DNA of 64,000 nt, from positions 6,342,893 through 6,406,892 of the forward strand of contig NC_014623.1 in assembly GCF_000165485.1 (NCBI RefSeq), given 5' to 3'. Of this stretch, positions 1-64,000 are shown piece by piece. Each line of letters begins with the position of its first letter. Position 1 is the stretch's first letter. The notes beneath the pieces are model-generated. The model did no database searches. It was not told the origin of the DNA and was given only the letters and a program-made list of their open reading frames with translations. The position numbers and the translations under genes were made by a program. This DNA is from Stigmatella aurantiaca DW4/3-1. Its GTDB lineage: Bacteria; Myxococcota; Myxococcia; Myxococcales; Myxococcaceae.

Positions 1-948
1 CAAGGCGCCCCTCGGCTGCTGGGCCGGCTGCTGCTGGAGCACCTGGAGCTGGAGGCCCTTCCGCCCTTCATCGAATCGGCGAGCGATTTGATGGCGGCGG
101 CCGGTTTCCAGCCCCGTCCGGGCGTGGCGAACTGCTGGGAGCGGGAGGGGCGAGAGCTCGGGGTGGCCGAAGAGGTGCTGGAGGACGGGACGCGGTGGAT
201 CGCCACCTGGCTCGTCGGGGAGAAGGCTCCAGAGGTGACGCACGAGCGGGTGCGCTACCTGTCCTTGGCCTCGCACGATTTGCGAGGCGCATTGGCCAAC
301 ATCCGCTCCTACGCGGCCCTGCTCCTCAACGGCCGCATTGCCCTGGAGCCCAAAGTCCACCGGGGCATGGAGACCATCCTGCGCAACGCGGATCGGGCCC
401 TGGCCTTCTCCCAGGACTTCTTCGACGCCAGCCGGGCGGATCTGAACGCGTTGGCCTTCGAGCAAGAGCCGCAAGCGCTCGAACCCTTGCTTGCCACCGC
501 GGTCGAGCGGCACCAGCCGGCGGCCCGGGTGGCCGGGGTGACGCTGGAGTTGGAGGCGCCCCTGGCCTTGCCCCTGGTGAACATCGACGGGGGGCGCATC
601 CAGCACGCCGTGGAGGCCTTCGTGCTGAATCAGCTGGGCCGGGCCCAGGCCGGGGAGCGGATCCTCGTGCGGGCCGTGCCCGGACACTCGGGGATCCGCA
701 TCGAGGTGCAGCGCGAGGGCAAGCCCCTGTCCGAGGAAGAGGCGGAGCAGGTGTTCCAGCGGGAGGAGCGCGCCTTCCGGGAGAAAAAGCTGGAGGACGC
801 ACTGCGCGTCCACCTGGCCCTCCAGGAGGTCGAGGTCCACGGCGGCCGTGTGGGGGTGGAGACCGGCCCGGGCAGCACCACGCTGTTCCTCTCGCTCCCG
901 GGCACGCTTTCCCGGGAACTCGCCGGCACAGCGGCCTTGCATTCTTGA
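1..948 (+). CDS. Sensor histidine kinase-like protein, 5' partial, degenerate ATPase domain
   Basis: The reading frame is open from base 1, so the true start lies left of the window; the internal ATG at 88 is not a convincing start. A HisKA-type dimerisation helix is visible with the H-box SHDLRGAL, whose histidine codon is at 274-276. The following catalytic region is weak: the place of the N-box reads HAVEAFVLNQLG, lacking the usual N-x-x-x-N pattern, and no DxGxG is seen, although a C-terminal GGRVGVETGPGSTTLFLSLP block resembles the G2 end of HATPase_c. It may be a phosphotransfer or scaffold protein instead of an active kinase. It is followed 75 bp later by tatA on the same strand. The family assignment is fairly safe; loss of activity is inference. 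Confidence 0.75.
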   Translation, partial: QGAPRLLGRLLLEHLELEALPPFIESASDLMAAAGFQPRPGVANCWEREGRELGVAEEVLEDGTRWIATWLVGEKAPEVTHERVRYLSLASHDLRGALANIRSYAALLLNGRIALEPKVHRGMETILRNADRALAFSQDFFDASRADLNALAFEQEPQALEPLLATAVERHQPAARVAGVTLELEAPLALPLVNIDGGRIQHAVEAFVLNQLGRAQAGERILVRAVPGHSGIRIEVQREGKPLSEEEAEQVFQREERAFREKKLEDALRVHLALQEVEVHGGRVGVETGPGSTTLFLSLPGTLSRELAGTAALHS

Positions 949-1023
949 GGGGCTCCTCAGTTCACTGGCGGGGCACGGGCCAGACCGGTATGCTCCGCCC
1001 GCTGACTTCCGAGGAGTGGTGCG

Positions 1024-1263
1024 ATGGGTCTCAAGATGTCGGAAATCCTGCTGATTATGGGCGTGCTGCTGCTCCTGTTCGGAGCGTCGCGGCTGCCACA
1101 GCTCGGCTCGTCTCTGGGCAGCGCCATCCGCAACTTCAAGCGCGGCTTCGGGGGCGAGGGAGAGTCCGCCGCCGAGGAGAAGAAGCCGCAGAACGGGGCG
1201 CTCGCCAGCACCACCACGGTGGAGCAGAACCCCTCGGCCAAGACGCCCAGCCACCAAGGCTGA
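1024..1263 (+). CDS. tatA: Sec-independent protein translocase TatA/TatE
   Basis: The product has 79 residues with one N-terminal transmembrane helix (about residues 6-20), the FG hinge, and an amphipathic helix (SSLGSAIRNFKRGF), the classic TatA order, followed by a charged, disordered tail. TatA forms the pore component that moves folded twin-arginine proteins across the inner membrane with TatBC. The ATG at 1024 is preceded by GAGGAG at 1011-1016, which favours it over the in-frame ATG at 1036. No tatB or tatC is adjacent, so it is an orphan copy here. Confidence 0.93.
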   Translation: MGLKMSEILLIMGVLLLLFGASRLPQLGSSLGSAIRNFKRGFGGEGESAAEEKKPQNGALASTTTVEQNPSAKTPSHQG

Positions 1264-1358
1264 GCGCCTTCTTCCCGCCCGCGTGAGCCACGCCCGTCCC
1301 GCCCCGCGCACCGCGAGGCAGGCCGGGCGTCTTCGTTGAACGGGTGTCCCGGGAGCGC

Positions 1359-1382
1359 GTCCCCTCCGCCCGAGGAGGGGAC
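1359..1382. terminator. Perfect 9-bp hairpin between convergent genes
   Basis: GTCCCCTCC (1359-1367) pairs perfectly with GGAGGGGAC (1374-1382) around a six-base loop. It lies between the ends of tatA (+) and the acyl-CoA synthetase gene (-), where a bidirectional terminator is expected. No T-run follows on either strand. Confidence 0.55.
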
Positions 1383-1400
1383 CCCCGGCGGGCCCGGCCG

Positions 1401-3263
1401 TCAGTCGCCGCCTTTGCCCCCCTCGTACAGCTTGCCGATGATGGTGGCGTACTTCTGGCTGCAGAACTTGCGCTTTACCTTGAGCGTCGGCGTCAACTCG
1501 CCGCTCTCCTGGGTGAAGTCCGCGTCCATGATCTCGAACTTCTTGAGGGTGCTGTAGGGCGGCTGGTCCGCGTTGACCTTGTTGAGGATCTCCTGGACCG
1601 CGGCGCGGATCTCCGGGCGCTTGCCCAGCTCCGCGTAGGAGCCCACCTGGATGCCCTTGTCCAGCAGCAGCTTGCGCGCGGGCTCCTCCGCCACGGTGAC
1701 GAGCACCACGAGGAACGGGCGCTGATCGCCATAGACCATCGACTGGCTGATGAGCGGGAACGTCTTCAGCGTGTTCTCGATGTTCTGGGGCGCGACGTTC
1801 TTGCCGCCCGCGGTGACGATGATGTCCTTCTTGCGATCGGTGATGCGCAGGTACCGGTCCGCGTCCAGCTCGCCGATGTCCCCGGTGTGGAACCAGCCAT
1901 CCGGCTCCAGCGCCTCGGCGGTGGCGGTGGGGTTCTTGTAGTACCCCTTCATCACGCACGGGCCGCGCACGAGGATCTCGCCGTCCGAGGCGATCTTGAT
2001 CTCGGTGCCGGGCAGGGCCGGCCCCACGGTGCCGATCTTGATCTTCTCCGGGAGGTTGACGTTGCAGGGCGCCGACGTCTCGGTGAGGCCGTAGCCCTCC
2101 AGGACCTTGAAGCCGAGCAGATCGAAGAAGTAGGCGATCTTCCGCGACAGCGGCGCGCCACCGGAGATGAACAGGCGCATGTTGCCGCCCAGCTTCTCAC
2201 TGAGCGTGCCACGGACCTTGTTGAACACCAGCTTGCGCGCCAGCGTGAACGACAGCGAGTTGTACTCGCGGCCCTGAAGCTTCGCCTCGGTGTACTCGTC
2301 GAACAGCCGGAAGGCCCAGCGGAACAGCTTGCCCTTCAGCCCCGGGGCCGACGAGCCGTTGGCCACGACGTTGTTGTAGACCTTCTCGAAGACGCGCGGC
2401 ACCGAGGGCAGCACCGAGGGCCGCGTCTCCACCAGGTTGGGCAGCAGCTTGTCCACCGACTCGGCGAAGATGAGCCGGAAGGACATCCGCAGCCAGGCGG
2501 CCTTCACCACCTGCGCGAACACGTGCGCCAACGGCAGGAACAGCATCACCGAGTCCTGGGGCAACATCAGGCCCAGCGCCTGGGTGATCCGCGCCTCGTA
2601 TGCCCAGTTGCCATGGGTGAGGATGACGCCCTTGGGCTCGCCCGTGGTGCCCGAGGTGTAGATGAAGCCCCAGGCATCCTCCACCGCCACCTGCCGGGAC
2701 CGCTCCTCGAACGCGGACGGATGGGCGGCCTCCTCGGCCTTGCCCTGGGCGAGGACCTCCGCGAGCGAGATCTCCCGCTCCCCCGTGGCAGGGCCCTCGA
2801 AGACGACGACCTTGCGCACGGTGGGACAGTCCGCGAGCCGCTGGCGGATGCGCGACAGGCGGCCGATTTGCTTGGCGTCCTTCTCGTCATTGTCGACGAG
2901 CAGGACGGTGGTCTCGGAGTGGTTGAGGATGTACCGGCACTCGTCCGGCGTGTTGGAGGAGTAGATGGGCACGGTGACGGCCCGCGCGGCGGAGATCGCC
3001 AGATCGCTGACCACCCACTGCAAGGTGGTGTTGGCGAACAGCGCCACGCGATCTCCCGGCTTCACCCCCTGCGCCAGCAACCCGGCGGACAGCTCCTTGA
3101 CCTGCTGAAGGACCTGGCCCCACGTCACCTCCTGCCACCGCCCATCCACCTTGTGCGAAACAGCGACCTTGGACGGATTCTGGGCTTGGTGGAGCAGCAG
3201 CTCCACCAGCGTCTGCTCTCCCGCCCCGGAGGCCGGGGGGGCCATTTGGTTCTCTGCTCTCAC
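1401..3263 (-). CDS. Long-chain acyl-CoA synthetase (AMP-forming)
   Basis: The product has 620 residues and belongs to the ANL adenylating superfamily; it should activate fatty acids to acyl-CoA through an acyl-AMP. Visible motifs are the phosphate loop YTSGTTGEPKG (about residues 202-212), GYGLTETSA, GWFHTGDIGELD and the C-terminal hinge DRKKDIIVTAGGKN. The length is normal for the FadD15/long-chain group. The GTG at 3263 overlaps the TGA of the upstream TPR gene in GTGA and has GAGGAG just upstream, so it is preferred to the ATG at 3245. Translational coupling with the TPR gene is likely. Substrate chain length cannot be read from the sequence. Confidence 0.93.
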   Translation of the reverse strand: MRAENQMAPPASGAGEQTLVELLLHQAQNPSKVAVSHKVDGRWQEVTWGQVLQQVKELSAGLLAQGVKPGDRVALFANTTLQWVVSDLAISAARAVTVPIYSSNTPDECRYILNHSETTVLLVDNDEKDAKQIGRLSRIRQRLADCPTVRKVVVFEGPATGEREISLAEVLAQGKAEEAAHPSAFEERSRQVAVEDAWGFIYTSGTTGEPKGVILTHGNWAYEARITQALGLMLPQDSVMLFLPLAHVFAQVVKAAWLRMSFRLIFAESVDKLLPNLVETRPSVLPSVPRVFEKVYNNVVANGSSAPGLKGKLFRWAFRLFDEYTEAKLQGREYNSLSFTLARKLVFNKVRGTLSEKLGGNMRLFISGGAPLSRKIAYFFDLLGFKVLEGYGLTETSAPCNVNLPEKIKIGTVGPALPGTEIKIASDGEILVRGPCVMKGYYKNPTATAEALEPDGWFHTGDIGELDADRYLRITDRKKDIIVTAGGKNVAPQNIENTLKTFPLISQSMVYGDQRPFLVVLVTVAEEPARKLLLDKGIQVGSYAELGKRPEIRAAVQEILNKVNADQPPYSTLKKFEIMDADFTQESGELTPTLKVKRKFCSQKYATIIGKLYEGGKGGD

Positions 3264-4000
3264 TTGAGCTCCTCCTCGATCTTGGCTTCGACCTTCTTGG
3301 CCCGCCCTTGAACCAGCTTCGCTTCGGCCGGATCGTACGCCCCACTGCCCTGCGTCACCTTCGCGATGGACTCCTTGGCCTTGCCGGCTTTGTCCGCCGC
3401 CAGCAGCGTCTCGGCCAGGTAGTAGTGCGCGCGCAGGTTCTGCGGGAACTTCCCCGTGGCCTTCTCCAGGAGCTTCGTGGACTCGGTCAGATCCCGCTTC
3501 GGCCAGGGCAGCTCGTAGTGGTAGCGCCCTTTGACGACCAGCGGCGCGCCGAGATCAAAGTCCGGGTTGATGCGGATGGCGGCATCCAGCCGCTCGTTGA
3601 ACTTGCCCTCCAGCCCTTCACCGAGCGCCTTCATGATGCCCACCGCCTGCGAGTAGGTGCCGATGCCCACCGCCGCGAAGTAGTGGCACTCGACCCGGTC
3701 CGGGGCGACCTTCACGCCGCGCTCGCACATGTCCCAAGCCTGCCGGCCCAGCACCTTCTTGAGGCGCGAGTCCTCGGCCACATCGCCCTGCCACGTCATC
3801 AGCCGCGACGAGCGCCAGATCAGCTCGTAGTCCTCGGGAGATGCTTGCAGCTCCTTCTTCAGCGCCGCCTCCAGTTCCTTCAGTGCCGAGGCCTCGGCCC
3901 TCCGGGCGTGGAGCGCATCCAGGGAGGCCAACAGCTCGGGCGGCGCGGCCTGCACGGGCCAGGCGGCGAGCAACGAAAGGACGAGCAAAATCAAGCGCAT
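3260..4000 (-). CDS. Exported TPR-like protein
   Basis: The product has 246 residues. The chosen ATG at 4000 gives a clean signal peptide (MRLILLVLSLLAAWPVQA, cleavage after AQA/QAA region); an upstream extension to 4126 lacks this logic. The mature part is helical with TPR-like repeats (for example the segments around KATGKFPQNLRAHYYLAETL). It probably acts in the periplasm as a protein-protein scaffold. It is the first gene of a two-gene unit with the acyl-CoA synthetase, sharing a GTGA overlap. No specific function can be assigned. Confidence 0.8.
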   Translation of the reverse strand: MRLILLVLSLLAAWPVQAAPPELLASLDALHARRAEASALKELEAALKKELQASPEDYELIWRSSRLMTWQGDVAEDSRLKKVLGRQAWDMCERGVKVAPDRVECHYFAAVGIGTYSQAVGIMKALGEGLEGKFNERLDAAIRINPDFDLGAPLVVKGRYHYELPWPKRDLTESTKLLEKATGKFPQNLRAHYYLAETLLAADKAGKAKESIAKVTQGSGAYDPAEAKLVQGRAKKVEAKIEEELK

Positions 4001-4168
4001 GGACGGCGGTGTTAGCACGCGAACTCCGCCGCCAGCAACCTTGCCAGACCTGCGTGGGAGGGGCTGAAACGCACCCTCCCCGCACGCAAGAAGGGTGGCG
4101 CACTGCGCCGTAGCGCCGCACACCACCCTTCTCGAAGAACCTACGCTCGGAGGAGAGAAACCCGGTGC

Positions 4169-4906
4169 TCAGGCCGCGTCGGCCGCCATGTTCTCCTCAT
4201 CCTGGTTGAAGGCCTCGAGGTAGCGCTCCAGGAAGCTCTTCGTCTTGAGCTCCACCTGACGCACCCGTTCCCGGGAAACTCCCCACCGCTGGCCCAGCTC
4301 TTCCAGGGTCAACGGCTTATCCTGCGTCAGCCGCTCCTGGAGGATGTCCCAGCCGAGATCACCGATGCGCTTGCGCACCTTGACCAAGGCCTCATGCACT
4401 TCCTGATCCTGCTCGCGGGACAGGTACACGTCGGACGGAGACGGGCCCCCATCCTCCAGCCGATCCATGAAGGTGGTCTCCCCCTCTTCATCGATCGTGG
4501 CGTCCAGCGAGAAGTCCACCATGCTGCCCCGCTCGGACTCACCGCCGCGCACCTGGCTGCGGTTGTCCTTCAGATAGCGGGTGATGTAGGCGCGAATCCA
4601 CCACACCGCATAGGTGGCGAACCGCACGTTCTTCTTGGGATCGAAGTGCTCGATCGCCTTCATCAGGCCGACGTTGCCCTCCTGGATAAGGTCATCCAGC
4701 CGGGCACCCCGGTTGGCGAACTTCTTCGCCACCGCCACCACGAAGGCCAGGTTGGAGGTGGCGAGCGTCTGCCGGGCGGACTCGTCCCCTTTGCGGGCCG
4801 CCCTGGCCAGTTCATATTCCTGTTCACGCGTCAGCTGGTGGTGACCGCCCAGGTGACGCAGATAATGCGACAGGCCTTCCGCCGCATACTTCGCCGTGTT
4901 GGCCAT
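4169..4906 (-). CDS. RNA polymerase sigma factor, RpoH (sigma-32)-like
   Basis: The product has 245 residues. Region 2 is clear: LIQEGNVGLMKAIEHFD (2.1-2.2) and RFATYAVWWIRAYITRYL (2.3-2.4), and region 4.2 carries a helix-turn-helix (TLEELGQRWGVSRERVRQVE). The sequence follows the sigma-32 pattern; myxobacteria encode several such paralogues (the SigB/SigC type) tied to development or stress. The ATG at 4906 has GGAGGT at 4914-4919, deciding the start against an upstream in-frame extension to 4984. A 214-bp upstream gap (4907-5120) should hold its promoter; I found no confident -35/-10 pair there. Which paralogue it is cannot be told here. Confidence 0.9.
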   Translation of the reverse strand: MANTAKYAAEGLSHYLRHLGGHHQLTREQEYELARAARKGDESARQTLATSNLAFVVAVAKKFANRGARLDDLIQEGNVGLMKAIEHFDPKKNVRFATYAVWWIRAYITRYLKDNRSQVRGGESERGSMVDFSLDATIDEEGETTFMDRLEDGGPSPSDVYLSREQDQEVHEALVKVRKRIGDLGWDILQERLTQDKPLTLEELGQRWGVSRERVRQVELKTKSFLERYLEAFNQDEENMAADAA

Positions 4907-5120
4907 GGTTCCAGACCTCCGTTCCGAGTGCTCCGGACGCGCCCGGCACCGCCGCGAGCGTCCCTGTGGAACTAAGACGCGCAACGGCTGAAAGGGTTTC
5001 TCATTCCGATGCAGGGGGCTTTTCAGCCACGCCTTCGGATGCCCCCGCCCGGTCCCAACGGAGATTTTCCGCAGGAACTTCCGGACTCCAACGCGCCCTC
5101 AGCGGTGAGTTGCTGTGTCT

Positions 5121-6551
5121 CTAGAAACAATCGGGCCCGGGAAACATTTTCTCGGGGTTGAGCAGCCCTGATGGATCGAAAAAGGTCTTGAGCCGGCGTT
5201 GCAGTGCGATCACCGGCGCGGGTTGCTCGAAAGCAAGGTAGTCCCGTTTGGCGTGACCTACGCCGTGCTCGCCGGTGATGGTGCCGCCCATCTCCACCGT
5301 GAGCTTCAACATCTGTTGGATGGCCTCCTCGACCAGCGGCCGCTGGTGGGGCCCCTCGTAGAGGATGTTGGCGTGCAGGTTGCCGTCCCCGGCATGACCA
5401 TATGTGGCCACCAGGAGTCCCATCCGAGCCCCCAGGGCCTTGAGTTGTTCGATGAGGTCGGGAATCCGCGAGCGGGGGACGGCAATATCCTCTGAGATTT
5501 TGTGGGGTTTAAGGGCGCGCAGGCCCGGGGAGACCAGGCGGCGGGCGGCCCAGAGCTTCTCCCGCTGGTCCTCGTTTTGGGCCACCAGGGTCTCGGTGGC
5601 CCCCAGGCGCGCGCAGATCTCCCCGGCCTGGGCCAGCTCGGCGAGCAAGCCCTCTTCCGTACTTCCGTCTACCTCCAGGATGACGGCCGATCCGGCGCCG
5701 GGCGGAAACGCAAACCCCCGTCCCGCCACGGCCCGGAGGGCCACGTCGTCCATGAGCTCCAGGGTCCGAGGCAGCAGCCCCGAGGCCAGCACCGCCGTGA
5801 GGGCGCGGGCCGCGGCCACCACCGAGTCAAAGATGACCAAGGCGGTCATCACCTGCCGGGGCCGGGGGATGAGTTGGAGGGTGATCTCCGTGGCCACACC
5901 CAGCGTCCCCTCGGAGCCCACGAAGAGGCCCACGAGATCATACCCGGCCACCCCCTTGAGGGTGCGCCGGCCGACCCGGAGCACCTCGCCGTCCGGAAGG
6001 ACCCACTCCAGGCCCAGGACGTAGTCGCGGGTCACCCCATACTTGAGTGCCCGGGGCCCCCCCGCGTTCTCCGCGATGTTGCCGCCCAACGTGCAGAATT
6101 CCCAGGAGTTCGGGTCCGGCGGGTAGAAGAGCCCCACGGCCTCCGCGGCCCGCATCAGGTCGCCGGTGATGACGCCTGGCTCCACGACGGCGGTGAGGTC
6201 CTCCACGGACAGGGAGCGGATGCGGTTCATCCGCTCCAGGCTGACCATCACCCCGCCCCTCAACGCGAGCGCCCCGCCGCTCTTGCCGCTGCGCGCCCCA
6301 CAGGGGGTGAAGGGCACCCCGAGGGCCTGGCACGTCTTGAAGAGGGCCGACACCTGCGCGGTGTTTTCGGGGAAGGCGATGATGTCGGGCGGGTAGACGC
6401 CGCTGTCGGACTCGTCTCGGGAATACCGCTCGCGCGTCTGCTCGTCCCGGCGAAGCTGGCCCGAGGAGAGCTTCTCGCTCAGCGCGGCCCAGGCGCGCTC
6501 CAGGCGCTCGGGCTCCACACGGGGGAAGGTCTTCTCGGACGGCAGGGTCAC
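5121..6551 (-). CDS. FAD-linked 2-hydroxyacid oxidase/dehydrogenase (GlcD/D-lactate dehydrogenase family)
   Basis: The product has 476 residues. The N-terminal PCMH FAD-binding domain shows the PPDIIAFP and CGARSGKSGG region and LGGNIAENAGG; the C-terminal cap shows YGHAGDGNLHANIL and GEHGVGHAKRDYL, the hallmark of the glycolate oxidase GlcD/D-lactate dehydrogenase group. It should oxidise a D-2-hydroxyacid to the keto acid. The GTG at 6551 overlaps the folE stop in GTGA, so the two genes are coupled. No glcE/glcF partner lies nearby, which suggests a stand-alone dehydrogenase. Substrate (glycolate, D-lactate or D-2-hydroxyglutarate) is undetermined. Confidence 0.88.
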   Translation of the reverse strand: MTLPSEKTFPRVEPERLERAWAALSEKLSSGQLRRDEQTRERYSRDESDSGVYPPDIIAFPENTAQVSALFKTCQALGVPFTPCGARSGKSGGALALRGGVMVSLERMNRIRSLSVEDLTAVVEPGVITGDLMRAAEAVGLFYPPDPNSWEFCTLGGNIAENAGGPRALKYGVTRDYVLGLEWVLPDGEVLRVGRRTLKGVAGYDLVGLFVGSEGTLGVATEITLQLIPRPRQVMTALVIFDSVVAAARALTAVLASGLLPRTLELMDDVALRAVAGRGFAFPPGAGSAVILEVDGSTEEGLLAELAQAGEICARLGATETLVAQNEDQREKLWAARRLVSPGLRALKPHKISEDIAVPRSRIPDLIEQLKALGARMGLLVATYGHAGDGNLHANILYEGPHQRPLVEEAIQQMLKLTVEMGGTITGEHGVGHAKRDYLAFEQPAPVIALQRRLKTFFDPSGLLNPEKMFPGPDCF

Positions 6552-7177
6552 GTTCGCGCTCCCAGCCGGGCCCACAGCTCCCGGCGCAGGGGCCCCTCCT
6601 TGCGCAGGCGGCCCTCGTACGCTTCGACGTGGGTGATGGCGTCGCGTTGCTGCTCGCCCCGGAGGCGCATGCAAGCCTGCTTCGCCTCGAGGATGCAGGC
6701 GGTGGCGGGGCTGCCCAGCACCCGGGCCAGGGCGCTGGCCACATGCCGCGCCAGATCCTCTTGAAGGATGAGCCGGTGGGCAAAGCAATCCACCAGGGTC
6801 GACAGGCGCCCGAAGCCCACCACGTGCTTGCCCGGCACATAGGCCACATGGGCCCGGCCCTCGTAGGGCAACAGGTGGTGGGGGCACATGGAATGGAAGC
6901 GCAGGTCCGTCACCACCACCATCTCTCCGGCGGAGTCCGGGGGGGCCGGGTACACCGTCCCGATGGCCTCCTCGGGGGTGAGGGCATAGCCATCAAGAAA
7001 CTCGGTCATCCAGGCCTCCGCGACGCGCTCGGGTGTGCCCTGGAGGTTCGGATCCGTCGCCAGGGGCAGGCCCGCGGCGAGCAGGAAGTCCTTCATCGCT
7101 CGGGCCATGGCGGCACCATCCGGCGGGGTGCGCGGGGCTTCGCGCGGCGGTCGTCGAGGGGCTCGGGATGTTCCCAC
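6548..7177 (-). CDS. folE: GTP cyclohydrolase I
   Basis: The protein converts GTP to dihydroneopterin triphosphate, the first step to folate or tetrahydrobiopterin. The zinc and active-site signature FHSMCPHHLLPYEG and the second metal cysteine in EAKQACMRLRG are present, with GFGRLSTLVDCFA between them. I chose the GTG at 7177 because AAGGAG lies eight bases upstream; an ATG at 7108 would still keep the whole catalytic core (186 residues). It overlaps the downstream FAD oxidase by GTGA and its 5' end overlaps the end of the interrupted frame at 7093-7629. Confidence 0.9.
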   Translation of the reverse strand: MGTSRAPRRPPREAPRTPPDGAAMARAMKDFLLAAGLPLATDPNLQGTPERVAEAWMTEFLDGYALTPEEAIGTVYPAPPDSAGEMVVVTDLRFHSMCPHHLLPYEGRAHVAYVPGKHVVGFGRLSTLVDCFAHRLILQEDLARHVASALARVLGSPATACILEAKQACMRLRGEQQRDAITHVEAYEGRLRKEGPLRRELWARLGART

Positions 7178-7629
7178 GGGTGAGACTCCTTGGAGGACAG
7201 GCATCGTACATCGAAGAGCCCGGCAGGCAGGGGACAACCCACGGCTGGGCATCGTCCAGAGGGGCCGCTGCCCGCGTACCGGGCCTTGAGTTCCTCCAAC
7301 TCCGCTTCTTTTTGGGAGAGGGCTGCGAGCAGGGCCTCAGGGGTGTTCGCCCGCCGGTCCACCTCCACCTTGCCGTCCATCACGTCTGCCTTGGAGACGA
7401 CGGCGAGCACGGCCTTCGCAGGCAGGGCCCTGTCCTTGAAGCCCACCTATTTGAAGCGCGTCCGGTCCAACACGAGGCTGTCCCGGTCCAACGGGCCGTT
7501 AAAGGCCACCGTGGTGGGCAACGCGGCGCGCCGATCCTGGCGCTGCCGGGCAGGCAGGAGAGGCTGGGCGGCGGCAGCGCTCGCCACCAGCAGTGTGGCG
7601 AGGAGCAACCACTTCGTGGGTAGTGCCAA
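7093..7629 (-). pseudogene. Exported protein gene interrupted by one in-frame TAG
   Basis: A leftward frame starts at TTG 7629 behind GGAGG and encodes a signal-peptide-like N-terminus (LLLATLLVASAAAAQ). It runs 60 codons to a TAG at 7447-7449. The same frame continues directly with GTG and about 117 more codons ending at 7093, rich in G/C at third positions at least to the coiled segment TPEALLAALSQKEAELEELK. The simplest reading is one gene broken by a recent nonsense change (for example TGG to TAG). Alternatives are two coupled short genes or a sequencing error. The last ~85 bases overlap the 5' end of folE. No function is recognised. Confidence 0.5.
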
Positions 7630-7772
7630 GAAAGGAGAACCTCCGAGGTCACTCCCCTAGCAGCAGATGTGGCGCGTTGAAGTGCGACTCTGGCGGCGTG
7701 TCGCGGGGCTTCAGCAGATTTCCAGCAGCAGCCGACCGAGCTGGGGTCTTCTCCCTTTTGGGTCAGGTCGAA

Positions 7773-7827
7773 AGGTACCTGCCTTGACACCTCGCGGGTA
7801 CGCCATTAGAGCACCCGGGCGGTACCT
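7773..7827 (+). promoter_or_regulatory. Putative promoter and GGTACCT repeats of the metal-uptake operon
   Basis: A perfect -35 hexamer TTGACA is at 7784-7789, with a weak -10 (TAGAGC) 17 bases later. It is flanked by the palindrome AGGTACCT (7773-7780) and a second GGTACCT (7821-7827), with a related GGGTAC in between (about 7796-7801). Repeats that bracket a promoter are what a repressor operator looks like, and the genes downstream suggest a metal-responsive regulator. They do not resemble the classical Zur box, so the regulator is unknown. Confidence 0.4.
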
Positions 7828-7834
7828 CTTCCGA

Positions 7835-8257
7835 ATGTTCACCCGAGCCGCCACCCTTCGACGCAGCACCGCGACGTTGCTCGCCGTGCTGTGGGTGTTG
7901 CCGCTGCTGGCGGCGCTGGGGCACTCCGAGGAGCACGCGCACCGCTTCTGCGCGGAGCACCAGACCTTCGAGGAGACGGCCCGGGGAACGGGGCAGATGC
8001 TGTCCCAGTTCGCCCCCCAGGTTCCCCTGCTCTCCGCCTCGCGGCTGGCCGAGGCCCTGGACACCTCGCGGCTCACCCACGAAACCTGCCCGGTGCTGAC
8101 CGCCGGGACGAGCCAGGAGTTGCTGCTCCCGGAGCTGGCGTGGACCTTCACGGCCTACGCGAGCGTGAGCCTCCCGGCCACCGCGCCCCCTCAGTCCATC
8201 GTCTCCGTTCCCATCCTCGCCATCGCGCCCAAGTCATCGCCGCCGGCACGCGCCTAG
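7835..8257 (+). CDS. Small membrane-anchored HxxCxEH protein, first gene of metal-uptake operon
   Basis: The product has 140 residues. A hydrophobic segment (about residues 14-29) is followed at once by a His/Cys/Glu cluster: H30, H34, H36, C39, H42, including HRFCAEH. This would sit at the outer face of the inner membrane and looks like a metal-binding site. The rest is unremarkable, ending in an Ala/Pro-rich tail. The ATG at 7835 follows the putative promoter. It leads the operon of an outer-membrane barrel and a ZnuABC-like transporter, so a role in periplasmic zinc (or other divalent metal) handling is inferred. A second gene at 16599-17099 shares the HxxCxEH motif. No named family is recognised with confidence. 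Confidence 0.75.
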   Translation: MFTRAATLRRSTATLLAVLWVLPLLAALGHSEEHAHRFCAEHQTFEETARGTGQMLSQFAPQVPLLSASRLAEALDTSRLTHETCPVLTAGTSQELLLPELAWTFTAYASVSLPATAPPQSIVSVPILAIAPKSSPPARA

Positions 8258-8282
8258 CGTCCCGAAGCGACTGACTGTGGTC

Positions 8283-8302
8283 GACACCCGTCCCCGGGTG
8301 TC
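8283..8302 (+). promoter_or_regulatory. Intercistronic 8-bp stem-loop
   Basis: GACACCCG (8283-8290) and CGGGTGTC (8295-8302) form a perfect stem with a four-base loop between the small HxxCxEH gene and the outer-membrane protein gene. There is no following T-run, so it may be an mRNA-stabilising or processing element or a partial attenuator. Confidence 0.45.
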
Positions 8303-8322
8303 CGGTTCCGAGGAGTACCCAG

Positions 8323-9618
8323 GTGTTCCCTTATTCGCGCCGGGCTTCCGGCATGGCTGTCCTTGTTGTTTGCACGCTCTTGTCATCTGCCTTGCCCGCT
8401 GCGGCGCAGGGCACTCCCCCCAATCCGGACCCGGGCTCCGGGCTGAGCCCGGAGGAACTCCAGGAGATCGAAGCCGCCGTGGGCAAGGACCAGACGGCCT
8501 CCGCCCCGGACACCCCGTCCGAGGCCGCTCCGGGCAGTGCCGCACCGCTGCCCGTGCCCCGGGCGCTGTCCAACCCGTGGCTCGACATGAGCTTCATCCT
8601 CGATGTGGCGCTCGCGGCCTTCACCGCCGAGGAGCCGCTGCAAGGAGGCGGGCATGACCCTTCGAGAAACGGGTTCGCCCTCCAGCAGTTGGAGCTGTCC
8701 ATCGGCAGCGTGGTGGACCCGTACTTCCGCTTCAACGGCAACATCGTCTTCAGCCAGTTCGGGGTGGAGATCGAAGAGGCCTACGCCACCACGCTGGATC
8801 TCCCCGCCAACCTCCAGTTGCGCGCCGGCCAGTTCCTCACCCGCTTCGGCCGGCTCAACAACACCCACCCCCACTCCTGGGACTTCGTGGACCAGCCCTT
8901 CGTCCTCAGCCGCATCTTCGGCGGAGAGGGCAACCGGGGCCTGGGGATGGAGCTCTCCTGGCTCGCGCCCCTGCCCTGGTACGTGGAGCTCCTCGGCTCG
9001 GTCACCGACGCCAACGGGGAGTCCACCGCGCGCAGCTTCTTCGGCGCCACCCAAAGCCGCGTGGTGTCCCCCTTCGACTTCCAGTTCACCGGGGCGGTGA
9101 AGCAGTTCTTCCCCCTCTCGGATGCGCTGTCTCTGATGTGGGGCTTGTCGGCGGTCACGGGCCCCAACGCCTCGGGCCACCGCAACCGCAGCGACGTCTT
9201 CGGAACGGACCTGTACCTGAAGTACCGCGAGGTCCAGGGCAACGATCCCACCGTGCTCGCCCTGCAAGCGGAGGTGCTCTACCGGCGCCGGCAGGTGCCC
9301 GAGGCACTGCTCAGCGACTGGGGCGGTTATGCCCAGCTCCACTGGCGCTTCGCCCAGCGATGGGCCACCAACGCGCGCTACGAGTTCGGCACGGCCGCAC
9401 ACGGCCGGGACGGACAGCTCGCCCCGGACCCGCTCGACCCGGAGTGGACCGCCACGCGCCAGCGCCTCTCCGCCAACCTCACCTTCTGGCCCACGGAGTT
9501 CTCCCGGTTGCGCCTGCAAGCCGCCACCGACCGTGTGGGCTGGCGGGACGAGCCCGACTACTCCGCCTTCCTTGCCTTTGAAGTGGTGATGGGCACCCAC
9601 GGCGCCCACGCCTTCTGA
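8323..9618 (+). CDS. Outer-membrane beta-barrel protein of metal-uptake operon
   Basis: The product has 431 residues with a signal peptide (hydrophobic run to about residue 28, ending PAAAQ). After a Pro/Ala-rich linker, alternating aromatic/polar strands run to a C-terminal phenylalanine, typical of a barrel recognised by the Bam machinery. Features such as RAGQFLTRFGRLNNTH-HSW are like porin or zinc-regulated outer-membrane receptor relatives. No TonB plug domain is apparent at this length, so a passive channel is more likely than a TonB receptor. The GTG at 8323 has AGGAG at 8311-8315. Its place before a znuA-like gene suggests it lets the metal or a chelate enter the periplasm. Confidence 0.8.
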   Translation: MFPYSRRASGMAVLVVCTLLSSALPAAAQGTPPNPDPGSGLSPEELQEIEAAVGKDQTASAPDTPSEAAPGSAAPLPVPRALSNPWLDMSFILDVALAAFTAEEPLQGGGHDPSRNGFALQQLELSIGSVVDPYFRFNGNIVFSQFGVEIEEAYATTLDLPANLQLRAGQFLTRFGRLNNTHPHSWDFVDQPFVLSRIFGGEGNRGLGMELSWLAPLPWYVELLGSVTDANGESTARSFFGATQSRVVSPFDFQFTGAVKQFFPLSDALSLMWGLSAVTGPNASGHRNRSDVFGTDLYLKYREVQGNDPTVLALQAEVLYRRRQVPEALLSDWGGYAQLHWRFAQRWATNARYEFGTAAHGRDGQLAPDPLDPEWTATRQRLSANLTFWPTEFSRLRLQAATDRVGWRDEPDYSAFLAFEVVMGTHGAHAF

Positions 9619-9642
9619 CCCCTTTTGTCCCGGAGCCTTCCG

Positions 9643-10560
9643 ATGAGACACCTCTTCACGGCCTTGAGCGCCGCCCTCCTCTGCCTCTTGTCCCTACCGG
9701 CCCACGCGGCCCTCAACGTCGTCACCTCCGTGTCGGATCTCGCCGCGCTGGCCAAAACCATCGGCGGGGACAAGGTGGACGTCACCTCCCTCTCGGTGCC
9801 CACGCAGGATCCCCACTTCGTGGATGCCCGGCCCAACCTCGCCCTCGCACTCAACCGCGCGGACTTGCTCATCACCGTGGGGCTGGAGCTGGAAGTGGGC
9901 TGGCTGCCCACGCTCCAGCTCGGCGCGCGCAACGCGAAGATCCAGACCGGCAACCCGGGCTACCTGGATGCCTCGCAGTTCGTGAAGCTGCTCGAGGTTC
10001 CCACCGCCAAGGTCGAGCGGAGCCAGGGCGACGTGCACCCGGGCGGCAACCCGCACTACCTCTATGATCCGCGGGCGGCCCTGGCGGTGGCCCAAGGCAT
10101 CGCGGCGCGCCTGGCGCAGCTCGACTCGAAGAACGCCGCCACCTTCCAGGCCAACCTCCAGACGTTCACCACCGAGCTGGAGAAGGCCCGCGCGGACTGG
10201 GAGAAGCGCCTGGCCGGGCTGCGCGGCGCCCCCGTCATCTCGTTCCACCGGACGACGGCCTACCTGTCCGACTGGTTGGGCTTCACGCAGCTGGCGTTCC
10301 TCGAACCGAAGCCGGGCATCCCGCCCAACCCGTCCCACGTGGCCAAGGTGCTGGCCGAGGGGCGCTCGCAGAAGGCGCGGCTTCTCTTCCAGGAGGACTA
10401 CTACCCGGACACCACGTCCCGGCTCGTGGCCTCCAAGCTCCCCGCCCCCCTGGTCATCATCCCCGGCGGCACGAACTTCCGGGGCGGAGAGACGTACCTC
10501 CAACACATGGAGGGTCTGGTGAAGCGGCTCGAGCAGGGCCTCGCGGGCAAGGGGACCTGA
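9643..10560 (+). CDS. Metal ABC transporter substrate-binding protein (ZnuA/TroA family)
   Basis: The product has 305 residues with a signal peptide (ALLCLLSLPAHA). It belongs to the cluster 9 metal-binding proteins: the likely ligands are the histidine of QDPHFVDARP, the histidine of NPHYLYDP, the histidine of SFHRTTAYL and the aspartate of QEDYYPDTTSR, in the usual order. The ATG at 9643 has GGAG seven bases upstream; an upstream TTG (9625) is less likely. It would capture Zn2+ or Mn2+ in the periplasm and hand it to the permease encoded at 12151. The extended His-rich loop of true ZnuA is absent, so the metal is not certain. Confidence 0.9.
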   Translation: MRHLFTALSAALLCLLSLPAHAALNVVTSVSDLAALAKTIGGDKVDVTSLSVPTQDPHFVDARPNLALALNRADLLITVGLELEVGWLPTLQLGARNAKIQTGNPGYLDASQFVKLLEVPTAKVERSQGDVHPGGNPHYLYDPRAALAVAQGIAARLAQLDSKNAATFQANLQTFTTELEKARADWEKRLAGLRGAPVISFHRTTAYLSDWLGFTQLAFLEPKPGIPPNPSHVAKVLAEGRSQKARLLFQEDYYPDTTSRLVASKLPAPLVIIPGGTNFRGGETYLQHMEGLVKRLEQGLAGKGT

Positions 10561-10561
10561 C

Positions 10562-11407
10562 ATGCGCCTGTCACAACTTCTGCCCTTGGCCCTGTTGGGA
10601 GGATGTGCCTGGGATGCCGGCGAAGGCTTCGCCGTGCTCGAACCCACCGTGCGCGCAGCCTACGTCTCCGAGCCTTCCCGCGCCGTGGGCGATGGGTACC
10701 AGCGGCTCAGCTCCGACTACCAGGTCCGCCTCACCACCGCGGAGATGCGGTTGGAGCGCATCGAGTTGACGGCCAGCGCCGGAGGGGGAGGCACCAGCAC
10801 CTTCGATCCCTCCCGTCCCCCACCCGGCTACAGCCTGTGCCACAACGGCCACTGCCATCGCGACGATGGGGCGCTCATCGACTACGAGGACATCGCGGCG
10901 GAGCTGGGCGGCGGAGGCGCGGCCCCCCGCACCGTGGCCACCCTCCCCGTGGGAGATGTGAACTTGCTGGCCCCGGAGACCCGCGCGGTGACGTGCGCTC
11001 CGGCCTGCGAGCTGCCCAGCGGCGCGGTGTCCCGGGGGCGCTGGGCCGTGACGGCCCTGAAGCTGGAGGGCACCGTGCGCGATGGGCGGACCGACGCCCG
11101 CTTCGGGGGCGAGAAGCCCTTCCGCCTGGAGGCCACGCCAGGCAGTGCCACCGCCGCGCCGCTCGCGGTGCTCGACGGAGATCTGGACGTTCCCGCGGAC
11201 CGGGAGCACGCACCGCGCGTCCTCCTGGCGCTCCAGTTGGAGGTGACGGCCCGGCTCTTCGACAGCGTGGCCTGGGAACTTCCCCAGCCCGGGAGCGATG
11301 GCACCGTGGACCTGAGCGCGGCCGCCAACGCCCCCGCGCGGGAGGCCATTCTCAAAAGCGTGGCCGAGCTGGCCCCTTCGGCGGAGGTGAAGCGTGAAGA
11401 CCGATGA
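10562..11407 (+). CDS. Lipoprotein with HNGHCH metal-binding motif
   Basis: The product has 281 residues. The lipobox LLGGC places the lipidated cysteine at residue 15. A cluster HNGHCHRDD at about residues 94-102 is an obvious metal-binding candidate. The remainder has beta-rich character with no recognised domain. It starts one base after the stop of the binding-protein gene and overlaps the ATPase gene, so it is a firm operon member. It could be an accessory metal chaperone on the periplasmic face; this is inferred from motif and position only. Confidence 0.8.
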   Translation: MRLSQLLPLALLGGCAWDAGEGFAVLEPTVRAAYVSEPSRAVGDGYQRLSSDYQVRLTTAEMRLERIELTASAGGGGTSTFDPSRPPPGYSLCHNGHCHRDDGALIDYEDIAAELGGGGAAPRTVATLPVGDVNLLAPETRAVTCAPACELPSGAVSRGRWAVTALKLEGTVRDGRTDARFGGEKPFRLEATPGSATAAPLAVLDGDLDVPADREHAPRVLLALQLEVTARLFDSVAWELPQPGSDGTVDLSAAANAPAREAILKSVAELAPSAEVKREDR

Positions 11408-12206
11408 CACCCCCGCCTCCCATGAAGCCGCTTTCCCCGGGGTGACCCCGGCCGAGGTGCTCCTGTCCTGCGAGAACCTCGTCATCGGCTATGGAAACAA
11501 GGCGCTCCTGCCCCCCCTCCATCTCCAGGTGCGGCGGGGAGACTTCGTGGCCGTGGTGGGCCGCAATGGCTCGGGAAAGAGCACCTGGTTCAAGACGCTG
11601 CTGGGCCTGCTTCCCCCCGTGTCTGGACGCATCGACAAGGGCACGCCCGGAATGAAGAGCGCGTACGTGCCGCAGACGGCGAGCATGGACGCCCTGCTGC
11701 CCGTGCGCCCCAAGGAACTGGTCCTCTGGGGGCGACTGACCGGCTGGAACTTCCTGCGCCCCTTCTCCAGCCAGGAGGACCGCCGCGTGGCCCGCGAGGC
11801 GCTCGACACCGTGGGCGCCCAGGCGTTCGCCCACCGGCCCTTCCGCGAGCTGTCCGAAGGCCAGAAACAGCGCGCGCTGCTCGCCCGGGTGCTCGCCAGC
11901 AACGCGGACCTCGTGCTGCTGGATGAGCCCACCGCTGCCATGGACGCCGTGGCCGAACGGGAGACGATGCAACGGCTTGCGGAGCTGGCCCGGGAGCGGC
12001 GCATCGCCGTGGTGGTGGTGAGCCACGATCTGGCGATGGCCGCCGAGTACGCCAGCACCCTGCTCTTCGTGGACCGGGAGGCGCCCGCCGTCGTCCTGGG
12101 CAACGCGCGCACCGTGTTCAACCACCCCGCCTTCCGCCATCAGTACGGCGATGAGTACTCGGCCCGTCTCTCCCTTGGATCTCGACTTGGACCCATCCCT
12201 GGTTGA
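11394..12206 (+). CDS. Metal ABC transporter ATP-binding protein (ZnuC-like)
   Basis: The product has 270 residues. Walker A GRNGSGKST is at residues 57-65, the signature reads LSEGQ (for LSGGQ), Walker B is LVLLDEP, and the switch histidine is in VVSHD. The GTG at 11394 has GGAGGT five bases upstream. The gene overlaps its neighbours on both sides (14 bp with the lipoprotein, 56 bp with the permease). It energises uptake through the permease. The family is sure; the metal is inferred from the operon. Confidence 0.92.
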   Translation: MKTDDTPASHEAAFPGVTPAEVLLSCENLVIGYGNKALLPPLHLQVRRGDFVAVVGRNGSGKSTWFKTLLGLLPPVSGRIDKGTPGMKSAYVPQTASMDALLPVRPKELVLWGRLTGWNFLRPFSSQEDRRVAREALDTVGAQAFAHRPFRELSEGQKQRALLARVLASNADLVLLDEPTAAMDAVAERETMQRLAELARERRIAVVVVSHDLAMAAEYASTLLFVDREAPAVVLGNARTVFNHPAFRHQYGDEYSARLSLGSRLGPIPG

Positions 12207-13059
12207 ACCCTCGAAGTGGGAACAGTTCCTGTCGAGCCTCGATCTGTTCCTGGATCCGGTTCTGTGCGCCCTGATCGCGGGGGGCGTGCTGGGGTTCCTG
12301 AGCGTGTACGTGGTGCTGCGGCGCATGGTGTTCGTCAGCGCCGCGGTCACCCAGGCGGCGGGCCTGGGCGTGGCGCTCGCCTTCTTCGCGGAGATCCACC
12401 TGGGCACCCACGTGGACCCCATGCTGGGGGCCACCGGACTGTCGCTGCTGGCAACGGCCCTGCTGATGGCGGACCCGTCCCGGCTGAAGCTCACGCGGGA
12501 GAGCGTGCTCGGCCTCGCCTTCGCCTTCTCGGGCGGGGCCGCCGTGCTGGTGGGCGACCGCATCGCCCAGGAGGCCCATGACATCCAGGGGATCCTCTTC
12601 GGCACCGCGGTGCTGGTCACCCCCGAGCAGCTCGCCACCGTGGCCGGGGTGGGCGGTGTCATCCTCCTCATTCACCTGTGGTGGTTCCGCGGCATCTCCT
12701 TCGCCAGCTTCGACCGGGTGGGCGCCCGCGTGCAGGGGCTCCCGGTGCGCTTGCTGGATGCGGTGTTGATGGTCTCCATCGGCATCATGGTGGGCGTGTC
12801 GGCGCGGGCGCTCGGATCGCTGCCCGTGTTCGCCTTCTCCACCCTGTCCGCCATCGCGGCGCTGGTGCTCGATCTGAGGCTGCCGTGGACGTTCCTCTTC
12901 GCCACGATCGCCGGGTGCCTCTCCGGCGCGGGGGGCTACCTCTTCGCCTTCTTCTATGACTTCCCGGTGGGCGCCTCGCAGACGGTGTGCGCCAGCGTGC
13001 TGGTGGGGGTTGCCGTGCTGATGAACGGCCTGCGCCGGCTCATCCGCCCAGCCCACTGA
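12151..13059 (+). CDS. Metal ABC transporter permease (ABC-3/ZnuB family)
   Basis: The product has 302 residues with about eight hydrophobic helices from residue 33 onward, including FVSAAVTQAAGLGVALAFF, which matches the conserved cytoplasmic-loop region of ABC-3 permeases. The ATG at 12151 lies inside the end of the ATPase gene, giving a 56-bp overlap. The last gene of the rightward operon; its end overlaps by 20 bp the convergent TPR gene. It forms the channel for Zn2+/Mn2+. Confidence 0.9.
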   Translation: MSTRPVSPLDLDLDPSLVEPSKWEQFLSSLDLFLDPVLCALIAGGVLGFLSVYVVLRRMVFVSAAVTQAAGLGVALAFFAEIHLGTHVDPMLGATGLSLLATALLMADPSRLKLTRESVLGLAFAFSGGAAVLVGDRIAQEAHDIQGILFGTAVLVTPEQLATVAGVGGVILLIHLWWFRGISFASFDRVGARVQGLPVRLLDAVLMVSIGIMVGVSARALGSLPVFAFSTLSAIAALVLDLRLPWTFLFATIAGCLSGAGGYLFAFFYDFPVGASQTVCASVLVGVAVLMNGLRRLIRPAH

Positions 13060-14758
13060 CCGGGCCCTCCGTGTTGCCGACGGGTGGCGGGGGCTCGGAG
13101 CCCACCAGGCGAAGGGGGTGTCCCCGCCCAGCCACGAACGACCGGGCCCGTCTGAGCTCTGGCAGGTGGGCATCCGCGCGGCGCCAGAGTTCGAGGAAGC
13201 GGGAGAAGTCCCGCCCAGCCTCCGCGAAGTCTCCCTGGCCCGCCCGGGCCTCCGCCACGAGCAGCCGCGCATGGCCACTGCCTGGCCGCTCCGCCACGAG
13301 CCCGAGCGCCAGCTCCAAGGCCTTCTCTTCGCGCCCGAAGCGCAGCCGCACCCGCGCCAGCGTCTCGCGCGCGGACCGGGAGAAAGGCGCAGGACCCGCC
13401 GCCCGCAGGCGGCGCTCCAGCCGGAATGCCCGGATGAGGGTCGCCTCGGCCCGGGCCGAGTCTCCCCGGCGCGCCTCCAGCGCCCCCCGCAGCTCCTGAC
13501 TCGCCGTCTCCAGCACCCGCGCCACATCCCTCGGGCAGAGCGCACGGCCCTCGGCGCGGCGCTCGTCCGACACCGCCGTGTGCAGCGCATCGAGCATGTC
13601 GCAAGCACGTTCCGCCTCGAAGAGCTTGCCGGTCTCCAGGGCGCAGAGCCCCCGGGTGTAGAGGCGCAGCCCATCGAGCAGGGCCCGCTCGGCGACGGCC
13701 GCCCCTTCGCCCAGCTCGCCATGGACTTCCGCCGCCGCGCGCCAGAAGCCGAAGCGCAGGTGAAGCCCGGAGAGGACACAGGCCGAGAGCACCACGGCCT
13801 GCCCATCGCCCTGCCCTTCCACCCGGGCGCGGAGGCGCCGGGCCCACACCTGTCCTTCGCCGTACTGCCCCGCCTCGGCGCACCCGGTCACGAGCAGCCG
13901 CATCGCCAGCTCCGCGGAAGGGGCTGCATGGGCCGGGAGCGTTTCCTGGGCGAGATAGGCGTCATCCACCTCCACCGCCCGTTGAAGCACTTGGCGCGCC
14001 TCTCCAGTAAGGCCGATGCGCTGAAGAAGCCGCCCCGCCCCCAGCAGGGCTGGCCCCACCTCGGGGACCAGGGCCACCAGCCGCAGCGCGCTGTCCTGGG
14101 CCATCTCGGGCCGGGCGCTGTCCACCCAAGCGTTCACCCACGCATGGTGGACCCCCTCGTGGTGGGGATGCGTCCGCAACATCTCCCTCAAGAGGGATTG
14201 GGCATAGGACTGTCCCGGGCAAGGCCTGCCACTGGCCTCGTATCCATCCATCAGGAACCCCGCGAGCAACAGCCGCGCCTCCACGTCCTCGGGATAGAGC
14301 GAGAGGAGGTACTCCATCTCGCGCACGAAGGACTGTCGGCCGTTGGCGGGCCCCTTGTCCGCCAGCAGGCTCGCGGCGACGACGTAGCGCTGCTCGAGAT
14401 CCGTTGCCCGCTCGCACAGCGCGAGCGCCTGACGGATGGCCTCGGTGCGCTCGGCGGCGAAGCGCCCTCCCGCGCCGCGTGTCAGGGCCAGGCCCCAGAA
14501 GGCCATGGCGAGGCCCGGATCCTGCCGCGCCGCCTCGGCGAACGCCCGCCGTGCCTCGGCCCCCCAGCCCAGGTGCAACAGGCGCAACCCCTGGTCGAAG
14601 TACGCCTGGGCCCGGGGAACGCGGGTGCTGACCTGCATGTGGGCCTGCCCCCACCCGTCGCGCAGCGGCGGCGTGGGAAGCTCGGCGTTGGGAATGTCCT
14701 CCCACGGTCCATGGGAGAAGACGGAGGGTTCCTCGGCTCGAAGAAGTCTCGCCAGCAT
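13040..14758 (-). CDS. TPR-rich protein of unknown role
   Basis: The product has 572 residues, almost wholly helical with repeated TPR-like units (for example AQAYFDQGLRLLHLGWGAEA, then AFAEAARQDPGLAMAFWGLA). There is no signal peptide or membrane segment, so it is probably cytoplasmic. It ends a leftward string of genes: the 201-residue gene stops 10 bases upstream of its ATG. The first residues around AHMQVSTRVPRAQAYFDQGLRL resemble the start of periplasmic/metal-associated TPR proteins, but I cannot assign a function. Confidence 0.75.
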   Translation of the reverse strand: MLARLLRAEEPSVFSHGPWEDIPNAELPTPPLRDGWGQAHMQVSTRVPRAQAYFDQGLRLLHLGWGAEARRAFAEAARQDPGLAMAFWGLALTRGAGGRFAAERTEAIRQALALCERATDLEQRYVVAASLLADKGPANGRQSFVREMEYLLSLYPEDVEARLLLAGFLMDGYEASGRPCPGQSYAQSLLREMLRTHPHHEGVHHAWVNAWVDSARPEMAQDSALRLVALVPEVGPALLGAGRLLQRIGLTGEARQVLQRAVEVDDAYLAQETLPAHAAPSAELAMRLLVTGCAEAGQYGEGQVWARRLRARVEGQGDGQAVVLSACVLSGLHLRFGFWRAAAEVHGELGEGAAVAERALLDGLRLYTRGLCALETGKLFEAERACDMLDALHTAVSDERRAEGRALCPRDVARVLETASQELRGALEARRGDSARAEATLIRAFRLERRLRAAGPAPFSRSARETLARVRLRFGREEKALELALGLVAERPGSGHARLLVAEARAGQGDFAEAGRDFSRFLELWRRADAHLPELRRARSFVAGRGHPLRLVGSEPPPPVGNTEGPVSGLGG

Positions 14759-14768
14759 GATGTCCTCC

Positions 14769-15374
14769 TCAGGCCCCAGCCCACGGGGCGTTCCAATCGT
14801 TCCCTGCGAACTCCAATGCGCGGGCGCGCGTGGCGATGCGCCACCACGCTCCCGCCAACTCCTCTGCCCCCACGGGCGAGCCTTTCCGGCGGCTCGCCAG
14901 GCACTCGCGCCGCCAGCCCACCCCCAGCGTGGCGAGCACCCACTCCTCGTACCCGGCCAGCCACTCCGCCACCGTCACCACGGCCCTGCGCGCGGCGCGC
15001 TGCTCCTCGAACGTCACCGGCTCACGCAGCGGCCCCAAGCCTTCCGCCAGGAAGACAGGCCACTCCACGCGAGCGGCCTCCACGAGGCGCGGCGAGAAAC
15101 CCTCCCGGGCGATGAGGACGGCTTCCGTTTCCTCGCTGCACAGCACACCGAACCCCCACATCGTGAGGGCCCCTCTTCCCGGCAGCACGCCGCCATACGC
15201 GCTGCATCCCTTGTGCCCTTCCGGGCGGCGCGTCCGGGACAGCCCCCGGCGCAGCAGGAGATTTCCTCCCGGGAACGAGACGTCCTTCCCGAGACACCCC
15301 AGCGTGATGTCGAACAAGCGCTCCGCATCACGCCGGAGCTCCAAGGGCAACAAGGGCGGCAGGGCAGTGGCCAT
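14769..15374 (-). CDS. Conserved-looking hypothetical protein
   Basis: The product has 201 residues, soluble, with mixed helix and strand character and four cysteines scattered (no clear pairs). The G/C third-position bias is normal for the neighbourhood, supporting a real gene. It lies between the 125-residue gene (10 bases upstream) and the TPR gene (10 bases downstream), so the three are co-transcribed. I do not recognise the family. Confidence 0.7.
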   Translation of the reverse strand: MATALPPLLPLELRRDAERLFDITLGCLGKDVSFPGGNLLLRRGLSRTRRPEGHKGCSAYGGVLPGRGALTMWGFGVLCSEETEAVLIAREGFSPRLVEAARVEWPVFLAEGLGPLREPVTFEEQRAARRAVVTVAEWLAGYEEWVLATLGVGWRRECLASRRKGSPVGAEELAGAWWRIATRARALEFAGNDWNAPWAGA

Positions 15375-15384
15375 GAGCCGTTCC

Positions 15385-15762
15385 TCAGCTCGCCTTGGCC
15401 GGCGCGTTTTGCCGAGGCTTGATGTCCCCGAAGAGGGCGGCGGGCACGATGGGCTGAGCCCCCTTTTGGGTGAGCAGCGCGTTCACCGCACGGACGATTT
15501 TGCCGCGCACGCGGGGCGGCAGCGGCTGGTCCGAGAGCGCCGCATGGAGCTGCCGGTCACTCACCCCGCGTCCGCTCTTCGGCTTGCCGAGGCCCAGCTC
15601 CGCGTAGGACTTGCCCTGGGTGTCCTTGTCCCGCCGCTTCGCCCAGCGCTTGTGCTCCAAGAGGCGATCCTCGTCGGAGTGGCGCTCGAGCCGGGCCGAG
15701 AGGCGCACCAAGGTCCGGGGGTCGATCTTCTGGTCGTTCAGGAACTGCTGAAAGCTACCCAT
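15385..15762 (-). CDS. Small basic hypothetical protein
   Basis: The product has 125 residues, rich in Lys and Arg (for example RLLEHKRWAKRRDKD), no signal peptide. The C-terminal half has a helical segment (PPRVRGKIVRAVNALLTQKG). The ATG at 15762 has GGAGA upstream and is preferred to a longer frame that extends to 15966. It sits in the same leftward unit as the 201-residue protein. A nucleic-acid-binding role is possible from charge alone but not shown. Confidence 0.65.
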   Translation of the reverse strand: MGSFQQFLNDQKIDPRTLVRLSARLERHSDEDRLLEHKRWAKRRDKDTQGKSYAELGLGKPKSGRGVSDRQLHAALSDQPLPPRVRGKIVRAVNALLTQKGAQPIVPAALFGDIKPRQNAPAKAS

Positions 15763-15836
15763 GCTGTCTCTCCAGGGACTTCGGGAAAGCGGAGCCAGGC
15801 TTCCCTGGCCCCGCGAAAAGAACTTCCGGGAGCGCG

Positions 15837-16331
15837 TCAGTGGACGTGGTCGTGCTCGCCGTGCTCGGCGACGAACGAGAGGGACGTCTTCGAGGTGGGC
15901 CCGAACGTGAGCACGTGCGTGCCCACCCCCAGTTCCACCGTGTAGCGGCCCTTGATCTCCGAGCACTCGGTGGAGCTCTTCGCCACCGCCTCCGGCTCCA
16001 CGGCCACGCCGTTGGCGGTGCGGATGGTCAACGGCACGTCCTCGCTGACGAAGAAGAGGTAGTCCCCTTCTTCCGAGGCCGCGAACGTGACGGAGCCGCC
16101 CTTGCCGCCCGTCGCATCGACGAGGGAGATGTCATAGCGCTTGTGATCATTGCTCACGGCCGGAGCGCCCGCGGACGTCGCGGCGGCGGTGATGGGCACG
16201 GCGGGCCCCTCTTTGAGGTGCTCACACCCCTCGACGTCGATGCTCTCCTCCTCCCCCTCATCGTCTCCGCACCCAGCGCTGAAGAGGATCGACGAAGACA
16301 GCAACACGGCGGACAACAGCTTCCTGTTCAT
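15837..16331 (-). CDS. Lipoprotein with His-rich C-terminal tail
   Basis: The product has 164 residues with a lipobox FSAGC (cysteine at about residue 21) followed by an acidic linker. The body is probably a small beta-sandwich and the last residues are AEHGEHDHVH, five histidine/acid positions suited to bind Zn, Ni or Cu. It is encoded 74 bp upstream of the basic hypothetical gene. Together with the HxxCxEH gene at 16599 it may be a second metal-handling unit next to the ZnuABC-like operon; that is inference from motifs and proximity. Confidence 0.75.
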   Translation of the reverse strand: MNRKLLSAVLLSSSILFSAGCGDDEGEEESIDVEGCEHLKEGPAVPITAAATSAGAPAVSNDHKRYDISLVDATGGKGGSVTFAASEEGDYLFFVSEDVPLTIRTANGVAVEPEAVAKSSTECSEIKGRYTVELGVGTHVLTFGPTSKTSLSFVAEHGEHDHVH

Positions 16332-16598
16332 GAGTTATTCCACGGGTGAATACTGCGTGCAGCAGTGGGAATGCCCTCAGGCGCCCGGCCTCTGGAGGCA
16401 AGGCACGAGGCGCGTGGCGAGGACATGAAGGCAAAGGCCCACGCGAGGGACTCCTCGCGCGAGGGAGCGCTGCATCAACCGGTGCGGACGACGGCGCGCA
16501 ACCCGCGCGGCCTTTTCTGGGCCGTCAACGGACGCACCCCCTCGTGAACCCCGCACGCACGGCGCACGAAGAGCCGTGACGGCAGCGCTCCAGGGATG

Positions 16599-17099
16599 TC
16601 AGGACAGGGGGGGAGACGACTTGGGGGCGACCCGGAGCCGGTCCACGGGCTCCGCTTGAACCTGCTTCCGCACGGACACCGGCCCCGAACAGACTGGCGC
16701 CTCCGTGAGCAGCGGCCCCTGCCCGGGAGGCGGCAGAAGCTCGCGGCGGAAGAAGGCATGGGCACAGTGGGCCTCGGAGCCATGAGAGACCGTGGCCTCC
16801 TGCGCCGCAGCCGCCACCCGCGAGTCGGAGAAGGACTCGCGCACCGGGCCCAGCCGCGCGTGCCCAGCCACCTCGCCCGCGTGAACCACCTCGCCGTGCT
16901 CCAAGCACGTGGTGTGCTGGACGAGGGCGAAGTGGGCCGCGCTGCCCAGGTACGCCAGCGCGCAGAGCACCACCAGCGGCAACGCCAACAGGCGCGGCCG
17001 GTGGAGGCTCCCAGGCAGATGGCGTTCCGAGCGTCTCACGCGATGCGGTTCCACATGAAGATGAGTTGCGTTTGTAAGCCAGTTCGACTTCCGGCGCAA
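16599..17099 (-). CDS. Small membrane protein with HxxCxEH motif (second copy)
   Basis: The frame spans up to 166 residues from TTG 17099, but in-frame GTGs at 17054 and 17039 are equally possible starts; the first 20 residues are not supported by a strong ribosome site. A transmembrane helix (LLALPLVVLCALAYLGSA) is followed by VQHTTCLEHGEVVHAGEV, which contains H-T-T-C-L-E-H, the same HxxCxEH pattern as the first gene of the metal-uptake operon at 7835. More histidines follow (HARL, SHGSEAHCAHAFF). It is probably anchored in the inner membrane with a metal-binding periplasmic part. The last ~50 residues are low in recognisable features. Confidence 0.6.
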   Translation of the reverse strand: MRRKSNWLTNATHLHVEPHRVRRSERHLPGSLHRPRLLALPLVVLCALAYLGSAAHFALVQHTTCLEHGEVVHAGEVAGHARLGPVRESFSDSRVAAAAQEATVSHGSEAHCAHAFFRRELLPPPGQGPLLTEAPVCSGPVSVRKQVQAEPVDRLRVAPKSSPPLS

Positions 17100-17116
17100 G
17101 CAGGACGGCGACGGGC

Positions 17117-17710
17117 TCAGGCCCCTCGCAGCATGCGCTCCACCAACATCAGGCGGTCATTGCCGAAGAACATCTCTTCCCCCACGAAGAAGGTGGGAGC
17201 ACCAAAGGCGCCCCGGGCCACCGCCTCCTCGGTGTTGCGCCTCAGCGCATCCTTGATCTCCTGGTTCTCGATACGGGCGAGCGCGGGCCCGGGCTCCAGC
17301 CCCGAGGCGCGCGCCACCTCCTCCAGGACCGCCCCATCGCCCAGATCCTTGCCGTCCACGAAGGCCGCCCGGAAGGCGGCATGGCTGAAGGGAGCGATGA
17401 GCCCCTGCTCGGCGGCCACCAACCCCAGGCGGTTGGCCTTGATCGAGGGAATGGGGAACGCTTCCGGGAAACGACAGGGGGGCAAGCCCAGGAACTGCGT
17501 CCAGTGGGCGAGATCCTTGAACAAATACCGTGCCTTAGCCGGACAGCTGATGGGGGGCACGTTGCCGGTCGCCTTGAAGACGGCCCCCAACAGGAAGGGG
17601 CGCCAGCGCAGTTCCACCCCGGTCCGCACCGCGAGCACTTCCACCTGGGCCGAAGCGAGGTAGGAATAGGGGCTCGCATAGTCGAAAAAGAACTCGAGTG
17701 TCTTGGACAT
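17117..17710 (-). CDS. 2-hydroxychromene-2-carboxylate isomerase-like (DsbA-fold, GST kappa family)
   Basis: The product has 197 residues. FFFDYASPYSYLA is the conserved glutathione-binding Ser/Tyr region and FGAPTFFV carries the cis-proline of the DsbA thioredoxin fold. The family isomerises hydroxychromene carboxylates in naphthalene breakdown or acts as a glutathione-dependent isomerase; the actual substrate here is unknown as no aromatic pathway genes are nearby. It is divergent from the ATP-grasp-like gene, with starts 24 bp apart. Confidence 0.85.
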   Translation of the reverse strand: MSKTLEFFFDYASPYSYLASAQVEVLAVRTGVELRWRPFLLGAVFKATGNVPPISCPAKARYLFKDLAHWTQFLGLPPCRFPEAFPIPSIKANRLGLVAAEQGLIAPFSHAAFRAAFVDGKDLGDGAVLEEVARASGLEPGPALARIENQEIKDALRRNTEEAVARGAFGAPTFFVGEEMFFGNDRLMLVERMLRGA

Positions 17711-17734
17711 GATCGAGGAAGAGGGTTTAGCCCC

Positions 17735-19207
17735 GTGAATGAGCTTTTAGAAGTGCTGCGCCACCAGGGAGCCCACTTTGGGCCTGAGCTGGCACGAACA
17801 GCCTTCCAGCGCGGTCTGGCGGTGACGAAGAAGGACGGCACCCTCCAGCCTATTCCCATCACCGCCACCCCGGTCATCCTGGAGGCCGAGGAGATCCGCC
17901 GCCGCTCCGAGCTGTCCGCCCGGCTGTCCGCCGCCGCGCTGAAGATGGCCGAGGCGGTGCTCGCCGGAAGCACCCCAGAGGTGTTGCTCGGCGGGCTCTC
18001 GCCCGTGGAGCGCACCCTCGCCGAGCGCACCTGGCGCCACGTCTCCCGGCTGGCCACCACGCGCGTGGACTTCTTCGTGGATGCCGGGCAGCGGGCGCGC
18101 GCGCTGGAGGTCAACACGACCATCCCCGCCATGCAGGGCTACTCGGACATCGCGGCGCGCGCCTTCATCGAGGGCGTGGCCCGGCACTTCCGCTACCCCG
18201 AGCGCGCCATCGCCTCGCTGCTGACGCTCAATGGCAGCAATGCCCTGGCGCTCTACCGCGCGCTGCTGGATGGCTACGCCGCCGAGCGGCCCGGGCAGAT
18301 GCCGGAGACCATCGCCCTGCTCTGCCGCCGCCATGACGCGCAGATCACCGAGCTGCGCTACCTGGCCGACCGCTTCCGGGAGTTCGGCGCGGACGCGGAC
18401 GTGGTCCACCCGGAAGATGTCTCCGGCGACGATGCCTTCATCGCCCACGGCAAGAAGTACCAGATGGTCTACCGCCACCTCTTCGTGCGGAGGCTGGAGG
18501 AGAACCCCTCCCCGTGGCTGGAGGACTTCTTCGGGACGGTGCCGGGGCGCAAGGCCGTCTTCCTCAACCCGCCCACCTCCCAGGTCGAGGAGAAGGCGAC
18601 GTTCGCCCTGCTCTCCGAGTCCCTCACGTCTCCGGAGCTGGCCGAAGGGGCGGGCTTGACCCCCGAGGAGTTGGAGGCGGTCCGCGCCAGCGTCCCGTGG
18701 ACACGCCGCTTCAAGCAGGGCCCCACCGCGGGCCCCGGGGGCGAACACCTGGAGGACCTGGTGGCCGCCGTCGCCGCCGAGCCCCGCCGCTTCGTCCTCA
18801 AGCGCTCGTGGGATTACGGGGGCAAGGCGGTGTTCATCGGCCGCTCGGTGGGAACGGTGCCCTACACCGAGCGCACCCAGGCGCTCTATGGCGGTCCCTT
18901 GACGTGGGCGGAGCTGTGCGAGCGGGCCGCCGCGGACACCACGGGAGGGGGCTATGTGGTGCAGGAGTTGGTGGAGACCTCACCCGAGGACCACCTGCTG
19001 TGCACCGGGAATGGCGTGCTGCCCGCGTCGCTCTATGTGGACTACTCCGCCTATGCCTCGGTGGGACTGAACCGGCAGCCGGCCTGGGGCGGCGTGTGCC
19101 GGGGCTCCATGGCGGAGATCGTCAACATCGTGGGCGGTGGCGGGGTGATTCCGCTCATCACCACCGAGGTGGCCCGCAAGCTGCTGATGGCTTGGAAAGC
19201 CCTCTAA
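17735..19207 (+). CDS. ATP-grasp-like protein of unknown substrate
   Basis: The product has 490 residues from GTG 17735. The C-terminal half has segments that look like the ATP-grasp fold: a lysine-bearing strand RFVLKRSWDYGGKAVFIG, then GGGYVVQELVE, then ASLYVDYSAYAS, in the order of nucleotide-binding and metal-binding strands. The N-terminal half includes DFFVDAGQRARALEVNTTIPAMQGYS, like circularly permuted ATP-grasp and glutathionylspermidine synthetase-type proteins. It may ligate a carboxylate to an amine. It stands alone, followed by a terminator hairpin. Function is open. Confidence 0.65.
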   Translation: MNELLEVLRHQGAHFGPELARTAFQRGLAVTKKDGTLQPIPITATPVILEAEEIRRRSELSARLSAAALKMAEAVLAGSTPEVLLGGLSPVERTLAERTWRHVSRLATTRVDFFVDAGQRARALEVNTTIPAMQGYSDIAARAFIEGVARHFRYPERAIASLLTLNGSNALALYRALLDGYAAERPGQMPETIALLCRRHDAQITELRYLADRFREFGADADVVHPEDVSGDDAFIAHGKKYQMVYRHLFVRRLEENPSPWLEDFFGTVPGRKAVFLNPPTSQVEEKATFALLSESLTSPELAEGAGLTPEELEAVRASVPWTRRFKQGPTAGPGGEHLEDLVAAVAAEPRRFVLKRSWDYGGKAVFIGRSVGTVPYTERTQALYGGPLTWAELCERAAADTTGGGYVVQELVETSPEDHLLCTGNGVLPASLYVDYSAYASVGLNRQPAWGGVCRGSMAEIVNIVGGGGVIPLITTEVARKLLMAWKAL

Positions 19208-19213
19208 GGGCCT

Positions 19214-19249
19214 GGGAAGCGGGATTCCCCGTCTGCTTCCCTTTCCCCC
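19214..19249 (+). terminator. Intrinsic terminator after the ATP-grasp-like gene
   Basis: GGGAAGC (19214-19220) pairs with GCTTCCC (19235-19241), with an inner GGG/CCC pairing in the loop, followed by TTTCCCCC. It begins seven bases past the stop codon. A second small hairpin, AGAGGG/CCCTCT, lies at 19258-19277. Confidence 0.6.
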
Positions 19250-19343
19250 GCGGGCCGAGAGGGCAGCGCGCCCCTCTTCCCCACGCTATAAGGACGCCGT
19301 ACCGCCGGGATTCTGGCCGGCACAAGCAAAGGATGCGGTTCAC

Positions 19344-20054
19344 ATGGCTTGGGAAAACCCGGGATGGCAGACGACCTCCTCTTCGGAGGTGAACAACGCC
19401 CTCGTGCAGGAATCTCAACGCGCCTTCATGTCGCGCGTGTATGGGTGGATGTTCGCGGGCCTGATGCTCACCGGGGTGACGGCCCTCTACACCGTCAGCA
19501 ATGAGGCGCTGCTGAATCAGGTCCTCCAGTGGCGGATGGGGCTGCTGCTGGCGGAGCTCGGCGTCGTCCTGGCCCTGTCGTTCCTCGCGCCCCGCCTGTC
19601 CGGACCGGTCGCCGCGGCCCTGTTCCTCGGCTACTCGGCGCTCACGGGGATGACGCTCTCCATCTACTTCCTCATCTACACCGCGGGCTCCATTGGCCAG
19701 GCCCTGCTGCTCACGGGCGGCGTCTTCGGCGCGCTGAGCCTCTACGGAACGCTCACCAAGAAGGACCTGAGCGCCTGGGCGGCCTTCCTCTTCATGGGCC
19801 TGGTGGGCGTGCTGCTGGCCGGCGTGGCCAACATTTTCATCCGCAGCGAGGGCATGTCCTTCGTCACCGCCTGCGCGTGCGTCATCGTCTTCGCGGGATT
19901 GACGGCCTACGACACCCAGAAGCTGCGCCAGATGCACGCGGCCACCGGCTACAGCAGCGCCGCCACCATCAGCGTGGTGGGAGCCCTCACGCTGTACCTG
20001 GACTTCATCAACCTCTTCCTCGCCCTGCTGCGGCTCTTCGGCCGCCGCCGCTAA
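19344..20054 (+). CDS. Bax inhibitor-1/YccA family membrane protein
   Basis: The product has 236 residues with seven hydrophobic helices. The conserved C-terminal segment CVIVFAGLTAYDTQKLR and the following DFINLFLALLRLFGRR are characteristic of the BI-1/YbhL group. These proteins are inner-membrane, possibly proton/calcium-leak channels and targets of FtsH-type quality control. A TATAAG at 19287-19292 lies about 50 bp upstream of the ATG but I see no good -35. It is monocistronic and convergent with the 507-residue gene. Confidence 0.92.
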   Translation: MAWENPGWQTTSSSEVNNALVQESQRAFMSRVYGWMFAGLMLTGVTALYTVSNEALLNQVLQWRMGLLLAELGVVLALSFLAPRLSGPVAAALFLGYSALTGMTLSIYFLIYTAGSIGQALLLTGGVFGALSLYGTLTKKDLSAWAAFLFMGLVGVLLAGVANIFIRSEGMSFVTACACVIVFAGLTAYDTQKLRQMHAATGYSSAATISVVGALTLYLDFINLFLALLRLFGRRR

Positions 20055-20075
20055 GTTTCCCTCGCGCGGAGGGCC

Positions 20076-21599
20076 CTACGCCTGGGGAAGCCGCCAGCGC
20101 CGGGCGACCGCCGCCCGGAACGCCGCGCCCTCCCCCAACGAGCGCAGCAGGCTGTCCGAGCCGAAGAGCTTCACGGCCGGGAACTCCCCGGCCGTGAGGG
20201 GCACCAGCACCAGCAACGCCACCGCGGGCCCGCCGTACAGCGTCAGCAGCGCCACCTGGGCCAGCACGAACCCGGCGATCCCGTACTTGGACATGGGCAG
20301 GTCCAGGCGATCCCCGGGTTTGAACGCCTCCGCGGAGCGCTCGCGCGCGAAGATGAACCGGGCCACGCTGCCCACCAGCGCCGCGCACTCGAAGTCCGGC
20401 ACGGGCAGGAACGTGCCCAGCTCGATGCGCGGCAAGCCCGCCATGTCCCCGCCGGGCTGCACCTTCCGGCCGAAGCCACTGGTGAAGACCGCGTAGGAGC
20501 GCTCGACCTTGCGCACCAGCAGCGCATACGGCGGCGCCCCGGGGTGGGTGCTGGGGTATTCGGCGAGGGCGTCACCCGGCAGCTGCCCGCAGAGGGCTTC
20601 ATCGAGCATCGCCTGGTAGACGTTGAGCTGCACCTGGCCAGGTTGGGTCCGCCACGCCTCGCCCGGAGAGGTGCTGGGCTGGCGGCGCAACACGGCCCTC
20701 TTGCCGAGCTCCACCCGGTAGCGCTCGAGGGCGCCCTCACTCACCGACGGCCAGGCCCCCGCGCGGGCCCTCACCGGCACTTCCAGCGTCTCGCCCCCAG
20801 CCAGCGAGCGGTCCTCGCGCACCATCTTCGCGCAAGCCCACCGCACCGCCTCGGCGGCGCGGCACTCGGCCCACCGGTCTCCCGGCTCGAAGGGCACGCA
20901 CACCTCGGACAGCCCGAAGGCCCCCATGCCCAGGCTGGAGTACCCCTCGTGGCCAGGGCCCGCCGCCAGCGTCACCCAGGCCGTCCAGGGCATGCAGGCC
21001 GCATCGTCGAGATCCCCCAGCCGATGGATGAAGTCCTCCCGGCCGCACACCGTCTCCCGGGCCCGGTTCAGCACCACCCCCGTCCCCCGGCCCAGCAACG
21101 CCACCACCAACCGCGCGAGCAGCCGCATCTCGCCCTCGGGACCAAAGGGATGGGGGAACACCGGCGAGAGCGCGTGCATCTGGCGCTCCAACGGTGAGCC
21201 CATCATCAGCCCCAGGTACGCACGGCCCAGGTTGAAGCCGGGCGGGACCTCCCGCAGGTTGAGCCCCTCGCGGGGATAGGTCCCCTCTCCAAGCACGGCC
21301 GATACCGAAAAGCCCGCGAAGTGAAACCTCAGGACCGGTTGCACCGACACCCGTATCCCCAGCGCGTCGAGGCCCAGGGAGTCGAACCAAGCCCTCAGGG
21401 CCACCGGCGAGGAGGGCGGCGGTTCCGCGAGCAGCACGGTGATGGTGCCCCGATAAGCACAGGCCTCCGCGGCCTCCCGGCCCGAGAGAGGCGCGGCCCG
21501 CATCGCATTGTGCTCGCCCTCGCCGACCGGCAGCGCCCCCTGGGGAGGCGCGGGGACAGGCTCAGCCTTCTTTTTCTTGAACCAATCGAAGAGCGCCAT
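20076..21599 (-). CDS. Large hypothetical protein, two-part architecture
   Basis: The product has 507 residues and starts MALFDWFKKKKAEP followed by a short Pro/Ala linker. The first half is compact and soluble-looking. The last ~100 residues contain hydrophobic stretches (AGFVLAQVALLTLYGGPAVALLVLVPL) that could be two transmembrane helices near the C-terminus. Third-position G/C bias is normal, so the gene is real. It is a lone gene between convergent BI-1 and a ferredoxin gene. I do not recognise the family and assign no function. Confidence 0.7.
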   Translation of the reverse strand: MALFDWFKKKKAEPVPAPPQGALPVGEGEHNAMRAAPLSGREAAEACAYRGTITVLLAEPPPSSPVALRAWFDSLGLDALGIRVSVQPVLRFHFAGFSVSAVLGEGTYPREGLNLREVPPGFNLGRAYLGLMMGSPLERQMHALSPVFPHPFGPEGEMRLLARLVVALLGRGTGVVLNRARETVCGREDFIHRLGDLDDAACMPWTAWVTLAAGPGHEGYSSLGMGAFGLSEVCVPFEPGDRWAECRAAEAVRWACAKMVREDRSLAGGETLEVPVRARAGAWPSVSEGALERYRVELGKRAVLRRQPSTSPGEAWRTQPGQVQLNVYQAMLDEALCGQLPGDALAEYPSTHPGAPPYALLVRKVERSYAVFTSGFGRKVQPGGDMAGLPRIELGTFLPVPDFECAALVGSVARFIFARERSAEAFKPGDRLDLPMSKYGIAGFVLAQVALLTLYGGPAVALLVLVPLTAGEFPAVKLFGSDSLLRSLGEGAAFRAAVARRWRLPQA

Positions 21600-21703
21600 G
21601 CGAATTCATATTCCGCGTGCGCGCGGGACGTGAAGCCCCAATCGCCGCAGCGCCGGCCAGGACACGCTTCACGGTCTCGGCGCCGCCGCCCCTTCCCTGC
21701 GGG

Positions 21704-22054
21704 CTACTTTCCGGGCTCGGGCTTCGGCCCCTTCTTCATGAAGGGCATCATGAGCCGCTCCACCGGCTTGCCCCCCAGCAAGTGCTCGTCGACGATGGTG
21801 GGCACATCCTCCGTCTTCACCCCGCCATACCAGATGCCTTCCGGGTAGATGACGACGGAGACCCCCATGGCGCACGTGTCGATGCAGCCGGCGGCGTTGG
21901 CCCGCATCTGCCCTTTGATGCCGCGCTTCTCCATCTCGCTCTTGAAGGCGGCCCGCACCTCCTCGGCCCCCTTGGTGGCACAGCACCCCTTGGGGTGACC
22001 ATCGGGGCGGCGGTTGGTGCAGACGAAGACGTGCCGTTGAAAGGGAGGAGCCAT
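21704..22054 (-). CDS. Thioredoxin-like [2Fe-2S] ferredoxin
   Basis: The product has 116 residues. Cysteines at about 12, 24/25, 57 and 61 (VCTNRR, GCC, GCIDTC) match the Aquifex-type and NuoE-like thioredoxin-fold [2Fe-2S] ferredoxin pattern. The ATG at 22054 is preceded by a GGGAG. It is a soluble electron carrier; its partner is unknown. It lies directly divergent from nrdJ (403 bp between starts), so a link to the reductase is conceivable but unproven. Confidence 0.88.
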   Translation of the reverse strand: MAPPFQRHVFVCTNRRPDGHPKGCCATKGAEEVRAAFKSEMEKRGIKGQMRANAAGCIDTCAMGVSVVIYPEGIWYGGVKTEDVPTIVDEHLLGGKPVERLMMPFMKKGPKPEPGK

Positions 22055-22457
22055 GGAGCCTTTCTCCCTAACGCACCCCCCGCCGGAAAAAAACCTCCGT
22101 CCCGGCTCAGGGGCTAGACAAGCCGAAGATCGTGCGCAGATCACCCCGAGGATTGACGCCGCATCAGCCCTCCCCTGTCCCTGATGTGACCATACATGTC
22201 ATGGCAAGTGACGACGCTGCACGGGTTGGAAAAATGGCTCCGGTTCGCGTTTGGACCTAGATCCGCCCTCCCTGGACCGGCCGCGACCTCGTGAACCACA
22301 ACCCCTGGTTTGTCGGATGATGGCGGACACAACATATTGATGGGCAGCGAAAGTGCCCGGGGCCATTCGCCCCTGGGTGCCTGTCAGCCCATGGACTCGC
22401 AGAATGGGTGCAGCCGCACCTGAAGTGAATTCCAGAAGGAATCAACGGGAGAGAGCC
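22055..22457. other. 403-bp divergent intergenic region
   Basis: This spacer separates the start of the ferredoxin gene (-) from nrdJ (+). It holds two NrdR-like boxes (listed separately), and a GC hairpin just after them (CCCGGGGC at about 22353 with GCCCCTGGG at about 22369). I looked for a cobalamin riboswitch, which often precedes B12-dependent genes, and did not find its conserved B12-box sequence. No other gene or repeat is visible. Confidence 0.6.
22296..22342 (+). promoter_or_regulatory. Tandem NrdR-like boxes upstream of nrdJ
   Basis: Box 2, ACACAACATATTGATG (22327-22342), matches the published NrdR consensus ACACwAtATaTwGtGt at 12 of 16 positions. Box 1, CCACAACCCCTGGTTT (22296-22311), matches about 9 of 16. 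Their starts are 31 bp apart, the three-helical-turn spacing typical of NrdR box pairs. They lie 116-162 bp before the nrdJ start. NrdR is the ATP/dATP-sensing repressor of ribonucleotide reductase genes; nrdR itself is not in the window. Confidence 0.6.
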
Positions 22458-25238
<2,781 letters not shown>

Positions 25239-25262
25239 GAGCGGCCTGAAGGACGGCCCAGG

Positions 25263-25290
25263 GCCCGGGTTTCACCTCCGGCGCCCGGGC
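25263..25290. terminator. Hairpin between convergent nrdJ and MshEN gene
   Basis: GCCCGGG (25263-25269) and CCCGGGC (25284-25290) form a 7-bp GC stem with a 14-base loop in the 59-bp gap between the two convergent stop codons. It may act in both directions; no T-run follows. Confidence 0.4.
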
Positions 25291-25297
25291 GGCACGC

Positions 25298-28200
25298 TCA
25301 GCCCTTGTCGTCCTCTGGCTCATCGTCCCAGGGGACGGAAGCAGCCCCCGCTTCGCTCGAGGGCTTCGCGGCCTCCGACGCCGCGAACTCCTCGAAGGGG
25401 TCCGTCTCCACCTCGGGGAAGCCAGGCATGGGGCCCGACGTGGGAAGGGTGCCGTACTTCGCCGTGGTCGTCACGGCCTGGGACGTGAGCCCGTACCGGC
25501 GCGTGGTGGGCTCCGGCGTGGCGAGCTCCGGCGCGAGGACGGGCAGCGCCGTCACCGGGGCGGGAGGTTTCGGAGGGCTCGGGGGAGTGGGCGCGGCAGG
25601 AGTCCCGGGCTGCCACTGCGGCATGAAGCTCCAGGTGGGCACCAGCGCCACCTCGTCCTGTGGGCTGCCGGCACCCTCTGGGGCCGCGGCCACGGGCGTC
25701 TCGAGGTCCACGCCGCGCTCCTCCCACGAGGCGGTGGTCTCATGGCCAGCGTGCACTTCCGCCCCCGCCCCTTGCGTGACGAACTCCCACGTGGCCGCGA
25801 GTTGCAAAGGCTCCTCGGACTCGGGAGGCAGTTCTCCCAGGTCGATGGGAGCCCGCTTCTTCTCCTCCACCGGCGGCTCCTCCGGTGAAGCGAGCGCCTC
25901 CGCCTGGACTTCCGCCTGTGGCGGGGCCGGGGCCTTGGTCCCATCCAGGGACCAAACACCCGACGCGGTTGTCTCGTCTTCCTCGGGCGCTTCCTCGGAC
26001 GGCTCGGAGGCCGACACCGCCTCGAGATCGATCTCGGGCAGGGAGGAGGTGTCCTCCTCCTCTGCGGAGACCTCTTCCTCCTCTTCTTCGATCTCCGCGT
26101 CCTCGAGGGAGGCTTCGGGCTCGACGGGCTCCTCGATGCTCTCGCTTCCCAGCTCAATCAAGGGCTGAGGCGCGGAGCCCTCCGCATCCGCCAGAAACTC
26201 GGGCGCGGAAGCGGGCGGAGGCAACGCAATCACCGGGAGCGCCGCGGCCACGGGAGACACCGATGGCACGGGGCGAGGCCCCGAGGGGGGCACGGCAGGC
26301 GTGGCCTGCTGAACGGGCGCAACCCCAGGAGGCGAAGACGCTGGCGCCGGAGGCGCGGCGGGCGGCACCGGCCGAGGGGCCGAGAGGGACTCCATGGGCA
26401 TGGAGATCGATGGCCGATGGGGGACCTGAGCGGTGGCTCCGGGAGGCCCCGAGGGCACCGAAGGCACAGGGGGGGCGGGCCGCGCCGGAGAGACCGCCGG
26501 AGGCTGCGCGCCTACCGTGGGGATCGCCACCCGGCTCGGGGGCTCCTGCCGCACAGGCGTCACTGGAGGTGCAAGCGCAACGGCTGGGGGCTGCGCGCCC
26601 ACCGTGGGGATCGCCGCCCGGCTCGGGGGCTCCTGCCGCACAGGCGTCACCGGAGGTGCGGGGGCAACGGCTGGGGGCTGCGCGCCCACCGTGGGGATCG
26701 CCGCCCGGCTCGGGGGCTCCTGCCGCACAGGCGTCACTGGAGGTGCAAGCGCAACGGCTGGGGGCTGCGCGCCCACCGTGGGGATCGCCGCCCGGCTCGG
26801 AGGCTCTTGCCGCACAGGCGCCACCGGAGGCGCTGGAGGTGTTGGAGGTGCGGCGACCGGAGGCTGCGCGCCCACCGTGGGAATCGCCGCCCGGCTCGGA
26901 GGCTCTTGCCGCACAGGTGCCACAGGGGGCCGAGCACCTGCGGGAACCGCCCCAGGCGGCGCTGCGCCCGGGATGGGGCCGGGCATGGCGGGCTTTCCTG
27001 CGGCCGGCGCCTGCACGGCGGGAATTCCCGCCAACGTCGTTCGCGCGGGAGCGGGCAAGGGCACAGCCCCTGCCGGAGCAGGGGCCGCAGCCGGGGGCAA
27101 CGTCACGGGCCGAGGCGCTCCCGCGGAGGGCGGCTGCGGGGCACTCGGCGGTGGCCGAGGCGCCGTGCCCGGAGCCGCGCCTTGCACCGCGGGGGGCCCT
27201 CCCACGGGAGGTGCCTGCGGCGGCCGGGGCGGCACCGCCGCGGGGACAGGAGGCCGCGTCTCCCCCGGGGCTCCAGGAGGAACAAGGGGCGATCCCGCGA
27301 CCGGCGCCGGGTGACCCATGGGAGGACCCATGGGCGGAGCCGAGGAGCCCGCCGGGGCTGGCCCCCCCGGCGCAATCGGCCGCGCGGGAGGCACAGAGGG
27401 CGCGGGAGGCACGGAAGACCCGGGCGGGACAGGGGCCAGCGTCTGCCGCGCCCCGGGAGGCACGGGCGCCCCCACCTGCTGTGGGGGAGCGGCCGGAGGC
27501 ACCGGAACGGGCCTCGGTGCGGCCACGGGCGCCTGAGGGGGCAAGGGCCCCCCGGAAGGCCGCTGAGGCGCTGGGCCTCCCGCGCTCAAGGGAGGACCGG
27601 AAACCGGAGCAGGCCCCCCTGGCGCGGCGGGAGGCGTCGGCGCGGGCAGTGGAATGGCCGAGGCACCCGCTCCACCCGAGAGCTGAAGGGAGGCCGGCAG
27701 GGAGAGCGAAGGCGGAGGACTGCTCGCGGGCGCGGCCAGGGGCGCGGGACTGGCCTGTGAAGGTGCCGCCCCAGCCGCCTTCGGAGGCGCGGCGGGCGCG
27801 AGGCTGGGCGCGGGAAGCGGGATCGCCGGGAGGGCCTCCTCGGCCTTGAATGGGCTATCCAGCGAGAGCCCTGGAGGCGCATCGAGCGGCTCCAGCATGA
27901 ACGACGTGGGCACCGAGAGGGCCTTCGGCGGCCCGGAAGTGGCGGGGGGCGGTGAGACGGGGGCGGGGGCAGGAGGGGCCGCCTGAGCCTTGGAGCGGAG
28001 CTTCGGCAGGGAGAGGCTCTGCCCATCGGGAAAGTCCAGCGCCTCCCGGGCATTGTCCACTTCGGCGCTCGGGGGCCGCCCTGGGGACGGCGCCGCGGGG
28101 CTCGCCTTCGTGGGGGCAATGGAAATATCCGAGGGGAACTCGATCGGATCCTCCATCTGGGAGGTTCCCCCCTTCGGCGGACTGGAGACAGGCGCGGGGG

Positions 28201-28831
28201 GCGCCGCCGACGCGCTCTCGGAGGTGTCCTCGCTCAGGTACTCCCCGGCATCGAGGCCGCCGAACATCTCGTTGGACTCGGGGGTGCCGCCAGGGGCCGC
28301 GGCCTGGGGGACTGCGGGCGCCGCGCTGGGAGGACTCGGCGGCGGGCGCCCGGGGTGGGCGGGCCGGGCCTCTGGATCCAACCGGATGAAGCGCTCGGGC
28401 CGGACGATGCCATAGCGCTTCTCCAGATAGATGTAGAGGCGCAGTTCCGGAACGATGCACGGCACGATGCGCAGCCCCGTGGCGAACGCCAGCGCATCCA
28501 CGTGCTCCATGTCGGAGGGGCTCGCCATGGCCACCTTCAACCGGCGCCCCTCCAGGTGCAGGGGAAACACCGCGTGCTTCTCCGCCAGCGCCGCGGGCAC
28601 CGTCGCGAGCGTCGCCACCGTGACGGCCTCGAACTCCTGGATCGTCGCCTGGGGATAGCGCGACTGTTCGGAGAGCACCTCGCCCAGCTTCTCGATGTCC
28701 AGAAACTCCAGCTCGACCAGGTTCGTCCCCAGCCGGCCGCCGTAGATCATCTGAGCCTTGAGGCCCTCGTCGAGTTGGGTCTGAGTGATGAGGCCCTTTC
28801 GGACCAGAAGGGCACCGAGCTTTTCCGCCAT
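25298..28831 (-). CDS. MshEN-domain protein with very long Pro/Ala-rich tail
   Basis: The product has 1177 residues. Residues 1-~150 are a type II secretion/pilus ATPase N-terminal (MshEN/GspE N) domain: LVRKGLITQTQLDEGLKAQ and then LVELEFLDIEKLGEVLSEQ, with FPLHLEGRRLKVAMASP. MshEN domains bind c-di-GMP in many relatives. The remaining ~1000 residues are low-complexity, rich in Pro, Ala, Gly and acidic stretches (for example EEEEEVSAEEED), with five near-perfect 29-33-residue repeats at about DNA 26505-26930. No ATPase domain follows. It may be a c-di-GMP-responsive regulator or scaffold for motility or secretion; that is inference. Confidence 0.85.
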   Translation of the reverse strand: MAEKLGALLVRKGLITQTQLDEGLKAQMIYGGRLGTNLVELEFLDIEKLGEVLSEQSRYPQATIQEFEAVTVATLATVPAALAEKHAVFPLHLEGRRLKVAMASPSDMEHVDALAFATGLRIVPCIVPELRLYIYLEKRYGIVRPERFIRLDPEARPAHPGRPPPSPPSAAPAVPQAAAPGGTPESNEMFGGLDAGEYLSEDTSESASAAPPAPVSSPPKGGTSQMEDPIEFPSDISIAPTKASPAAPSPGRPPSAEVDNAREALDFPDGQSLSLPKLRSKAQAAPPAPAPVSPPPATSGPPKALSVPTSFMLEPLDAPPGLSLDSPFKAEEALPAIPLPAPSLAPAAPPKAAGAAPSQASPAPLAAPASSPPPSLSLPASLQLSGGAGASAIPLPAPTPPAAPGGPAPVSGPPLSAGGPAPQRPSGGPLPPQAPVAAPRPVPVPPAAPPQQVGAPVPPGARQTLAPVPPGSSVPPAPSVPPARPIAPGGPAPAGSSAPPMGPPMGHPAPVAGSPLVPPGAPGETRPPVPAAVPPRPPQAPPVGGPPAVQGAAPGTAPRPPPSAPQPPSAGAPRPVTLPPAAAPAPAGAVPLPAPARTTLAGIPAVQAPAAGKPAMPGPIPGAAPPGAVPAGARPPVAPVRQEPPSRAAIPTVGAQPPVAAPPTPPAPPVAPVRQEPPSRAAIPTVGAQPPAVALAPPVTPVRQEPPSRAAIPTVGAQPPAVAPAPPVTPVRQEPPSRAAIPTVGAQPPAVALAPPVTPVRQEPPSRVAIPTVGAQPPAVSPARPAPPVPSVPSGPPGATAQVPHRPSISMPMESLSAPRPVPPAAPPAPASSPPGVAPVQQATPAVPPSGPRPVPSVSPVAAALPVIALPPPASAPEFLADAEGSAPQPLIELGSESIEEPVEPEASLEDAEIEEEEEEVSAEEEDTSSLPEIDLEAVSASEPSEEAPEEDETTASGVWSLDGTKAPAPPQAEVQAEALASPEEPPVEEKKRAPIDLGELPPESEEPLQLAATWEFVTQGAGAEVHAGHETTASWEERGVDLETPVAAAPEGAGSPQDEVALVPTWSFMPQWQPGTPAAPTPPSPPKPPAPVTALPVLAPELATPEPTTRRYGLTSQAVTTTAKYGTLPTSGPMPGFPEVETDPFEEFAASEAAKPSSEAGAASVPWDDEPEDDKG
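26505..26930 (-). repeat. Five tandem 87-99-bp coding repeats
   Basis: The motif ACCGTGG recurs at 26514, 26601, 26688, 26775 and 26874 (spacing 87, 87, 87, 99). In protein it is the unit PPVTPVRQEPPSRAAIPTVG-AQPPAVA-LA, 29 residues (33 in one copy). The copies are nearly identical, indicating recent slippage or recombination inside the Pro-rich tail, and copy number likely varies between strains. Confidence 0.9.
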
Positions 28832-28888
28832 GAGGCCGCCGATTCTAGACGGCTTCCAGGGCGTTCGGGTTGCGGGTTTTCCTCGGGC

Positions 28889-30283
28889 TCAGTACGCGTT
28901 CTTGGACAGGAAACCGCCCAGGGCCGTGCGCACCAGAATCTTAAAATCCATCAACAGCGACCAGTTCTCGATGTAGTACAGATCGTACTCGATCCGCTTC
29001 TGGATGGACGTCTGCCCGCGCAGCCCGTTGATCTGCGCCCAACCCGTAATGCCCGACTTCACCTTGTGTCTCAGGTGGTAGCGGGGAATCTGCCGCTTGA
29101 ACTCCTCGATGAAGACCGGGCGCTCGGGACGCGGCCCCACCAGGCTCATGTCGCCGCGCAGCACGTTGAAGAACTGCGGCAGTTCGTCGATGGAGTACTT
29201 GCGCAGGAAGGTGCCAATGGGCGTGCGCCGCGGGTCCTCCAGGCTGGCCATCCGGGCGCCGGCCACCTCCGCGTCCGTGCGCATGGTGCGGAACTTGAGG
29301 ATGGGGAAGGTGCGCCCATCGATGCCCATGCGCTCCTGGGCATAGAGAATGGGCCCCCGGCTGGTGAGCTTCACCAGCAACGCCGTCACCAGCATGAAGG
29401 GGGCCGTCAGCGCGATGGCCACCAGCGAGAACACGATGTCGAAGGCGCGCTTGGCCACCCGGCTCCAGCCATCCATCGGGTCGCCCTGGAGGCTGATGAT
29501 GGGCAGCCCCCCAAACTCCTCCAGCCCGCCATAGAGGGTGATGTACTGGTAGAGGTCCGGCACCACCTTCACATCCACGGTGCGCAGCGCCAGCTGCTCC
29601 ATGAGGTCCTTCACCACCAACTGCTCCGCGAGCGGCAGCGCGATGACGACCTGGTCCACGGGCCAGACATCGAGGATGCGCTCCACCTCGCTGACCTCCC
29701 CCAGCACGGGCGCGCCCCTCACCCGCCGTCCCACCTTGGCCGGATCCTGCGCAAGCACCCCCACCACCCGGAAGCCCAGCTCGCGGTGCTCTCTCACCGT
29801 CTCGACGACCCGGCGGCCCAACGCTCCCTCGCCGATGACGAGGATGGTCTTCAAGTTGTAGCCGCGCCGCCGCACTTCCGAGAGCGCCACCCGGAGCACC
29901 AACCGCGTCACCGAGACGAGCACCAGGGCGTAGCCCAGAAACAGCGCCAGCGTGAGCCGGGAGTAGCGCTCGCGGGTGAAGTAGGTGAGCGCCACCAGGA
30001 TGAGCGTCGCGGTGATGGAGGCCTTGAAGACCGCGAACATCTCCCCGAAGTGGGTGCGCGCGCGGTTGGTGATGTAGAGCCGCGACTGGTGGAAGGTGTA
30101 GGGGAAGATGGCCAGCGCCATCGCCAACGAGACGGCCGTCTCCTCCAACGGAGGAATGCCATCCTTGACGGGGATGAGCCCAATGAAGCGCGTGGCGTAC
30201 GCCAACCCGAACGCCACCGTCAGCATGCAGACGTCGGTGGCAACCTTGATGGACGTGTAGAAACGCTGGAGACGACTGAACAC
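28889..30283 (-). CDS. Undecaprenyl-phosphate sugar-1-phosphate transferase (WcaJ/ExoE type)
   Basis: The product has 464 residues with four to five N-terminal transmembrane helices, a nucleotide-binding-like middle (TILVIGEGALGRRVVETV) and a C-terminal bacterial sugar transferase domain: AKRAFDIVFSLVA, ILKFRTMRTDAE, RKYSIDELPQFFNVLRGDM, GITGWAQINGLRG. It transfers a hexose-1-phosphate from a UDP sugar to undecaprenyl phosphate, the initiating step of exopolysaccharide or O-antigen synthesis. The GTG at 30283 has AGGAG 8 bases upstream. A candidate sigma-54 promoter lies about 45 bp upstream. Confidence 0.93.
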   Translation of the reverse strand: MFSRLQRFYTSIKVATDVCMLTVAFGLAYATRFIGLIPVKDGIPPLEETAVSLAMALAIFPYTFHQSRLYITNRARTHFGEMFAVFKASITATLILVALTYFTRERYSRLTLALFLGYALVLVSVTRLVLRVALSEVRRRGYNLKTILVIGEGALGRRVVETVREHRELGFRVVGVLAQDPAKVGRRVRGAPVLGEVSEVERILDVWPVDQVVIALPLAEQLVVKDLMEQLALRTVDVKVVPDLYQYITLYGGLEEFGGLPIISLQGDPMDGWSRVAKRAFDIVFSLVAIALTAPFMLVTALLVKLTSRGPILYAQERMGIDGRTFPILKFRTMRTDAEVAGARMASLEDPRRTPIGTFLRKYSIDELPQFFNVLRGDMSLVGPRPERPVFIEEFKRQIPRYHLRHKVKSGITGWAQINGLRGQTSIQKRIEYDLYYIENWSLLMDFKILVRTALGGFLSKNAY

Positions 30284-30323
30284 GCCAGGACTCCTGTGGC
30301 CTGCCAACTGCCGGCCGCACCTG

Positions 30324-30339
30324 TGCAAATCCCGCGCCC
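30324..30339 (-). promoter_or_regulatory. Candidate sigma-54 promoter of the WcaJ-type gene
   Basis: On the minus strand the sequence GGGCGCGGGATTTGCA agrees with the -24/-12 consensus TGGCACGNNNNTTGCA at all but two defined positions, with GG and GC separated by ten bases. It is about 42 bp before the GTG start at 30283. Sigma-54 with bEBPs controls many myxobacterial exopolysaccharide genes. Confidence 0.6.
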
Positions 30340-30503
30340 ACACCCCCTGGCGCCCCGCCACGCGACAGCCTCCGGACGTGTCCGCCACGTAACACGGAAA
30401 GCCCCGTGAAACCAATGGGTTGTCCAGAATGGCTGGGAAGGGCCGCGGTTTTGGGAACGCCCCCCCCGTCAGAAAAAGGAGCCCCCTGTCAGGAACGTCA
30501 CAG

Positions 30504-31622
30504 TTATCTGACGACAGGCGAGCGAAGGAGCGCCTCGACCTCTGCCTCCATCCCGTGCAGGAAGGCTTGCCGGGAAAAGCGCTGTGCCTGCGCGCGGGCC
30601 TCCGCGGGCACGAAGGCCCGTTCCCAGTCATCGAACTGGCGCACGGCGGTGGCGAGGGCCTCGGGCGTCTGCTCGGAGAAGAAGAGGCCGGTGCGCGGCG
30701 TGACCGTCTCCAGCACCCCTCCTTTCGCGTAGGCGATGACGGGCCGACCTGTGGCCTGCGCCTCCAGGGGCGTGATGCCAAAGTCCTCTTCTCCGGTGAA
30801 GAGGAGCGCCCGGGCGTTGCGGTAGAGCGTGGGCAGCTCCGCGTCCGGCACATTGCCGAGAAAGCGGATGTGGGGCGGCAAGGCGCCCGAAGTGAGCTTC
30901 GAGGCCTCCTGCCCCGTGCCCACCACCCAGAGCTCCGCCTCCAAGGCGCGGAAGGCCTCCAGGGCAATGTCGAGCCGCTTATAGGGGGCGAAGGCCCCCA
31001 GCCACAGGAAGTAACCCCCCTGCCCCGTTCCCTCGAGCGGCCCAGCACAGAAGCGCTCCAGAGCCACCGGTGGGTGGACGACGCTGGCCTCCCGCCCCCA
31101 GAAGCGGTGGATCTTCCCGGCGATGTGCTGGCTGTTGGCGACGAAGCGGTCGACCCCGGCGGAGGTGCGCCGATCCCACCGCTGAAGCCAGGGCCTCACG
31201 GAGCGTGCGGCCGTGCGCACGGGCAACGAGGCCCGGCCCGGCCCGAAGTAGTCGTCGAAGAGATCCCACATGTACCGCATGGGCGCATGGATGTAGCCCA
31301 GGTGCCGGGCCCCTGGCGGCTTGCGGATCCCCTTGGCGACACAGTGGCTGGAGGAGAGCACCAGCCCATACCCCTCCAGGCGAAAGGACTCGATGGCGCG
31401 GGGAAAGAGGGGCAGGAAGTGCCGGTAGCGGGTGTGGATGCCGGGGATGTCCTGGAGGAAGGAGGTGTAGATGCGCCGGTCCTCGATGAGGGGCGGCATC
31501 GTCCCGGGCTGGTGGATGAGCGTATAGATGTCCGCCCCGGGGAACAGCCCGCAGAGCGCTTCGAGGACGCGCTCACCACCGCGCAGCGTGACGAGCCAGT
31601 CATGAACCAGGGCAACCTTCAC
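30504..31622 (-). CDS. GT4-family glycosyltransferase
   Basis: The product has 372 residues with the GT-B fold. The N-terminus has VHDWLVTLRGGERVLEALC (the nucleotide-sugar-transferase start with G-G-x-R), and the C-terminal GEEDFGITPLEAQATGRPVIAYAKGG carries the E-x7-E donor-binding motif. The GTG at 31622 starts the conserved KVALVHDWL; longer upstream frames are unlikely. It is divergent from the next glycosyltransferase, with starts only 52 bp apart, and probably adds a sugar to the polysaccharide begun by the WcaJ-type enzyme. Confidence 0.9.
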   Translation of the reverse strand: MKVALVHDWLVTLRGGERVLEALCGLFPGADIYTLIHQPGTMPPLIEDRRIYTSFLQDIPGIHTRYRHFLPLFPRAIESFRLEGYGLVLSSSHCVAKGIRKPPGARHLGYIHAPMRYMWDLFDDYFGPGRASLPVRTAARSVRPWLQRWDRRTSAGVDRFVANSQHIAGKIHRFWGREASVVHPPVALERFCAGPLEGTGQGGYFLWLGAFAPYKRLDIALEAFRALEAELWVVGTGQEASKLTSGALPPHIRFLGNVPDAELPTLYRNARALLFTGEEDFGITPLEAQATGRPVIAYAKGGVLETVTPRTGLFFSEQTPEALATAVRQFDDWERAFVPAEARAQAQRFSRQAFLHGMEAEVEALLRSPVVR

Positions 31623-31674
31623 GGGCGCCCTTCTAGCACCCCCGCCGCGAGCCGTGTGTGCTACGCCAGGGGGC

Positions 31675-32772
31675 GTGGCGAGCATCCTCATCGACCTGCG
31701 CATGGTCCAAGGCCGGCTGCACGGCATCGCGCGGTATGCCCTGGAGCTGGCACGAAGGCTGCCGGCGCTCGCGCCCGACCTCCACTTCATGGGCCTCACG
31801 GCGCCGGAAGGATTGCCCCCGGGGCTGGGCGAGCTGACCCCTTCTCTGCCGTTGCACCGGAGCCGGGCGGGCTTCCTGTCGCCCTTGAAGGAGCAGCCCG
31901 CGCTGCTCATGGACTTGCTGAAGCTCGCGCCAGATGTCTTTCACGCCACCTCGTTCTCGCTGCCGGGGCTGTGGAACGGAAAGCTGGTGGCCACGCTCCA
32001 TGACGCGAACCACCTGGCGCTGCCCGCCAACTACAGCCCGATCCACACGCTCTACTACCGGCTCATCGTGGGGCCGCGCTCCCGGCAGGCCTCCGCGCTG
32101 CTGACCGTCTCCGAGTTCTCTCGCGAGGAGCTGGCCAGGCATCTGGGCCTGACGCCGTACCGGTTCCAGGTCATCGCCCCCGGGGTGGATGGGCACTACC
32201 GGCCGCCCTCTCCTTCCGAGGCCAAGGCCTTCCTCGAGCGGCACCACCTCCCCCCGCGCTACCTCGCGGCCGTCGGCAACGCCAAGGCCCACAAGAACCT
32301 CGGACTGCTCGCGAAGCTGGCCCCAGAGCTTCCGGTGCCCCTCGTGCTGCTGGCGGGCAAGGGGGCCGCGAAAGCTCTCGGCTTCCCCGCCTCCACGGTG
32401 GAGATGGCGGAGCTCCCGGAAGCAGAGATGCCCCTCTTCTATGGGGCGGCGAAGGCGCTGCTGCTCCCCTCTCGCTACGAAGGCTTCGGCCTGCCCGTGC
32501 TGGAGGCCATGGCCTCGGGCTGCCCAGTCCTGGCGTCAAACACCTCCGCCCTGCCCGAAGTGGCGGGACAGGCCGCCTTGCTGCTCCCCCCCGAGGACCT
32601 CTCCGCGTGGCGCGACACCACGCTGCGCCTGCTCCGGGACGAAGCCCTGCGCCGGACACTCGTGGAGAAAGGCCGGGAGCGCTCCGCCCACTTCACCTGG
32701 GAGGACTGCGCGCGCCGGACACTCGCCGCCTACCGCCGCGTCCTGGAAAAGCAGGCGCCTCGCCCTTCATGA
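31675..32772 (+). CDS. GT4-family glycosyltransferase
   Basis: The product has 365 residues. The N-terminus (ILIDLRMVQGRLHGIARYALEL) and the donor site RYEGFGLPVLEAMASGCPVLASNTSALPEV are typical of GT4 mannosyl or glucosyl transferases. The GTG at 31675 keeps the conserved start; a GTG at 31654 is an alternative, neither with a strong ribosome site. It is the lone rightward gene amid leftward polysaccharide genes and overlaps the convergent GT87 gene by six bases. Confidence 0.88.
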   Translation: MASILIDLRMVQGRLHGIARYALELARRLPALAPDLHFMGLTAPEGLPPGLGELTPSLPLHRSRAGFLSPLKEQPALLMDLLKLAPDVFHATSFSLPGLWNGKLVATLHDANHLALPANYSPIHTLYYRLIVGPRSRQASALLTVSEFSREELARHLGLTPYRFQVIAPGVDGHYRPPSPSEAKAFLERHHLPPRYLAAVGNAKAHKNLGLLAKLAPELPVPLVLLAGKGAAKALGFPASTVEMAELPEAEMPLFYGAAKALLLPSRYEGFGLPVLEAMASGCPVLASNTSALPEVAGQAALLLPPEDLSAWRDTTLRLLRDEALRRTLVEKGRERSAHFTWEDCARRTLAAYRRVLEKQAPRPS

Positions 32773-33945
32773 GGGGAACGGGGACGCTCCCCGGCGCGAC
32801 GCCCAAGACGCCCACAGCATCAGCGCCGTGAAGACGATCGCATAGGGGCGCCAGAGCAGAACCTGCTGTGAGGGCTCCACGCCGATCACGAACTCCGAGC
32901 TGACAATCCCCACGAGGCCCGCCAAGGCCACCAGCGCCAGCCCGCCCCAGGTCCGCTTCTCCGCCGCGAGCCGCAGCAGCGGCCAGGCCATGACGAAGTT
33001 GGCACGCCAGGCCAACGGGGAGAGCAGCGTCACCCCAAGGCAACAGAGGGCAAACAGCGCCATGGGGCCGGGACGGCTCCAGGCCAACACGCCCACGAAC
33101 ACGGCCAGGGCCAGGACCTGCGCCAGGGAGATCGCCGCCCCCGAGGGCATCGGCTCGCTGGGCACCATGAACGAGAGCAGCAAGGTGGGCAGCCCCTGGG
33201 CATTGGCCCCCAGGGCCCACGGGGGCGTGGTGCGCGCGAGCGTGTCCAGCCAGTCATGGGTTTGCTCTAGCAACCCCTCGAGCCCGTAGCGCGCCAGAGC
33301 AGGCACCAGGAGCACGAGCCCCACGCCCACGCTGGCGGCGAGCACCCGCCCGTGGCGGCGCGCCAGGAGGAACAAGGCCAGCAGCGCCGCGGGAGGCTTG
33401 AGCAGCACGGACACGGCGAACGCCACCGCGGGCCCCCACGTCCGGCCCTTCTCCGCCCCCACCGCGGTGAGGGCCAGCAGCAGCAACAGCACGGCATCCA
33501 CCTGGCCGTAGAAGAACTCGAGCCGGAGCGCGGGGAGCAGCGCCAGCGTGGCGAGCACGGGCGCCCAGGGCCAGGCCTCCTGGCCTTCCTGCGGGGATGC
33601 CGGACGGAGGGTGAGCCGGACCACGGCCGCCAGCGCGGCCACCAGGCCCAGGTTCCAGAGGGCGGCCGCGACACGCGCGGGCAACACCGTGAAGGGCAGG
33701 AACAAGGGGGCCGTCAGGGGCGCGTACTTGAAGGGCATGACGCCATCCGAGACGGGATAGAGATCCGAGCCCATCAGGAAGCGCTCGGCGGCCAGCAGGT
33801 AGACGCGAAAGTCCACGCCCCGCCGGGGGTGCTGTCCCAGCACCACCGCCATCACCCCGAGCACCAACAGGAGCGCCCAGAAAGCCCACTGCGGAGCCCG
33901 GGAAGCCGGGCGTGCATCCACGCTCAGGGGGTCAGCAGCCGTCAT
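32767..33945 (-). CDS. GT87-type (DUF2029) membrane glycosyltransferase
   Basis: The product has 392 residues with about nine to ten hydrophobic helices. The early GVDFRVYLLAAERFLMGSDLYP and PFKYAPLTAPLFLPF motifs mark the DUF2029/GT87 group, polyprenol-phosphate-dependent mannosyl- or arabinosyltransferases. It overlaps the preceding ligase/polymerase gene by 14 bp and is the last gene of the purH-to-GT87 string. Confidence 0.85.
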   Translation of the reverse strand: MTAADPLSVDARPASRAPQWAFWALLLVLGVMAVVLGQHPRRGVDFRVYLLAAERFLMGSDLYPVSDGVMPFKYAPLTAPLFLPFTVLPARVAAALWNLGLVAALAAVVRLTLRPASPQEGQEAWPWAPVLATLALLPALRLEFFYGQVDAVLLLLLALTAVGAEKGRTWGPAVAFAVSVLLKPPAALLALFLLARRHGRVLAASVGVGLVLLVPALARYGLEGLLEQTHDWLDTLARTTPPWALGANAQGLPTLLLSFMVPSEPMPSGAAISLAQVLALAVFVGVLAWSRPGPMALFALCCLGVTLLSPLAWRANFVMAWPLLRLAAEKRTWGGLALVALAGLVGIVSSEFVIGVEPSQQVLLWRPYAIVFTALMLWASWASRRGASPFPS

Positions 33946-35227
33946 CGGGTCTCATCCCCTCGTCCTGGACCCGTCCATTGGACGCGTCCAAGGGTTGCGC
34001 ATTGCGTTCCCGGGACTCCCACTCGCACAGGCCCAACCCCCAGACGAACGAGAAGGACAGGTGAACGCTGGAGTGGAACGGCAGGTAGTGGACCAACGCG
34101 AGCACGTGAAATCCCACGAACGACAACAGCGCGCCCGTGGCCGCGACCGAGCCCGCCTGGTGCCGATGGATCAACGCCCGCACCAGCAGGGCATGGACGG
34201 CAGCCCACAGCACGAGCCCCACCAGCCCCGTCTCCGCCCAGATCGTGAGCCACAGGTTGTGTGAATCCGTGGACAGGAGATCCGTGATGCCCGTCTCGGC
34301 CTGGGTCGCGAGTGCCGCCGGCTTGTGGTTGCCAAACCCTACCCCCACCAGCGGATGCTCCTTCACGAGCCGCCAGCCCACGGACATCGCCAGCGCCCGC
34401 TCGCCCCCCCAGAGGTTCTCCACCGCCTTGCCCAAGCGCGCCCGCCACGCGGGGGTGGCCATCACCACGCACACCAACACCGCGGCCAAGGCCAGCCCCA
34501 CCTTCCGGGGAGTGCCCCGGACCAGCAATGCCAGCGACACGGCACACACCGTCAACCCGGTCAACAGCGCCGCGCGCGCGAACGCGGTATAGGGGGCAAT
34601 CAGCAGGGCGCAGACGCTTGCCGTGGCCAGCCACCGGAGCCACACCAACCGTCCCTTGGCCATCACGGCCAACGCGGGCCCCAGGATCGCGATGGCGCCA
34701 TGCGAGAAGCGCAGCCGATGGAAGAAAAAGCCCCCCGCCGCATAGCGGGGATGCTCCTCGGTGCCGAAGTTCTCGTGGAGCCGCGCCAGGTTCAGCTTCA
34801 GGAGCGAGGGCGGCTCCCAGGGCCAGCGCACCAGGTGCTGGAACAGCCCCAGCCCCACGGACAGCACCCACCCGCCCAGGATGAGCGCGCCAAGCAGCAA
34901 CCATGGCACCCCCGCGACGCCCACCGAGGCCACCGCCGCCCCCGCCATCGTGTCCAGCACCTGCCCATAACGGGCCCCTCGCGGCCAGCGGTCCGCCGCG
35001 CCCGTCAGGAGGGCGATGGCCGGGGAGATCAACTGCCATGCGGTCAGCGCCATCGAAGCCCGCACATAGGCTTTCACATCCGAAGCCAGGGGGAGCTGCT
35101 GGCGGAACGCCAGCACACATGCGCACAGCACCGCCGCGCCAGCCGCCACCTGCTGGACGAGTTCTCCAAGGACCAGCCCGAGGGCCCACAAAGCGAAAAT
35201 GAAGGTGACGGCGCGACGCACTCCCAT
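33932..35227 (-). CDS. O-antigen ligase/polymerase family protein
   Basis: The product has 431 residues with about ten transmembrane helices. The C-terminal periplasmic loop carries EHPLVGVGFGNHK and DSHNLWLTIWAETGLVG, the Wzy_C/WaaL signature (HN-x-W-x8-G). It either joins O-antigen to lipid A core or polymerises repeat units; sequence alone does not separate these. It follows lptG by 35 bp in the operon, a context of LPS export. Confidence 0.88.
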   Translation of the reverse strand: MGVRRAVTFIFALWALGLVLGELVQQVAAGAAVLCACVLAFRQQLPLASDVKAYVRASMALTAWQLISPAIALLTGAADRWPRGARYGQVLDTMAGAAVASVGVAGVPWLLLGALILGGWVLSVGLGLFQHLVRWPWEPPSLLKLNLARLHENFGTEEHPRYAAGGFFFHRLRFSHGAIAILGPALAVMAKGRLVWLRWLATASVCALLIAPYTAFARAALLTGLTVCAVSLALLVRGTPRKVGLALAAVLVCVVMATPAWRARLGKAVENLWGGERALAMSVGWRLVKEHPLVGVGFGNHKPAALATQAETGITDLLSTDSHNLWLTIWAETGLVGLVLWAAVHALLVRALIHRHQAGSVAATGALLSFVGFHVLALVHYLPFHSSVHLSFSFVWGLGLCEWESRERNAQPLDASNGRVQDEGMRPDDGC

Positions 35228-35262
35228 GAGGGATTAGCCCAAACGGCCCAGGGGTGCGACGG

Positions 35263-36384
35263 CTATCGCGCCAGGGAGGACGCCGGACGCCTTGGCGGGA
35301 ACAGCCAGCCTTCTCTGCGCAACCAGAGCACCGTGGCCACCACCACCAGCACCCCGGAGGGCAACCAAGCGGCCAGCCCAGGCGCCATCCGCTCTGTCGT
35401 CACCAGCGTTTTGGACACCACGATCAGCCCCCACATGGCCATCGCAATGAGCAGCCCCTCGACGATCGCCACCGTCAGGTGACCCTTGCGGTTGGGCCGC
35501 AGCGCCAGACCCACCGCCACCAGGGCCGCCGGCAGACCGGCCATCGGGTAGGCGAAGCGGTTGTACAGCGCCAGTTCGTATTGACGTGAGTCCAGGCCGA
35601 CCTCGGTGCGGGCGGAAATTTGTTCGCGCAGCTCGGGCAGCCGCATCTGCTCGGGCCGGCCCGGCCGGATGAGGAACGAGCGCGCGGGGACCCCCAGGTC
35701 GTACTCCGCCTCGGGCGCGGCCGATACCGCAGTGCGTCCATCGGGCGAAAACGAGCGCTCCACGACCCCCGTGAGGCGCCAGCGGTTTCCTTCCAGGGGC
35801 ACCATCGTGTCCGCATCCAACCGGCGCGCGAGCTTGAAGTCGGCGGTGAGCGTCAGGATGGCCACGTCCCGGAAGCCCTCCTGCGCGCTGCCGCTGCGCA
35901 GGAAGAAGACGTGCTCTCCCCGCCGGAACCACTGCTTGGGCGTGTAGTAGAGCCGCCAGTCTCCCCACCGGTTGAAGCGCTGGGTGGTGATTTCATCCAC
36001 CCGCCGGCTGGCCTGGGCGACCACCCGCTCATCGAAGGCGATGAGCCCCAAGCACGCGGCCAGCGCCACCGCCCCCACGGGCAGGTAGAGCGACGCGGGG
36101 CCGAACGTCAACGCGCGCAGCGCCGTCACCTCGCCACGCTTGCGCAGGGTGGACACGGCGGCCCCCGCCGCCAGCAGCAGGGCCGCGGGGCCCAGCAACT
36201 GTGTCGTCACCAGGGCCTTGTTCCAGTACAGCTCCAGCACGGCAAGGACCCACCCCTCCCCCGTGTAGGCGCGCGACCGGTCCACGAAGTCCACCACCAG
36301 GAACACCGTGAGCAACGCGGCGAGGATGCCCACCGCGAACCGCGCGTAGAGCCGGGCCACGTAGCGGAAGAGCGTCCCCCTCAC
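35263..36384 (-). CDS. lptG: LPS export permease LptG-like (YjgP/YjgQ family)
   Basis: The product has 373 residues. N-terminal transmembrane helices (YVARLYARFAVGILAALLTVFLVVDFVDRS), a periplasmic beta-jellyroll and three C-terminal helices give the LptF/G layout. With LptF and the LptB ATPase (not here) it extracts LPS from the inner membrane. I chose GTG 36384 for the GTGA overlap with the lptF stop; a GTG at 36414 is possible. F versus G naming rests on order and similarity and is tentative. Confidence 0.85.
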   Translation of the reverse strand: MRGTLFRYVARLYARFAVGILAALLTVFLVVDFVDRSRAYTGEGWVLAVLELYWNKALVTTQLLGPAALLLAAGAAVSTLRKRGEVTALRALTFGPASLYLPVGAVALAACLGLIAFDERVVAQASRRVDEITTQRFNRWGDWRLYYTPKQWFRRGEHVFFLRSGSAQEGFRDVAILTLTADFKLARRLDADTMVPLEGNRWRLTGVVERSFSPDGRTAVSAAPEAEYDLGVPARSFLIRPGRPEQMRLPELREQISARTEVGLDSRQYELALYNRFAYPMAGLPAALVAVGLALRPNRKGHLTVAIVEGLLIAMAMWGLIVVSKTLVTTERMAPGLAAWLPSGVLVVVATVLWLRREGWLFPPRRPASSLAR

Positions 36385-37496
36385 CGCACCGTCCCCGAGC
36401 GGCTCACGCGCCACATGGCCACCACGCCCAGCACGCTGAAGAGAATGTTCGGCAACTGGGCCGCCAGCACCATCGGCAGCTTCTCCTGGTTGCCCAGGGT
36501 TTCGAAAACGCGGCTCAGCACATAGAAAAGCACGTACCCGCTCAGCGTCAGCAAGTATCCCCAGGCCCGCCCCGCCTGCTTTCGCCCGATGGCCAGGGGC
36601 GTGCCCAGCAGCGCGAACGAGAGGGGTGCCACCGCATTGCCCAGGCGCATGTGGATCGCCATCAGGAACGGCCGCGGGTTGCCCCCGCTCTTCTCCGCCT
36701 CCTCCGCCGCCTGGATCAGCTCTCCCGGAGACATCTCTTCTTTCTGCGAGCGGAAGCGGTTGCTCTTGCGGTTCATCGAGCCGCCCAGCCCCACGGAGAT
36801 CTCGCCTTGCTCGAAGCGCAGCAGGCTGTAATCCGCCGTGGACCGGGTGGCGCGGTGCACCTCCCCCTCCTCCAGCACCAGCCGCAGCGCCTCATCGCCC
36901 TCGCGCATGCTCACCCGGCCGCGCTGCGCGAGCACCAGCAACGGCGAGGAGGGCTCCCGGTCGTCGTGCAGCAGCACGTGCGTCCACTCGCCTCCCTCGC
37001 GAGAGACGCGCTCGGCATAGAGCGTCAAATCGCTCAAGTCCTCGTAGAAGACGCCCGACTTCACATCCCCCGCCACGTTTTTCTTGATGACCTCGTTGAC
37101 CAGCTCCTTGACGCTCGTCAACCCCCAGGGCTGGGCGGTGAAGGCGAGCAAGGCCATCAAGCCCGCCAGCAACAGGCCAATGGCCATGGGCCCCAGCAAC
37201 AGCTGCACCGGGCTGATCCCCAGTGCCTGGAGCGCGGTCAGCTCCCGGTCCTCGCTCAGCCGGCCCAGCCCGAGCAGAATGGCCATCAGGAACGCGATGG
37301 GCAGGGCCTTCACCAGGAAGTGCGGGGTCAGGTAGAGGATCAGCCGTCCGATGTCCGTCAGCGTCACCGCCGAGCCGAGCAACACCTCCGTGCCCAGCAG
37401 GAACTGCATGACGAACAGCAGCAGGAACATGAACGCCACCCATACGCCCAAGGGGGCCAGCAGTTCCTTCAGGAGGTAGCGGGCCAGCAGGATCAC
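36381..37496 (-). CDS. lptF: LPS export permease LptF-like (YjgP/YjgQ family)
   Basis: The product has 371 residues with the same six-helix and periplasmic jellyroll plan as its neighbour: LARYLLKELLAPLGVWVAFMF at the start, PVQLLLGPMAIGLLLAGLMALLAF, and AIHMRLGNAVAPLSFALLGTPLAIGRK. The GTG at 37496 overlaps the purD stop (GTGA), so export and purine genes are translated in coupling. It forms the transmembrane part of the LptB2FG extractor. Confidence 0.87.
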   Translation of the reverse strand: MILLARYLLKELLAPLGVWVAFMFLLLFVMQFLLGTEVLLGSAVTLTDIGRLILYLTPHFLVKALPIAFLMAILLGLGRLSEDRELTALQALGISPVQLLLGPMAIGLLLAGLMALLAFTAQPWGLTSVKELVNEVIKKNVAGDVKSGVFYEDLSDLTLYAERVSREGGEWTHVLLHDDREPSSPLLVLAQRGRVSMREGDEALRLVLEEGEVHRATRSTADYSLLRFEQGEISVGLGGSMNRKSNRFRSQKEEMSPGELIQAAEEAEKSGGNPRPFLMAIHMRLGNAVAPLSFALLGTPLAIGRKQAGRAWGYLLTLSGYVLFYVLSRVFETLGNQEKLPMVLAAQLPNILFSVLGVVAMWRVSRSGTVR

Positions 37497-38752
37497 GGCG
37501 CCGCGCGCAATCCTCGCGCTCCGATATCGCGGCGAAAGTGCATGCCCTCGAAGCGGATCCCCGCCACGGCCTCATAGGCCCGGGCCCGCGCCTCCACAAG
37601 GGTGTCTCCCCGCGCACAGACCGTCAGCACCCGGCCTCCAGAGGTGACAATCGCCCCGCCTTTCGCCTCGGCGCCCGCCACGAAGACCGTGGCCCCCGCG
37701 GGAGCCTTCTCCAGCCCGAGAATCTCCTGGCCCCGCTTCGGCGTCTCCGGGTAGCCCTCGGCGGCCAGGACGATGCCCACCGAGGCGCCCGGCTCGAGCG
37801 TGAGCGCCCGGGGCTCCAGCCGTCCGTGGGCACAGTCCTCCAGCAAGGGCAGCAGGTCCTCCCCAAGCTGAAGCATCAGCACCTGCGTCTCGGGGTCGCC
37901 GAAGCGCGCGTTGAACTCGAGCACCTTGGGCCCGCTGCGCGTGAGCATCAGCCCCGCGTACAGCGCGCCTCGAAAAGGAGCCCCCCGCCGACGCATCACC
38001 GTGAGCATCGGGGCGATGACCTCCTCGCCCACCCGCGCCAGCGCCTCGGGTGACAGGAACGGGGCCGGGCAGTACGCGCCCATGCCGCCCGTGTTCGGGC
38101 CCGTGTCCCCCTCCCCCACCCGCTTGTGGTCCTGCGCGGGGGGCAACAGCACGTACCGCTCGCCGTCGCACAGCGCGATGACGGAGACCTCTTCGCCCTC
38201 CAGCAGTTCCTCCAGCACCATGCGCTGGCTGGCCGCCCCCATGGCCCCCACGGTCCTCACCGCGGCCCGGGCGGACGCCACATCCGGCGCCACGATGACG
38301 CCCTTGCCCGCGGCCAGACCGTCCGCCTTGACGACGATCTTTCCGCGCGCCACGGCATAGGCCTCGGCCGCGGCCACATCATCGAAGACCTGGAAGTCCG
38401 CCGTGGGCACCTCTGCCTCGGCCATGACTTCCTTGGCGAAGGCCTTGGACCCCTCGAGCCGCGCGGCGGCCGCCACCGGACCGAAGCAGGCGATGCCCTC
38501 GGCGATCAGCGCGTCCGCCACACCCGCCACCAGCGGCGCCTCCGGCCCCACCACGACCAGATCCACCTTTTCCCGCTTCGCCAGGGCCACCACGGCCTCG
38601 GGCGCGTCCGGCTTGACCGGAACCTGGGTGCCAAACCGGGCCATGCCCGGGTTCCCGGGGCCACACAGCAACGCCGAGAGCTTCGGGCTGCGTGCCAGCT
38701 TCCACGCCAGGGCGTGCTCACGGCCCCCAGACCCCAACAAAAGCACCTTCAC
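37493..38752 (-). CDS. purD: Phosphoribosylamine-glycine ligase (GAR synthetase)
   Basis: The product has 419 residues, normal for PurD, with an N-terminal LLLGSGGREHALAWKLARSP, ATP-grasp lysine region KIVVKADGLAAGKGVIVA and the LEFNARFGDPETQVLMLQL metal site. It ligates phosphoribosylamine and glycine in de novo purine synthesis. The start is three bases after the stop of the zinc-ribbon/TPR gene and its end overlaps lptF. Confidence 0.95.
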   Translation of the reverse strand: MKVLLLGSGGREHALAWKLARSPKLSALLCGPGNPGMARFGTQVPVKPDAPEAVVALAKREKVDLVVVGPEAPLVAGVADALIAEGIACFGPVAAAARLEGSKAFAKEVMAEAEVPTADFQVFDDVAAAEAYAVARGKIVVKADGLAAGKGVIVAPDVASARAAVRTVGAMGAASQRMVLEELLEGEEVSVIALCDGERYVLLPPAQDHKRVGEGDTGPNTGGMGAYCPAPFLSPEALARVGEEVIAPMLTVMRRRGAPFRGALYAGLMLTRSGPKVLEFNARFGDPETQVLMLQLGEDLLPLLEDCAHGRLEPRALTLEPGASVGIVLAAEGYPETPKRGQEILGLEKAPAGATVFVAGAEAKGGAIVTSGGRVLTVCARGDTLVEARARAYEAVAGIRFEGMHFRRDIGARGLRAAP

Positions 38753-38755
38753 GGA

Positions 38756-41368
38756 TCACCCTTGACGATCGAGCAGGAAGAGAAGGCGCTTGGCGGCCAG
38801 ATACGTGGGATCCAACCCCGCCACCTTCAGGAGCCGCTCTCGGGCCGAGGTCCGGTTCGAGGTCATCTCCATCTCCGCCAGCTTCACTTCGGCGGACAGC
38901 AACGCGGGCGCAAGCCCCAGCGCATCCCGCAGGGAGCGCTTGGCCGGTTCCCACTTCTTGTTCTCCTGGAGTGCCAACCCATTGGCGAAGTGGGCGATGG
39001 GCTGCTGGCGCCCAACGGCCACCGCCTGCGCGCCCAAGGTCCGGGCCCTGGGCCCCTCGCCGCGATGAAGGGCCAGCAGCGACAGGTAGGCCGCCGCACC
39101 CGCGTTGTTGGGATCCAGATCGTACACCTCGCGGAACAGACGCTCCGCCTCGGGACGCTCGCCCATGTGCACCAGCAAGAGCCCCTCGTACAGGGAGGGC
39201 GCCACGTCCATGGACTCTTTCTTCATCTCCAGGATGGCGCCCTTCATCCCCACGAGCGTCTCTCCCGGACGCAGGAAGTAGAGCGTCGTCACCGGCCGAG
39301 GCATCGGACGCATGGGATCGGACTGGAGGGCCTGAAAGAAGGATCGGAAGGCATCATCCCGCCGGCCCGCGCTCGCCGCGGCAATGCCCGCCAGCAGCAG
39401 CGCATCCTCCCGGCGCGAGTCGAGCTTGAGGGCATCCTGGAACAACTCCAGCGCCTCGGCGGGCTTGCGCTCGGTCAGCCGCAACCGGCCCTCCAGCACC
39501 TTCTCCAGCGCGGCATCCTCGGTCTTCCCCTGGAAGCCCGCCAGGGACGAGGCCGCCTTGGTGGCATCTCCGCGCCCGAGCGCGGCCAGGAAGAGCTGCA
39601 AGTACGCTGCGGGCAGATCCTTGGTGGCGCCCAAGGCCTCTTCGGCCGCCTTCACCCCCGCCTCGGTGTTGCCCGCCATGCGCTCGGCGGCGGCGAGGTG
39701 AACGAGCGCCTCGGAGATTTCACGCTCGCCATAGCGCTGCCGGTTCTTGAGCAGGGCGCGGAGCTCCTTGGCCGCCGCCGTGGCGTTCCCATCCACCTGG
39801 TAACGCATCACCGCCAACGTCAGGAGGGCGCGTCCATCTCCATCCGGCCCCTTGGCACGGGACTCGTAGAGCTTACGGGCCTGCTCCACCTCGCCGACCT
39901 CCAGGTAGATGCGCGCCATGGCGGCCAGACTGTCCCAGTGCTCCGGATCCTTGTCCAGACGGCCCTTGAGCGCCTCGAGTGCCAGGGAGTACTCACCCGC
40001 CGCCTCGTGTGACAGCGCCCGGTAATAAGTGACGCGCTGGAGGTTGGGCGCCAGCGTGAGCGCCGAGTCGAAGTGCTGGTTGGCCAGCCCCATGGAGGTC
40101 TTGAGGTAGGTCCGTCCCAGCACCACGTGGGCTTCGGCCTTGTCCACGTCGATGCCCTTGGTCAACACCTCCTCCGCCAGCCGCTTGGCCTGGCCGATGG
40201 CCTCCGGCTGGTTGGGGCGTGTCAGCATCAGGTTCGCGTGGGCCAGCAGCAGCGCCGGCGTGCGGCCCGCTCGCTCCTCGGCGGCCTCGACGAGCAAGGT
40301 CGCTTCCTCGAAGGTGTTCTTGTCGATGCTGGTACCTCGCCCGAGCGCCGCGGCCTGCACGTACCCGGCGATGGCCGCGTCGTTGCGCGGATCGAGCAGC
40401 AACGCCTGCTGGAAGGACTCCTCGGCCTCCGAGTAGGCGGAGCGCTGATCCTGGGCCAGCAACTTCATGCCCTCTTCGAGCTTCTCCGCGCTGGTGCCCG
40501 ACAGATCCAAGAACCGCAGTTCCCAGCGGGGCAGCACGGCCTGAATGACCGAGGGAACGGGGGGCGGCGCCACCGGCTGAACGGGCTTCGCGACCACCTC
40601 GGTCTGCGGCTTCATCACCAGGAAGTAGTAGGCGCCCCCGGCGCCCCCTCCCACCAGCACCAACGCCAGCAGCAGGCCGAGGAGGATGCCTCCCCCGCCC
40701 TCAGAGCCTTGCTTGGCGTTCTGGGGCGAGGGCATCGCCGCATAGGCGGGCTTGGGCGGCTGGGAGCGGTTGGCGCTGCTCCGCGGCTCGGGGCCCAGCG
40801 CGGGGGCGCCCGTCGCGGACACGCCCGACATGTCGATGGACTCGAGCGGGGGCAGATCGATGAAGGGATTGCTCGCCGCGGACGCCGGGGCAGCGGCAGC
40901 CGGGGCGCTCTCCCCGGCGGGACTCGCCTTCTGCCGACAGTCCTCACACGTTCCGATCGCCTGATCGAACGGATCCGTCAGGGGCTTGTTGCACTCACGG
41001 CACCCCACCCGCGCGGCGCCCTGGGGCTTGCCCGGAGCCGCTCCAGTTGGAGCCCAGGAGGGCCCGGAGGGAATGAGCCCATCGAACAACGGATCGGGTG
41101 CCGACCCACCGATACCGTCTCCGTAGCCCGGCAACCCATCGCCGGCCGGCGCGGGCGGCGCGGCCGCGGCAGGGCGAGCGGCGGCCTTCGCGGCGGCGGG
41201 CGGCGCGGGCGCAGCCGCCTCAGGCGCACCGGCCTCCGCGCTCGTGGGGTCCTTCTTCACGAGCTGAAGGTGCCGACACCGGGGGCACTGCGCACGAACC
41301 CCCTTCGGCGAAATCAGCCGATCTTCGATGGCATAAGCAGCCGCACATTTCTGGCAGACGATCCGCAT
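38756..41368 (-). CDS. Zinc-ribbon, transmembrane, TPR-repeat protein
   Basis: The product has 870 residues. The N-terminus is an MJ0042-type zinc finger (MRIVCQKCAAAYAIEDRLI... with CPRCRHLQLVKKD), then a Pro/Ala-rich linker with a second Cys pair (GCRECNKP, ... ICEDCRQK-like), one transmembrane helix (ILLGLLLALVLVGGGAGGAYYFL, about residue 240), then TPR repeats across the C-terminal half. This plan is common in delta-proteobacteria (GYF/zinc-ribbon proteins) of unknown role. It sits between purH (3 bp) and purD (3 bp). Confidence 0.85.
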   Translation of the reverse strand: MRIVCQKCAAAYAIEDRLISPKGVRAQCPRCRHLQLVKKDPTSAEAGAPEAAAPAPPAAAKAAARPAAAAPPAPAGDGLPGYGDGIGGSAPDPLFDGLIPSGPSWAPTGAAPGKPQGAARVGCRECNKPLTDPFDQAIGTCEDCRQKASPAGESAPAAAAPASAASNPFIDLPPLESIDMSGVSATGAPALGPEPRSSANRSQPPKPAYAAMPSPQNAKQGSEGGGGILLGLLLALVLVGGGAGGAYYFLVMKPQTEVVAKPVQPVAPPPVPSVIQAVLPRWELRFLDLSGTSAEKLEEGMKLLAQDQRSAYSEAEESFQQALLLDPRNDAAIAGYVQAAALGRGTSIDKNTFEEATLLVEAAEERAGRTPALLLAHANLMLTRPNQPEAIGQAKRLAEEVLTKGIDVDKAEAHVVLGRTYLKTSMGLANQHFDSALTLAPNLQRVTYYRALSHEAAGEYSLALEALKGRLDKDPEHWDSLAAMARIYLEVGEVEQARKLYESRAKGPDGDGRALLTLAVMRYQVDGNATAAAKELRALLKNRQRYGEREISEALVHLAAAERMAGNTEAGVKAAEEALGATKDLPAAYLQLFLAALGRGDATKAASSLAGFQGKTEDAALEKVLEGRLRLTERKPAEALELFQDALKLDSRREDALLLAGIAAASAGRRDDAFRSFFQALQSDPMRPMPRPVTTLYFLRPGETLVGMKGAILEMKKESMDVAPSLYEGLLLVHMGERPEAERLFREVYDLDPNNAGAAAYLSLLALHRGEGPRARTLGAQAVAVGRQQPIAHFANGLALQENKKWEPAKRSLRDALGLAPALLSAEVKLAEMEMTSNRTSARERLLKVAGLDPTYLAAKRLLFLLDRQG

Positions 41369-41371
41369 GGC

Positions 41372-42916
41372 TCAGTGACGGAAGTGTCGCACTCCAGTCA
41401 GTACCATCGCCAGATTGTGTTCGTCGGCGGCGGCGATGAGCTCCGCGTCACGGACCGAGCCACCCGGCTGGATGACACAAGTTGCCCCCGCGCGGGCCGC
41501 TTCGTCCAGCCCGTCCCGGAAGGGGAAGAAAGCATCCGAGGCCACGGCGCTCCCCTGGAGGGCCTGCCCTCCGCGCAGCGCGGCGATCTTCACCGAGTCC
41601 ACACGGCTGGTCTGCCCTCCGCCCGCGGCGAGCAGCCGCTGCGGCTGGGCGAAGACGATGGCGTTGCTTTTGACATGCTTGCAGATCCGCCAGGCGAAAC
41701 GCAGGGCCTTCTCCTCCTCGGCGGTGGGGGTCCGCCGGGTGACCACCTTCCAGTCCAAGGGGGGCTCGGCCGCATCCCTGTCCTGAAGGAGCAGGCCGCC
41801 CGAGACGCTCCGGGCATCCCGCTGAACCCGGGGCCGCGCCTGCGGGGAAGCCAACCCGGGGCCTGCCTCCAGCAGCCGCAGATTCTTCTTGGCCCCCAGC
41901 AACTGGAGCGCGGCGGGCGCGTACGAGGGGGCGATGACCGCCTCCAGGAACGTCTCGGCCAACGCCTGGGCACAGGCCTCATCCACCTCGCGGTTGAGCG
42001 CGACGATGCCGCCAAAGGCGGACACCTCATCAATGGCCCGGGCCGTGCGGTACGCACGCACCAGCTGCCCATCCACCGCCACCCCACAGGGGGTGTTGTG
42101 CTTGATGATGACGGCGCAGGGCTGCTCGGGGAACTCCAGGACGAGCCCCAGCGCGGCGTCGAGATCCAGGATGTTGTTGTAAGACAACTCCTTACCTTGG
42201 AGTACCTTGGAGAAGGCCACCGTGGGCTCGGCGGGCGCGGTGTGCTCCCGATAGAAGGCGCCCCGCTGGTGGGGGTTCTCGCCGTAGCGCAGGCCCTGGA
42301 CCTTCTGGAAGGCGAGCGACAGCTCGGCCGGGAACGGCTCCTGGGCCTGGTCCGCGAGCCACCCGGCGATGGCCGCGTCATAGGCGGCCGTGTGCGCGAA
42401 CGCCTTGCGCATCAACCGGCGCCGCGTCTCCTCGCCGACCCCGCCCGACGCCTCCAGTTCCGCCAACACCCCCTCGTAATCGTCCGGGTCCACCACCACG
42501 CAGACATGGCGGAAGTTCTTCGCCGCCGCGCGCACCATGGCCGGACCACCAATGTCGATCTGCTCGATGACCTCGGGCTCGCTCGCCCCGGAGGCCACCG
42601 TCTGCCGGAAGGGATAGAGGTTCACCGCCACGATGGAGATGGGGGGGATGCCGTGGGCGGCCATCTCCGCCTGGTCCCCTTCCACCTCGAGGCGGCCCAG
42701 AAGGCCTCCATGGATGCGCGGATGGAGCGTCTTCACCCGGCCGCCCAGGATTTCGGGGCTCTGGGTGTGCTCGGAAACCGGGGTGGCGGCCACGCCTGCT
42801 GCCCGAAGCGCCGCCAAGGTGCCACCCGTGGACAACAACTGGATGCCACGCCGGGCAAGGCCCTGCGCGAAGGGAACCAGCCCGCGTTTGTCTGAAACGC
42901 TGAGGAGAGCCAACAC
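41372..42916 (-). CDS. purH: Bifunctional AICAR transformylase/IMP cyclohydrolase
   Basis: The product has 514 residues, the usual PurH length. The N-terminal IMP cyclohydrolase half begins [19 protein letters not shown] and the AICARFT half includes [13 protein letters not shown] and KHNTPCGVA. It catalyses the last two steps of IMP synthesis. I prefer the GTG at 42916, which gives the standard N-terminus; a frame to 42967 adds a Pro-rich leader that PurH lacks. It heads the operon with the TPR gene and purD; the terminator upstream belongs to the next gene. Confidence 0.94.
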
Positions 42917-42987
42917 GAGCGTGTGCGCCTCGTGGAGAGGGGGAGGCGGCGGTGTTAGCAACCGCACCCCAGGGTGTCAACGCGCGG

Positions 42988-43018
42988 AAAAGGGCCGGGC
43001 CCCACCCAAAGGGCCCGG
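42988..43018 (-). terminator. Intrinsic terminator of the sigma-region-4-like gene
   Basis: On the minus strand CCGGGCCC pairs with GGGCCCGG (plus-strand 42995-43002 and 43011-43018, 8-bp stem, eight-base loop) and is followed by CCCTTTT. It begins 5 bp after the stop at 43023, separating that gene from purH. Confidence 0.75.
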
Positions 43019-43022
43019 GAAT

Positions 43023-43514
<492 letters not shown>

Positions 43515-43565
43515 GACCCCTCCAGAATGGTTCCAATCTCTCCGGTTGCCCTGGCCGGCGGCATC

Positions 43566-44090
43566 CTAATGCGAACGGCCCGTTTCGTCTGCGTGTGCGG
43601 TCACGGCGCTGCCCAGCCGGGCCACATCCCTCACCAGATCCTGCGCGCGACTCCTTAGGTTTGCCAACTGCTCCTCGAGCGTCCGCCGGTGGGCCCCTGC
43701 GAACGGCCGGTCTCCCAGCTCGGCCTGGAAGCCGTCAAGCACCTCGGACAGATTTCTCTGGAGTTGGTCAATGTGATTTTTGTGGAAGAGGAATGACCGC
43801 TTGATGTCCTCCAGCGTGTGCCCCTCCGCCATCATCTTCTTGATGGCGTTGATGCGCCGGACGGACTCCACGGGGTAGAGCCCCCGGCTGCCCTGGTGCT
43901 TGCCCTTGCGGCCCACACGGCGGCTGCGCGGCAACAACCCCGCCTGGACGTACTTGCGGAACGTCGCCTCGGACAGCTGGACGCCGCAGGGGCGGAAGAT
44001 CTCCAGGATCGTGCTCGCCGGCAGGCCGCCCGCGTGGTCGCGCTCGATCCGCTCAATGTCCTCGGGGCCCAGTAGGTCCATCGCATCCAT
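43566..44090 (-). CDS. MerR-family-like transcriptional regulator
   Basis: The product has 174 residues. A winged-helix N-terminus ([36 protein letters not shown], then [20 protein letters not shown]) follows the MerR pattern, with [13 protein letters not shown] after it, and a C-terminal coiled coil ([30 protein letters not shown]). No metal-binding cysteines are seen at the C-terminus, so the inducer is not a metal of the classical type. It lies 51 bp upstream of the region-4-like regulator, same strand, probably one transcript. Confidence 0.82.
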
Positions 44091-44309
44091 TCAATAGAGG
44101 GTATTGAAGATACGCCACTGAGTGCCAGACGAGGCCGAGGTGTGTCAAGATGTAACGCGCCCCATCAGCGCTGTTCAGAAGTGGACATCCGGCGAGGGCA
44201 ATGGGGCGCCGGACCAGGCCAGAAGGGCCGAGCCAGGGCACGCGAAGCGGTCCGCGAAGGCGGCCCGCCGGCGGAAACAGGCGTGGTGGAACAGGAGGCG
44301 CGGGTGCGC

Positions 44310-46058
44310 TCAGCGCATCCGGGCGCGGAACTCCCGGGTCACCGTTCCATCGGGAACGATGGTGATGGATTCAGTCCGGGTCTCCTTGGGGTGCGTCAAG
44401 GTGAGCTGGTAGCTGCCTGGCGCCAGAGGGAAGACCTTGCGGCCCAGAACCTCACCGAGGGAGCGGCCATTCACCAACACCGTGGCATACGGCGTCGCCT
44501 TGACGACGAGGCGGCCCTTCGCGAGGGGGGCCGCCGTGGCCACGGGGGGCTTGGCTTCCGCGGCTTGCGCCCTTTCTGCCTCGGAAGGCATCACCGGCTT
44601 GGGCTCCGGAGAGGACGCGCGGGGAGACGCTGCGGAAGGGGGTGTGGCAGGCTTCTCGAAGGCCAAGGCGCGCTCACGCTCCCCCGAAGGAGGCGGCGGC
44701 GCGGCCGACCGCGGGGAGCTGACCAGGACGCCCCCGCCCAGCACGGCCACGAGCGCCAAAAGTCCCAGCCCGGTCCACCGCCCCACCTGCCGGAACGAAA
44801 CCTTCCGGCGAGCCCCCGAGGGCTTCACGGGCACGTCGAGCCCCCCCTGTGCGGGCTCGGGGACGAGCCCGGGATCCTGGCCGGGGGTCCTCACCGCTTC
44901 GGAAGAGGCCGGCTCCCCGCCCCGGCGAGACACCCGATGCGTGGGCGCGTGAACGTCCTCGTCGGGAGAGGGGGCAGATGGACGCCCGGAGCCATTCGGA
45001 GCCGAGCGGCTCCGGGGGCCCGGCAGCACGGCCGTGGGCTCGCGGATCCCGGCCTCGGGCACCCTGCCCTCTTCCGGACCGGCCTCGGCCGCTGCGTGCT
45101 GCGTCTGGTCGGAGAGGGCCTGCAACATCATCGAGGGCGCTCCCCCGAAGAGCCGACGCAGGAATCCCCCCACGTCCGTATCATCCACGGACTGGGCATG
45201 GTTCAGCACGCACTGGGCGAGCGCCCGCTCGAACTCCGCCGCCGTCTGGTAACGGGCCGAGACCTCCCGGCGGAGCGCCTTCATCACCACTTCTCCCAGT
45301 TCCTCCGGCACCCCGGGGTTGAGCCGGGAGGGCACGGGGATGACGCTCTCCTGAACGGCCCGGAGCACGGCGAGCTCCGAGTCCCCATCGAACAGCCGCC
45401 CTCCGGTGAGCATCTCCCAGAGCACGATGCCGAGCGCGAAGACATCCGTGCGCGCATCCACGGCCTCTCCCCGGGATTGCTCGGGCGACATGTACGCGAA
45501 CTTGCCCTTGAGCATGCCCGGCGAGGTCATCTTGTTGCCCGCCTTGGCAATCCCGAAGTCGGTGAGCTTCACCGCCCCATCGAACGAGAGCAGCACGTTG
45601 TGCGGGGTGACATCCCGGTGGACCAGCAAGAGCGGCTCGCCGTTCACCCGGAGCCGGTGCGCATAATGGAGGCCGCGCGCCACCTCCACCCCGATGTGCG
45701 CCACCAGCACGGAGGGGATGGGCTCCATCTGCTCCTTGCACTTCTTGCGCAGGTCCCAGAGCGTGCAGCCCCGCACGTACTCCATCGCCAGGTAGTACGT
45801 GTCCTCGTGCTTCGCGAAATCGAAGATCTGCACCACGTTGGCGTGGTTGAGCCGCGAGGCCAGCCGCGCCTCCGCGATGAACATCTCCACGAAGCCTGGA
45901 TCGCTCGCGAGAAACGGGCGCACCTGCTTGATGACGACTTCCTTCTCGAAGCCTTCGGCCCCCTGGGCGGTGCACAGGTAGATCTCCGCCATCCCGCCCT
46001 CGGCGAGCTTCCGGCGGACGATGTACTTGCCGATCTGCGCTCCAGCGGAAAGCGTCAA
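44310..46058 (-). CDS. Ser/Thr protein kinase with C-terminal PEGA domain
   Basis: The product has 582 residues. The kinase domain (1-~290) has the glycine loop EGGMAE, VAIK-type lysine K44 (VVIKQV), HRDVTPHN at 147-154 and DFG at 167-169, so it should be active. A Pro/Ala-rich linker, one transmembrane helix (TGLGLLALVAVLGGGVLVSS) and a PEGA-type beta domain (VKATPYATVLVNGRSLGEV) follow, putting the sensor part in the periplasm. The start codon is a TTG at 46058. It is 19 bp downstream of the next kinase, so the two are co-transcribed. Confidence 0.93.
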   Translation of the reverse strand: MTLSAGAQIGKYIVRRKLAEGGMAEIYLCTAQGAEGFEKEVVIKQVRPFLASDPGFVEMFIAEARLASRLNHANVVQIFDFAKHEDTYYLAMEYVRGCTLWDLRKKCKEQMEPIPSVLVAHIGVEVARGLHYAHRLRVNGEPLLLVHRDVTPHNVLLSFDGAVKLTDFGIAKAGNKMTSPGMLKGKFAYMSPEQSRGEAVDARTDVFALGIVLWEMLTGGRLFDGDSELAVLRAVQESVIPVPSRLNPGVPEELGEVVMKALRREVSARYQTAAEFERALAQCVLNHAQSVDDTDVGGFLRRLFGGAPSMMLQALSDQTQHAAAEAGPEEGRVPEAGIREPTAVLPGPRSRSAPNGSGRPSAPSPDEDVHAPTHRVSRRGGEPASSEAVRTPGQDPGLVPEPAQGGLDVPVKPSGARRKVSFRQVGRWTGLGLLALVAVLGGGVLVSSPRSAAPPPPSGERERALAFEKPATPPSAASPRASSPEPKPVMPSEAERAQAAEAKPPVATAAPLAKGRLVVKATPYATVLVNGRSLGEVLGRKVFPLAPGSYQLTLTHPKETRTESITIVPDGTVTREFRARMR

Positions 46059-46077
46059 GAGAGCCCCCGGACCATGG

Positions 46078-48093
46078 CTAGAACCTGACCTCCACCTCGT
46101 TCAGCGTGAGGGCCTTCACTTCGATGCTCCGGGATTCCGTCCTGTCCAGCTCGGGGTTGTGAAACTTGCACTGGTAGACCCCCTCCGGCAGCGTCACTTC
46201 ATTCAACATCGGCGTGGTGCCCAAGGGGCGCTCGTTGCAGGAGACCCTCGCCCAGGGCGTCACGTTGAAGCGCACCCGCCCCGTGGCGGGCGGCTCTCCG
46301 GGCTTGAGCGGCCCCCCGCGCGACGTCTTGATGGGGGCGGGGACGGGCGCGGAAGGAGCAGTCCGCAGCGGCCGCGTCAGGACGAACCGCTCCAGCTGTG
46401 AGGGGCTCGCCGTCACCTTCACCCGCCGGACGGCGGTCTCGTAGTCGGGAGCCATCACCTTCACCTCCAGCTCCTGATCCTTCATCGCCTGGATCACCAT
46501 TGGGCGCGGGCCCTGCCGCTCCTGGCCATCCACGAAGACCGTCGCATCCGAGGGCTTCGTCTCCAGGGTGAGCTGGACCCAGACGGGCGGAGGGGTCTGC
46601 GGCACGGCCTGGGGCGGCGGCGGCTTCGCGGGAGTGGGCACCGGCGCGGCCTGGGCCGTCTCGGGCATGGGCAAGAGCCCGGGCGCCAGCCACACCCACA
46701 AGAGGGCCGTGCCGCCCGCGACGAGCAGGAACGCGGCCAACCCCATCAGCCACCCCCACCGCGAGACCAACCCCGGGCGGCTGCGCGAGGGAGGCTGCGT
46801 CGTGTCGGTGATCGACAGCGAAGGCGCGTCCTGATCCGTCCGCGTCTGCACGGAGACGGTGGGCTCCGGGCGGCGCACATCCACGGGCCGGGGGGTCAGG
46901 GTCCGCCGCTCGGGACGCTGGCGATCCGTCTCATCGGGATCCGGGACCACCTCGGCCACCCGGTTGGGCCGGCTCGGCCGCATCGGCGAGCGCGCCGTGG
47001 CCTCCAGGGCAACCGCCTCCACCACCTCGCCTCGGTCCGCCCGGGTGACGTCCTTCGAGGAGGGGCTGGGGCCTGAGCCCGAGCGGCGCGCCCCTTCCCC
47101 CGCGGAACGCTGAACCAGGGCAGGCGCTTCCTCCTCCACCACCACCTGCCCCGTGCGCGCCTCGCGGGCCAAGCGCTCGGCATACACCTCCTGCATGAAG
47201 GCGGCCAGGTCCGCCTGGGACGAGGCGGATGGGTGCGCGCGCAGCCATTCTTCGAGCGCCACCTGGAGCTGGAGCGCCTCGGCGTAGCGCGTGTCCGGAT
47301 CCCTGGCGAGCGCCTTCAGGACGATGGCATCCAGGTCCGCGGGGACGCGCGGGCTCACCTCGGACGGCGGCGTCACCTGGCACTCGGCCACCGCCGACAA
47401 TGTCTGCATGTCCGTGGAGCGCTTGAACAGGCGCGTGCCGGTGAGCAGTTCGTAAAGCACCACCCCGAGCGCGAACACATCGCTGCGGCAGTCCACCCGC
47501 TTGCCCGCCGCCTGCTCCGGCGACATGTACGAGTACTTGCCCTTGAGCACCCCCGAGCGCGTCACCGTGGCCTGGTCCGCCGCCTTGGCGATCCCAAAGT
47601 CCACCACCTTCACCTCGCCCTCGAACGACACGAGGATGTTCTGCGGCGACACATCCCGGTGAACGATGCCCAGCGGCTTGCCCAGCGGGTCCAGCTTCTT
47701 GTGCGCGTAGTCCAGCCCCGCGCACGCATCGATGATGACGCGGCAGGCCAGCGCCACCGGCAGCGGATGATTCAGCGACTCGGCGCGCTTGCAGATGCGC
47801 CGTACGTCGTCCCCATGGATGTACTCCATGGCCAGGAAGAAGCTGTCGTCCTGCGCCCCCAAGTCGTAGAGCTGGACGATGTTGGGATGGGCCAGCCGGG
47901 CGGCGATCCGCGCCTCATCCAGGAACATCCGGACAAACTCAAGATTCTCCGCCAAATGGGGAAGAATGCGCTTCACCACCACCAGGGGGGCCGAGGCGTC
48001 CTGACCCTTGCGCCGGGCGAGGTAAATCTGCGCCATCCCGCCCAAGGCGAGCCGTTTAACGAGGTGGTAGTTGCCGTAGATCTCGAGCGACAC
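46078..48093 (-). CDS. Ser/Thr protein kinase with transmembrane and PEGA-type tail
   Basis: The product has 671 residues from GTG 48093 (a TTG-started frame to 48183 adds nothing homologous). Gly loop LGGMAQIYLA, lysine K41 (VVVKRI), HRDVSPQN at 145-152 and DFG at 165-167 are intact. The long low-complexity linker is followed by a transmembrane helix (LMGLAAFLLVAGGTALLWVWL) and two PEGA-like segments (LETKPSDATVFVDGQERQG and RFNVTPWARVSCNERPLG). It is the upstream member of a tandem kinase pair; substrates unknown. Confidence 0.93.
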   Translation of the reverse strand: MSLEIYGNYHLVKRLALGGMAQIYLARRKGQDASAPLVVVKRILPHLAENLEFVRMFLDEARIAARLAHPNIVQLYDLGAQDDSFFLAMEYIHGDDVRRICKRAESLNHPLPVALACRVIIDACAGLDYAHKKLDPLGKPLGIVHRDVSPQNILVSFEGEVKVVDFGIAKAADQATVTRSGVLKGKYSYMSPEQAAGKRVDCRSDVFALGVVLYELLTGTRLFKRSTDMQTLSAVAECQVTPPSEVSPRVPADLDAIVLKALARDPDTRYAEALQLQVALEEWLRAHPSASSQADLAAFMQEVYAERLAREARTGQVVVEEEAPALVQRSAGEGARRSGSGPSPSSKDVTRADRGEVVEAVALEATARSPMRPSRPNRVAEVVPDPDETDRQRPERRTLTPRPVDVRRPEPTVSVQTRTDQDAPSLSITDTTQPPSRSRPGLVSRWGWLMGLAAFLLVAGGTALLWVWLAPGLLPMPETAQAAPVPTPAKPPPPQAVPQTPPPVWVQLTLETKPSDATVFVDGQERQGPRPMVIQAMKDQELEVKVMAPDYETAVRRVKVTASPSQLERFVLTRPLRTAPSAPVPAPIKTSRGGPLKPGEPPATGRVRFNVTPWARVSCNERPLGTTPMLNEVTLPEGVYQCKFHNPELDRTESRSIEVKALTLNEVEVRF

Positions 48094-48200
48094 GGTGCAG
48101 CTTGCCGCCCACGCGCCCTTCGATGCGGGGAGGCCCAGGAAGCCAAAGGCCCCGAGCGTATGTCCCACCGGCAGGGGGGTCAAACCCCCACTTCAGATTC

Positions 48201-48222
48201 AACGGGGGCCCGGCGCCCCGTT
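48201..48222 (-). terminator. GC hairpin 29 bp after the 117-residue gene
   Basis: AACGGGG (48201-48207) and CCCCGTT (48216-48222) pair perfectly around an eight-base loop. On the minus strand there is no T-run downstream, so it is only a possible terminator between the 117-residue gene and the kinase pair. Confidence 0.35.
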
Positions 48223-48250
48223 TTCACCGGGGGTGCAAGGCAGCGGGCGC

Positions 48251-48604
48251 TCACCCGCCCCGGCGCAAGGGGCGGCGGGCCCGGGTCTCCCGCATCAGCG
48301 CCTCCAGCTCATCCAGGTGCCGCCGCAACACGGGCATCAGCACCGGGGCGCTGTCGACACGGTCAAACAGCTCCAGCACCTGGTCGACCTGGCGTTCGAT
48401 CTCCTCGGCGCGGGCCGAGGAGATGTGGCGCAGCAACAGGTCCGCGCCCGCTTCGATGAGCACCCGGGCCACCGCGTCCCGCGAGGTCAGCGGCTCAGGA
48501 GGGCGGCGCTTCCCCTCACCCCGAATCACCCGAAGGGTGGGCCCCCCTGCGGCAGAACCCGTCCGCTCCGCGGGCGTCGAAGGCTTGGGCTGACGTGTGC
48601 TCAC
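48251..48604 (-). CDS. Small conserved-looking protein, helical
   Basis: The product has 117 residues from GTG 48604, with GAGGAG eight bases upstream. A basic, Pro-rich N-terminus is followed by a helical stretch (ISSARAEEIERQVDQVLELFDRV) and a basic C-terminus. It has no membrane segment. It precedes the two kinases on the same strand with a 157-bp gap, so a link is unproven. Family not recognised. Confidence 0.65.
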   Translation of the reverse strand: MSTRQPKPSTPAERTGSAAGGPTLRVIRGEGKRRPPEPLTSRDAVARVLIEAGADLLLRHISSARAEEIERQVDQVLELFDRVDSAPVLMPVLRRHLDELEALMRETRARRPLRRGG

Positions 48605-48771
48605 CGGGCGTCTCCTCGGCTGCTGCAGTGACGGGCTCAGGGTACTCAGCACGCGGTGTCCTCCAATTTTCTGGTCATCCGCACAGCTCCATGCAGCCCT
48701 GTAGCACCCTGGGCTGACATGTCTGTCCGGAGCCCGAAGATCAGGCACCGCGTGCTGCTACCTTGCTCCGT

Positions 48772-51714
48772 TCACTGGCATGCGCGCCGGTAGGAGAGCT
48801 CCACCTTGGCCCCAGGCAGGGGGCTTGGCGAGAAGACGACGGAGTTGGTGGCTCCGTCGTAGGTCCAGCCGCTGGAGACGGGCGAACCGTTGATGCGCAC
48901 CACCACCGAGCCCACCTCTGGCAGCACGCTCAGCGGGAAGCGGTCCTGGGGAGAGAAGGCCTTGTTGGCCACGTTGCGCAAGAGCGGCGCGTAGTCCGGC
49001 GCACACACGGAGACGACCTCGCCTCCCGTGCGCTGGGCGGCCTCCGCGTACCGGGTCCCCGTGCCGCCCGCGGTGGCACAGGCCGTGCCCGTGGGCGCGA
49101 TGGCGTAGATGGACATGCGCTGCGGCTGGTACTGGCCCTTCTTGGCCTGGAACGAGCGCACATACGTGTCCACGCTGTCGGGCGAGTGGTCGTCCTCGTC
49201 TCCCACGAAGACCACCACCAGCGCGGCCGCATCGCGCAGGAAGCCCGCGTTGCCGTCGTTCGGCTGGGGCGTGCGCGGATCATCCGCGCTGTTCACCAGC
49301 GGCTCGGAGAGGGCCCGGCGCACGGCCTCGAAGCCCTGCTCCACGGAGGCACACTGCCCCACCTGGGCGTTGGCCTGGAGCCGCGTGGCCAGATCCGGCA
49401 TCTGGTGGGTGAGGATCCGCGGGGCGCTGCCATCCACCGGAAAGAACCGGCCCGCCTCGCCCCCCTGGGCTCCCCCCGGACAGGTATTCAGCTCCGGGGT
49501 GATGCCCGTGGTGGTCACCGCCACGTGCAGGTCCACCTGCTTGTCGAGCGCCGTGCTCACGAAGGCCGGCAGCGCCTGAACGAAGCGCGGCTGCTCCTCC
49601 ACCATGGACGCGGTGTTATCCACCACGAAGAGAACATCCACCTTCGTGGCATCCTGCTGGATGAACGTGTCCGTGTTCTCCACCCGCTTGGAGGACTCAC
49701 CCAGGAGCGTCACCAGCAACGGATGGGGCAAATCGCTCGACTCCACGAAGAGCGGCGACAGATTCATGCCACTGACCTGGGCGAAGTAGTCCACCTCCAC
49801 GGTGAAGCCCTCGTTCGGAAGCAGCTCGAAGGGCATGGGGGGCGGCGCCGAGCGCAGCGCGAACTCCAGGTCCGTGGTGCCCGGCCCCACGAACACGTTC
49901 GAGATCGTCACCGGATCCTGGCAGGCGTTGAGGTAGCGCACCTGCCGTGGCGCGGCCGGGCAGTCCCTGCGCGAGAGGCCGAAGTCCACGTAGTACGGAT
50001 CCGGAACCAGGCAGGTGCCCTGGGAGTGGGCACTCAACGGCACCAGGACGAGCGGCTGGACCGGGTCCGACTGTTCGATCTGAAGCGACCCCAGGAACGT
50101 GCCCCCGGCCGCCGGCGCCGTGAACGCCACCTGGAAACTGAACCAGTCGCCCGGGTACAGGACCAAGCCATCCAGATCTCCTCCTGGCAACCGGAACACC
50201 CCTCCCCCATCGTCGCGCAGGCGGATGTTCTTCACCGGGCACAGGTCCGAGCCGCGGTTCTCCACCTTCACGCCCAGCACCGCCCCCCGCTGGGGCCGCA
50301 CCGTGCCGAAGTCCACGCCCGCCGGGTTGATGGCCAGCTCACAGGGTGCGTGGGGCTCGGCCCCTCCCTGGAAATCGATCTGCACCCGCTCGGCATTGAA
50401 GGCATTCGTCTCCGCCACCAGCGTGCCGACGGCGGGGCCCACGACCGAGGGCTCGAAGAAGACCTTGACGTTGAGTTCCTGGCCGGGAAGCAGCGTGTGT
50501 GGCAACGCCACCGGCGAGAGGGTGAACTGCGTCAGCCCCGTGGGGTTTGGCAGGAAGCCCAGGCTGCTGATGCGCAGCGGGCCGCCGTTCTCGGAGCCAC
50601 AGTGCTTGATGTTGACGTTCATCGACGTCTTGGAGCCGATGGGCTTCTGGCCGAAGTTGTGGGCCATGGGCGAGATGCACAGCTCCGCCGCGCCGCCATA
50701 CCCCAGCATGGAGATGGACGTGGTCGGGTGACGCTTGCTCACCACCTGGAAGTGCACGGCATCGTCCGCCGCCCCCATGTGGCCAGGGCTGTAGCGCATG
50801 TCCCACTCACGCACCTCGCCGGGCTGGAGCACCAGCGGAAACCCCGTGGCGGCGTGGGTGAAAGAGGCATCCTTGCCCCCCAGGCGCATGCTCGTCACCG
50901 TCATCGGCTCGGTGCTGATGTTGTGCAGGCGCGCCATGAGGCGCTTGTCCTTGTCGACGGGCACCCCGCCGAAGTCCAGCACGGGCGGCTCGGCCACCAC
51001 CGCCTGCTCCAACGACTCGGCCGCCACCAGCACGGGAACATCCGCGCATCCGTGGCACGGCGACACCGCGAGCGCCACGCTCTTGCGCCCCACCACCACC
51101 GGGTTGAACGCCAGCGGCAGCGAGCGCGTCTCTCCAGGCGCCAGCATCACGGGCTCGATGACGAACTCCCCCTTGTCCGCGCCCACCAGCCGCGTGGCCA
51201 CCTCCACGGGCATGTCCGTGGGGTTTTCCACCTGGATGCTGAGCGTCTTGGAGGAGTCCGCCTCGATGCGGCCAAAGTCCAACCGCCGGGGCGACACGCG
51301 CGCGATGGCGTCCACCCCCGTGCCGCTCAGCGGAATCCGGAGCAAGGGCTCGACCTTTGAATCCGAACGGATGACGAGCGTGGCGGGAAGGGCCCCGGAC
51401 TTCATCGGCGCGAAGCGCACCTTCATGGAGCACTCGCTGCCGGGCAGCAGGCTGTGAGGCCCCTCGTGGGTGAAGGCGGCCACGTACGTCCCATCCGGCC
51501 CTTCCACCCACACATCATCGACCGAGAGGCGCGCGCGCCCGACGTTGCGCACGGTGACGTCCACCTCGCGTCCGTCGAAGATCGCCACCCGTTGGAAGTC
51601 AATTCCTGCCGGTGTCACCGCCAAGCGGCCATCGGCAATCGATGATCGCTCCCGGTCCGCACACCCAGAGAGCAAACCCAGGACGACCACCCAAAGGCCC
51701 CAACGCCCACCCAT
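48772..51714 (-). CDS. Large lipoprotein with choice-of-anchor repeats and vWA-like domain
   Basis: The product has 980 residues. A lipoprotein signal (LLSGC, cysteine near residue 18) is followed by about five immunoglobulin-like choice-of-anchor D/ASPM-SPD-2-Hydin units (for example LDFGRIEADSSKTLSIQVENPT, LDFGGVPVDKDKRLMARLHN, VDFGTVRPQRGAVLGVKVENRG). A C-terminal von Willebrand factor A-like part starts DVLFVVDNTASMVEEQ, with a D-x-T-x-S in place of the MIDAS D-x-S-x-S, and later FVGDEDDHS. ATG 51714 has a strong AGGGG. It is probably on the cell surface for adhesion or complex assembly. Confidence 0.88.
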   Translation of the reverse strand: MGGRWGLWVVVLGLLSGCADRERSSIADGRLAVTPAGIDFQRVAIFDGREVDVTVRNVGRARLSVDDVWVEGPDGTYVAAFTHEGPHSLLPGSECSMKVRFAPMKSGALPATLVIRSDSKVEPLLRIPLSGTGVDAIARVSPRRLDFGRIEADSSKTLSIQVENPTDMPVEVATRLVGADKGEFVIEPVMLAPGETRSLPLAFNPVVVGRKSVALAVSPCHGCADVPVLVAAESLEQAVVAEPPVLDFGGVPVDKDKRLMARLHNISTEPMTVTSMRLGGKDASFTHAATGFPLVLQPGEVREWDMRYSPGHMGAADDAVHFQVVSKRHPTTSISMLGYGGAAELCISPMAHNFGQKPIGSKTSMNVNIKHCGSENGGPLRISSLGFLPNPTGLTQFTLSPVALPHTLLPGQELNVKVFFEPSVVGPAVGTLVAETNAFNAERVQIDFQGGAEPHAPCELAINPAGVDFGTVRPQRGAVLGVKVENRGSDLCPVKNIRLRDDGGGVFRLPGGDLDGLVLYPGDWFSFQVAFTAPAAGGTFLGSLQIEQSDPVQPLVLVPLSAHSQGTCLVPDPYYVDFGLSRRDCPAAPRQVRYLNACQDPVTISNVFVGPGTTDLEFALRSAPPPMPFELLPNEGFTVEVDYFAQVSGMNLSPLFVESSDLPHPLLVTLLGESSKRVENTDTFIQQDATKVDVLFVVDNTASMVEEQPRFVQALPAFVSTALDKQVDLHVAVTTTGITPELNTCPGGAQGGEAGRFFPVDGSAPRILTHQMPDLATRLQANAQVGQCASVEQGFEAVRRALSEPLVNSADDPRTPQPNDGNAGFLRDAAALVVVFVGDEDDHSPDSVDTYVRSFQAKKGQYQPQRMSIYAIAPTGTACATAGGTGTRYAEAAQRTGGEVVSVCAPDYAPLLRNVANKAFSPQDRFPLSVLPEVGSVVVRINGSPVSSGWTYDGATNSVVFSPSPLPGAKVELSYRRACQ

Positions 51715-51813
51715 GATACCCCTCCCCGCCCCACACCATTACCCAAACTATCCCCTGTGACCTTCCCCCTACACACTTGGGAAGACCGGTGGATCACGTG
51801 GCGAAACTAGGCA

Positions 51814-51829
51814 CCCTGCCTGGGCAGGG
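51814..51829 (-). terminator. Hairpin downstream of pssA
   Basis: CCCTGCC (51814-51820) with GGCAGGG (51823-51829) forms a tight stem about 60 bp past the pssA stop, in the 176-bp gap (51715-51890) before the next leftward gene. On the minus strand a short TTT follows. The rest of the gap shows nothing further. Confidence 0.45.
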
Positions 51830-51890
51830 CAACCACACACACCAAGGCCCCAGAAGGGAGTGACCGCACGAAACGTCCTGAACCGGACGC

Positions 51891-52538
51891 TCAAAACTTC
51901 GGGATGCGCAGTGTCTTACTGATCATCGCACTGCCGCTGAGGAGGTAGAGCAGCACCAGCGGGTGCAGGGACACCGGCCCCAGCTCCCAAACCCCTCCCA
52001 GCATCTGCGCCCCGGGGCCGATACGCCCCTGCCACGTCGCCACCGCCAGGACCGCCACCAGGGCCAGGCTCGTCGGGATGGGCGTCCCCTCGAAGTACCG
52101 CACCTTGCCTGTCCCATCGGACAGCTCGGCCGCCGTGACGTTGAAGCGCGCCAGCCGGCTGATGCCACACGCCACGAAGTAGAGGAGCACCGCGACATCC
52201 AAGGCCCCCCGCATGCCCACGGCGAACGCCAGGGCCGCCGGGGCCATGCCGAAGGAAATGACATCCGCCAGGGAGTCCAGGTCCGCCCCCAGGGGCGAGG
52301 AGCGGAAGCGCCAGCGGGCAATCCGCCCATCCAGGGCATCGAGCACGAACGCCATCGGCATCAGCGCGAACGCCAGCCACAACCAGCGCGTCTCGCCCGT
52401 GGCCAGGTATTGCATCGCCGAGAGGATGGCCCCCGAGCCCGAAAAGCCATTGCCCAACGTGACGAAGTCCGCGAGCACGAAGGTTCGGATCATCGAGAAA
52501 TGGCGGCGCGTCTGTTTCCCGGGAGACTCAGTCGTCAT
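51891..52538 (-). CDS. pssA: CDP-diacylglycerol-serine O-phosphatidyltransferase
   Basis: The product has 215 residues with several transmembrane helices. The CDP-alcohol phosphotransferase signature DGRIAR-(x8)-GADLDSLAD is intact (DALDGRIARW... GADLDSLADVISFG). It makes phosphatidylserine, precursor of phosphatidylethanolamine, the main phospholipid. The ATG at 52538 is in frame; an upstream extension starts TTG 52598. It lies 91 bp downstream of the histidine kinase on the same strand, with no psd gene in the window. Confidence 0.93.
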   Translation of the reverse strand: MTTESPGKQTRRHFSMIRTFVLADFVTLGNGFSGSGAILSAMQYLATGETRWLWLAFALMPMAFVLDALDGRIARWRFRSSPLGADLDSLADVISFGMAPAALAFAVGMRGALDVAVLLYFVACGISRLARFNVTAAELSDGTGKVRYFEGTPIPTSLALVAVLAVATWQGRIGPGAQMLGGVWELGPVSLHPLVLLYLLSGSAMISKTLRIPKF

Positions 52539-52629
52539 GCCCGAACGATCCCCGGGATCGCCTGGCCGCACCACGCTTTTTCTCGTTCCCTGGCCCACGG
52601 GTACCCCGGCCCGTGCGCGGATGAACGGC

Positions 52630-54597
52630 TCAGCTCACCTCTCGCTGCTTGCCCGAAGCGCCCGAGGACGGAACGGTGGGCGGCTCCCCCACGGGGTTCG
52701 GGGCCCCGCCTCCCGCGGGGGGCAGGAAGACCCGGAAGGTGCTGCCCTTGCCCGGCTCGCTCTCCACGGTGATGCGCCCTCCCAGCGCCACGATGATGCC
52801 GTGGCAGATGGACAGGCCCAGCCCCGTCCCTACACCGGCGGGCTTCGTGGTGAAGAACGGATCGAACAGCCGGGCCAGGTTCTCTGGAGGAATGCCCACC
52901 CCGGAGTCCTTCACCGCCACCACGGCCCACCCCTGGGCATCCTGGGTGGTGGTGATCCGCACCTCGTTCGTCTTCACGTCCGAGCCCTCGGGGATGGCCT
53001 GGGCCGCGTTGACGATCAGGTTGAGGAACACCTGCCCCAACCGGGACTCGTTGGCCAGAACGAGCGGGATCGTCCCGTAGTCCTTCACGAGCCGCGCGCG
53101 GTGGCGCAGCTCGCTGCGCGCGATGTTCGCGCACAGGTCCAGCACGGCGTGCACGTTCACCTGGCCTTGCCGCTCCTCGTTGCTCCGGGCAAAGGTTTTC
53201 AGGTCCCTGACGATGTCGTTGACCCGGTTGCCGCCCACGAGCGTCTCCTGGAGCGCCTCCCAGACTTCCTTCCCGCGCTCTCCTGAGAGGCTCTGCCCCT
53301 CTTCCATCAGCGTGCGCAGCTCGTCGTCGATGAACCGCAGGTTGCTCAACATGAACGACAAGGGGTTGTTGATCTCATGCGCCACCCCCGCGGCCAGCGT
53401 CCCCAGGGAGACCATGCGATCGGCGGCCTGGAGCCGCGTCTGCACGGCCTTGCGCTCGGTGACATCGCGGACGATGGACACCACCGCCGGCTTTCCATCG
53501 AACACCAGGGGAAAGGCCACCACCTCCCCCAGGACCTTGCGCCCCGAGCGATGCAACCACTCCACCTCGGAGGCAGCGGTGGCATTCGCGGGAACGCCCG
53601 TCAGCGTCTCCTCCTCCTCGGAGGAGGGGATCAAGGCATCCATGGAGCGGCCCTGCAGCTCTTCGGCCCGCTCATACCCCAGCATGGAGACCCCCGCCGG
53701 GTTGATGAAGACAAGCTGGCCCTCCCGGTGGACGACGATGGCATCCGGCGAACGCTCGATGAGCGTCTGGAAGCGCTCCTCGTTCTCCTCGAGCCGCTGA
53801 CGGTTGCGGCCGATCTCCGCCGCCAGCTCATCGATGGCCAAGCCCAGGTTTCCCAAGGCATCCGTCTTGGGGTGCTCCGACTGCGCCGAGGGGGTCACCC
53901 CCATCTGGTTGCGCACGTCGTCCGCCAACTTCTGGAGCCGCCGGCCGAGGACGACGTGGAACAGGCTTCCCATGGCCAAGGCGAGAAACAGAAACAGGAC
54001 GCTGGTCTTCACCACCGTCCGCTCGGCCTCGTGGCGGCTGGTGGCCTTGAGCGAGGTCAGATCGTGCTGAAGAAACAGGAGGCCTACCCGGCGGGGTGAG
54101 GCATCCCCGTCGAGGAAAACGGGGTAACAGCCCACCATCTGGCCTCTGTCCTCGCTAAGGTCCACGCTCCCCGTCCAATCCTTCTGGGCCTGCTGGCTCC
54201 GCTCGGTGTACGGGGGCTGGGCAAACAGGGGCCATGCCTCTTCCAAGGGCTTGCCGATCAACTCCAACCGGGTCGAGGCCAGGACCCTGTTCCGGTCATC
54301 GACGAACAGGGCCACCCGAAGGTGGGGATTGGCCCCCAGCTCCGAGATTTGAGACCGGACCATCGCGTGGAGCCCCGCCTTCTGGCTGTTGGCCAGCGAC
54401 ATCTGGAGGTGGGCCGCCTGGAGGGACATCTGTTTGGCCGTGCTCTCCTCGACCAGGAGGGCCCGGGCACGGCTCTCGTGCCGCAAGGTGTAGAGCCCTA
54501 GCGCGAAGGCGTACGCCACGAGGAGAAGAAATGGCAGCAGGAGCAAATACCCACTGGTGCGCTGCCCTGCCATCCACCATCCGTCGCCACGGGACAT
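52630..54597 (-). CDS. PAS-domain sensor histidine kinase
   Basis: The product has 655 residues. Two transmembrane helices (about residues 17-37 and 190-210) bracket a periplasmic sensor region; a HAMP-like linker leads to a PAS domain (LIERSPDAIVVHREGQLVFINPAGVSMLGYERAEEL). The HisKA box GVAHEINNPL carries the phospho-histidine near residue 400, and the ATPase has NLIVNAAQA (N-box), DSGVGIP (G1) and GTGLGLSICHGI (G2). A partner response regulator is not adjacent. It follows the EutBC gene by 61 bp. Confidence 0.94.
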   Translation of the reverse strand: MSRGDGWWMAGQRTSGYLLLLPFLLLVAYAFALGLYTLRHESRARALLVEESTAKQMSLQAAHLQMSLANSQKAGLHAMVRSQISELGANPHLRVALFVDDRNRVLASTRLELIGKPLEEAWPLFAQPPYTERSQQAQKDWTGSVDLSEDRGQMVGCYPVFLDGDASPRRVGLLFLQHDLTSLKATSRHEAERTVVKTSVLFLFLALAMGSLFHVVLGRRLQKLADDVRNQMGVTPSAQSEHPKTDALGNLGLAIDELAAEIGRNRQRLEENEERFQTLIERSPDAIVVHREGQLVFINPAGVSMLGYERAEELQGRSMDALIPSSEEEETLTGVPANATAASEVEWLHRSGRKVLGEVVAFPLVFDGKPAVVSIVRDVTERKAVQTRLQAADRMVSLGTLAAGVAHEINNPLSFMLSNLRFIDDELRTLMEEGQSLSGERGKEVWEALQETLVGGNRVNDIVRDLKTFARSNEERQGQVNVHAVLDLCANIARSELRHRARLVKDYGTIPLVLANESRLGQVFLNLIVNAAQAIPEGSDVKTNEVRITTTQDAQGWAVVAVKDSGVGIPPENLARLFDPFFTTKPAGVGTGLGLSICHGIIVALGGRITVESEPGKGSTFRVFLPPAGGGAPNPVGEPPTVPSSGASGKQREVS

Positions 54598-54622
54598 GCG
54601 CTTCTATGTACTTCACAGGTCA

Positions 54623-54649
54623 GGGGGGATGCACTAGGGCAAACCCCCC
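54623..54649 (-). terminator. G6/C6 stem after the EutBC gene
   Basis: GGGGGG (54623-54628) and CCCCCC (54644-54649) form a six-base stem around a 15-base loop in the 61-bp gap between eutBC and the histidine kinase gene. Lack of a T-run makes it a weak terminator or attenuator at best. Confidence 0.35.
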
Positions 54650-54658
54650 TTCAGGTTC

Positions 54659-56977
54659 TCAGCCCCGGCAAAGCTCCCCGAGGATGCGGACAGCCTCCCG
54701 CGCGGCCACCTCGGGCCGCACGCTCGTGTCCGAGATGCCCGCGATGACACAGGAGGCATCATGGTCCACCGGCCGGGGCACCCCCATCCAACCCCGCCCC
54801 GAGGGGGCGGTGAGGTACACGGAGAAGCTATGGTGGCCAGAGCCGGGGCGCTCGCCCACCACGTGGATGAGGGCCCGGGGCAACGTGTCCGCGTCATCCC
54901 CGAACAGCAGCTCTCCCACCTGGTAACCCGCTCGCACACGTCCGCAGGACACCACCAGGTGTTCAGGCGCCACGCGGTAATTGTGGGCCTCCAGCTCCCG
55001 CCTCAGGGGCTCCAGGAAAGAGGCCAGGTGGCCTTCATCCATGAGCGACCGGGGGTCCAAGCCGTCCGAGATGACGATCTGGGCGTCCCAGCGCGCCTCC
55101 CGGCGTAAGCGCAAGGCCTCCACCCGGCTCACCGACTCGGCATCCAGCCGCTCTCCGGAGACGGGGTGGAGAATGTAGTCGCGGCGATCCACCGCCTGGG
55201 TGCGGAGCCGCACCGCCTGGGGAATCGTCTCGATGAACCAGGGGGACAACTCCGTCCAGATGCCCGTCTTGGCATCCTCGTAGTGGCCGCGCACCTCGCG
55301 GGCAAGCCCTGGCTCCATCTCCCAGGGGTGCTCCCCGTGCCCCAGCGCGAGCGCGACGCTGCGGGCCCGCACTTCGGCCATCCCCTGCTCGGCCTCCGCC
55401 AGCAGCTCCGCCTCGGGGCGCGTGTCGCCCTTGCGCCGACGGTACTGCGCATACACCCACCGGGGATCCCCGAAGTGCTCCGTGGGCCGCCCCTGCGCGT
55501 CGATGACGCCCAGTTGCTGGAAGAAGGCCCACATCCGGTCATCCACCCGGTAGCCCCACCGCTCGCGCAGGCGCACATGGTCCTGGAAGGCCGTGGTGAG
55601 GTAGCTGAGCATCGGATCGTTGCGCGTGGGCAACGCCATCAGGTAGCCGGGGCACGCGGGGGCGATCCGCTCCTGACACCAGCCGAGATCATCCAGCGTC
55701 ACGTCCATGTGGAGCGTGGAGCAGATGTCCAGGCCGATCATCAAACCGTGCAACTTGCCCATGACGATGTCTTCGAGGCAACAGCGCACGAGCTGCTCGC
55801 GGGTGCGGAACACCTCCGGGCCGATGAAGCCCGCCACATCATTGACGTGGACCCAGGGCTCCCCCTGGAGCCCCGCCCCCATCTGCGCCAGGGCCACCCG
55901 CTGCTTCAACGCCCGGGCGAAGCCATACTTGCGCGACTCCAGCAACACCATGTCGCAGCCGCAGTGCTGACCGTTGGTCGCATCGGCCCCCTGCCCTGTC
56001 TCGAAGTAGAGGCCAAACCGGCCCGTGCGCCGCGCCGCGTATTCCAGCATCTTCTCCAGGGTGACATCGAAGGTGCGGTTGGCCGCGTCGGTGCCCGCGA
56101 TGCTCTGGAACCAGATGCCCGTGGTGCCCGGCTGCAACTCCTCCACGCGCGCCTGGACATCGATGTGCGCCAAGACGCAGTGAGGCATCACCTCTTCAAG
56201 ACCGAAGGTGACGAGGATGTCATGCAGCGCGGCTTCCACCGCGGCCACCGACGTGGGCGCCGAGGACACCGGGTTGGTGCCCAGCACCACGTCCCCCACC
56301 GCAAAGGACCAGCCGTTGAACACCTGCCAGCGGATGTCGTCCGGATGGTCCGTGGGCGAGTTCGGCTGGATCCGCGCCCCGAGATAACCCCGTGCCCCCA
56401 GATGGCTTCCCGGCAGCGGGTGGAACACCTTGCTCCCCAGGGCGGTGAGCTCCTCGTCGCTCATCAGCTTCACGGCGCAGGCGATGGCGTCACTGCCCAG
56501 CCCCGCGCACACGGCCTTCACATCCTCTTCCCCCGCCGAGAGCAGAAAGTCCTTCAGCCGGCCGAGCGTCCAGTCCGCCGTCATCGACTGGGCGTCGGCG
56601 TCGATCGCCTCCAGCATGAAGGCGTGGAGCCGGTCTTCCAGGGGCGGGTGGGCATGGAGATCCGCCAACCGGGTCCGCGCAAGCAAGGTCCGGGCGTTGG
56701 CCCGGGACTGCGCATCCGCCGCCGCCACGCCAATGGACACATCCCCTTCCTTGAAGGTGTTGGCCGCCCCGAGCACCTGCTGGTACAGCCGCAGATCGAA
56801 CCCGCCGCTCACGCGCTTCAGGTAAGCGAAGAGGTCCTCTTGCGGAAGAACCTCCAGCAGGGCGACACCTTTCTCCAGGCTGTCGGGCCCCCCTTGCGCG
56901 GCGCCTGCGATCCGGCCGTCAGCGGCATCGGGCGTTGGAGAAGACTCCTCGGACATCACCCGCTGTGACTGCATCAT
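54659..56977 (-). CDS. eutBC: Fused ethanolamine ammonia-lyase, large and small subunits in one chain
   Basis: The product has 772 residues. The N-terminal ~500 match EutB: RIQPNSPTDHPDDIRW, FNGWSFAVGDVVLGTNPVS, FETGQGADATNGQHCGCDMV and NDVAGFIGPEVF. The C-terminal ~250 match EutC: QIVISDGLDPRSLMDEGHL, RVRAGYQVGELLFGDDAD, HVVGERPGSGHHSFSVYL. In most bacteria these are two genes; here a linker (RVYAQYRRRKGDTRP... region) joins them. It deaminates ethanolamine to acetaldehyde and ammonia with adenosylcobalamin. ATG 56977 has GGAG five bases upstream. No EutA reactivase, EutT or microcompartment genes are nearby. Confidence 0.95.
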   Translation of the reverse strand: MMQSQRVMSEESSPTPDAADGRIAGAAQGGPDSLEKGVALLEVLPQEDLFAYLKRVSGGFDLRLYQQVLGAANTFKEGDVSIGVAAADAQSRANARTLLARTRLADLHAHPPLEDRLHAFMLEAIDADAQSMTADWTLGRLKDFLLSAGEEDVKAVCAGLGSDAIACAVKLMSDEELTALGSKVFHPLPGSHLGARGYLGARIQPNSPTDHPDDIRWQVFNGWSFAVGDVVLGTNPVSSAPTSVAAVEAALHDILVTFGLEEVMPHCVLAHIDVQARVEELQPGTTGIWFQSIAGTDAANRTFDVTLEKMLEYAARRTGRFGLYFETGQGADATNGQHCGCDMVLLESRKYGFARALKQRVALAQMGAGLQGEPWVHVNDVAGFIGPEVFRTREQLVRCCLEDIVMGKLHGLMIGLDICSTLHMDVTLDDLGWCQERIAPACPGYLMALPTRNDPMLSYLTTAFQDHVRLRERWGYRVDDRMWAFFQQLGVIDAQGRPTEHFGDPRWVYAQYRRRKGDTRPEAELLAEAEQGMAEVRARSVALALGHGEHPWEMEPGLAREVRGHYEDAKTGIWTELSPWFIETIPQAVRLRTQAVDRRDYILHPVSGERLDAESVSRVEALRLRREARWDAQIVISDGLDPRSLMDEGHLASFLEPLRRELEAHNYRVAPEHLVVSCGRVRAGYQVGELLFGDDADTLPRALIHVVGERPGSGHHSFSVYLTAPSGRGWMGVPRPVDHDASCVIAGISDTSVRPEVAAREAVRILGELCRG

Positions 56978-57007
56978 CGGCACTCCATACCATCCACGAA
57001 GGATGAC

Positions 57008-58147
57008 TCACATCATCCGGGACCAGGGACCCATCGGCTCCTCGGGACACTTCCGGGCCGGCAACGGATTGGGGCACCAAGGCGGAGGCTCGAAGGGCAG
57101 CAGCGCCTTGTCGTGAGGGGGGTTGAAATGCACCACCCGTGGCAGGCGCGGACACCCGGTACAGCTCGCCCAAGGCGCCGCGGGCCGGAGGATTCGCAGG
57201 GGGGAGCGCTCCCGCCCGCCCTCATCCCGGTACCAATCGAAAACACGCGAAGCCCAGATGGACCGGGCGCCCGCGGACACGGCCGCCACCAGTTCCGCGT
57301 TCAGCGCCTCCCCACTTCGGGGCCTGTGGTCAGGCTCCTTGTCCAGCAGCCGCAGGATCAGCGCGCTCAACGCGCGCGGGATGCGCTCGTTCACCTGGCT
57401 GGGTGACACCGGCATCTGCGTTTCGAGCGCGCCGTGAAGCAACTCGGGGGCGAGCGTCGGCGAGAATGGCATGTGCCCTGTCACCATCCAGTAGGCCGTC
57501 GCTCCCAGGGCATACAGATCATCCGCGGGGCGGAAGTGATAGCGCACCCCCCTGCGCCCCCAGTTCATCCGCAGGAAGCGCAGTGCCTCGGGACTGCGGA
57601 ACAGGAGCATCTCCGTGGGCAGGGGCATCCGGGTGAGGGTATCGACTTCCTCGTTGCCGCCTGTCCTCAGGTCCAGCAGCACCGGCTCCCCATCGCCGTC
57701 ACGGACCCGGATGTTGTCCGGGCGGATGTCCCGATGCCAGACATCCCTCAAGTGCATGTCATCGATGGCCAACGCCAAGCGGCTGATGATGGCGGCCACC
57801 TGAAGAAAGGTGGGGTTGACGGTCTCCATCCAACTCGGCAACCCCTGCCCCTTCACGTAGTCCCGGACGAAGTAGAAGAAACCACTCCGGGGCCGAGGCC
57901 AGCGCCCACAGGCATGAAGCGGCACCACGTTGGGATGGGCTCGCTTGAGCTGGGCCGTCCATTGATCAAACCGGCCCTCCGCCGCGCGCAGTGAGATCCG
58001 CAGCGCCAGATGCTCTCGGGGCTGGCGGATGTCTTCGACCCGGTAAACGGCCCCATGTCCGCCGTGCCCCAGGCTCTGCAAAACGCGCCAGTTCCCCACC
58101 AGGGTCCCTGGAATCAATGCATCTGGACGAACTGCGTACATCTCCAT
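57008..58147 (-). CDS. Atypical Ser/Thr protein kinase (possible pseudokinase)
   Basis: The product has 379 residues from ATG 58147 (a GTG at 58156 is possible). The kinase fold is visible: glycine loop GHGGHG, and HRDIRPDN at about 138-145 retaining the catalytic aspartate and asparagine. However, the ATP-anchoring lysine position reads LALRIS (Arg50), no clear alpha-C glutamate is seen, and DFG is DLR (159-161). There is no transmembrane segment. It ends 30 bp before eutBC on the same strand and may regulate or scaffold that enzyme. Activity is doubtful. Confidence 0.82.
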   Translation of the reverse strand: MEMYAVRPDALIPGTLVGNWRVLQSLGHGGHGAVYRVEDIRQPREHLALRISLRAAEGRFDQWTAQLKRAHPNVVPLHACGRWPRPRSGFFYFVRDYVKGQGLPSWMETVNPTFLQVAAIISRLALAIDDMHLRDVWHRDIRPDNIRVRDGDGEPVLLDLRTGGNEEVDTLTRMPLPTEMLLFRSPEALRFLRMNWGRRGVRYHFRPADDLYALGATAYWMVTGHMPFSPTLAPELLHGALETQMPVSPSQVNERIPRALSALILRLLDKEPDHRPRSGEALNAELVAAVSAGARSIWASRVFDWYRDEGGRERSPLRILRPAAPWASCTGCPRLPRVVHFNPPHDKALLPFEPPPWCPNPLPARKCPEEPMGPWSRMM

Positions 58148-58288
58148 GTCCAACACAGAGAACCCCAGGTTCCAGCAACAGGGCCCACGCTAACAGAGTT
58201 TGGTGGGTCAATCCAACCCCGCCCCTCTCAGTTCATGGTACTGGCGACGCATGACTTGCTTAACCCCTTGGGAAAGCTGCTGCTTTGC

Positions 58289-59209
58289 TTAATGCCCAGG
58301 AAGACCGGCTCTCAACATTTCAATAGAGCGGGCCAGCAGCGGGGCCACCGAGACGACCTCCAAAGGAATGGGAAGCGGCTCGGACCTTGGAACGCTGTCG
58401 GTCGTCAGCAACCGGCGCAGGGGCAAGCGCTGAAGCCGCTCGAGCGAAGGGCCCACCAACAACGAGTGCGTCGCCACCACGGTGACCAGCGGCGCACAGC
58501 CCGCCTCCAGAAGCGCCTGTACCGCGGCCTCGATGGTGCCCGCGGTGGAGATCATGTCGTCCACGAGGATGGGAGCACAGCCCTTCACATCGCCCGTGAT
58601 GTTGTGGGCCTGCACCTGAGAGCCGCTCATGCGCCGCTTGTGCACCACGGCCAAGGGCAGCTTCAGGAGCGCGGCATAGCGCTCCGCCCGCTTCATGGCC
58701 CCCAAGTCAGGAGAGACGATGACCGAGTCCGGGGTGACGGTGTGGCGCAGATTCTCGGCGAGCAACGGCATGGCGCTCAGATGCTCGACAGGGAGGCTGA
58801 AGCAACCCTCCACCGCGGGGCTGTGCAGATCCACCACTACGATCCGGTCCACCCCCGAGGCGCGAATGAGATCGGCCAGCAACCGAGCCCCCAAGGGCTC
58901 GGCCCGGGTCTCCCGGCGATCCTGCCGGGCATAGGCCAGATAGGGCACGACCGCCGTCACCCGCGCGGCCCCCTGGCGGCGGCAGGCATCCACCAGCAGC
59001 AGCAACTCCATCAGGTGCGGATCCACGGGAGGCCCCAAAGGCTGGAGCAAGTAGACGTCACAGCCTCGCACCTCCTCGACGACCTCGACGTGGTGCTCTC
59101 CGTCCGGAAAACGATCGATGACGCAGCGCCCAGGCTCCACCCCGAGCATCTCCGCGATGGACTCCCCCAGCGCGGGGTGGGACGAGCCGGACATCAAGAC
59201 GACGCGCAT
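58289..59209 (-). CDS. prs: Ribose-phosphate pyrophosphokinase (PRPP synthetase) family
   Basis: The product has 306 residues. YLAYARQDRRE, DLHSPAVEGCF, VVHKRRMSG and the PRPP loop VDDMISTAGT match the Prs family that makes PRPP from ribose-5-phosphate and ATP. The sequence is somewhat divergent from housekeeping Prs (DLHSPAVEG for DLHAxQIQG), so it may be a second paralogue. It lies 57 bp after the purine nucleoside phosphorylase gene, giving a salvage context. Confidence 0.88.
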   Translation of the reverse strand: MRVVLMSGSSHPALGESIAEMLGVEPGRCVIDRFPDGEHHVEVVEEVRGCDVYLLQPLGPPVDPHLMELLLLVDACRRQGAARVTAVVPYLAYARQDRRETRAEPLGARLLADLIRASGVDRIVVVDLHSPAVEGCFSLPVEHLSAMPLLAENLRHTVTPDSVIVSPDLGAMKRAERYAALLKLPLAVVHKRRMSGSQVQAHNITGDVKGCAPILVDDMISTAGTIEAAVQALLEAGCAPLVTVVATHSLLVGPSLERLQRLPLRRLLTTDSVPRSEPLPIPLEVVSVAPLLARSIEMLRAGLPGH

Positions 59210-59266
59210 GGAAGCTCCTCGGGCAGGACGGGGACCGCTGGATTGTGCTCCAAGCGGCGATGCCGC

Positions 59267-59992
59267 TCACGTGGAAGAAGGGCTCTCCGCGACGGCGACA
59301 TCCAAGGCCAGTTCGATCATCTCATCGAACGAGGTCTGGCGCTCCTCTGAGGAGAGCACCTCGCCCGTGCGGAGCTGATCCGACACGGTGAGCAACCCGA
59401 GCGCACGGGCGCCATGCTCCGCTGCCACACCGTACAGGCCGGCGACCTCCATCTCGATGGCCAGCAGCCCCATCCGCTCCAGCACATCGAGCAGGGAACC
59501 CTGCGGGTGGTAGAACAAGTCCGTCGAGAAGACGGAGCCCACGCGCGCCACGCGGGAGCGCCGCTCGGCCGCCTCCACCGCCCTGCGCACCAGGCCAAAG
59601 TCCGCCACCGCTGGGAAGTCATGATCCAGCAGCCGCATGCGGTTGACCTTCGAGTCGGTCCCCGCCCCGTGGGCAATGATGACGCTGCGCACCGGAACAT
59701 CCCGCCGGATGGCACCGCAACTGCCAACACGGATGAGCACGCGGGCGCCGTACTCCTTGATGAGCTCGGTGGCGTAGATGGACAGGGAGGGAATCCCCAT
59801 GCCGTGGCCCATCACGGACAGCTTCCTCCCCTGGAAGGTGCCCGTGTAGCCGTACATGTTGCGGACCGAGGTGATCTGCTTGGGCTGCGTGAGGAACCGC
59901 TCGGCGATGTAGCGTGCCCGGAGCGGATCTCCAGGCATCAACACCACCTCGGCGAAGTCTCCTGGCACAGAGGAGATGTGGGGGGTTGGCAT
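59267..59992 (-). CDS. deoD: Purine-nucleoside phosphorylase (DeoD type)
   Basis: The product has 241 residues. [41 protein letters not shown] and [10 protein letters not shown] match hexameric DeoD. It splits purine nucleosides with phosphate into base and (deoxy)ribose-1-phosphate. The ATG at 59992 is 37 bp after the stop of the LOG-family gene; prs follows 57 bp on. Fits nucleotide salvage. Confidence 0.95.
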
Positions 59993-60029
59993 GGCAGTGA
60001 ACCATAGCGCATGCCAGAGCGGAAAAGCG

Positions 60030-61181
60030 TCAGGTCTTTCCCCCAGCGGCGTGCCCTTGATCGTACGCCTCCAGGGCCTGGATGACCTCCTCCACCGAGT
60101 CCGTGATGCCCAGGTACCGCGCGTACTCCTGTCCCTCGGCGAGCTGCGCCAACAAGGGATAGACAGGCCGCGTCCGCGTCCAGAACTCACGGCCCAGGAA
60201 GATCATGGGGCTGATCACCCCCACGGTGTTGTAGTGGTTCTGGCAGGCGTCCTGGAAGATCTCCTGGATGGTGCCCGCGCTGCCAGGGGCATAGACGATG
60301 CCCCCTCGGGCGATGGTGAGCAACCCGTCCTCCCGGACGCTGTTGGCGAAATACTTGGCGATGTGGGTGGCAAAGGGATTGGGCGGCTCGTGGCCGTAGT
60401 GCCAAGTCGGAATGCCCAAGCTGGCGCAGGCCAGGCGGTCTTCGGCCGCAAGTGGAAACACCGCGCGCACCTCGAAGGCCCGCGCGAGCCACTCCCGGTC
60501 CGTGTAGCTGGGGGCCTTCGCGAGCAGGGAGAGGGCCTGCTCCAGCTCCTGCTCCGTCCGCCGGGCGAACCAGGCCCCCACGTGCGTGGCCTCCATGGCG
60601 CCGGGCCCTCCCCCACTCACCATGAAGAAGCCGCGGCGGGTCAACTCACGGGCCAGCATCACCACCGTCCGGTAATCCGGCTGCCCCCGGCGCATCGAAT
60701 GGCCGCCCATGATGGCCACCACCTTGCGAGGGGGGCCCTCCACGGCCAGCAGTTCCTCCATCGCATCGGTGATGGCGTGATCATGAAGCCGCTGGCCCAG
60801 CGTTTCGAGCAAGGAGGGCGGACTGGCCCGGCCTTGCGCGTTCCAGTGTGCGTAGATGCGCGCATCCAGCGTCTCGGCGTAGGTCTCCGGCCGGGTGGAC
60901 TCGAACCCCGCGTAGAGCTCCTCGGGGGTGTAGAGGCTGTTGCGGTAGGGGACGTAGGGCAGGCCCATGAAGGGCGGGAAGACCATCGCCCCATGGGCGA
61001 GGGCTGCCTGGAGGGCCGCTTGTTCGAGTTGGCACCCCAGGAAGACCGTGCCCGCGAGCGGCACGGCGCTCAACTCCCGGGTGTAGCGCCGCAGATCGAG
61101 CCCCTGAATGACGACGTTGGAGAGGGAAACGCCGCCGTGCAGGTGGCGCTCGAAGGCGTCGATGGTTTCGAGCTCGGTCAT
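60030..61181 (-). CDS. LOG-family (lysine decarboxylase-like) nucleoside-monophosphate hydrolase-like protein
   Basis: The product has 383 residues. The C-terminal Rossmann part shows [26 protein letters not shown] (189-200) and the PGGxGTxxE variant [10 protein letters not shown] (298-307), the LOG/PpnN phosphoribohydrolase fold that cleaves base from NMPs. An N-terminal ~150-residue extension is not part of the short cytokinin-type LOG. ATG 61181 is preceded by AGAGGATC. It comes just before deoD and prs, consistent with producing ribose-5-phosphate and free base. Exact substrate is inferred. Confidence 0.8.
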
Positions 61182-61239
61182 GAGGATCCTCTCCGAGAGA
61201 ATCCCACGCTTGCCACCCCCGGAAGCTCGTTTTTTCCGC

Positions 61240-61644
61240 TTAGAAGAGGCGCAGCTGCGAGTCGGGGGCCTCCTCCCCGGCCTCTGCCTCGGAGAGTTCC
61301 TTGAAGCCGTGCGCCTGCGCCCACTCTGGGCTCGGCCCCGTCCAGCGAAACTGCTCCATGAGGACATAGCCCCGCTCATCGAAGCCGATCCCCTCGGCTT
61401 CCAGCCGGTCGCGCTGGTGCAACCCCGAGGTGGTGATGCGCCCGGTCCGGCCAATGACCCGCTGCCAGGGCACCTCGACGGAACGGGCCCCGAGGGCCCC
61501 CATCGCATGACCCACGATTCGAGCGTCGCAGCCGTCGGCCACGATGGCGGCGACATCCCCGTAGGTGGTCACCTTCCCGGAGGGGACCTGCTCGACGACC
61601 TTGTAGATGCGCTCGTAATAACCGCGCTCATCACTGAGAGACAT
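61240..61644 (-). CDS. Alkyltransferase-like (ATL) DNA-binding protein
   Basis: The product has 134 residues of the MGMT DNA-binding-domain family. The helix-turn-helix region VPSGKVTTYGDVAAI and GHAMGALG is present, but the catalytic PCHRV of methyltransferase is PWQRV (residues 59-63), Trp for Cys, the hallmark of ATL proteins. ATLs bind O6-alkylguanine and channel it to nucleotide excision repair without alkyl transfer. It lies 58 bp upstream of the LOG-family gene. Confidence 0.92.
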   Translation of the reverse strand: MSLSDERGYYERIYKVVEQVPSGKVTTYGDVAAIVADGCDARIVGHAMGALGARSVEVPWQRVIGRTGRITTSGLHQRDRLEAEGIGFDERGYVLMEQFRWTGPSPEWAQAHGFKELSEAEAGEEAPDSQLRLF

Positions 61645-61755
61645 GGGACTCCTTGCCTACCGGTGAAAACGCACGCCGGAAGGCATGTCTTGGGTTGTCC
61701 CCGCAAGACACTACCAGGCAGGTCATGTGTCAATCGTGAAAAGAAGCCCGCGGCC

Positions 61756-62640
61756 TCACTTCGCGGGCAGGTGAACAGCTTCCAGGGAGGTTCGCGTCCG
61801 GAAGCCTTCCTGTTCCGGCTCCTGGGCTTGGAGCACGGACTCCGCCAGGGAGTAATTGTCGTATTGCGCGGGGTGAAATCCCGGCCGGAAGTACTTGAAG
61901 AACAGGCCCAGCGCCCGGGGGGCCATCCGGTGCTTGCCCAGGAGCAGCTCCTTGGCATCCCGCAGGGTCCGGAGCCGCCAGAGCTGGTTGTCCTGCTTCA
62001 GCAGCATGACCAGGCCCACATGGATGAAGCCCGCGACCACCAAGGTCCCCAGAAAGGCCCCGAGCAGCCTCAGCAGGTAGGATTTGTTCGTCACCTGGAG
62101 CAAGTCGAACGCCAGCGACTTGTGTTCGATCTCCTCGGCCGCATGCCACTCCCAGAGCTCGGCCATGGCGGGCTCCGCCTCCTTCAACATGCCCGAGGAC
62201 AGGACGATCTCGGCCAACAAGGCGGTCATGTGCTCGAAGCCCGCGATGGTCGCGATGCAGACCACGGGACCGAATCGCTTCTCGAACAGGTCCCTGAAGA
62301 TGCGCTCCGCCATCTCCAGGTACCTGTCGATCTGGTAGCCCTGGGCCCTCAAGTTGGCCAGGTACTTCGTGTGCACGAAAGAGTGGGTGGCCTCCTGCCC
62401 CATGAAGCCCCGCACCTGCCGGAGGAACTCCGGATCCTTCAAGTGCACCAGGCGGCCTCGCATCACCCGCCCCATGAAGTCCTCGAAGGACACCACGAAG
62501 AGGTTGATGGCGTTGAAGAAGTGGGTCTGAACCGGGCTGCCCTTCAGCCAGTGTTTCGGAATGGACTGGGGAAAGGAAAACGCGGTGCGCCGGGGCCGCA
62601 CGTTTCCTGGGTCGAGCCGCCTGTGCTCGAACCGGGACAT
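61756..62640 (-). CDS. Metal-dependent hydrolase-like protein (PF10118-type, diiron fold)
   Basis: The product has 294 residues. The helices carry the ferritin-like metal motifs: GQEATHSFVHTKY and HAAEEIEHKSLAFDLL, with HWLKGSPVQTHFFNAINLFVVSFEDFMG at the start, which follows the PF10118 'predicted metal-dependent hydrolase' family. A hydrophobic stretch (LLRLLGAFLGTLVVAGFIHVGLVMLL) suggests membrane association. The ATG at 62640 is chosen over a TTG at 62676. Function is not established; relatives include long-chain hydroxylase/hydrolase candidates. Confidence 0.82.
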   Translation of the reverse strand: MSRFEHRRLDPGNVRPRRTAFSFPQSIPKHWLKGSPVQTHFFNAINLFVVSFEDFMGRVMRGRLVHLKDPEFLRQVRGFMGQEATHSFVHTKYLANLRAQGYQIDRYLEMAERIFRDLFEKRFGPVVCIATIAGFEHMTALLAEIVLSSGMLKEAEPAMAELWEWHAAEEIEHKSLAFDLLQVTNKSYLLRLLGAFLGTLVVAGFIHVGLVMLLKQDNQLWRLRTLRDAKELLLGKHRMAPRALGLFFKYFRPGFHPAQYDNYSLAESVLQAQEPEQEGFRTRTSLEAVHLPAK

Positions 62641-62840
62641 GGGTTGAATGAAGACCGTGGACGGCAGATGTCCCAAGCGAGGTCTCGAAGAGGGGGTGAG
62701 CGTTCAGCAGTGAGCAACATCTTATATACCCGGGCTCCCGGAAACCTGGGACGGCTGGGGCAACCCCGGCCGTCCACCTTGGAGGTAACTGTCAGAGAAG
62801 TGCCCTGAAGGCTACCTGGTCTCCAACCTGCCAGGTTCAC

Positions 62841-64000
62841 CTACGAAATGCCGTACTTGCCCGGGGCGACGACGCCTTGGGGATCCAGGGCCTTCTTGAG
62901 GCGGGAGAGCACATCGGGAAGCACCTCGAGCCGGGCCATCGCCTCTTCCTGGGCGTCGATCGGCGCCCTCGAGATCGGATAGCCCGCATCAGAGTACGCC
63001 TTGAGCAGCGCCCGGAAGCAACGCCCGGCGCGCTGACGCTCCTCCGCATCCTGGCGATTGAACAGAATGAGGTGCAGGGCGCGACTCATGCGCGGGCCGC
63101 AGACATACTCGGTAATGAACTCGAAGCCGTGCTCGCCCAGGATGCGCCGCGACAAGGCTTGATGCTCGTTGGCGATCGCGCCCACCATGGGGGTGGCCGG
63201 CAAGAACCAGGTGGCCCCACTGCCGGGCCTCCACCGGAGCAGGTCCAACTCATCCCGGGTGGGCTGGCCGCTGAACGTGGCGATGTGGATCCGCAAGAGC
63301 CGGCTCTGCTCCGCCTCGGCATGGGAGATGTAGCGGGCCTTGCCGGAGCGAAGGAAGTGCGCCTTGATCCGCTCGATCATCGGCTGGAGGGCCTCCTCCG
63401 AGGGGCCGTAGAACGCTCCTGAGACGAGCCATGCGCCCAGGCCATGCTTCGCCTGGAGTTCCTTGCGCAGCTCGTTGGGCAACGGCGTGCGTCCATGGGT
63501 CCGCTCGTAGGGATAGGTCTCCTCGGTCCCCAGGGCGTAGAGATCGCTCGTGACTTTGATGAGGGTGGGCACCACGTTGTTGAGCTTGAGCGGACGGACC
63601 AGCTCGATGATGTCGCCGAAGTCCGCGTCATCGGGAAAGGTGAAGAAGAACGCGCGAATCACCGGCGGCTTGGGCATCAACCACACGCCCATCCGGGTGA
63701 CGATGCCCAGGTTCGACTGCACGAAGAGGCCATCCATGAAAGGCCCAAACCCATACTTGGACAGGTACTGGGTCTTGGCCCCGGGAGAGGCCCCATCGGA
63801 GGTCCGCAGCACCTCACCGGTCGGCAAGACCACCTCATAGCCACAGCTCATGCCGAAGTGATCGAAGTACGGGGTGTAGCCCGCCCCCTTGTCGAGCGTG
63901 TTGCCCACGATGCCGCCGTCCGGTGGGCCCGAGGTCGTGTCCATCATGAGCGTGTGCCCTCGGCGGCCCAGCTCTTCGTACATCTGCGCGTAGGTGACGC
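62841..64000 (-). CDS. VAO-family FAD-linked oxidase, N-terminal partial
   Basis: The frame is open through the right edge, so the N-terminus is missing and only the last ~386 residues are present. GPPDGGIVGNTLDKGAGYTPY and PTGEVLRTSDGA, then a long C-terminal cap with RPGSGATWFLPATPMVGAI and PQGVVAPGKYG, resemble 4-cresol dehydrogenase/vanillyl-alcohol oxidase proteins. It would oxidise a phenol or similar substrate. The 200-bp gap to the PF10118 gene shows no clear regulatory site. Confidence 0.85.
   Translation of the reverse strand, partial: VTYAQMYEELGRRGHTLMMDTTSGPPDGGIVGNTLDKGAGYTPYFDHFGMSCGYEVVLPTGEVLRTSDGASPGAKTQYLSKYGFGPFMDGLFVQSNLGIVTRMGVWLMPKPPVIRAFFFTFPDDADFGDIIELVRPLKLNNVVPTLIKVTSDLYALGTEETYPYERTHGRTPLPNELRKELQAKHGLGAWLVSGAFYGPSEEALQPMIERIKAHFLRSGKARYISHAEAEQSRLLRIHIATFSGQPTRDELDLLRWRPGSGATWFLPATPMVGAIANEHQALSRRILGEHGFEFITEYVCGPRMSRALHLILFNRQDAEERQRAGRCFRALLKAYSDAGYPISRAPIDAQEEAMARLEVLPDVLSRLKKALDPQGVVAPGKYGIS

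Follow-up and report, generated by a model that had tools for sequence, protein, structure and literature searches.

Copper and zinc have no known riboswitch, and protein leaders may fill this place (PMC9426467). CruR, a DUF2946 protein encoded by an upstream open reading frame (uORF) of Bordetella pertussis, responds to copper through its CXXC and RAPP motifs, whose spacing is conserved and was found to matter for control (PMC9426467). The CutF-like class, named after Rhodobacter CutF, consists of proteins of under 150 amino acids with predicted export, a PP motif at most 15 residues from the C-terminus and a same-strand gene within 1 kb (PMC9973294). Arrest peptides of the RAPP/RGPP type include ApdA, ApdP and SecM, and the Arg residue was irreplaceable in the three peptides tested (PMC12992588). 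In an engineered construct, Zn-dependent folding of a zinc finger placed before the SecM arrest peptide can free the stalled ribosome (PMC4571824).

Among the papers searched, none describes a zinc-responsive leader peptide. The family of small proteins described here is likely a new variant of the metal-responsive leader peptides, with zinc as the signal.

Two related genes at the head of convergent operons

The window is a stretch of 64,000 nucleotides from the 10.26-Mb genome of the myxobacterium Stigmatella aurantiaca DW4/3-1, and all coordinates refer to it. It holds two convergent operons. Operon A (+ strand) runs from leader 1 through a BBP2-like porin, ZnuA, a lipoprotein with the sequence HNGHCH and ZnuC to ZnuB, and ends at 13059. 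Operon B (− strand) runs from leader 2 through a lipoprotein ending in AEHGEHDHVH, c13 and c12 to a TPR protein, and ends at 13040. The features are as follows.

7784-7812, + strand: candidate promoter of operon A, TTGACA-N17-TTAGAG, implying a very short 5′ UTR
7835-8257, + strand: leader 1, a small membrane protein of 140 amino acids and candidate zinc-sensing uORF; family member heading the porin-ZnuABC operon
8323-9618, + strand: outer-membrane porin gene, weakly BBP2-like (PF07642, E 0.0017, below cut-off)
9643-10560, + strand: ZnuA-like periplasmic metal-binding protein (PF01297, E 1e-49)
10562-11407, + strand: HNGHCH lipoprotein with lipobox, conserved third gene of operon A (cluster c5 in homologous loci)
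11394-12206, + strand: ZnuC-like ABC ATPase (PF00005, ABC_tran, E 6e-26)
12151-13059, + strand: ZnuB-like permease (PF00950, ABC-3, E 1e-33)
13040-15762, − strand: remainder of operon B, with c13 (15385-15762), c12 (14769-15374) and the TPR protein (13040-14758)
15837-16331, − strand: lipoprotein with lipobox ending in AEHGEHDHVH, second gene of operon B, after a 267-nt gap
16599-17039, − strand: leader 2, second family member and first gene of operon B

The preliminary description of this DNA had reported two small membrane proteins, each with a helix and a His/Cys motif, around a ZnuABC-like operon. The open reading frames, helices and motifs are all confirmed, as are the two lipoproteins with their His-rich sequences, and the union of ZnuA, ABC ATPase and ABC-3 permease in operon A makes it a ZnuABC transporter operon. 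The leftward gene had been placed at 16599-17099. The reading frame is real and open to 17099, but a GTG start at 17039-17037, with which the homologues agree, is likelier than the TTG at 17099.

The arrangement is conserved in other Myxococcaceae, where most pairs of leaders are 8-14 kb apart (39 kb in one of 14), and the order leader-c9-c13-c12-c11 of operon B is also conserved there. The 14 homologous loci compared keep TTGAC 5′ of leader 1, and most of them have AGTAGAGC at the −10 spacing. No Pfam family matched the HNGHCH lipoprotein; it and the AEHGEHDHVH lipoprotein are plausible candidates for zinc-handling proteins. The dN/dS ratio is 0.35-0.63 for leader 1, against same-genus orthologues, and 0.18 for leader 2.

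The leaders are paralogous. With leader 1 as query, the best non-self match in its own genome is leader 2 (E 0.14, residues 12-138 of 140), and a search with leader 2 brings up orthologues of leader 1 from other genomes at E ~1e-3. Iterated profiles begun from either one converge on 109 open reading frames, 100 of them distinct, which rules out a chance likeness of the two motifs. Apart from that motif the two sequences had been thought to differ. Both end in APKSSPP (APKSSPPARA and APKSSPPLS, each followed by the stop), they have a second His/Cys pair in common and their profiles merge; the C-terminal APK-x-[S/G]-P-P, almost invariant in the family, had been overlooked. The shared elements in the window are given below.

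7940-7960, + strand: HRFCAEH of leader 1 (H36-x-x-C39-x-x-H42), first half of a putative metal site
8087-8089, + strand: C85 of leader 1, second half of the putative metal site
8225-8245, + strand: APKSSPP, candidate arrest motif of leader 1, three residues before the stop
16608-16628, − strand: APKSSPP of leader 2, two residues before the stop, with PP 50 residues past the second Cys
16896-16916, − strand: HTTCLEH, the family motif in leader 2

A member consists of a short basic N-terminus, a transmembrane helix, a His, H-x-x-C-x-x-H, a variable stretch, His-(x)-(x)-Cys, another variable stretch and APK-x-[S/G]-P-P. Across 39 diverse members H30, H36, C85, P132, K133, P136 and P137 never vary, and conservation reaches at least 90% at C39, H42, A131 and S135. 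The first motif, originally given as HxxCxEH, is thus conserved but better written H-x-x-C-x-x-H, the Glu being frequent yet not invariant. A His lies at most three residues ahead of the second Cys in 98 of the 100 distinct members. APKx[SG]PP is present in 99, the remaining one having SPK, and is followed by 1-9 residues, usually 1-7, before the stop. In L095 alone the first motif has been lost.

The second Cys and PP stand at a nearly fixed distance from each other: counted to the first Pro, 50 residues intervene in 83 of the 100 members and 48-52 in all. In the diverse set of 39 its standard deviation is 0.68, against 3.76 for C39-C85. Mean pairwise identity, however, is lowest in this Cys-PP linker (13%) and highest in the last ten residues up to PP (71%). 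Constant length without constant sequence fits a tether from a binding site to the ribosome active site. An AlphaFold model has one confident helix and low confidence elsewhere (mean pLDDT 66), as would suit a protein that acts during its own synthesis; disorder is predicted for the C-terminal half.

No Pfam or NCBIfam family covers the leaders, although scattered sub-threshold matches occur, each on a single member. A PDB sequence search gave no match, and a plasmid search with leader 1 found none.

Operons headed by the family

The family is spread across Myxococcota and is also present in four Planctomycetota metagenome-assembled genomes, where porin-ZnuA(BC) genes lie downstream; these occurrences may reflect transfer or misbinning. 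Loci from a whole-genome search fall into four operon types, namely porin-ZnuABC (type A, ~25 members), the operon of the His-rich lipoprotein (type B, 9 members), L33-CobW-DUF1826 (type C, 6 members) and TonB-receptor/ExbBD (type D, 4 members, the receptor at L094 being read from the open reading frame itself). In the family tree the operon types cluster, yet they have been swapped several times.

A wider scan, with the DNA pattern HxHC-N135-APKxSPP over 84,980 genomes, gave 43 matches. Of these, 40 are genuine members in which 1-7 residues separate PP from the stop, and three (L115, L129 and L136) are chance matches. Porin/ZnuABC, TonB-receptor, ExbB or CobW genes are preceded by 32 of the 40. 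Five others stop with the contig, and three (L117, L121 and L130) are without a clear link. At L117 and L130 no co-directional metal gene lies downstream, and the genes downstream at L086, L102 and L121 could not be assigned; both points count against the explanation favoured below.

Nearly all members with a readable downstream gene directly precede genes of these four operon types, and the motif His and Cys residues are conserved. The metal interpretation of the preliminary description could have fallen on either point, and it passed on both. The link of the family to zinc is strongly supported by these two results.

In Zur regulons a zinc-free L33 replaces the zinc-binding L33 under zinc starvation, together with COG0523/CobW proteins. 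The type C operons L072 and L074-L077 combine a Cys-free L33 with CobW and DUF1826, a Zur-type zinc-starvation set; no type C operon was found in the S. aurantiaca DW4/3-1 genome itself. Of the evidence for zinc over copper, the L33 without Cys beside CobW is the strongest. Judged by sequence, the ligand may still be copper or another metal. That the leaders are copper-responsive relatives of CruR and CutF, the ZnuABC-like genes downstream being incidental, is nevertheless very improbable. The overall plan is that of CruR/CutF and TonB-receptor operons occur in copper systems too, but a His-rich HxxCxxH + HxC site stands in place of CXXC, and Cys-free L33, CobW and DUF1826 point to zinc starvation.

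RNA pairing ahead of the porin gene and a candidate mechanism

Three RNA features are found between the end of leader 1 and the porin gene.

8214-8219, + strand: anti-Shine-Dalgarno (anti-SD) TCCTCG in the leader codons ATC CTC GCC, which the fold predicted for 8195-8400 pairs with CGAGGA at 8309-8314
8283-8302, + strand: RNA hairpin GACACCCG-TCCC-CGGGTGTC, between the leader 1 stop and the Shine-Dalgarno sequence (SD)
8310-8315, + strand: SD GAGGAG of the porin gene (start GTG, 8323-8325); CGAGGAG is invariant in 27 aligned loci

The hairpin covaries, with 93% of cells paired over the 27 loci and 12 double changes against 3.6 in shuffles. The Leu codon of the anti-SD is CTC in all 37 distinct Myxococcaceae type A leaders; CTC is used at 158 of 372 (~42%) of the other Leu positions in the same reading frames, and every other conserved Leu column is mixed (next highest 30 of 36 and 27 of 31). 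In this group the SD pairs with the leader at a mean probability of 0.69, as compared with 0.31 in synonymous shuffles of the leader. Outside it the values are 0.45 and 0.26 (36 loci whose gaps reach 185 nt; Wilcoxon p 7e-4, without correction for relatedness). The pairing is absent from most long-gap operons, type B included, and from some short-gap ones, and another readout is therefore needed in the long-gap operons. No intrinsic terminator was found in the operon A gap, and an Rfam search of the region gave no match.

Leaders 1 and 2 are probably exported uORF peptides that report zinc during their own translation, by way of arrest, and so control the genes downstream. Without zinc, the ribosome would pause once the C-terminal APK-x-S-P-P sits at the peptidyl-transferase centre. 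C85, 50 residues away, would then lie just beyond the exit tunnel and could meet the H-x-x-C-x-x-H. The paused ribosome, or a queue behind it, would keep the leader anti-SD off the porin SD, and porin-ZnuABC would be translated. With zinc present, the site would fold round the ion, the pull would free the pause, the ribosome would depart, the hairpin would close and uptake would be turned off. A ribosome paused at PP would be expected to end its footprint just short of the anti-SD, which is about 21-26 nt upstream of the P-site codon, and opening of the anti-SD would then call for steric blocking or a queue of ribosomes. This geometry is a weak point of the reading; the departure of the motif from RAPP and the missing SD pairing in most long-gap and some short-gap operons also count against it. 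In long-gap operons such as B the same sensor might act through a different readout, of which the Rho-dependent termination of CruR is an example.

This reading is built on homology, conservation, fixed spacing, operon position, zinc-related neighbours, anti-SD codons and the covarying hairpin, all of them observed. From sequence, spacing, context and RNA pairing we infer everything further, including zinc as the ligand, ribosome arrest and the direction of control.

It had been proposed that the window encodes a periplasmic metal-handling set with metal sites anchored in the inner membrane. The zinc link in that proposal is strongly supported by the neighbours and the conserved motif, but a standing membrane site is not the best reading. 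Stable, inner-membrane-anchored zinc-binding proteins, acting as a periplasmic buffer or chaperone that passes zinc to ZnuA or the lipoproteins, would account for the conserved His/Cys ligands past the transmembrane helix and for the zinc-related neighbours. They are unlikely, because they leave without explanation the conserved PP near the stop, the linker from Cys to PP that keeps its length while its sequence drifts, the codons that spell the anti-SD and the constant first position in the operon, and because the C-terminal half is predicted to be disordered.

A leader that does not sense metal, serving either as a Sec/YidC-type monitor or as a simple device for translational coupling while a Fur/Zur repressor provides the zinc control, is less probable again. 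An exported leader with PP near the stop does resemble SecM-type monitors, a Fur-like palindrome lies ahead of types B and C, and the genome encodes two FUR-family proteins. The genes downstream, however, are zinc genes and not secretion genes, His and Cys are conserved at a fixed distance from PP, and Myxococcaceae type A loci have no Fur-like palindrome.

Zinc-sensing leaders thus remain the preferred reading. The wider proposal is more tentative, with chances slightly short of even: a natural family of zinc-sensing arrest peptides, in which assembly of the zinc site at the tunnel exit releases an APKxSPP arrest, would exert post-transcriptional control over ZnuABC, TonB-receptor and zinc-sparing operons across Myxococcota, replacing Zur or acting beside it. 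If this is true, a set of phylum-wide 'hypothetical proteins' are regulators acting at birth and not working proteins.

Comparison with known leaders and arrest peptides

The proposed logic, on when stalled and off when released, is modelled on CruR, where metal relieves arrest and uptake is turned off, and on SecM, where a stalled ribosome frees an SD. CruR (PMC9426467) is likewise a small exported protein with a metal motif that heads a metal-uptake operon, and it has a fixed distance between metal motif and PP (here 50 intervening residues, range 48-52) and a PP motif near the stop. It differs in its metal, copper, and in Rho-dependent termination over a 162-bp gap. Neither CXXC nor a C-terminal RAPP is found in the present family, which has HxxCxxH + HxC and APKx[SG]PP instead. 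Membership of DUF2946 is rejected by Pfam: PF11162 exceeds its gathering score in none of 193 Myxococcota genomes, and the best E value among 39 diverse family members is 0.04. Plasmid records gave no match to an approximate DUF2946 bait; pMOL30 has one DUF2946 match, below cut-off.

The broad plan of the CutF-like class (PMC9973294) fits the leaders, which have 140 and about 146 amino acids, a transmembrane helix, PP 2-3 residues from the end and gaps of 65 and 267 nt to the next gene. In that class copper activates an oxidase and the neighbours listed are genes for copper, nickel or cobalt; the main text of the paper mentions neither zinc nor Myxococcota.

The RAPP/RGPP arrest peptides (PMC12992588) are also small exported proteins, encoded upstream of regulated genes and ending in a small residue followed by Pro-Pro. 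Their required Arg, two residues before the P-site Pro, is missing here: the family has A/S/G/L/N/Q/T/V/H/M at this position and a Lys one residue further upstream. A RAPP-type arrest peptide is thus rejected by sequence, and APKxSPP lies beyond the reach of the published RAPP/RGPP screen.

The engineered ADR1a zinc finger-SecM fusion (PMC4571824) resembles the leaders in that zinc-dependent folding near the exit tunnel releases arrest. It is artificial, and its effect peaks at a tether of 24-26 residues as against about 50 here. If the present reading is true, the leaders offer a clean test case for metal binding that pulls on a nascent chain, and the family would be the zinc counterpart of the copper leaders, with a new candidate arrest motif.

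Hairpin and divergent gene near leader 1

Leader 1, a candidate zinc-sensing leader peptide, heads an operon of type A (porin-ZnuABC). Features of this region are as follows:

6548-7096, minus strand: putative FolE-like (GTP cyclohydrolase I) gene, adjacent to leader 1 and divergently oriented
8338-8352: second small hairpin (GCCGG..CCGGC), within the initial codons of the porin reading frame

The hairpin has a counterpart at locus L067, where the arms read GCCAGG..CCTGGC, and it seems to covary among type A loci. The position divergent to the leader is occupied by a member of the FolE-like gene's cluster in most of the Myxococcaceae loci that were examined.

Palindrome upstream of leaders

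A Fur/Zur-like palindrome, TGCAAC-N3-GTTRCA, is found 5′ of the leaders in loci L066, L070, L072-L077 and L088, about 50-120 nt from the codons of the transmembrane helix. The operons concerned are of types B (His-rich lipoprotein) and C (L33-CobW-DUF1826), with one of type D (TonB-receptor/ExbBD). None was seen 5′ of Myxococcaceae type A leaders. A weak half-site is present near window positions 17064-17071.

Atypical members and a further candidate

Two family members, at L117 and L130, have no co-directional metal gene 3′ of them and are possibly orphans or assembly effects. Two other loci carry the following:

L095, 8636-8995: family member 5′ of a TonB receptor; the HxxCxxH cysteine and second histidine are lost, APKMGPP is kept
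L105, 1486-1815 (own genome, at about 10,030,500): exported open reading frame of 109 amino acids with a Cys/His cluster and the C-terminus RPPIAV

Directly 3′ of the 109-amino-acid frame is a TolC/CzcC-like outer-membrane gene. The match of the frame to DUF2946, the CruR domain, is under the cut-off (E 0.003), and the frame is a candidate CzcI/CutF-like leader for an efflux operon.
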